From: a virus | IMG/VR virus record: IMGVR_UViG_3300017917_002689 | Coordinates: 1-27,965 of that record | Strand: one strand, 5' to 3' | DNA length: 27,965 bases | The notes under the pieces: generated by a model | What the model was told of the DNA's origin: nothing | The model's database searches: none | The model's input: the letters and a program-made list of their open reading frames with translations, nothing else | Part shown: positions 1 through 27,965 of the stretch, piece by piece | How the letters are laid out: each line of letters starts with the position of its first letter | Numbering within the stretch: the stretch's first letter is position 1 | Position numbers and translations under genes: made by a program

Positions 1-2
1 AA

Positions 3-44
3 CTTAGAGAGATTCAACGTATGAAGAAACAACTTGGTTTATAA
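3..44 (+). CDS. C-terminal end of a truncated gene
   Basis: An open frame enters from the left edge and stops at TAA 42-44. Only the last 13 residues (LREIQRMKKQLGL) are visible; they are basic and helical-looking. The frame choice rests on the lack of a stop and on the repeat and terminator-like hairpin that follow immediately. Product unknown. Confidence 0.4.
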   Translation, partial: LREIQRMKKQLGL

Positions 45-47
45 GAT

Positions 48-68
48 TACGACTAAAAAAACCAGACC
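48..68. repeat. 21-bp direct repeat, copy 1
   Basis: A 21-base string (starting TACGACT, then seven A, ending CCAGACC) occurs here and again, identically, at 27515-27535. Both copies lie in non-coding DNA. Each is followed by a purine-rich stretch, a hairpin ending in CCCC and T residues, and then a short gene with a strong ribosome binding site. It may be a conserved leader element, a protein-binding site or a recombination site. Confidence 0.8.
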
Positions 69-85
69 ATTATATTGAGAGGAAA

Positions 86-118
86 CCCTATTACTATAGG
101 GAACCCCTTTTTTATTTT
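86..118 (+). terminator. Hairpin with T-rich tail
   Basis: CCCTAT (86-91), loop TACT, ATAGGG (96-101) form a 6-bp stem, followed by AACCCC and a T-rich tail. The gap between stem and T-run is longer than in a classical terminator, so this could instead be a leader structure tied to the 21-bp repeat upstream. Confidence 0.45.
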
Positions 119-160
119 TATTATTATTCGTAACAAAACGAACAAGTGGAGGTGAACAAA

Positions 161-268
161 GTGACTACCAAGGAAACAATTGAAAAAATATTTAAAACAC
201 GAAAGATACGATTAGATGACTATTGGGATTACTACCACGATGAATTTGAAGAAGATGATAAATCATGA
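161..268 (+). CDS. Small acidic hypothetical protein, 35 aa
   Basis: GTG start at 161 with a strong ribosome binding site (GGAGGTGA, 148-155); stop TGA at 266-268. The protein has a basic N-terminal half (KIFKTRKIRLDD) and an aromatic and acidic C-terminus (YWDYYHDEFEEDD). It overlaps the next gene by ATGA, which implies translational coupling. No family recognised; it is typical of the tiny accessory genes between early and late modules of viruses. Confidence 0.6.
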   Translation: MTTKETIEKIFKTRKIRLDDYWDYYHDEFEEDDKS

Positions 269-399
269 AATGTAAAGCATGTGGGGCCGAAACCACATTA
301 ATGAACGGGCAAGGAGAAGCTTACTGCAATAAATGCATGAAGCTAAGACGTATAAAAATGCCAAAGTGCTATAGCACAGCAATGAATAAATACATCTAG
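265..399 (+). CDS. Zinc-ribbon protein, 44 aa
   Basis: ATG at 265 overlaps the stop of the preceding gene (ATGA), so its translation is probably coupled. Cys3-x2-Cys6 and Cys21-x2-Cys24 form a short zinc ribbon (KCKACG ... YCNKCM), followed by a basic segment (KLRRIKMPK). Such mini zinc ribbons are common in archaea and their viruses and usually bind nucleic acid or protein. The actual role here is unknown. The spacing of the two CxxC pairs makes this a confident real gene despite its length. Confidence 0.65.
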   Translation: MKCKACGAETTLMNGQGEAYCNKCMKLRRIKMPKCYSTAMNKYI

Positions 400-435
400 A
401 AGGATGGTAAAACGAATAGTCTAGAATTAAATACC

Positions 436-507
436 ATGCTATTAATAGCATTAGTTGGATTAAATATATTTAACACATACAAATGTCATTACGCAAAAAG
501 GCATTAA
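436..507 (+). CDS. Possible 23-aa membrane peptide
   Basis: ATG 436 to TAA 507 encodes a hydrophobic N-terminus (MLLIALVGLNIF) followed by a basic tail (CHYAKRH), like a single-span membrane peptide. There is no convincing ribosome binding site upstream and nothing else supports expression, so this is a weak call. Confidence 0.22.
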   Translation: MLLIALVGLNIFNTYKCHYAKRH

Positions 508-510
508 ATA

Positions 511-533
511 TTATATATTTTTTTTTTTATTTT
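511..533 (+). terminator. Oligo-T terminator
   Basis: A run of eleven T residues (518-528) follows the small genes, with no hairpin. Oligo-T tracts alone terminate archaeal RNA polymerase, and this one would separate the small-gene unit from the regulated promoter just downstream. Confidence 0.45.
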
Positions 534-566
534 CATAAAGAAAAATCAGTCATTATCTGATATTTC

Positions 567-590
567 TATATGTTCGAACATATATATAAA
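567..590 (+). promoter_or_regulatory. TATA-like box with overlapping 18-bp palindromic operator
   Basis: TATATGTTCGAACATATA at 567-584 is a perfect 18-bp palindrome. Its right half runs into TATATATAAA (581-590), which resembles an archaeal TATA box. A start about 25 bases downstream would leave a short leader carrying the GGAGAG ribosome binding site of the gene at 627. A repressor bound to the palindrome would block TBP/TFB, so this is a good candidate for the switch of the late operon. If the host is bacterial the TATA reading fails but the operator still stands. Confidence 0.55.
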
Positions 591-605
591 CGTTTCTCTG
601 AAACG
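591..605. repeat. Inverted repeat in late-operon leader
   Basis: CGTTTC (591-596), TCT, GAAACG (600-605) is a perfect 6-bp inverted repeat between the TATA-like box and the ribosome binding site. It could be a second operator or a leader hairpin. Confidence 0.45.
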
Positions 606-626
606 ATCGATAGGAGAGGATCAATA

Positions 627-956
627 ATGGAATTTGATAAAGTAAAAATCAAAGATTATGCTACAACACTTCTTCTAATGGCAGGAGCAGCCGTTATAGC
701 ATATCAACCACAAGTAATGCAATATGTACCATCAGAGTACAGCCTATTAGTACTAATAGGATTAGGAATAGTCAGTCAAATAACAGCTGACCAAAGGGCA
801 AAAATAAAAATAACAGAAGGACTACAAGCAGTCGACCAAGTACAAGCAAAAGCAGATGAATATAAAGTAAAATATGAAGAAGCTATGGCAAAAGTGGACG
901 AAGTCCAATTAGAAATAGCAAAAGTAGCTGCATTAAAAGAATTAGATGCAGCCTAA
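627..956 (+). CDS. Membrane protein with two spans and a coiled coil, holin candidate, 109 aa
   Basis: The start at 627 is chosen over ATG 570 because GGAGAG (612-617) precedes it and the earlier ATG lies inside the operator palindrome. Two hydrophobic segments (about residues 10-26 and 35-53) are joined by a short loop. An Ala/Glu/Lys-rich helix from about residue 56 to the end looks like a coiled coil (EYKVKYEEAMAKVDEVQLEI). Two short spans plus a charged tail are typical of phage holins and related small membrane proteins. It sits first in the late operon, directly before another holin-like gene, which supports a lysis role, but no family signature fixes it. It could also be a membrane anchor acting elsewhere in the viral cycle. 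Confidence 0.65.
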   Translation: MEFDKVKIKDYATTLLLMAGAAVIAYQPQVMQYVPSEYSLLVLIGLGIVSQITADQRAKIKITEGLQAVDQVQAKADEYKVKYEEAMAKVDEVQLEIAKVAALKELDAA

Positions 957-984
957 TATAAATTCAACTTAGAGGGGCATAGCC

Positions 985-1278
985 ATGTATCAAACTGAAG
1001 AAATTGTAAGAGAACTAAATCAGTTCAAGATGGATGCCCTTCTACGTCTTAATACACTTGAAATGAAAGTCGCAGAACTAGATAATGAAGACCAAGAAAT
1101 TAAAAAAGACATAGAAGAGCTCAAACAAGCTGTTATAAAAGAAACAGACCAATTAAATGAAAAAGTTGAATTTATAAAATCTGAAATGCCAAGTGCTACA
1201 ACAAACAAAATAATGTTTAGCATATTTGGAGCAACAGTCTCATTCTTATTTGCATTAGTATTGCTGTTTTTTAGATAA
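985..1278 (+). CDS. Coiled-coil protein with C-terminal membrane anchor, XhlA/holin-like, 97 aa
   Basis: GAGGGG (971-976) precedes ATG 985. Residues 3-68 form a charged heptad-like helix (LRLNTLEMKVAELDNEDQEI and following). Residues about 74-95 are one hydrophobic span (IMFSIFGATVSFLFALVLLF) ending in Arg. A cytoplasmic coiled coil followed by one C-terminal span is the layout of the XhlA holin-accessory family. With the two-span protein upstream it makes a plausible holin pair. The match is by architecture only. Alternatives are a spanin-like or superinfection-exclusion protein. Confidence 0.6.
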   Translation: MYQTEEIVRELNQFKMDALLRLNTLEMKVAELDNEDQEIKKDIEELKQAVIKETDQLNEKVEFIKSEMPSATTNKIMFSIFGATVSFLFALVLLFFR

Positions 1279-1294
1279 TGGGGAGGTATAAACC

Positions 1295-1747
1295 ATGGAA
1301 ATGGGCTTATTATACAATATTTTAACCCTATATATATCAGCAGCAATCATGTACATTTTATATCATAAAACACGTGAAAATTCAATATTAATATTTGCAA
1401 CAGGAACATGGTTAAATGGATTAATAACAGCCCTTTCCTGGATAGTAGGATATGGAAATATATGGGTATATAATAATGTTACACCACTATTTATACTAAT
1501 ATTATTTATGATGGCAGTATCCCTGCAAATAATAGGGGTAGCATCATTTATTAAACAACTATATATAGATAAAATGATACGAATTGGACTTATATTAAAT
1601 ATAATAACATTAATGTTTTTAACATTATCATCATTAGACGGACGGATATTTTATTTCGTTGGTACATTATCATTAATATATTGTATATATATGATTAAAT
1701 GGTATAAAAATTTCCCATTATGTAGATTTAATCCATTTGAATGTTAG
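1295..1747 (+). CDS. Five-span integral membrane protein, 150 aa
   Basis: GGGAGGT (1280-1286) lies 8 bases before ATG 1295; Met at 1301 is an alternative start. Five hydrophobic segments are visible, about residues 5-23, 30-52, 60-86, 92-113 and 115-136, ending in a Lys/Cys tail. No family recognised. The position after two holin-like genes and before the terminase suggests a lysis or membrane-modifying role. There is no signal peptide cleavage site and no catalytic motif. The gene is strongly AT-rich with many ATA codons, like its neighbours. Confidence 0.6.
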   Translation: MEMGLLYNILTLYISAAIMYILYHKTRENSILIFATGTWLNGLITALSWIVGYGNIWVYNNVTPLFILILFMMAVSLQIIGVASFIKQLYIDKMIRIGLILNIITLMFLTLSSLDGRIFYFVGTLSLIYCIYMIKWYKNFPLCRFNPFEC

Positions 1748-1750
1748 CAA

Positions 1751-1789
1751 TGCACTGCACGATGCACATGTTTTACATGCACGGTGCAT
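1751..1789. repeat. Cluster of TGCAC half-sites upstream of small terminase
   Basis: TGCAC occurs at 1751, 1756, 1763 and 1778, with the inverse GTGCA at 1784. The last pair forms ATGCACGGTGCAT (1777-1789), a perfect 6-bp inverted repeat around one base; 1756-1766 is a one-mismatch version. In this AT-rich DNA such density is striking. It may be the pac site bound by the small terminase or an operator. Confidence 0.6.
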
Positions 1790-1812
1790 TATATGTAAAG
1801 GAGGTGACAGTT

Positions 1813-2319
1813 ATGGATGTACCACCAAAGATTAAAGAGAATCCTTATAAGGATAAGATAGATGAAATGCTTACCAATGGACATATGATTAAAGAAGTCG
1901 TCGCCTTTCTTGAAGAGGTTGGACATCCAGTCAGTCGTAACTTATTGGGTAAGTATAAGAATAATTGTTTAGATGTTAATGCTGAAGCTGTTGATTTATA
2001 TATTCAGAAGCAAGCGATGAAAGATGCTGCTGAGAAACAAGTATCTACATTAGAGTTTTATGATAAGCTTATTAATGCGGGTACATCTGTTAATCCTAAT
2101 ATGATCAACGATGATAAGGTTGTAGATCTTGCATTAAAGGCAGCTAAACAGAAAGAGGATTTCCTAAGAGAACATGGAGATAAAGAAGCAGAGATACATA
2201 CTCAGTTACTTAAGGAGATTCGTGATGAATTATTACAAATGAATTTAATGGATGTAATCAGAGGGATTAGTAATGATAGAACAGCTAAAAGAAGAACTTC
2301 AGAAGAAGATAATTCTTGA
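1813..2319 (+). CDS. terS: Terminase small subunit, 168 aa
   Basis: AGGAGGTGA (1799-1807) precedes ATG 1813. The frame is open back to 1741, but that extension runs over the TGCAC repeats and lacks a ribosome binding site. Residues about 10-45 look like a helix-turn-helix (KIDEMLTNGHMIKEVVAFLE ... VSRNLLGKYK), the DNA-recognition region of small terminases. A long helical middle and C-terminal helix (HTQLLKEIRDELL) would drive oligomerisation and contact the large subunit. The identity is by fold and position: its end overlaps the large terminase gene by 47 bases. It probably recognises the viral pac or cos sequence and loads the ATPase. Confidence 0.75.
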   Translation: MDVPPKIKENPYKDKIDEMLTNGHMIKEVVAFLEEVGHPVSRNLLGKYKNNCLDVNAEAVDLYIQKQAMKDAAEKQVSTLEFYDKLINAGTSVNPNMINDDKVVDLALKAAKQKEDFLREHGDKEAEIHTQLLKEIRDELLQMNLMDVIRGISNDRTAKRRTSEEDNS

Positions 2320-3730
2320 GGCTCTTGCATTACAATCTCCAATTGGATTGGCATTATTAGATGAACCTGTATATGAAGTACCCAAGCATTTGGAGTTACT
2401 GAATCAGAATTTAATGGATGTTGTAAATGGAAAGATAGAACGATTAGCTGTATTCATGCCTCCAAGACATGGTAAGAGTGAACTATGTAGTAAATACTTT
2501 CCAGCATGGTATCTAGGTACACATCCAGAAGATCGTATCATACTATCCAGTTATGAAGCTGATTTCGCAGCATCATGGGGGCAGAAGGTACGTGATATAT
2601 TCAAGGAATACAAAGATTTATATGGAGTGATAGTAAATGATAGAAGCGCAGCTCGTAACCGTTGGGACATTGCTGGGCATCGTGGGGGCATGGCTACCGC
2701 TGGGGTTGGTGGTCCAATCACAGGGAAGGGAGCAGAAATCCTCATCATTGATGACCCAGTCAAAAATGCAGAACAGGCCAATTCACCAACTTACAGAGAG
2801 AAGGCCAAGGATTGGTACAGAAGTACTGCATTCACAAGATTAACACCAACAGGTAAAGTTATATTAATTCAAACAAGATGGCATGAAGATGATCTAGGTG
2901 GATGGTTAATAGACGATGCACCAGATGATTGGACTGTATTAAGTTTACCAGGTATTAGTACACCTGATATACCAGATGCATTAGATCGTAGTCCAGGTGA
3001 AGCATTATGGCCTGAACTATGGACACGTGAGAAACTATTGGAACGTAAACGTGTACTCGGTGAATATTGGTTTAGTGCTATGTATCAACAAGTACCACAA
3101 CCACCAGAAGGTGGGATACTTAAACGGTCATGGATACAATACTATGATCCTAAAGAAAAGAAAGGATTCTTAAGTAATTCATCCACATATACTGGATGGG
3201 ATTTAGCTATATCTGAAAAAGAAACAGCTGATTATACCACCAGTTGCACTGCTAAGTATAGTCCATTAGATGGTAATGTATATATACTTGATTGGACACG
3301 TGATCATCTCACATTTCCAGAACAACAACAAGGGGTTATTAAACAGCATCAGAGATGGGAGACTGATTTAATTGGTATTGAAACAGTTGCTTATCAGGCG
3401 GCATTGCCGCAGTCATTACGTAATCATATGTTACCTATTAAAGGTATATCCAGAATTAAGGATAAGGTTACTAGGATTACAAGTGCTTTTACTGCATTTG
3501 AACAGGGTCAAGTGTTTCTTCCAATGGATCATCCTTTGATTCATGAGTTTGAGAATGAGTATGTTCATTTTCCTACGGGTACTCATGATGATTTATTGGA
3601 TGCTACTGAGATAGCTATTTCATTGGCTCGTGGTGGAGCGAATCCTTATACTGATAGTGATAATTATTACCGGTTCAGTCAGCATTATCGGAAAGGCGAT
3701 ACTCATCGACCTAAGCATAAATTATTATGA
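2273..3730 (+). CDS. terL: Terminase large subunit, 485 aa
   Basis: This is the packaging motor: an N-terminal ATPase and a C-terminal RNase H-like nuclease. Walker A is PPRHGKSE (residues 63-70), Walker B is ILIIDDP (156-162) and the coupling motif is LIQTRWHED (198-206). The nuclease acidic residues are expected at GWDLA, GIETVAY and the C-terminal HDDLLDATEIAI. The length is normal for the family. The start at 2273 has GAGGG (2261-2265) upstream and lies inside the end of the small subunit gene, so translation is likely coupled. The stretch around 2640-2780, covering Gly-rich and Walker B residues, is less AT-rich than its surroundings, partly because of Gly codons. Confidence 0.95.
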   Translation: MIEQLKEELQKKIILEALALQSPIGLALLDEPVYEVPKHLELLNQNLMDVVNGKIERLAVFMPPRHGKSELCSKYFPAWYLGTHPEDRIILSSYEADFAASWGQKVRDIFKEYKDLYGVIVNDRSAARNRWDIAGHRGGMATAGVGGPITGKGAEILIIDDPVKNAEQANSPTYREKAKDWYRSTAFTRLTPTGKVILIQTRWHEDDLGGWLIDDAPDDWTVLSLPGISTPDIPDALDRSPGEALWPELWTREKLLERKRVLGEYWFSAMYQQVPQPPEGGILKRSWIQYYDPKEKKGFLSNSSTYTGWDLAISEKETADYTTSCTAKYSPLDGNVYILDWTRDHLTFPEQQQGVIKQHQRWETDLIGIETVAYQAALPQSLRNHMLPIKGISRIKDKVTRITSAFTAFEQGQVFLPMDHPLIHEFENEYVHFPTGTHDDLLDATEIAISLARGGANPYTDSDNYYRFSQHYRKGDTHRPKHKLL

Positions 3731-3744
3731 AAACATGATTTAAT

Positions 3745-3974
3745 CTACATTAAACGTGCGAGTGAAATTCAAATTACTTTATTTATAAATTAAAGCGTTA
3801 GTTATGCTTAGATAAAAATAACATGGTGTTATTTTTTTAAGGATTAAAATTATTATGAGTATTGTATACCCCATACCTATTCCTGAACTTTTTTTGCGCG
3901 ATACTATCTGAGCAGTATGGTAGCTCCTTTTAACTTAAATCAGGATCTGATCTACACTCGCGCGGTTAATGTAG
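3745..3974. other. 230-bp non-coding element bounded by a 20-bp inverted repeat
   Basis: The arms at 3745-3764 and 3955-3974 are complementary at 18 of 20 positions, plus one G-U pair as RNA. Inside lie a 9-bp hairpin with a T-run (3814-3838), a possible ATACT/AGTAT hairpin (3901-3905/3914-3918), and pairings 3871-3876/3915-3920 and 3881-3886/3940-3945 that would interlock as a pseudoknot. No gene is visible apart from an 18-codon ORF at 3855. It could be a structured RNA, a packaging or recombination site, or a MITE-like element; no target-site duplication is evident at the ends. Confidence 0.6.
3814..3838 (+). terminator. Intrinsic-type terminator after terL
   Basis: AAAAATAAC (3814-3822), loop ATGGT, GTTATTTTT (3828-3836) form a 9-bp stem running into seven T residues. 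It lies about 85 bases after the terL stop, inside the inverted-repeat element. Confidence 0.65.
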
Positions 3975-3993
3975 TTCAGCTGGGGGAAGCCAA

Positions 3994-4209
3994 ATGGGGG
4001 ATTATATGGATATAAAAATAATAAACAAATACTATTTAGATATAAATGGACGAACTGGAATATTAGAATTCAGTGGAACCAAAAAGGAACTAGAAAAATA
4101 CATAAAAGAAGATAGAGCATTGGGGGATGGAAAGTTCCGACCAATGCGAATGTTAAATAGAATAAGAAAAGATGGATATTACTTTAACTATTTAGACTTA
4201 AAATATTAA
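3994..4209 (+). CDS. Small hypothetical protein before portal, 71 aa
   Basis: The start is either ATG 3994 (GGGGGAA at 3982-3988) or ATG 4006 (GGGGG at 3996-4000); both have G-rich upstream sequence, and 3994 is kept as the longer form. The protein is basic with alternating strands and one helix (ELEKYIKEDRAL), and ends in an aromatic stretch (KDGYYFNYLDLKY). No family recognised. It lies 10 bases from the portal ribosome binding site and about 20 bases after the inverted-repeat element, so it may be the first gene of the head transcript. Confidence 0.55.
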   Translation: MGDYMDIKIINKYYLDINGRTGILEFSGTKKELEKYIKEDRALGDGKFRPMRMLNRIRKDGYYFNYLDLKY

Positions 4210-4221
4210 AGAGGTGATATG

Positions 4222-5577
4222 ATGGGCATGTTTGATACAGTAAGAATGAGAATAGCAGCAGCCTTGTCACCCCAAACCATGACAACACAACTAAGTAGAC
4301 CAGGAAAGAAAGAATCAAATAGTTGGTTATCTTATCAAGAAGAATTAGGATATGAAGACTATGACAAGATGCTTAAAGATCCACAAATAAAAAGTGGTTA
4401 TGAACTAATACGTTCTTTCTTATTGTCTCGAAAAGTCATTGTAACACCAGCTTCAGATGACCCACAAGATGTGGAAATAGCAGAAGCAATAGAACAACAA
4501 TTCAAACATATGGACTATTCATTTAGAAAAGTTCGTAATGACATGTACAGTGCATTAATCTATGGTTACAGTGTTGGAGAAATCATATGGGGACCAGACG
4601 AGAATGAAGATTTAATTAAACTTAAACGTATACGACCAATCCCTATTGATACAATAGAAGATTGTTTTGAATATGATGATGAAGGTAATTTAGTTAATAT
4701 TATACAATCAGATCCAGATGGTGGAGAAGATATATACATACCAGCCGAGAAATGTCTTATATACAGTTATGATGAAAAGTTTGGTGACCGAAGAGGTAAA
4801 TCAATACTTGATGCAGTATATGACAATTGGTATATGAAACAGAATCTATTAATGTGGTGGAATGTATACTTACAGAAACATGAAGGACCAACACTTGCAG
4901 CATTCATAGAGAATCCAGCGTGGAAGAATGAAACACAAGCAATGCTTGATGATATCAGAGAAGGAAGAGCTAATGTAACAGCAGGACTCAATGACCGTAT
5001 TGAAGTAATTGAATCCAGTCATAGAGGTGAAGGATTCAAAGAAGCTATTAATTATCATGATGTAATGATATTCCGTAAGATGAATATTGGTACACTTTTA
5101 TTAGGTGAAGAAGGTGGAAGTGGAGCATATGCACAATCAAAGACACAATTTGATGTATTAAGTATATTCCTTGATGGTATTCATGAAGATATAGCAGCAG
5201 AACTACAAGATAAAGTACATGAACTTGTTCATATGAACTGGAATGTACATGATGTTCCAACAATCAGCTTTGAAACATTTGAAGAAAAAGATTTACTTGG
5301 ATTATTAACAGCATTAAAACCTATGATTGATGTAATGGCAATTGATCCTAAAGACCAATGGTTTAAACAATTATTAAGTGATGTAATAAGCAAATATTCG
5401 GATGTTGATATGAGTGACTTTTTGGAAGAAGATGAAGAGCAGACAGAACAACAAGTGGTACCCGAACAACTCATTGCAGTACCAACTGAAGAGGAACAAC
5501 TTGAAGAAACGCCAGAGGAACAGGCTGCCACCATAGAAGAAGTAGCTAAAAGTATACCAGTAAGAGAAGGAGAGTAA
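4222..5577 (+). CDS. Portal protein, Mu gp29-like (DUF935), 451 aa
   Basis: The portal forms the dodecameric DNA channel at the unique head vertex. Hallmarks of the Mu gp29/DUF935 branch are an early segment KDPQIKSGYELIRSFLLSR, the core SALIYGYSVGEIIWG (about residues 113-127), and IRPIPIDTIEDCFEYDDEGN leading into the wing. The C-terminal 60 residues are very acidic and low-complexity (Glu/Gln/Pro). ATG 4219 is also in frame, but AGAGGTGAT (4210-4218) spaces better to 4222. Terminase, portal and MuF-like genes in this order are the standard packaging and head module. Confidence 0.88.
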   Translation: MGMFDTVRMRIAAALSPQTMTTQLSRPGKKESNSWLSYQEELGYEDYDKMLKDPQIKSGYELIRSFLLSRKVIVTPASDDPQDVEIAEAIEQQFKHMDYSFRKVRNDMYSALIYGYSVGEIIWGPDENEDLIKLKRIRPIPIDTIEDCFEYDDEGNLVNIIQSDPDGGEDIYIPAEKCLIYSYDEKFGDRRGKSILDAVYDNWYMKQNLLMWWNVYLQKHEGPTLAAFIENPAWKNETQAMLDDIREGRANVTAGLNDRIEVIESSHRGEGFKEAINYHDVMIFRKMNIGTLLLGEEGGSGAYAQSKTQFDVLSIFLDGIHEDIAAELQDKVHELVHMNWNVHDVPTISFETFEEKDLLGLLTALKPMIDVMAIDPKDQWFKQLLSDVISKYSDVDMSDFLEEDEEQTEQQVVPEQLIAVPTEEEQLEETPEEQAATIEEVAKSIPVREGE

Positions 5578-5582
5578 TATAG

Positions 5583-6458
5583 ATGGTAGATGTTGGACCA
5601 ATAAAGGATCAGATAGATGAAGTATCAAAGCAGCACAAGCTTCCAGCTGAAACTGAGAAGCGTATCAAAACCCTTCTAAATAAAGTGCGAACATTAACTG
5701 AGCGACAGGCCAACATTCTTCGATCTATTATTAACGATGCAATACGTGGTATTAGTCGTAATCTAACCAGTGAAGAAATGGTAATATTAGCAACACGAAA
5801 TATCTTTGAAACAGAAAAGTCACAAGATAAACTTAAACCTTATAAAGATAATATTGGTATCTTATTTTTAGCTGGAATGTCATTTGCACAATTTGACCGT
5901 CCAAGTAATGTTGTACAGATAATGAAAGATACAGCAATACAAAGTAGTATGCGATTTGTAAATGAATTAGGTAACCGATATAAGATGGAAGCAAGTGAAT
6001 TAATGAGGAATGCATCACAAAGGGGAATGCCAGCAACGGATATGCGCCAAATATTAAAAGATTTCTATAATAAGAAAGCCTGGGAAGCAGATAGAATTGT
6101 TCGTACAGAAACTATGAGAGCAGCTAACATAGGTGCTTATGCTCAAGCAAGACGTGAAGGAGCAACACACTATGCGATAGATGGCCGTGCTGAATTTTGT
6201 GCATTCTGTCGTAACACTTCAAACAAAGGCCCTTATCCTATAGATGACACAGGCCATATCCCACCCCTTCATCCTAACTGTGCTTGTATAGCAATATTTT
6301 ATAGGGATGAAGAAGAAGCAATTAAAGATCAAGATTACTTAAATAGTCAAATAACTAAGCAACGTACAATACTAGAAAAAGAAGGATTTACAATACCAGA
6401 AGATGGAACTGGTAAACAAGTTAATAAGAATAAACCAGAGGAAAGAATACAAAATTAG
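5583..6458 (+). CDS. MuF-like head morphogenesis protein (SPP1 gp7/Mu gpF family), 291 aa
   Basis: AAGGAGAG (5567-5574) precedes ATG 5583, five bases after the portal stop. The helical N-terminal half is followed by the MuF domain: VRTETMRAANIGAYAQARRE (about residues 174-193), the Cys pair EFCAFC, and the signature PPLHPNCACIAIFY. These proteins sit inside the procapsid at the portal and are needed for head assembly and DNA delivery; in some viruses the C-terminus carries a toxin or enzyme domain. Here only a short charged tail follows, so this is a plain MuF protein. Confidence 0.9.
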   Translation: MVDVGPIKDQIDEVSKQHKLPAETEKRIKTLLNKVRTLTERQANILRSIINDAIRGISRNLTSEEMVILATRNIFETEKSQDKLKPYKDNIGILFLAGMSFAQFDRPSNVVQIMKDTAIQSSMRFVNELGNRYKMEASELMRNASQRGMPATDMRQILKDFYNKKAWEADRIVRTETMRAANIGAYAQARREGATHYAIDGRAEFCAFCRNTSNKGPYPIDDTGHIPPLHPNCACIAIFYRDEEEAIKDQDYLNSQITKQRTILEKEGFTIPEDGTGKQVNKNKPEERIQN

Positions 6459-6468
6459 AGGTGATTGA

Positions 6469-7794
6469 ATGCCTTATCCAAATGAACACGCTGCAAGAAT
6501 GATGGACCCAGGGGCTTGTGATGAAAAGTCTTATAGACGTAAAAGAGCAGGCGATGGAGTGAGTCTTATTCTATGTAAGCAAGAAGATAAAATGGTAGCA
6601 CAAGCTTATAGATTTGATAAAGATAAATTCAGTGAAGAGGAGGCAAAGGCTTGGATGGATAAACATGATTTAAAATATATGAAATTCGAACCAGCGTCTA
6701 ATGTAAAAGCAAAATTATCAATGAAGGCATCCTATGGACAGCCCGAGGTAGATGGTAAAATATGGAGTGCAGGTATGCATCATGTATTTGTTAATGATAA
6801 ACCAGCGCGAGTATATGTACCAGAAGAAACAATAATGGACACATTTAATTCCATTAAGAATTTGATTGAGGATAATGGAAGGATGCCTATTGGTATTGAT
6901 CATTTATCCAACAGTGTTCTTGAAGAGAATGAAATCTTAAAAAAGATGAATCTTCTTGATGTTGGAGATGTTAATAAGGTTGGTACCGATGGCTCAAGTA
7001 TTTTCATCCTTGATGGAGAAATCCACAATCAACAGATCGATGCATTGTACAGTCAAGGTGATATTCCAGCATATAGTATTGTAGGTGCCATGGATGCAAA
7101 GCCATGTCCTTCAGGTAAAGCTGATTATGTTGTTAAATCTATTGATGTAGAACGTGTTGACTTTGTACAAGAGGGAGGATGTCAAGTTTGTAAAGTCGGT
7201 GTTCAACCAGACGAACTGATCCTCACATCAAAGAAGAATAATATGGAGGAAGAATCTATGGTAGATAAAGTAGATGAAGCAGTTGTTCAAGAACCTGTTG
7301 AAGAAGTTAAAGATGATGCAGTTGTTGAAGAGCCTGTGGAAGAAAAAGAAGTAGAGGTTAAAGAAGATGCCGTGCAAGACCCGGAAGTCAAAGAAGAAGT
7401 CAAAGAAGAGTCAGAAGAAGAAGAGGTAGTAGTTGAAGAAGAACCAGACGTGGTTGATATACTTAAAAAAGAGATAGCTGACTTGAAAAAAGAACTTCAA
7501 GATCTTGGTGGTAAGAAACCTAAAGTTGAAGCAAAAGATGCAGAAAAAGCTGTACGTGAATTGATTCAAGCTGGTAAAGCATTACCAAAAATGAAAGCAG
7601 GACTCATAGCAACTTATGAAGCTGATCCTGATGCATTCGAGCAATTAGCTGCATCTATGCCTAAAATGGTAAAGATGGAAACCAAAGCTAAACTCGCAAA
7701 AGTTAAGAAAGAAGAAAGAGCAGCTAAAGAAGCTGAACAAGCAGAATCTGCTCAAAAAGCAATGGCCGAAAAGTATTTCGGAGTTAAATTATAG
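6469..7794 (+). CDS. Prohead protease fused to scaffold, 441 aa
   Basis: GAGGTGA (6458-6464) precedes ATG 6469. Residues 1-75 form an N-terminal domain beginning PYPNEHAARMMDPGAC, seen ahead of proteases in some phage heads. Residues about 85-250 are the maturation protease: GIDHLS with candidate catalytic His145, and AYSIVGAMD with candidate Ser203. Both are inferred from the phage prohead protease/Mu gpI pattern. From about residue 255 the chain becomes a Glu/Val/Lys-rich scaffold with a coiled coil and a basic C-terminal capsid-binding end. A second start inside the gene probably makes free scaffold. Confidence 0.8.
   Translation: MPYPNEHAARMMDPGACDEKSYRRKRAGDGVSLILCKQEDKMVAQAYRFDKDKFSEEEAKAWMDKHDLKYMKFEPASNVKAKLSMKASYGQPEVDGKIWSAGMHHVFVNDKPARVYVPEETIMDTFNSIKNLIEDNGRMPIGIDHLSNSVLEENEILKKMNLLDVGDVNKVGTDGSSIFILDGEIHNQQIDALYSQGDIPAYSIVGAMDAKPCPSGKADYVVKSIDVERVDFVQEGGCQVCKVGVQPDELILTSKKNNMEEESMVDKVDEAVVQEPVEEVKDDAVVEEPVEEKEVEVKEDAVQDPEVKEEVKEESEEEEVVVEEEPDVVDILKKEIADLKKELQDLGGKKPKVEAKDAEKAVRELIQAGKALPKMKAGLIATYEADPDAFEQLAASMPKMVKMETKAKLAKVKKEERAAKEAEQAESAQKAMAEKYFGVKL
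7258..7794 (+). CDS. Nested in-frame scaffolding protein, 178 aa (probable)
   Basis: Inside the protease gene, GGAGGA (7245-7250) lies 7 bases before ATG 7258 (Met264 of the long product). It falls exactly at the switch from protease to acidic scaffold sequence. The product would be the scaffold alone, as with Nu3 inside gene C of phage lambda. This is an internal start in the same frame, not a separate ORF. The site could be chance, but its position and quality argue for use. Confidence 0.6.
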   Translation: MVDKVDEAVVQEPVEEVKDDAVVEEPVEEKEVEVKEDAVQDPEVKEEVKEESEEEEVVVEEEPDVVDILKKEIADLKKELQDLGGKKPKVEAKDAEKAVRELIQAGKALPKMKAGLIATYEADPDAFEQLAASMPKMVKMETKAKLAKVKKEERAAKEAEQAESAQKAMAEKYFGVKL

Positions 7795-7813
7795 TATTTA
7801 GGAGGATATTAAA

Positions 7814-8371
7814 ATGGCAGCAAGAAAAAGTTTTGTATACATGAAAAATTTCCCTGTCGTAACATGCGATGCTTACGAAGGAACAATAACCAGATACACA
7901 TCTGCAGTAACCCCAACCGGTGGTATCGCAGAAGGAGCAGCAGTTTACAGTGCACCTATTGAAAAAGGTGACTTTGTAAAACTCAAAGACAACACCGAAA
8001 CAGGTGGAATTATATTAGTAGAAGCATCCGCAGCTGGCGATGAATTATTTATTGGAATGGCTGTATCTGACCCATTTGGTGTAGATAACACAACCGCTTC
8101 CAGTGGTACTCCAGCAGCAGCATACAGAAGAAAAGTAGATGTTGCATTATTCGGATTAGGTATTATTGAAGCAACCGTATCCGCAACAGCAGTTGTAGCT
8201 CCGGGTGACTATGTTGGATTTGATGCTGACGAAGTAAATGAAGTAGAAACCCAGATCGCATACGCATCTGTAGCTGTCGGAAGTAATGGTGGATTATACG
8301 CATTACACTATGCAGCAGTTGGAACAAAAGTAGCAATATTAGTTGGAGGATCTGTATTCGTAGGTAACTAA
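7814..8371 (+). CDS. Capsid decoration-like protein, 185 aa
   Basis: GGAGGATA (7801-7808) precedes ATG 7814. The protein is rich in Ala, Gly, Val and Thr, with short beta-strand-like segments (GDFVKLKDNTETGGIILVEA, DVALFGLGIIEATVS, TKVAILVGGSVFVG). Its place between scaffold and major capsid gene is where head decoration proteins (gpD/DUF2190-like) occur. Their role is to cap the capsid three-fold sites after expansion and resist internal DNA pressure. The family assignment rests on position and composition, not on a decisive motif. Confidence 0.65.
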   Translation: MAARKSFVYMKNFPVVTCDAYEGTITRYTSAVTPTGGIAEGAAVYSAPIEKGDFVKLKDNTETGGIILVEASAAGDELFIGMAVSDPFGVDNTTASSGTPAAAYRRKVDVALFGLGIIEATVSATAVVAPGDYVGFDADEVNEVETQIAYASVAVGSNGGLYALHYAAVGTKVAILVGGSVFVGN

Positions 8372-8410
8372 GCCTAACGAATAACATTTTTATATTAGGA
8401 GGTTATTATT

Positions 8411-9319
8411 ATGGTAGAACAAACAATAGACCCAAGACAAGCATTACAGCCAAGATTCCTTGAAGGAGTTATTAATAAGAAATTAGAACAGCAATTAGAC
8501 TTTTTAGGTATGTTCCCTCGTGTTAGAACTGACGCTTTATCTTTCAGTTACTTTGAAGACACAACCAGTGCTGGAGCAGATATCACAGCAGGTACCATGG
8601 GTACACCAAATGATCTATTAGAACTTGGTGAACTCTCAGAGATCGAAGTATCAAGAATCAGCATGGCACACGGTGCAATGAAAAGGTTCGGGTACCAACT
8701 TAGATTCTCACAGAGACAACTAAGAGAAATAGCTGTTATTGATGAAATTAACAGAGCTGTTGACAGAGCTGTTTTCGGTATAAGTAAGAAAATGAATGAT
8801 GATATAGTTGATGTAATTAAAGCTGTATCAAACGATGTAACAGAAGTATCCGGTAGTGCTGTATGGTCTGATGACGCAGCAACTCCAGTAGAAGATTTAC
8901 TTTCATTCCAAGAAGCTTCTATGATTGAAGGATATCCATACATGTTAAACAACCTTTACTTACACAAAACAAACTACTTCGAAATGTTAAAATACATCCA
9001 GGGTGTAGACATTAACTGGGTCAAATCTCCATTCGGTGGAGCTCAAGAAGTCCCTGAAATCAATGGTGTGAAATTACACAACCTCCACTCAACTCAGCTC
9101 GCTGAAGGTGGATACATTGGTACAGATGACAGATTCCCAGGTATCACAGTATACGAATATTTAGACCCTAAACATTCCAGTATGGAAGGTGGAATGATTA
9201 ACGTCAACATGTACGAAGAAGAAAGATTCCCATACAACATAGTTGTAGAAATGTACGCAGAAAGAGGAATCGCAACTAAATTACCTAACAGTATATACTA
9301 CAAATCAAGTGGTATTTAA
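8411..9319 (+). CDS. Major capsid protein, HK97 fold, 302 aa
   Basis: AGGAGG (8397-8402) precedes ATG 8411. It follows protease/scaffold and decoration genes and precedes a terminator, as major capsid genes do. The long helix DEINRAVDRAVFGISKKMND (spine helix) and the C-terminal strands (NIVVEMYAERGIATKLPNSI) fit the HK97 fold. A FDTT-like segment SYFEDTTSAGADIT near residue 46 suits the E-loop. The length of 302 residues suits a small HK97-fold subunit without a long delta domain, consistent with a separate scaffold. Codons are richer in C-ending forms than in the tail genes, as expected of a highly expressed gene. Confidence 0.85.
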   Translation: MVEQTIDPRQALQPRFLEGVINKKLEQQLDFLGMFPRVRTDALSFSYFEDTTSAGADITAGTMGTPNDLLELGELSEIEVSRISMAHGAMKRFGYQLRFSQRQLREIAVIDEINRAVDRAVFGISKKMNDDIVDVIKAVSNDVTEVSGSAVWSDDAATPVEDLLSFQEASMIEGYPYMLNNLYLHKTNYFEMLKYIQGVDINWVKSPFGGAQEVPEINGVKLHNLHSTQLAEGGYIGTDDRFPGITVYEYLDPKHSSMEGGMINVNMYEEERFPYNIVVEMYAERGIATKLPNSIYYKSSGI

Positions 9320-9344
9320 ATATAGTTTTTGGTACAATTAGGGT

Positions 9345-9366
9345 AGGGTAACTTACCCTTTTATGT
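9345..9366 (+). terminator. Terminator after major capsid gene
   Basis: AGGGTAA (9345-9351), C, TTACCCT (9353-9359) is a perfect inverted repeat that folds as a 5-bp stem with an AACTT loop, followed by TTTTA. It lies 26 bases after the capsid stop. Confidence 0.55.
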
Positions 9367-9378
9367 ACATCTTTTTAA

Positions 9379-9387
9379 GTTTATATA
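9379..9387 (+). promoter_or_regulatory. Archaeal TATA-box candidate
   Basis: GTTTATATA closely resembles the methanogen TATA consensus and follows a terminator. Initiation about 25 bases on would fall near the hairpin at 9406-9429, ahead of the 58-aa gene at 9458. It would allow separate expression of the genes behind the capsid gene. Confidence 0.45.
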
Positions 9388-9405
9388 TTTCATCGAAGTC
9401 TACCA

Positions 9406-9429
9406 GCCCCAGTCACAGAAGGCTGGGGC
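9406..9429 (+). other. GC-rich leader hairpin
   Basis: GCCCCAG (9406-9412) and CTGGGGC (9423-9429) form a 7-bp GC stem with a 10-base loop. Only scattered T residues follow, so it is more likely an mRNA 5' stabiliser, processing site or weak terminator than a strong terminator. Confidence 0.5.
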
Positions 9430-9457
9430 ACATATTTTATTATAGGGTGGTTATATT

Positions 9458-9634
9458 ATGGAAGAATTAGAAGGTTATGAATTAAGATGGAAAACATTAA
9501 TACAAATGTTAATAGATGCTAGAGAATATAGTTTGAGACAAGATGTAGAGATTCAACATATCATTAATATTATGGCATCAATTGAAAGACAATTCCCAAT
9601 CACAACTCCGCAAGATGTACCAGAAGGTGAATAG
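9458..9634 (+). CDS. Small hypothetical protein, 58 aa
   Basis: AGGGTGG (9444-9450) precedes ATG 9458; stop TAG at 9632-9634. It is a helical, amphipathic protein (LRWKTLIQMLIDAREYSLRQ) with a Pro-rich acidic end (PITTPQDVPEGE). No family recognised. It lies between the capsid gene with its terminator and the first fibre-like gene, downstream of a promoter candidate. It could be a small capsid or fibre accessory protein. Confidence 0.6.
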   Translation: MEELEGYELRWKTLIQMLIDAREYSLRQDVEIQHIINIMASIERQFPITTPQDVPEGE

Positions 9635-9692
9635 AAAGGAGTATCATTTGTGATATACGTATATTAACAAAAAAATAAGAGGAGAGATAATT

Positions 9693-10460
9693 ATGGCAAA
9701 CATACCAAGAGGTGCACCGAAAGGTAAGAAAAGTTTTGAAGTATTTGAAGATGTAACAGTAGATGATTTAGTGGTTACAACTGCAAATATTACTAAAATT
9801 AATGATGCAGATGCTGATTCATTAAAAATTATGGGAGAATTAACAACTAGAGCAGCAGCAGATAACAGTATGTATGTTCCTGTTGCAGCATCAAGTGGAC
9901 ATGAGAGATTATGGAAAGTAGCTGGTAAAGTAACTTCTAACGATGGTGGATATTTTGATGCATTATACGCTAATGCATCTACAACTACAACTGCTACTGG
10001 TGGAGAAATAAGAGCTATAGAAGGTAAAGCAACAGTACTTGCTAATATGGATGCTGGAGCTATAGCAACTGGTGTATACGCTAAAGTAAATGTATCTGGA
10101 GCATCTGCTGAAGTAGCAACTGCTATTGGATTAGATGTATTACTAGAAGAAGAATCCAGTGGAACAATTACATCTGGTATTGGTGTAAGAGTACAAGGTG
10201 GAGATGGAGCAATTGATTACGCTTTAGATTCAAGTGGAGACTATAGAAAAGCAGCTATTAAAATGCCAGAATTATCAGGTGGAGCAATAACAGCAGCTAC
10301 AATCGCAGGAGCTGGAGCACCAGCACAAAGTTCAGCTGCTGGAGACACTGGATTTGTAGGATTATACAAAGATACAGCAGATGGAAATGCAATTTCAGCT
10401 ATATTTAAATACGCTGGATTATACTACCACGTTAAATTAACCGACACTACAGACAGTTAA
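9693..10460 (+). CDS. Beta-repeat virion protein, head-fibre candidate, 255 aa
   Basis: GAGGAGAGA (9680-9688) precedes ATG 9693. After a short basic N-terminus (PRGAPKGKKSFEVFEDVTVD) the protein is Ala/Gly/Thr-rich with repeated strand and turn units (ATVLANMDAGAIATGVYAKV; AAIKMPELSGGAITAATIAG). This is the look of trimeric beta-helical fibres. The C-terminal 40 residues (GFVGLYKDTADGNAISAIFK) resemble the small beta domain that ends fibre or capsid-surface proteins. Position after the capsid gene and before the connector suggests a fibre or collar on the head. Inference from composition and context. Confidence 0.55.
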   Translation: MANIPRGAPKGKKSFEVFEDVTVDDLVVTTANITKINDADADSLKIMGELTTRAAADNSMYVPVAASSGHERLWKVAGKVTSNDGGYFDALYANASTTTTATGGEIRAIEGKATVLANMDAGAIATGVYAKVNVSGASAEVATAIGLDVLLEEESSGTITSGIGVRVQGGDGAIDYALDSSGDYRKAAIKMPELSGGAITAATIAGAGAPAQSSAAGDTGFVGLYKDTADGNAISAIFKYAGLYYHVKLTDTTDS

Positions 10461-10495
10461 TCTTACTGTCTTAATTTTTTAGGAGGGTAAGAATT

Positions 10496-10873
10496 ATGCC
10501 AATAGTAGAAACAAGAAGACAAACACGTATTGTTACAGCCGTAGATGGAGTTGATGTAGCTGTACCGGCTGGATTATCTACTGTATACACAGTTGATAAT
10601 ATACCTATCTCTGATTATGATAGTGCTGTTATATTAGTAACCGCTGGAACAGAAACAGTTAATGCAACATTAGATGCTGTGTTTTATGTTAAAGATAGTA
10701 ATGGAAATTCATATAGTCATACCGCAATTACACAGATAACAGCTGCTGGAAGTAGTAAAACAGATGTAGCTAAATTATATGGACATACTGGTAAACTAGT
10801 AGTAACAATCGCTGGAGATCATGCAGGTGATGGATTTGCAGGTGTCACTGTTGAAATGATATTCAAATCATAG
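10496..10873 (+). CDS. Small beta-sandwich virion protein, 125 aa
   Basis: AGGAGGGTAA (10481-10490) precedes ATG 10496. It is a predominantly beta protein with alternating hydrophobic strands (SAVILVTAGTETVNATLDAV, KLVVTIAGDHAGDGFAGVTV) and no catalytic motif. Such compact single-domain proteins are often capsid decoration or fibre-attachment units. It is followed after five bases by the first of two paralogous proteins and probably belongs to the same head-surface structure. No family recognised with certainty. Confidence 0.55.
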   Translation: MPIVETRRQTRIVTAVDGVDVAVPAGLSTVYTVDNIPISDYDSAVILVTAGTETVNATLDAVFYVKDSNGNSYSHTAITQITAAGSSKTDVAKLYGHTGKLVVTIAGDHAGDGFAGVTVEMIFKS

Positions 10874-10888
10874 GAGGAATGACTCCTA
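10871..10888 (+). promoter_or_regulatory. Ribosome binding site folded into a hairpin
   Basis: TAGGAG (10871-10876), loop GAATGA, CTCCTA (10883-10888) form a 6-bp stem that buries the GGAGG site and the first base of the ATG at 10888. An upstream ATG (10879) is too close to the ribosome binding site. Translation may depend on ribosomes finishing the previous gene, whose stop is at 10871-10873. Confidence 0.5.
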
Positions 10889-12000
10889 TGAACAAACAAT
10901 TATTAAGATTAAAACAAAGAAGTAATGGAGATATAATTCAGGTTGCTCAAAGCGACGATGATAATAATTTATATGTAAATATTGATGCTGGTACATTAGA
11001 TGAATTAACACATGTAACTAATATTGATTCAGTTGATTTAATCACAGAAGTAAATAAGAGTGTATCATATGGAACAGATGACTATGGGAATGAATTAGCA
11101 TTATTAACAGATACAGATGGACATTTATCAGTTGATACATCTAATCATATACATGATACATTATATTATCAAACAGGATATAACACAATAGAAGCAGGAT
11201 CAACACCAACTGATGTTATAAGAACTGAAATACCATACGATGCATCATATAAAAATAGAAGAGGTATAATTGGAATAGCAAACTTTTCTGGTACTACAGA
11301 ATTAAATGTTACATATAATATAGCTATTGATATTGATGGAATAACAACACATGTATTTAGACACGGTATAATCGCCCCATATACACGTAAATATCCAGCT
11401 ACATCAACAGCATGGAGTAGTGCAGTTGAATATAATAATACAGGTACAGTATATACAGATTATTCAAATTCTATGAGTAATAAACAGGTATATACATTAA
11501 CATGGAATTTTAATGAAGTTGGAGATGCATTGTATTTTGGTGCACCATTTAAGTTTAATCAGGTTGAATTTTTAACTGAAATAGCAGGTGTATTTGATGC
11601 AACTATTACCTGGGAATATTGGGATGGTAATAGTTGGGATCCTTTGACTATATTAAAAAATACAACAGGAACAACTACAGCTAAATCATTTACAGTTGAT
11701 AATGGTGTTATACATAGTGTTGTATTTATAACAGAACTTGACTGGGTAGCTAATATTCCAGATGGTGTTAATATGGAATCACAATATTGGGTACGTGCCC
11801 GTGTTAGTGATTTTAATAGTATAACAATACCACCTGTTATTAAATATGTACGATTTAAAGATGCGGCTTCACCAGCAGGATTACCATATGAAATAGATGA
11901 TATGTTTGTTAAACCAGATACTATATCATATCTTACAATTGCGCCAAATAAAGATTTACCAGACGATGAAGAATTAGTTTATTGGATAGGAGTTGTTTAA
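10888..12000 (+). CDS. Virion surface protein, paralogue A, 370 aa
   Basis: The start at 10888 is chosen over 10879 for spacing from AGGAGG. An N-terminal region (LKQRSNGDIIQVAQSDDDNN) is followed by beta-rich sequence. Residues about 212-318 hold a domain with the motifs ALYFGAPFKFNQVEF, TITWEYWDGNSWDPL, LDWVANIP and QYWVRARVSDF. The same domain appears in the next gene. WEYW-x-G-x-SW domains of this kind occur in adhesin-like and tail-surface proteins, probably as carbohydrate- or surface-binding beta sandwiches. Located between capsid and connector genes, so a head fibre or neck whisker is the best guess. Confidence 0.55.
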   Translation: MNKQLLRLKQRSNGDIIQVAQSDDDNNLYVNIDAGTLDELTHVTNIDSVDLITEVNKSVSYGTDDYGNELALLTDTDGHLSVDTSNHIHDTLYYQTGYNTIEAGSTPTDVIRTEIPYDASYKNRRGIIGIANFSGTTELNVTYNIAIDIDGITTHVFRHGIIAPYTRKYPATSTAWSSAVEYNNTGTVYTDYSNSMSNKQVYTLTWNFNEVGDALYFGAPFKFNQVEFLTEIAGVFDATITWEYWDGNSWDPLTILKNTTGTTTAKSFTVDNGVIHSVVFITELDWVANIPDGVNMESQYWVRARVSDFNSITIPPVIKYVRFKDAASPAGLPYEIDDMFVKPDTISYLTIAPNKDLPDDEELVYWIGVV

Positions 12001-12001
12001 T

Positions 12002-12940
12002 ATGCCTGTAGATATAAAACCAATGGTAAAAAGACCAAATAATTCATATGGACATCTACGCGCTGATGATGAGGGTAATTTATTCATACGTGATGGTCGT
12101 TGTGATAATCCAGAAATAATATTAACAGAAACTGATATTGTATTTGGTAATAGTGCTCCTCAATATTCTGGTGAAGAGGTTATTATAATAAAACCTTATA
12201 GTACTATATATGATAAATATATTATATATGTATCAAATAGTTCAACTGAAACAACTTTAGATTTAAGTGTTCGTAATGCTATTGACATGTTTGATACAAC
12301 ATTATATGGTGAAATATACACAGCAACTATTCCAGCTGCAGTTTATAATTCTTTTAGTGCAACTGCATGGAGTAGTTGTTTTACTAGTATTGGTGGTGTA
12401 TTATCTGATGAATCTGGTGATTTAAACGACATTGGTCCAACTGATGTTCCATTTACATTTGGTGCAACTAATGATGCTATTTATTTTGGAAATACTTATA
12501 AATTTCAACGTATGCGATTATTAGTTGGAACAGCTGGAGTTTATACAGCTACATTTACATGGGAATATTGGAATGGATCATCATGGAGTGAAATTATTGG
12601 TTTAACTGATAATACTGCTATAACAACTGGTAAGCCATTTACGAAAACTGGGAATAATTTAATAACATTCCAGGTACCCATGGATTGGGAATTATACGAT
12701 ATACCATCGGATCCTACAGGTCAATATTGGATTAGAGCAAGAGCATCATCATTTACAAGCATGACAACTGGACCAAACATAAGTCAAGGATGGTATAAAC
12801 CTGTTGGTTCGGCAAATACTTATGCATATATAGTTGAAGGTTTATTTAATGGTGGCGATGTAAAAATAACAGTTTCAAATAATACAGCTTTAAGTGCAAC
12901 AGGGGGATTTACATCAAAAATAGTAGTAAAAGAATTTTAA
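12002..12940 (+). CDS. Virion surface protein, paralogue B, 312 aa
   Basis: The true start is ATG 12002, one base after the previous stop, with AGGAG at 11988-11992. The matching N-terminus (VKRPNNSYGHLRADDEGNLF) and residues about 157-258 (AIYFGNTYKFQRMRL, TFTWEYWNGSSWSEI, MDWELYDIP, QYWIRARASSF) align with the gene before it. The pair therefore arose by tandem duplication and diverged widely at the protein level. It probably forms part of the same head or neck appendage. The rest of the chain is beta-rich with no further recognised domain. Confidence 0.55.
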   Translation: MPVDIKPMVKRPNNSYGHLRADDEGNLFIRDGRCDNPEIILTETDIVFGNSAPQYSGEEVIIIKPYSTIYDKYIIYVSNSSTETTLDLSVRNAIDMFDTTLYGEIYTATIPAAVYNSFSATAWSSCFTSIGGVLSDESGDLNDIGPTDVPFTFGATNDAIYFGNTYKFQRMRLLVGTAGVYTATFTWEYWNGSSWSEIIGLTDNTAITTGKPFTKTGNNLITFQVPMDWELYDIPSDPTGQYWIRARASSFTSMTTGPNISQGWYKPVGSANTYAYIVEGLFNGGDVKITVSNNTALSATGGFTSKIVVKEF

Positions 12941-12953
12941 AGAGGTTATAAAA

Positions 12954-13382
12954 ATGACATATGCAAGTAGTACAAAATTAGGATATCTTATAGCTTCTGT
13001 TGATGACTCCGTTTCTGCTAATCTTAAATCTCAAGCTATAACAACCGCTGATACATGGGTTAATAGTCAAATAGGTACCATATCTGGAACAGTGCCATTA
13101 TTAATTGAAGAGGCAGCTACTCATTTTGCTTATGCTTTCATATTACGTATCTTATATGATACTGATAGTGAAGAATCTCAAACAATGGTTTGGGAAGAAA
13201 AGCTAGCAAGAGAATTATTAGCAGCTTATCAAGCACAAAATCCTGATACACCTGATTATGAAAGTCCATACAGTAGTAGTTTAACACCAACCGAAGAATT
13301 CATGGAACGTAATATACGAACTGAATATGATCCAGATGAAGACAATAAAGATAATGTCACCGATGAATGGGACTCTGAATAG
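12954..13382 (+). CDS. Head-tail connector protein (gp6-like), 142 aa
   Basis: AGAGGT (12940-12945) precedes ATG 12954. The N-terminal two thirds is helical, with the pattern of adaptor proteins that ring the portal: AITTADTWVNSQIG, PLLIEEAATHFAYAFILRIL, WEEKLARELLAAYQAQNP. The C-terminal tail is acidic and disordered. The position immediately before an HK97 gp10-like gene is where the gp6/gp15-type adaptor sits. It closes the packaged head and creates the tail-docking surface. Confidence 0.65.
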   Translation: MTYASSTKLGYLIASVDDSVSANLKSQAITTADTWVNSQIGTISGTVPLLIEEAATHFAYAFILRILYDTDSEESQTMVWEEKLARELLAAYQAQNPDTPDYESPYSSSLTPTEEFMERNIRTEYDPDEDNKDNVTDEWDSE

Positions 13383-13394
13383 GGGGTCTCATTT

Positions 13395-13841
13395 ATGGTA
13401 GACGTTAAAATAACAGTTGATGATGAAGGATTAGAAAAAGCATTGTTACAAAAAGCTGGAAAGATTAAGTCAGAAGCTCAGAGTTTATCTAGGGATTTAG
13501 TAGATATAGCATTTAAATGGGTTCAAAGAGAAGCACCCCGTAAAACAGGAAGACTTAAAGGTTCTGGTATAGAGAAAGGTTATACTGGACAAGGTGGATG
13601 GATATTTGCAAGTAAAGCAAGAGTTCCATATATGGATTTTGTTATTGATGGAACACAACCACATTTAATTATACCTAAATCTAGACAGGCGTTAAGTTGG
13701 CCTGGTGCAAGTCATCCAGTTAAAAAGATTAAACATCCAGGAACTAAAAGTAATCCATTTGTCGATAGAGCAGCTGATTCAATGATGGGCGAGTTCGAAC
13801 GTCGTATAAGTAACTTTGAAAAATGGTTGGAGGAATTATAA
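13395..13841 (+). CDS. Tail completion/head-closure protein, HK97 gp10-like, 148 aa
   Basis: The ribosome binding site is weak and G-rich (AGGGGGT, 13381-13387), before ATG 13395. The family signature is clear: VQREAPRKTGRLKGSG (about residues 46-61), a bulky aromatic and Pro region with HLIIPKSRQALSW, and the closing NPFVDRAADSM. These small proteins sit at the head-tail junction in siphoviruses. The next start lies one base beyond the stop. Confidence 0.82.
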   Translation: MVDVKITVDDEGLEKALLQKAGKIKSEAQSLSRDLVDIAFKWVQREAPRKTGRLKGSGIEKGYTGQGGWIFASKARVPYMDFVIDGTQPHLIIPKSRQALSWPGASHPVKKIKHPGTKSNPFVDRAADSMMGEFERRISNFEKWLEEL

Positions 13842-13842
13842 C

Positions 13843-14295
13843 ATGGGTTTATTAGCATTAGTTAATGCACTTGATACCTTACTAGTGGATGTTAATGACG
13901 GTGGTACTCCAACCCATACTCATTATTTTGATCATGTATGGGTAGGTAAACCTGATAAACTTCCAATGGGAGATCGTTGTGTTGCTTTTATAGAGATAGG
14001 TATGGAGCCAGATTTCTATTATACATTCTGTCCAACTAATACTCAAAGCGATGTAGATATTTATATTACCATCTTGAGTAAAGGACATGTAGAAACAGCT
14101 CATAAACATTTATATACTGTGGTTGACGCAGTTAAAACCGCACTCTATGCAAATGACACAATAACAAGCACTTGTATTGCAAGTACAATTGAGAGCATTG
14201 AATATGGAGATGTAGCAAAAAGCAATGTAGAAGCTAAAAATGTAGCAACAGGAGCTAGAATATTATTAAAATGTAGAATGGAGCCAGCAGCATGA
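13843..14295 (+). CDS. Tail terminator-like protein, 150 aa
   Basis: ATG 13843 has GGAGG (13829-13833) upstream; the frame is open earlier but overlaps the preceding gene. The helix GLLALVNALDTLLVD is followed by strands (RCVAFIEIGMEPDFYYTF, SDVDIYITILSK), a helix (AHKHLYTVVDAVKTALYA) and a final strand (GARILLKCRMEP). This alpha-beta order matches lambda gpU/DUF3168-type tail terminators, which cap the tube. The gene order gp10-like, terminator, then tube protein supports this. Confidence 0.65.
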   Translation: MGLLALVNALDTLLVDVNDGGTPTHTHYFDHVWVGKPDKLPMGDRCVAFIEIGMEPDFYYTFCPTNTQSDVDIYITILSKGHVETAHKHLYTVVDAVKTALYANDTITSTCIASTIESIEYGDVAKSNVEAKNVATGARILLKCRMEPAA

Positions 14296-14510
14296 TAAAG
14301 ATAAAATTTGTTGGACCTAGCCAAGCATTCACACCGTTTGGTGTCATGGTGCCTGGTGAAGTCAAAGAAATAGATGAAAAACATTATGATATTGCCCGTA
14401 TATTAAGGGGGCAATTCAAATTAGCAGATAAAAAAGAAGTAGTAAAAAAGAAGGAAGCGGTTGGAAAAAAGAAGGTTGCCCCCGCTGTCCAAAAAGTTAA
14501 GGAGGAATAA
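14292..14510 (+). CDS. Small basic protein between terminator and tube, 72 aa
   Basis: The start overlaps the previous stop as ATGA (14292-14295). Residues 1-40 form a small beta domain (KIKFVGPSQAFTPFGVMVPG), like short head-tail proteins with an N-terminal beta barrel. The remainder is a Lys/Val/Ala-rich tail (KKKEAVGKKKVAPAVQKVKE), probably disordered and binding nucleic acid or protein. Function unknown. Confidence 0.6.
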   Translation: MIKIKFVGPSQAFTPFGVMVPGEVKEIDEKHYDIARILRGQFKLADKKEVVKKKEAVGKKKVAPAVQKVKEE

Positions 14511-14512
14511 AT

Positions 14513-15547
14513 ATGGCATACTACCAAGGTAAACAAGGATATATTGGTCTTGCTAGACAGGATACAGCTGGGACAGCTGAAACAACCGCCGAAGTATTTA
14601 TTGGAACAGAATCATGGTCTAGTATTAAAACACAAGCACCAAACTATTACTCTAAAGAATTTAGAGGTGCAGTATTTTCTGAAATAAGTCATGTATACAG
14701 AAAACCTAATCAATCTTCAAGTGGAAGTATTGAATTCCCAGCATATGCAGATGCTTTAGGATATGCATTACAAGGAGTATTTGGGTCAGTAGCAACAACT
14801 GGAGATGCAGAAGGTTATACTAACACTTTTACAATGGCAGAAACATTACCTATATTTACAGTGTTTAAAGGTGTAGATGATTTAAATGTGGAAAAATTCC
14901 ATGATATGATGATGAAATCTATGACTTTAACCGCTGAACAGGGTGAAAACTTAATGGTTTCTGTTGAGATGGAAGGTGCAAGTGGAGATATTGCTACAAG
15001 TGCTTTAACACCAACATACCAAACAAGAAGGGCATTAAATGCAGCTGATATAAGTGTTTCAATAGGTGGATCTCCAAATTGTGATATTGATAAATTTGAA
15101 GTTACAATTGACCGTGGTGTACAAACAAATAAAACATTTTGTACAACTGGATTAGGAGCATGGGAACCTAACTTTATGTATCCAACAACTATATCTGTTG
15201 AAGGTTCATTTGATATGTATTTCCAAGACTTCAATCAATATGAATTATTCTTAGGTAAAGATAACAATACAGTATTAACAACCGATACATATTCAGTTGA
15301 TGATGCAGATACAGCATTAATATTTACAGCGACAGGACCAGAAGTTAAATCGGGTGGAGCAGCAACATTAGATACTTTAACATTAACATTACACAAAATA
15401 TTATATGATGACTATGATTTACAAGTTACATTTGATGATCGTGTTAAAGCAACTATAGCTTTCAAAGCAATGTTAGATACAGCACAAACACCTGATAAAG
15501 TTTGCTCATGCACACTCATTAACGGTATTGACCTCGACGGAGCCTAA
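14513..15547 (+). CDS. Major tail tube protein, 344 aa
   Basis: AAGGAGG (14500-14506) precedes ATG 14513, two bases after the previous stop. N-terminal GKQGYIGLARQDTAGTAETT is the conserved opening of siphovirus tube proteins, and GSIEFPAYADALGYALQGVF is a second typical segment. The rest is a beta-rich chain (SMTLTAEQGENLMVSVEMEG; KFEVTIDRGVQTNKTF). At 344 residues it is long for a tube subunit, which suggests an added C-terminal Ig-like domain (about residues 255-340). A strong terminator follows at once, as expected of a highly expressed structural gene. Confidence 0.8.
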   Translation: MAYYQGKQGYIGLARQDTAGTAETTAEVFIGTESWSSIKTQAPNYYSKEFRGAVFSEISHVYRKPNQSSSGSIEFPAYADALGYALQGVFGSVATTGDAEGYTNTFTMAETLPIFTVFKGVDDLNVEKFHDMMMKSMTLTAEQGENLMVSVEMEGASGDIATSALTPTYQTRRALNAADISVSIGGSPNCDIDKFEVTIDRGVQTNKTFCTTGLGAWEPNFMYPTTISVEGSFDMYFQDFNQYELFLGKDNNTVLTTDTYSVDDADTALIFTATGPEVKSGGAATLDTLTLTLHKILYDDYDLQVTFDDRVKATIAFKAMLDTAQTPDKVCSCTLINGIDLDGA

Positions 15548-15565
15548 TTTTTAGGCTTCTTTTTA
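15541..15565 (+). terminator. Terminator after tail tube gene
   Basis: AGCCTAA (15541-15547), TTT, TTAGGCT (15551-15557) form a 7-bp stem followed by TCTTTTT. The stem begins inside the tube gene's last codons and stop. Confidence 0.7.
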
Positions 15566-15596
15566 CCTTATTTGATATAGGGGTAACGTGATCAAA

Positions 15597-15728
15597 ATGG
15601 TAAACTTTTCATATTTTTCAACATATGATTTTCCTAAACACCCTAAGATAAAGAAGAAACGACGACATCAAAATGAAAGAGATCCCAAAGATAAAGGTGG
15701 GGATTATAGAATTAACTATGGTCTTTAG
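15597..15728 (+). CDS. Small basic protein, 43 aa
   Basis: ATG 15597 to TAG 15728; an in-frame GTG at 15588 would add three residues and lies only four bases from AGGGGT (15579-15584), so the start is uncertain. The protein is aromatic at the N-terminus (VNFSYFSTYDF) and very basic in the middle (KHPKIKKKRRHQ). No family recognised. It sits alone between the tube-gene terminator and the tail chaperone genes, with a perfect inverted repeat across its stop codon. Confidence 0.5.
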   Translation: MVNFSYFSTYDFPKHPKIKKKRRHQNERDPKDKGGDYRINYGL

Positions 15729-15734
15729 ACCATA
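15717..15734. repeat. Perfect 8-bp inverted repeat at gene end
   Basis: TATGGTCTTTAGACCATA: eight paired bases on each side of TT, spanning the stop codon of the 43-aa gene. No T-run follows, so an operator or an mRNA hairpin ahead of the chaperone gene is more likely than a terminator. Confidence 0.55.
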
Positions 15735-15772
15735 ATATTATGTATAAAAAAAGAATAACTGTGGTGGTTATA

Positions 15773-16144
15773 ATGGTAGATTTAGACTTAGATATATTAA
15801 ATGAAAAACAATTAACAATTAAATTATTTGGTAGAGATGTAGCATTTAGAAATTTAACAGTAGAAGAACATTTAATGAATGAATTTATAATTCAGGAATT
15901 AGATGCAATGCCTATGAGTAATAAAGAAAGTATTATTGAAGGCGCTAAAATGATTCAAGAATATATGTTTAAAACTTTGGAAATAACCAAAGCTGAATCT
16001 AAGAAGATAACAGTTGATCAATTCGCTGCATTTAGACAATTTATGGCACGTAAAGATATGTATGATCAGGGATTCTCAGATGAAGATATTGATCGTTTAG
16101 AAAGAGAAGCGCTAAAAAAGAAAGCGGCCCAGATTTTAGAATAG
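15773..16144 (+). CDS. Tail assembly chaperone G-like protein, 123 aa
   Basis: GTGGTGG (15761-15767) precedes ATG 15773; the frame is open back to 15740 without a better site. A beta N-terminus (KQLTIKLFGRDVAFRNLTVE) leads into helices (AAFRQFMARKDMYDQ, DIDRLEREALKKKAAQILE). It lies between tube and tape-measure genes, the invariant position of the lambda gpG analogue, which coats the tape measure during tail assembly. The slippery sequence near its 3' end gives a longer second product. Confidence 0.78.
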   Translation: MVDLDLDILNEKQLTIKLFGRDVAFRNLTVEEHLMNEFIIQELDAMPMSNKESIIEGAKMIQEYMFKTLEITKAESKKITVDQFAAFRQFMARKDMYDQGFSDEDIDRLEREALKKKAAQILE

Positions 16145-16359
16145 GACATCATGGATGCCTCTACATGTTACATAAAATGTCAGAGGTAAGGGGCTGGAGC
16201 CATAATGAAATGTTACAGATGTCCAAGTCTACATTCTATCGTTATTATGGTTATTGGTATCAGGATCAATTAGAGGAACATTATAGAATGGAACATGATA
16301 AGAAGAAACAAGAACGGGAATCTAAAAAGAATCAACCCCGTCAATGGAAAAGTTTATAA
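15773..16359 (+). CDS. Tail assembly chaperone GT-like fusion by -1 frameshift, about 195 aa
   Basis: The first 116 codons come from the G frame up to AAG 16118-16120. A -1 slip then reads codons from 16120 to TAA 16357-16359 with no stop. The added 79 residues begin ESGPDFRIGHHG and contain RGWSHNEMLQMSKSTFYRYY and a charged tail. No ribosome binding site precedes ATG 16165, so the T part is unlikely to be a separate gene. Fusions of this kind recruit the tail tube protein to the tape-measure/chaperone complex in lambda-type tails. Confidence 0.78.
16114..16120 (+). other. Programmed -1 frameshift site A_AAA_AAG
   Basis: In the G reading frame the heptamer is split A|AAA|AAG, the classic X_XXY_YYZ arrangement, 21 bases before the G stop codon. 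The -1 frame is open through the T region. A hairpin at 16158-16186 lies 37 bases downstream, farther than usual for a stimulator. Confidence 0.8.
16158..16186 (+). other. Hairpin downstream of the frameshift site
   Basis: CCTCTACAT (16158-16166) pairs with ATGTCAGAGG (16177-16186), leaving one bulged C and a 10-base loop. It could modulate the frameshift or hide ATG 16165. Confidence 0.4.
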
Positions 16360-16372
16360 AGGAGGTGAATGA

Positions 16373-18547
16373 GTGGCAAGCAAACGAATAGATGTTAATA
16401 TTAATAGTACAAATGCTGGTAGTGGATTTAAATCTGCTGGGTCTGATATAGCCAAATTAAAAAGTGAAGCTGGTAGTGCTGGACAAACAATTGGACAATC
16501 TATTGCTAGTGGATCAAGAACAGCATCTTCAAGTTTAAGTAGTCTTGGAGCAACTGCAAATAAAACTTTTGGTACAATTAAAGCCGGAGCATCAGCAGCC
16601 AGACAATCCATGGGAGATCTTGGAAATGCTATTAGTGCAGTTGCTGGTGGTATTGGGGCAATGGAAGTTATACAAGCGGCATGGACAGGTTCAACCCAGA
16701 AACAATTCAACCAAGCATATCTTCAGACAAAAATGAGTTCACAAGCAGCTAGTGAATATATTAAAAATATTCAGCAAATTGTAGCAGAAGCACCTGGTGA
16801 CGATACATTTATGAATAATTTATTAACTGGTGCTGTAGCTAAAAATACAAAGATGTCTAATTCCGAATTAAAACAGATGGCATTTATTGCAGCTGATTAT
16901 ATGACTGTTTCTAAATCCATGGGTAAATCTATGGTTGAGACACAGAACGATTTAAAAGAATATCTATTAACTGGTAATACAACTCAGCTAGAAAGAGATT
17001 CTATTCTTAAAGGTCAGATGGGCACATTAGAAGGTCAGAAAACTGTTAGCGAACGTATTTTAGCTTTAGATAAAGCTATGCGTAATGAAGGTTATGCTGG
17101 TTTATCTCAGTTAGATATTGCAGCTATTAAATGGGAAGAGATTAAAGGTAAAATACAACTGGCTGCAACCACAATTGGTGATAAGGTTTTACCATTTGTT
17201 GAGAAAGTATTTGATTGGTTCCTTAAATTAGATGAACAAACTAATGGTTTTTCAACTGTATTAGCAGTTGCAGCTGGCGCAGTGGCATTAATTGGATTGG
17301 CCTTAGCACCTGTTGTAGGAGCTACATTAAGTGGTTACTACGCAATGAAAGCATACCGTATGGAAGCTGAGAAAGCAGCATTAGCAAACGCATTAAATAA
17401 AGGACCAGGTGCTGGTGGACCTATTGGTACTTCTGGCGGTATAATGCAGAAAATCAGTGATTGGATTGGTACTCTTGGTGGTGTTGGTGCTGGTGCTGGA
17501 TTAGCAGTAGCTGGTAAAAGTTTAGCTATGAGATTATTAACTGGTTTAGCAATGGGTATTAATACACTTGGAATTGCAGTAGTAGGACCCGCATTAATGG
17601 GATTATTTGAAAATGTTACTCCAGATATTGCTGGTAGTGGGAGTTTATTCTCTGGAAATTGGGATTTCAGTGCAGCTTTTAATAAACAATTTGGTCCAGG
17701 ATCTAAAATAGCTACTGATTTTGGTAATGCATTAAATGCTGGTATACAGGGCTCATTAGCAGATCAATTAAACTTACCAGGCTGGCTTATGGGACATGTT
17801 GTGCCAGCATTCAGTGCAGCTGGCGCATATATCCAAGGAGCTTGGGGGAATACAGTTGCATATATGACCGGCGCATGGAGTAACACTGTTAGTTGGGTTA
17901 CAAATGGTTTATATAATATATTGGGCACTGTATCTTGGGTTGCTGGTTCAATTGGAGGATCATTTAGCGGAGCATGGAATAGAATAGTAGGTGGATATAA
18001 CTGGATGAGAAGTGTTGTATCAAGATGGATTAGCACTGGTGTTTCAGTTGCTACTGGTGCTATTGATGCTGCTAGAAACGCATGGAATAGTCTTAAAGGT
18101 TTTATAATGAACAATCCAATTATTGGTGCGGTTCGTAGTGCTATAGGTTTTGGACCATCTGGAATGGGTGCAGCCCGTGGTCCAGGTATTGGATTATCAT
18201 ATGAAAACTATGGTGGTCATAAAAAGAATGCATGGAACGCTGCTGGAACTGGATTATCTGGTAACTGTGTTGATATGACACTTGGTTTAATGTCTGCTTA
18301 TGGTGGAAGTATGGTACAAGGTACCTGGAACGGTGGACCACATGTATGGTGGCAATCACCTAGCGGAGCACAATTAGATCCAGCTAGGAAAGCATTAGAA
18401 GGCACTTGGGCTCCCCCAGCAAGAGGACCTGGTGGTGGTAACTTTGGAAATATTGTAATCCAAGGAGATGTATATGGATTCGATGATTTCAAACGAAAAG
18501 TCGAACAAGCAAACGCAAGCATCGGATATGATGCTGGGATGTTTTAA
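16373..18547 (+). CDS. Tape measure protein with C-terminal Cys-His-Asp peptidase-like domain, 724 aa
   Basis: GTG 16373 follows GGAGGTGA (16361-16368). The Ser/Gly/Ala-rich helical N-terminus, hydrophobic stretches at about 293-317 and 367-412 (AVAAGAVALIGLALAPVVG), and Trp-containing repeats at about 467-580 are typical of tape measures, which set tail length and enter the cell envelope. Residues about 615-690 form a distinct domain: GNCVDMTLGLM with Cys632, GPHVWW with His657, and QLDPAR with Asp669. This is the Cys-His-Asp order of transglutaminase-like peptidases, the superfamily that includes pseudomurein endoisopeptidases. At about 0.15 nm per residue the tail would be near 100 nm. It probably cuts the wall during DNA entry. 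Confidence 0.85.
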   Translation: MASKRIDVNINSTNAGSGFKSAGSDIAKLKSEAGSAGQTIGQSIASGSRTASSSLSSLGATANKTFGTIKAGASAARQSMGDLGNAISAVAGGIGAMEVIQAAWTGSTQKQFNQAYLQTKMSSQAASEYIKNIQQIVAEAPGDDTFMNNLLTGAVAKNTKMSNSELKQMAFIAADYMTVSKSMGKSMVETQNDLKEYLLTGNTTQLERDSILKGQMGTLEGQKTVSERILALDKAMRNEGYAGLSQLDIAAIKWEEIKGKIQLAATTIGDKVLPFVEKVFDWFLKLDEQTNGFSTVLAVAAGAVALIGLALAPVVGATLSGYYAMKAYRMEAEKAALANALNKGPGAGGPIGTSGGIMQKISDWIGTLGGVGAGAGLAVAGKSLAMRLLTGLAMGINTLGIAVVGPALMGLFENVTPDIAGSGSLFSGNWDFSAAFNKQFGPGSKIATDFGNALNAGIQGSLADQLNLPGWLMGHVVPAFSAAGAYIQGAWGNTVAYMTGAWSNTVSWVTNGLYNILGTVSWVAGSIGGSFSGAWNRIVGGYNWMRSVVSRWISTGVSVATGAIDAARNAWNSLKGFIMNNPIIGAVRSAIGFGPSGMGAARGPGIGLSYENYGGHKKNAWNAAGTGLSGNCVDMTLGLMSAYGGSMVQGTWNGGPHVWWQSPSGAQLDPARKALEGTWAPPARGPGGGNFGNIVIQGDVYGFDDFKRKVEQANASIGYDAGMF

Positions 18548-18560
18548 GGAGGAATAAATT

Positions 18561-20477
18561 ATGACAGATTTATGTAGCATTGGCCCAGTATCTATTACAC
18601 AGGCGATGCTTTGGGACAACAACAATTTCAGTATCACAAGTGGTAGTAATAAAACTACTACTTATGGTACCACTATTTTCACCAAAGGACAATTCGAATC
18701 ATCAGAAAGTTTTGAAGTTATATGTACATTTGATGAAGCATTTCAACTTAAAGGACTAGTTGAAATCGGAGAACCAGTATTTATAGATGCATCCACAGAC
18801 TTAACAGACAATGATTATTTCCAACACAAAGGATGGTATTTATTAACAGATATCGATTTCGAACATTTGAATGCAACTTATATGAAATGTAGTATAGACT
18901 GCCAATTTATTAGTTCGTATAGTAACGAATATTTAACTATGGATTACTCAACTGGATATTATGATGGAATTGCTTTAGATTATACATATATACCAACTTC
19001 AAATGTTTATCAATTACAAGATGATGGAAGTACAGTTAATAATTTTGATAGTATATATGAATATGAATATCCAAATGGTGGAAATCCAACAACAAGTGCA
19101 GCTTCTGATGGTGCAGAAATAGATATACAAGTTGCATCTACTGTAGATGGTCAACTATCAATTGGATGGTTAAAAACAACTGCTAAATATACAGTTCCTT
19201 GTACAATCGAAACAGTATTAGATAGAAATAGTTTACCAGGTGCTGGATCTCGAAATGCACAGATGGGATTTGGTATTTCAAAAGAAGTTTTATCACAAAC
19301 AAGTCAAGCCGCCCTTAAAAATGGTGCAATTGAATGGTTTGAATATGCATGGACTATGAATAGTGCTTCATCTTATGATTATGTTGGGAGTAGTAATTCT
19401 GGTGGATGGGTAACTCATTATCCTTGGACATCTGTTGGAACTGCGAATGCAGAGATGGGTCTTAAATTTATATTAGAATTAGATGGAACAATAGAAGTTT
19501 TAACTGATTATGATACAACAGGTACATGGACATCTATATATAAAGGACCAAGTCGAATACAGAATTTACATGAAGGTATATATATATATTTATTAGTATA
19601 TAACAATGATTCAACAGCATTTACAGGAAGTTTTCAGAAACTAGAAATATATAATTCAGATAATATAGCACCAGAATATGTTACCTGTTTACCATATAAT
19701 GCAACAGTACAAACAGCAGCTACAGGAAATAGAGCCGGTGAAGATGGTAATATACCATATTATACAAATCCAACAACAGAACTCCGATATACTATAGCAC
19801 AAACTGATATGTATAAAGGTTCAGTAAAATTATTAAGTTCTAATAATGCAGCTACAACTGATAGACAAGTATATAATACAGATGCAATATTAACACCAAC
19901 AACAACTACATTAAAAAATGCATTTACAAAAATAACATTTGATGCAGATGAAATGATATTGTCTGGATATGATAGTGGTGGATGGCAAGAAATCAATAAA
20001 TTTGATTATGGTACTGGAAATGCTATAACTTTAATCAAACCATTATTGATAACACATGATAAAGTTGTATTACAGGTAAATGACACAAAAATTGTAATGT
20101 TAAGAAGCAGTCCTATGATAAGTTTATATCATCCAAATAAAGCATTATCGTATGTAGTAAAAGATAATTTTTATTATAATGGAGCATTAGATACAAGTAT
20201 AGCTGGTGGAGATACAATAGCAATGACAGATTTAGATGATGGGTATTATAGTTATACTTATGCAGATGCACCAAATGATACATATAGACTTATATTTGGT
20301 AAGAAAGATCCAACAAGTATATTAAGTGATAGTTTACCTGCAGATGATATTACTGGAATAGGATGGAATACGTCAACACAACAAGGAGTAGCTGGAGGTG
20401 TTAATACAGCCGCCAAACTAGTTCAACAATGGTGGAAACAAACACACACGGGAGTTTCTTTAAAACAAATTGTATAG
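18561..20477 (+). CDS. Distal tail protein-like (Dit) with insertion, 638 aa
   Basis: GGAGGAATAA (18548-18557) precedes ATG 18561. The first ~135 residues have the look of a Dit N-terminal ring domain (GTTIFTKGQFESSESFEVIC, HKGWYLLTDIDFEHLNATYM). Position right after the tape measure supports this. Residues about 185-370 resemble a concanavalin-like jelly roll (IETVLDRNSLPGAGSRNAQM ... TWTSIYKGPSRI ... FQKLEIYN). The C-terminal third is beta-rich and ends WWKQTHTG. It is more than twice the length of a standard Dit, so it is probably an evolved Dit carrying a binding module. Family assignment is moderate. Confidence 0.55.
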   Translation: MTDLCSIGPVSITQAMLWDNNNFSITSGSNKTTTYGTTIFTKGQFESSESFEVICTFDEAFQLKGLVEIGEPVFIDASTDLTDNDYFQHKGWYLLTDIDFEHLNATYMKCSIDCQFISSYSNEYLTMDYSTGYYDGIALDYTYIPTSNVYQLQDDGSTVNNFDSIYEYEYPNGGNPTTSAASDGAEIDIQVASTVDGQLSIGWLKTTAKYTVPCTIETVLDRNSLPGAGSRNAQMGFGISKEVLSQTSQAALKNGAIEWFEYAWTMNSASSYDYVGSSNSGGWVTHYPWTSVGTANAEMGLKFILELDGTIEVLTDYDTTGTWTSIYKGPSRIQNLHEGIYIYLLVYNNDSTAFTGSFQKLEIYNSDNIAPEYVTCLPYNATVQTAATGNRAGEDGNIPYYTNPTTELRYTIAQTDMYKGSVKLLSSNNAATTDRQVYNTDAILTPTTTTLKNAFTKITFDADEMILSGYDSGGWQEINKFDYGTGNAITLIKPLLITHDKVVLQVNDTKIVMLRSSPMISLYHPNKALSYVVKDNFYYNGALDTSIAGGDTIAMTDLDDGYYSYTYADAPNDTYRLIFGKKDPTSILSDSLPADDITGIGWNTSTQQGVAGGVNTAAKLVQQWWKQTHTGVSLKQIV

Positions 20478-20487
20478 GGTGGTTTAT

Positions 20488-22704
20488 ATGATAAGAGAAT
20501 TTGTAAACAATCTGTACGTGCCTAATAATAACTGGCACGTCCAGGACCCTTATTTTTATGTAAGGGTTGATAGTTTTGATAATGCAGATATAATAGAAGA
20601 GAATATTATAGAATGGCCAGCAAATGATGTATTAGAATATCCCAGTGGGGCATTTGTTGGTCTAAGTAGAAATGATTCAAGTAGTAGTGTCACATTTACA
20701 AGAACTGTAAATTTACCAAAAACTGGGAAATATATGTTTGAAATATTTGGGAAGAAACGCCCACAATGTTCTGGTGATATGACATTAACAGTAGATGGTA
20801 CTACAGTTTTAACTGAAAATATGAATAATGGATGGGATGATTATGGAACATGGATACAAAGCGATATAGTAGACATAACCGATGATGGATCATGTGTATT
20901 AGCTTTAACAGTTCCAAAACATTCGTTTGTAGCTCATTTCCGAATAGTCCCAATAACAAGATATGAAGGTGGTAGAGAATATAATGGATCATCAGAAACA
21001 AGATTAGATATATTAAATATAGAATTTACAACTAATGGTGTTAATGAAGTAGATAAAGGAAAAATTACTGTAGCATTTAAAGAAGATTTCTATACAGACG
21101 ATAATCCATATAGTATATTATGTTTTGATGCATGGGATCCAGTAACAATAGTGATTGGAGAAGATATGCAAAGTGCTATACCCATGTTTGGTGGATATGT
21201 ATCTGGATGGAGTTTAAATGATGAATGTACAGAATTAACAATTGATATTATAGATTCAATATATAGATTAAGCCGTGTATTTTTATGGAAAAATTTTAGT
21301 ATAGGATATATTCCAGAAAATACAACAGGACGAATGCCGTTTACACAATTTCCAAATGTAAATGAAATAGCAAGATATATTTGTACAAGTGATTATCCAA
21401 TAAATTTTGAAGCAATAACAAGAGATTATATATTTTATCATAATTTTGCAACAGAAGATACAGTAACACAATTAACTAATAGTGGGTGGAAAATAGATTG
21501 GCAACCTGAATTTGGGAATCCAGCGCCATGTATGAGATTAAGACCAAATCAATTAGGAGAAAGTAGTGTAATATTATATAGTAGTTCAATTGGTGAATGG
21601 GATGCAACAGTATATAATTTTTTCAATTTTGATTATTATGTATCTGGAGCTGGAATAATATTTCCACCAAGATTCAATATAGAAATTGACATGTATAAAA
21701 ATGAACAGACACCTAGTCAATCTATAACATATACTATTCCATTTACTGGACCAAATCCGGATGGATTAGTATTAGATCCTATATTACCAAGATTTGATGG
21801 TACATGGAATAGTTTTTTAGTGGATTTAAAAGCACAATTTGATAAAAAAGCACCAAGTACACATTATTATATTTCAGAAATACGTATTGTTGGACAACCA
21901 GATCAGCAGCAAATATTAAATAATAAATGTACAAGTATATATATAGATCATATAATTGGATATAGAGATTTTCAATCAGCACCAAGATATGCATCAGCTG
22001 ATAGTAAAACACCATTACAAGAATTACAGGATCTATGTGATAAAACTAACCAAATTTCATTTATACGACCAGCAATGGCAAGAAAAGATGATCAATTAAT
22101 AATGATACCAAAACGTTTCTATACATTACCATTAGAAATAAATGAAGGTAGCAATTTAATAGATGTATCTGGATTAACATATAAACCAATTGAATGGGGA
22201 TTAAAGAACTATACATACCGTACATTTAATTATGATGATAGTAGAAGTGGGTCAATAACAAAACAGGATATGGATTCTATATTATGGTATAATAGATGTA
22301 TGGATCATGAATTTGTAAGTGATGTTAAAAATGATATGGATGCAGCAGTAGATGCACAATATTTTGTAGATGAACATAAATTTTGGTATCCTGCGTTTGA
22401 TGTAACTGTATTAGGTACAACATTACTTGAACCAGGACAATACATTAATGTATCTATACCAAGTAAAAGAATAACTGGACCACAAGAAGTACAATCATTA
22501 AAATTTAAATTAGATACAGTAAATAGATACTTCACAACAACAGTGAGTTTTAATGCGCCACATAGAAGTTTCATGCAATTTATGAGGATAGCTATGAAAA
22601 CACAACAAGCACTTAAAAACTTAGGAAATAATGCAGCATATAGAAGCTTTGGTAACCAAGAAGCTGGATTAAATACTTCAAGTGCAGCATTTAGACAGAA
22701 TTAA
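20488..22704 (+). CDS. Baseplate hub/tail-associated protein, 738 aa
   Basis: The start is ATG 20488 after GGGTGG (20477-20482); the frame is open to 20470, overlapping the previous gene. Residues about 60-160 form a jelly-roll-like module (GKYMFEIFGKKRPQ, DMTLTVDGTTVLTENM). Residues about 170-270 resemble the gp27/gp44 hub barrel (DAWDPVTIVIGEDM, GGYVSGWSLNDECTELTIDI). From about residue 505 TPLQELQDLCDKTNQISFI and the final QEVQSLKFKLDTVNRYFTTT match the hub pattern of siphovirus and Mu-like tails. It likely closes the tail tube beneath the Dit-like ring and carries the tip adhesins. Confidence 0.6.
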   Translation: MIREFVNNLYVPNNNWHVQDPYFYVRVDSFDNADIIEENIIEWPANDVLEYPSGAFVGLSRNDSSSSVTFTRTVNLPKTGKYMFEIFGKKRPQCSGDMTLTVDGTTVLTENMNNGWDDYGTWIQSDIVDITDDGSCVLALTVPKHSFVAHFRIVPITRYEGGREYNGSSETRLDILNIEFTTNGVNEVDKGKITVAFKEDFYTDDNPYSILCFDAWDPVTIVIGEDMQSAIPMFGGYVSGWSLNDECTELTIDIIDSIYRLSRVFLWKNFSIGYIPENTTGRMPFTQFPNVNEIARYICTSDYPINFEAITRDYIFYHNFATEDTVTQLTNSGWKIDWQPEFGNPAPCMRLRPNQLGESSVILYSSSIGEWDATVYNFFNFDYYVSGAGIIFPPRFNIEIDMYKNEQTPSQSITYTIPFTGPNPDGLVLDPILPRFDGTWNSFLVDLKAQFDKKAPSTHYYISEIRIVGQPDQQQILNNKCTSIYIDHIIGYRDFQSAPRYASADSKTPLQELQDLCDKTNQISFIRPAMARKDDQLIMIPKRFYTLPLEINEGSNLIDVSGLTYKPIEWGLKNYTYRTFNYDDSRSGSITKQDMDSILWYNRCMDHEFVSDVKNDMDAAVDAQYFVDEHKFWYPAFDVTVLGTTLLEPGQYINVSIPSKRITGPQEVQSLKFKLDTVNRYFTTTVSFNAPHRSFMQFMRIAMKTQQALKNLGNNAAYRSFGNQEAGLNTSSAAFRQN

Positions 22705-22716
22705 TGGGGGCCTAAA

Positions 22717-25700
22717 ATGGTAACTAAGAAAGTAAATTTTAGAGGTAGTGCCTTAGCAGACCGCTTAGGCACTCTCAACAATTTTATTTGTAATGATGAA
22801 ACAAATCTAAAATTTAGTCCAATAACAGATTCGGGTACACAAGAAGGGATATCAGAAAATCGTTTCCGTATATCCGAATCCATTGCTCCAGCATGGAGTA
22901 AAATATCAGTTGGATACAAAAAAACAGCTATATATGGAGAACATGATGGTACAATAGAAGTATATGGATTAGATAATCTTGGATTAGAAACATTATTATA
23001 TCAAACAAAAATAAACTTAACAGAAGCTGGATTACAAAATGTTTCATTTATTGATATGTTAAGATCATCATGTACTGGTGCAGTAACATGTGTAGATAAT
23101 GAAAATATACTAAATAATCATATGGAAATTCGAATGCCTAAATTAAGAGAAAAGTATGATGATGTTTCTCTCCAGGCAGCATGGTATGATCCGGCGTGGG
23201 CTTATCGTAAAGGTGTACCTATAAATTTATCATTAAATTCTAAACACACACAAACAATTTGGACAGATGATACAGGTAAAGACGCTGTAATAACAGTACC
23301 ATATGCTTATAGACATGAATATTGGTATGAAGTAATATATGTAACTTATGATGCACATATGCAAGCAGATTTTGGAGATTTAAGATTCACTGGATTTGAT
23401 GGTGTATCACCAATAGAATATTGGATTATAAATAAAACCGATTCATCAAATGCAACAATAATGTTACGTATTCCATGGTATTGGGGTTGGAATGAAAATG
23501 AAAGACCACAACTTCACACAAATTATGGAGTAAGTTATGGTATAGGTGAAACTCCAAATATAAATAATTATACTAATATCAACCCTAAATTTATATGGAT
23601 GTACTATGGAAATTCATCATGTGATAATGGTACTAAAACACCAGTTGACGGTGAAGATGGTATATATTGGTTTGATGATTTCACAACCGATACAAGTAGT
23701 GAATGGACAGTTGTGGGAGCAGCAGGGGCAAATAGTACATTTACATGGGATAATTCAAGTAGTCTTGATATGCAAATAAATGCAAATAATACAGAGAATG
23801 GATTCTTTGCATATCATGCTTTGCCAGCAGAAATATCTGGGACATATGCAGCATTTGATATTATATGGAAACTTGAAAATATCCCAACAACAGCAGGTAA
23901 TTATGATGCTGCAGTATGGGTTGGAACAACCGATGATGGAACAACACAACCACGAGATTGTCTAGGATTATGGATAACTCCATCAGATGTATATGCAGTA
24001 CAATTCAAAGATGGTGCATCAACAACATGGACAGCTGGAAGTTTAAGTTTTAATCATGATGATACAGAACCATTATATATAAGAGCACGTATACATCCTT
24101 CACATGAATCAAAAAATTTGGCTGGAATAACTTGGGAAATTAGTAAAGATTGCCGTAAATGGACACAAGTTGTGAATCTAATATATCCAACTGATATATC
24201 TGTTATACCATATAGTGAATTAACTCAATTTGGTATGAGGATGAGTGCATGGGCAGCAGCACCAGCATTTAATATGGAATTAGATACAGATTGGATAATG
24301 ATAACACAAAGTCATAAAGTACCATGTAGATCTGATGAATTTAATGAACATTTTGAATTTAGTGATTGGAACCATCAATGGACTGGAACTAATTATGATG
24401 GAGCAAATAATACATATACATTAGATTATAGCAATAGTGAAGTTGATTTTGCAATAACAGGTGGAAGTCAAATATACACTGCTGGAACTGATACAGCTGC
24501 AAGAATAGAAATACAAAACTTAGTAAAATATGATTCTATAATTATAGAAACCAGATTAGATACACACACAAGAAGTACAAATGGATCATCTAGAGCAACA
24601 TTATATACTGGAACAACTGCATCAGAACATTTTAGTATTTTTCATCAATTAAATAATGCAACACAATATAATAATAACATATTATGTATTTCAACAAATG
24701 GTGGATCAGATTCAATTAAAACATATCAACAATATGAAAAAGAACCTATAGCAGAAGGACCAATATGGTTACGTATTATATATGATATCCCATCATATCG
24801 TATAATAGGACAATACAGCCGTAATGGATATGATTGGTATAATTGTGGAGGAGAATCAATATATTATGATAGTGATATAACAGATATTGGTTTGGTTTTA
24901 CAAAACGATGGTAGTGGAAATGCAACATGTAGTTTCGATTATTTAAAAGTGACAACTGGACCTTACGCAGCAAATTTCGGAGAAACATTTACAGCAGAAC
25001 AAGCATATACAGATTATGATGATATAGCACCAGAATCAGCAATATATTATCAATATACTGATGATTTTGAAGATAATGATTTAAGTGGAGCAAGAACATA
25101 TCCATACCGTGAAATGACATCATTTACAGGAACATTAGCAGTAGAATCAGCCGCGCCAATAACAGGAACATATAGTTTAAAACATACAGGTAATGGATCA
25201 GATGTATCAACAAATATTGTTCAATTTGAAGATAAATTAAAAGAATATACGGCCACATTTGACTTTAAACTATCAACACAAGGTGCAGCTGCAAACACAC
25301 CATATTTAAGATTATGGGTATTAAGAGGAGCAAATGATGGAAATAGTTACACAGCAGTAGATACATATTATGATGGGACTAATCAAAAATTAAGAGTTAT
25401 AAACTATCATAATAATTCAGGGACTGCAATAGTATCAGCCGTAACATGGTTAGCTGGAGCAAAATTAGGAACAGCAACAACCTATTCATTTACAATAATA
25501 GATAATGGGACATCTGTAACAGTTAAAGTAGGATCAACAACATATATAAATAACGCCACATATTCAACTGGTACAAATGTATCAAAGGTTTTACCAGGAC
25601 AATATAAAGGATTTGGAGCAAACGCAGATTCAGCAGCGAGATGGGATAATATAATAATTAAACCAGGGTACTGGTATGGTGGAATACAATATACAAATCC

Positions 25701-26010
25701 AGCATTAACCACAGCTGTAACAAAAACAGTTGGGGACTGGCAGACAATATATGATCCACAGAATAGTTATTATTTCAGAATGCCATCTAGCTTTATACGC
25801 AATCAACCAATGATACTAGCATGGAAAGAACAAGGACAAACAACAGAATGGCAATACACCAAACCATTCTATCCAAAAACCGGCGGCGTATTTTACGCTG
25901 GTCCAAATGGTCTAGATAAATACATAGGAATGAAAACAAAAATAATATTCGAAGGAGACGATGAAGATACTCTAGAAATAACAGATATAACCTATGAATA
26001 TGAGGTGTAG
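22717..26010 (+). CDS. Large tail-tip adhesin with DUF2341 and lectin-like modules, 1097 aa
   Basis: ATG 22717 has a weak G-rich site (GGGGG, 22706-22710). Residues 1-150 would attach to the tail. Residues about 155-305 match the DUF2341 pattern: WYDPAWAYRKGVPINL, then FGDLRFTGFDGVSPIEYWII, then FIWMYYGNSSCDNG. Three jelly-roll modules follow, opening with YWFDDFTTDTSSEWTV (about 317), DEFNEHFEFSDWNHQW (about 538) and YTDDFEDND (about 785). A short C-terminal part (NQPMILAWKEQGQTTEWQYT) ends the chain. DUF2341 and jelly-roll modules are common in archaeal and bacterial surface adhesins, so this is the best candidate receptor-binding protein. Confidence 0.7.
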   Translation: MVTKKVNFRGSALADRLGTLNNFICNDETNLKFSPITDSGTQEGISENRFRISESIAPAWSKISVGYKKTAIYGEHDGTIEVYGLDNLGLETLLYQTKINLTEAGLQNVSFIDMLRSSCTGAVTCVDNENILNNHMEIRMPKLREKYDDVSLQAAWYDPAWAYRKGVPINLSLNSKHTQTIWTDDTGKDAVITVPYAYRHEYWYEVIYVTYDAHMQADFGDLRFTGFDGVSPIEYWIINKTDSSNATIMLRIPWYWGWNENERPQLHTNYGVSYGIGETPNINNYTNINPKFIWMYYGNSSCDNGTKTPVDGEDGIYWFDDFTTDTSSEWTVVGAAGANSTFTWDNSSSLDMQINANNTENGFFAYHALPAEISGTYAAFDIIWKLENIPTTAGNYDAAVWVGTTDDGTTQPRDCLGLWITPSDVYAVQFKDGASTTWTAGSLSFNHDDTEPLYIRARIHPSHESKNLAGITWEISKDCRKWTQVVNLIYPTDISVIPYSELTQFGMRMSAWAAAPAFNMELDTDWIMITQSHKVPCRSDEFNEHFEFSDWNHQWTGTNYDGANNTYTLDYSNSEVDFAITGGSQIYTAGTDTAARIEIQNLVKYDSIIIETRLDTHTRSTNGSSRATLYTGTTASEHFSIFHQLNNATQYNNNILCISTNGGSDSIKTYQQYEKEPIAEGPIWLRIIYDIPSYRIIGQYSRNGYDWYNCGGESIYYDSDITDIGLVLQNDGSGNATCSFDYLKVTTGPYAANFGETFTAEQAYTDYDDIAPESAIYYQYTDDFEDNDLSGARTYPYREMTSFTGTLAVESAAPITGTYSLKHTGNGSDVSTNIVQFEDKLKEYTATFDFKLSTQGAAANTPYLRLWVLRGANDGNSYTAVDTYYDGTNQKLRVINYHNNSGTAIVSAVTWLAGAKLGTATTYSFTIIDNGTSVTVKVGSTTYINNATYSTGTNVSKVLPGQYKGFGANADSAARWDNIIIKPGYWYGGIQYTNPALTTAVTKTVGDWQTIYDPQNSYYFRMPSSFIRNQPMILAWKEQGQTTEWQYTKPFYPKTGGVFYAGPNGLDKYIGMKTKIIFEGDDEDTLEITDITYEYEV

Positions 26011-26013
26011 ATA

Positions 26014-26982
26014 ATGGTAAACATGGATAATCAAATAAAACAGAAAGGACAGATGAAAGGTATCGGGGCAAACCCCGGTCTCCTTATTGATTCTTATGAA
26101 ATGAAAGGAAAAGATGGATACATTGTTTATGATGATGCATTTGATACCCGTGCAGAAATAGGATTCATAGGTGGAGAAGCAGTACGAGCAGATGGACCAG
26201 GTAAAAAAATAATAGAAACACCATGGCTATCTGCTGGTACAATACGTGATAATATGGTAATGTTTTTATCATATGAAACAAGTACTGTTGGTGAAGCAAC
26301 ATCTATTGTTTCACAAACACCTATATTAGAAGGTAAAATATATAAAAGAAATCCAAAAACAAAAGAAATAGAAAAAAGTACAGAAATTGGTTATAGATCA
26401 AAAGAAACATCACAAAAAAATCCAGGAACACCACAAACACAAACACATATAGATTCATTTGCAACTCGATATTTAAATTTTACACCACAACATGAATATA
26501 AAATAGAATTAACTACATCATCACAATTAGAAAATGGCCAATCAATAATTATCGATTACTTATATTTTGAATATATACAAAATATGAGTTTTTTAGAACC
26601 TAGAAGTGTTGCATTTTCTGGGTATTCTGCTGATGATTTAGGTGGAATTCCAGCAATACCACAATTAGAAGCAACTGAAGTCGCCATATCATTAAATGCT
26701 AATGGTGATGGAAGTATACGAGTTACTCCATATACAGAAGAAACATATATAACAACTTATAATGGATATAATCATATATTTGGAACATTTAATACGGTAT
26801 ATGGTATAACATATTCACCAAAGGGATATAGTGGTTCAATTCTATGGGATACATATGCGGAAGCATCAACTGTACCATCTGGTGGTTATGATATTATAGT
26901 AGATGTAAATACAGGATATGGAGCAACAACATTATATGGATATATTTTAGTTGTTGGGCATAAAGCAGTTGATCAAGTATAA
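26014..26982 (+). CDS. Tail-tip/fibre protein of unknown family, 322 aa
   Basis: GAGGTG (26003-26008) precedes ATG 26014, three bases after the adhesin stop. The Gly-rich N-terminus (MKGIGANPGLLIDSYEMKGK) leads into a beta-sandwich-like first half with a conspicuous basic linker (KIYKRNPKTKEIEKSTEIGY). A second half of beta sequence (VAISLNANGDGSIRVTPYTE, DIIVDVNTGYGATTLYGYIL) looks like a fibre head. No family recognised. The context says minor tail or fibre protein. A small GC hairpin lies in the 5' end of the gene at 26062-26079. Confidence 0.5.
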   Translation: MVNMDNQIKQKGQMKGIGANPGLLIDSYEMKGKDGYIVYDDAFDTRAEIGFIGGEAVRADGPGKKIIETPWLSAGTIRDNMVMFLSYETSTVGEATSIVSQTPILEGKIYKRNPKTKEIEKSTEIGYRSKETSQKNPGTPQTQTHIDSFATRYLNFTPQHEYKIELTTSSQLENGQSIIIDYLYFEYIQNMSFLEPRSVAFSGYSADDLGGIPAIPQLEATEVAISLNANGDGSIRVTPYTEETYITTYNGYNHIFGTFNTVYGITYSPKGYSGSILWDTYAEASTVPSGGYDIIVDVNTGYGATTLYGYILVVGHKAVDQV

Positions 26983-26994
26983 TGGTGATTATAA

Positions 26995-27417
26995 ATGGTA
27001 GAAATAATTAAAATAGATGAATTAAAAGAAAAACAAAATAATGCACAAAAAGTTTGTCCAGATATTGATAAAAATATTATGGAACAAATCATGGTTGATC
27101 CAATGTATTGTTTGAACAATGATGATTTTATGTTAACATATGTAGTCAATAATGGAATTAATGCTGCATTATTATGTGAAGCATTGGGAATATATCAGTT
27201 ATCTATTGAAATAAATGGACAAGAATATAAAATATCATATTGTAAACCACATCCAATGTATGAACATAGTGATGTAATTTTTAATACAGATAAATTCAAT
27301 AAATATATGGATGGTCCTTTACTTGCAAAAAATAGATTAATAAAAGAAATGGAAAATAATCCATTACCTAAAAATATAGGTAAAAAGGGCATGTCGCCAT
27401 TATTCCAAAAAGTTTAA
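26995..27417 (+). CDS. Unknown cytoplasmic-type protein, 140 aa
   Basis: A weak ribosome binding site (GGTGAT, 26983-26988) precedes ATG 26995. The protein is mixed alpha and beta with no membrane span, helical N-terminus (IIKIDELKEKQNNAQKVC) and Cys at four positions. The C-terminus is basic with KNIGKKGMSPLFQK. Last gene before a strong terminator, so it belongs to the tail transcript. It could be a small tail protein, a chaperone for the fibre proteins, or an accessory gene; no family recognised. Confidence 0.55.
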   Translation: MVEIIKIDELKEKQNNAQKVCPDIDKNIMEQIMVDPMYCLNNDDFMLTYVVNNGINAALLCEALGIYQLSIEINGQEYKISYCKPHPMYEHSDVIFNTDKFNKYMDGPLLAKNRLIKEMENNPLPKNIGKKGMSPLFQKV

Positions 27418-27463
27418 AGTTTTTTTGGGCGGGCGGCTGGCAACACATATATAACCACCAACT

Positions 27464-27496
27464 ATAGTTCGTAGAAATGCGAACTATTTTTTTTTA
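27464..27496 (+). terminator. Strong terminator ending the late operon
   Basis: ATAGTTCG (27464-27471), 8-base loop, CGAACTAT (27480-27487) form a perfect 8-bp stem, and T residues run on through 27495. It is the clearest terminator in the window and marks the end of the structural genes. Confidence 0.8.
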
Positions 27497-27514
27497 TTTA
27501 ACTTCTATAGAAAC

Positions 27515-27535
27515 TACGACTAAAAAAACCAGACC
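27515..27535. repeat. 21-bp direct repeat, copy 2
   Basis: Identical to 48-68. Here it follows the late-operon terminator by 19 bases and precedes another hairpin-terminator and the ribbon-helix-helix gene. The following ~15 bases are also loosely similar in the two copies (both reach AGGAA). Confidence 0.8.
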
Positions 27536-27584
27536 TATTGTATGTAGAAGGAAGGGTAATAGGGTTCATTCAATCATCTCTCGT

Positions 27585-27616
27585 AAAGGGGCTGTGGTGG
27601 CCCCTTTTAATTTTTA
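27585..27616 (+). terminator. Terminator or attenuator upstream of RHH gene
   Basis: AAAGGGGC (27585-27592), loop TGTGGTG, GCCCCTTT (27600-27607) form an 8-bp stem followed by a T-rich tail. Located between the repeat and the ribbon-helix-helix gene, it may act as a conditional leader terminator. Confidence 0.65.
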
Positions 27617-27658
27617 TAAAACTATTCTACAGAATATAAGTAAAAGGAGGAAGGAGAT

Positions 27659-27811
27659 ATGCCTGCTCAATATGGAAATATGCAAAGTGTTTCAATCTAT
27701 ATAGAGAAAACATATGTTGAAAAAGCTGAAACAATTGCAGCTAAACGTGGTAAGAAAAGAAGCGCTATTATGGCTGACATTCTCAAAGAAGGTCTTACTA
27801 ATGCAGCATAA
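27659..27811 (+). CDS. Ribbon-helix-helix DNA-binding protein, 50 aa
   Basis: AAGGAGGAAGGAGAT (27644-27658) gives a very strong ribosome binding site before ATG 27659. The order is a short N-terminal extension, a beta strand (QSVSIYIEK), helix 1 (TYVEKAETIAAKRGKK) and helix 2 (SAIMADILKEGL), the complete CopG/Arc fold. Such proteins bind DNA as dimers through the strand and often repress viral early or late promoters. Its targets are unknown; the palindrome at 567-584 and the inverted repeats in the window are candidates. It starts a new gene cluster after the late terminator. Confidence 0.8.
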   Translation: MPAQYGNMQSVSIYIEKTYVEKAETIAAKRGKKRSAIMADILKEGLTNAA

Positions 27812-27959
27812 AAATACATGGAGATATAAATTTGTTAAATATAATATATACAAACCAATCCGTAATTTCTTATGCCATTACGGTTATAGGGAATGGGAAG
27901 ATGAGTATTGTATAAATAGTCGAAAGGCATTTATAAAGAAGGTGAAAGAAAATGTGTAG
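27801..27959 (+). CDS. Small basic aromatic protein, 52 aa
   Basis: ATG 27801 overlaps the end of the ribbon-helix-helix gene by 11 bases, so it is probably translationally coupled; AAGAAGG (27788-27794) may serve as ribosome binding site. Rich in Lys, Arg, Tyr and Trp, with two Cys (NFLCHYGYREWEDEYCINSR). No family recognised. The two Cys are too few for a classical zinc finger unless His residues contribute. Confidence 0.6.
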   Translation: MQHKNTWRYKFVKYNIYKPIRNFLCHYGYREWEDEYCINSRKAFIKKVKENV

Positions 27960-27965
27960 TATTAG
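27952..27965 (+). CDS. Start of a further gene, cut by the window edge
   Basis: ATG 27952 overlaps the preceding stop region, with GGTGAAAG (27941-27948) upstream; codes MCSI before the edge. It continues the pattern of overlapping short genes but cannot be identified. Confidence 0.35.

Follow-up and report, generated by a model that had tools for sequence, protein, structure and literature searches.

A Cys-His-Asp domain related to pseudomurein endoisopeptidases at the C-terminus of a viral tape measure protein

Pseudomurein endoisopeptidases (Pei) are known as lysis enzymes, and tape measure proteins exit the tail tube on infection, with their C-terminus expected at the tip. To our knowledge, the route of tailed archaeal viruses through the pseudomurein wall is not established. 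PeiW and PeiP, which come from viruses of pseudomurein hosts, use a Cys-His-Asp triad to cut the Ala-epsilon-Lys bond of pseudomurein and depend on divalent metal (PMC4592898). Wall-hydrolase enzymes within bacteriophage tape measures have been described, namely the mt3 motif of phage TM4, which helps DNA injection (PMC1796659), and the GH23 transglycosylases of enterococcal phages (PMC1796659, PMC10194240). These belong to other families and act on murein, whereas the tape measure domain reported here is a transglutaminase-like cysteine enzyme by homology and is found in viruses of archaeal pseudomurein hosts. Our literature search, in which preprints and most subscription papers were outside the scope, returned no account of tape measures that bear a Pei-like domain, and a prior mention is possible.

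We analysed a window of 27,965 nucleotides (positions 1 to 27,965 of IMG/VR record IMGVR_UViG_3300017917_002689), the features of which are listed in Table 1. A profile search matched the 724-residue ORF (E 3.7e-13) to phrog_58, annotated as tail length tape measure protein, and this profile, together with a tail tube gene upstream and collinear tail genes downstream, identified the ORF as the tape measure gene. Its N-terminal part shared 42-61% identity with the tape measures of PhiF3, L013 and L014, and 54% with a tape measure encoded in a Methanobacteria-class chromosome (L019 type). By blastp, the two genes directly 3' of the tape measure matched genes of L036, L037, L040 and L041 in the same order (E 4e-25 to 5e-54). 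On the 5' side, window positions 15740-16359 hold a possible tail-chaperone ORF of 134 aa and, shortly after it, an ORF of 64 aa; programmed frameshifting at tail-chaperone ORFs is a feature of many tailed phages.

Table 1. Coordinates of the features discussed, in window positions
Feature	Position	Strand	Basis or remark
Major capsid protein	8411..9319	+	34% identity over 301 aa (E 2e-49) to vir249 major head protein
Tape measure protein, 724 aa	16373..18547	+	GTG start; phrog_58 match
Cys-His-Asp transglutaminase-like domain, residues 610-690, copy-2 type, shortened	18200..18442	+	Alignments, profiles, AlphaFold, VIA-align
Cys632 (GNCVD), predicted nucleophile, helix start	18266..18268	+	Invariant 29/29
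His657 (GPHVWW), predicted catalytic base, on strand 655-661	18341..18343	+	Invariant 29/29
Asp669 (QLDPAR), predicted third triad residue	18377..18379	+	Invariant 29/29
C-terminal linker and tail past the domain (GDVYGFDDFKRK...)	18443..18544	+	Comparable ends in the tape measures of vir249, L036, L090 and L101
Two tail genes immediately 3' of the tape measure	18561..22704	+	Gene order as in tandem-domain relatives
Large tail gene	22717..26010	+	Weaker, still collinear: E 1e-5 to 7e-10 vs L036, L037, L041 (blastp)

The preliminary description had placed a Cys-His-Asp triad in the motifs GNCVD, GPHVWW and QLDPAR at the C-terminal end of the tape measure, with spacings of 25 and 12 residues, and the ORF translation confirmed this. 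Cys632 is the sole cysteine of the protein. C632, D634, H657 and D669 were invariant in all 29 aligned rows, as were Y613, N631 and G650. None of the homologues examined had lost the Cys, His or Asp, some of them having been listed by a motif search that itself required the motif. When the window copy was compared with profiles of related domains, hhalign probabilities reached 96-99%, and none of 100 column shuffles attained the score. The invariance of the triad and the shuffles together rule out a chance motif.

Relatives were gathered using the whole tape measure and alignments as queries. The window stretch alone retrieved the vir249 tape measure (E 5e-7), and the vir249 and PhiF3 sequences in turn retrieved the same C-terminal domain in the tape measures of vir075, Drs3 and MSTV1. 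Scanning viral contigs and genome contigs with alignments added about 30 further relatives. With the window domain as a single sequence, the viral scan returned no relatives, and a search of PDB sequences found nothing. Almost all relatives were tape measure C-termini of Methanobacteriales viruses, comprising Drs3, PhiF3, vir249, vir075, MSTV1, proviruses and uncultivated contigs, and every match below E 1e-5 in the 'phages' database was a virus of Methanobacteriales. The domain was absent from the tape measures of psiM2 and psiM100, which shows that such viruses can do without it. The vir249 and PhiF3 tape measures also matched phrog_38386, a family listed as of unknown function, over a stretch that included the C-terminal domain; the window copy gave no match to it. 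One contig binned to a Lachnospiraceae MAG, L008 (JAISGP010000126.1), carried a tape measure of the methanogen-virus type, probably through a binning error. The tape-measure-domain profile was also matched in 141 of 150 Methanobacteria genomes, where the weaker matches lay mostly in other ORFs, which may encode adhesin-like proteins containing transglutaminase-like domains.

The window domain had no match in Pfam. Two homologues passed the curated cut-off of 23 bits for Transglut_core (PF01841), the L015 tape measure with 28.5 bits and a YqbQ-like protein of L013 with 41.2 bits, and the vir249 and PhiF3 tape measures gave weaker matches below it. Profiles tied the window to the same family as these homologues; it has the predicted fold and the triad in common with the transglutaminase-like superfamily and represents a shortened variant. 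In an AlphaFold model of window residues 571-724, pLDDT was 88-93 across most of residues 611-680. The model has the Cys opening a helix (632-643), the His on a strand and the Asp after that strand; this order, with Cys at a helix start and His and Asp on or after the next strands, is the one expected of the superfamily. With the window model as query, Foldseek returned weak matches (lowest E 0.22). When its candidates were aligned with VIA-align, the top match was the PeiW catalytic domain (Z 7.5, rmsd 5.0, 110 aligned residues), followed by PeiP (Z 6.6, 100 aligned residues) and then by other papain-like enzymes; structural Z values below 8 can arise by chance. For the first domain of the L037 tandem model, the Z values were 10.8 for PeiW (rmsd 2.4 over 98 residues) and 9.9 for PeiP, and Foldseek placed PeiW first (probability 1.00, E 0.018). 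The predicted fold was thus transglutaminase- or papain-like, with PeiW and PeiP as the best PDB matches. Membership of the transglutaminase-like superfamily that includes Pei, as first proposed, is supported by the predicted fold, the family profiles and the homologues above the Transglut_core cut-off.

PeiW and PeiP, assigned to MEROPS C71 and Pfam PF12386, have this fold, the Cys-His-Asp triad and a GxNCxD motif around the Cys in common with the tape measure domains, and an upstream YxFYYN motif is common to Pei and the complete tape measure homologues. In a profile-profile comparison of 33 tape measure domains with 8 Pei, hhalign gave a probability of 96.8% with NCxD and the His aligned, and the score was 65.7 against a maximum of 19.5 among 100 column shuffles. 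Directly compared with Pei, the window copy gave no significant result (hhalign probability 0.3%), and its whole subclade reached 10%; since both reach the tape measure profile at the probabilities given above, homology to Pei is established through the family. In a tree, all Pei formed their own clade (100/100), and the window grouped with copy-2 domains (100/99) and not with PeiW/PeiP, the bootstrap being not fully settled and the branches to Pei long. Against the PF12386 cut-off of 22 bits, the window had no match and the best tape measure relative scored 17 bits. By the separate Pei clade and these scores, the domain is related to C71 but falls outside the family as curated. Profile searches bore out the expected link to C71 and the transglutaminase-like clan by way of homologues and family profiles, but not for the window sequence itself, which matched neither C71 nor Pfam. 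The suggestion of a new lineage of pseudomurein hydrolase fits these sequence comparisons. Both groups come from viruses of pseudomurein hosts, and Pei were the best PDB and profile match. Pei act in lysis as free-standing enzymes, and several have wall-binding repeats, whereas the tape measure domains form part of a virion protein.

These comparisons also bear on whether the domain might be a true transglutaminase (cross-linking), or might cut a host surface protein such as an adhesin-like protein, rather than pseudomurein. Both activities are known among transglutaminase-like enzymes, and other, weaker-matching domains occur in long ORFs of most Methanobacteria genomes. However, pseudomurein isopeptidases were the nearest among the solved structures and the profile tested, and among named viruses the domain was restricted to those with pseudomurein-walled hosts, which makes such an activity very unlikely.

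Several tape measures (L014, L036-L038, L040, L041 and L096) end in a tandem pair of complete Cys-His-Asp domains, and a similar pair is found in L101. Both domains of the tandem have intact triads, but in the second the upstream motif reads GYxGHxK, compared with YxFYYN in the first; this difference suggests, at the level of sequence, that the two copies may differ in the substrate or bond on which they act. A single domain of the copy-2 type is carried by the window and by L090 and L091. The window copy lacks the N-terminal (upstream) helix of complete homologues, has a 6-aa deletion behind the Cys helix and shows a degenerate YxFYYN motif, features that might mark a wall hydrolase reduced to a decayed remnant or to binding alone, although its relatives are active. 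Yet the triad, Asp634, Gly650 and Trp652 are all kept, most of the core is predicted at the high pLDDT noted above, and a comparably short domain that retains the triad recurs in L090 and L091, the closest of the single-copy relatives (52-53% identity). We therefore consider a remnant improbable, and favour a functional hydrolase.

The L013 tape measure is 61% identical to that of the window over its N-terminal half, yet lacks the domain. In L013, the YqbQ-like tail (hub) protein (L013:11882-13144) instead ends in the Transglut_core domain, with NCYD...H...D, and this arrangement indicates that the enzyme has changed its carrier protein within the tail. The position of the domain is relevant to another explanation, in which the domain is an active cysteine hydrolase that, rather than being a wall enzyme, cuts its own tape measure or some other tail protein as the virion assembles. 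C-terminal trimming is known for some tape measures, and here the domain is C-terminal, has a short tail behind it and has similar ends in several viruses. But profile and fold were nearest to the wall enzymes PeiW and PeiP, and its occurrence on the YqbQ-like protein and its doubling elsewhere suit a tip-exposed hydrolase better than cis-processing. A processing protease is accordingly unlikely, and we retain the reading of a wall hydrolase.

Among the loci compared, the nearest capsid protein to that of the window was that of vir249, whose host belongs to Methanobacteriales. All named viruses with the domain have Methanobacteriales hosts, which are pseudomurein-walled, and a provirus of the L019 type carries a tape measure with the Cys-His-Asp domain inside a contig of 586 kb from a genome in the class Methanobacteria, to which Methanobrevibacter belongs. 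From the capsid, the tape measure and the provirus, we infer a Methanobacteriales host for the window virus. We also considered a bacterial host, as the best matches of the terminase and portal were bacteriophages, and rejected it because the capsid, tape measure and provirus point to Methanobacteriales.

Drs3, vir249 and MSTV1 carry both the tape measure domain and a separate C71 gene, as expected if one enzyme serves entry and the other exit. In PhiF3 and vir075, no C71 gene exceeded the cut-off. The L041 record has a C71 gene above the cut-off about 10 kb past its tape measure; at L079:1437-3774, this gene directly follows a 546-aa protein resembling a parallel beta-helix tail protein. The preliminary description had stated that no other wall-degrading enzyme is present in the window, which held for the ORFs scanned, but absence is unprovable from a linear fragment record. 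Because the record is a fragment, and the C71 gene of L041 lies beyond the point corresponding to the window's end, the lack of a separate wall enzyme means little and was dropped as support.

We estimate a probability of about 0.68 that the domain is a cysteine hydrolase carried in the virion, belongs to a lineage homologous to but separate from Pei, sits at the tape measure C-terminus and cuts pseudomurein at entry. Placed where the tape measure is expected to reach the tail tip, the domain would be exposed when the tape measure exits the tail tube after adsorption. The Cys632-His657-Asp669 triad would then cut the peptide cross-links of pseudomurein, probably at the Ala-epsilon-Lys isopeptide bond, and the resulting local hole in the wall would allow DNA to enter; a separate Pei gene, where present, would serve lysis at exit. 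More tentatively, and at somewhat less than even odds, most non-psiM Methanobacteriales siphoviruses may carry this second, virion-borne pseudomurein-cutting lineage as a general entry device, with tandem copies cutting different bonds.

The window virus is thus likely to bring its own means of breaching the archaeal wall on entry. Naming the domain and its invariant triad, together with the cultivated viruses MSTV1, Drs3 and PhiF3, would allow entry and exit enzymes to be separated by mutation. About 30 new Pei-related sequences become available for work on pseudomurein or on the control of gut and rumen methanogens. The domain, like the bacteriophage enzymes part of the tape measure, would be an archaeal parallel to wall-cutting tape measures of bacteriophages.
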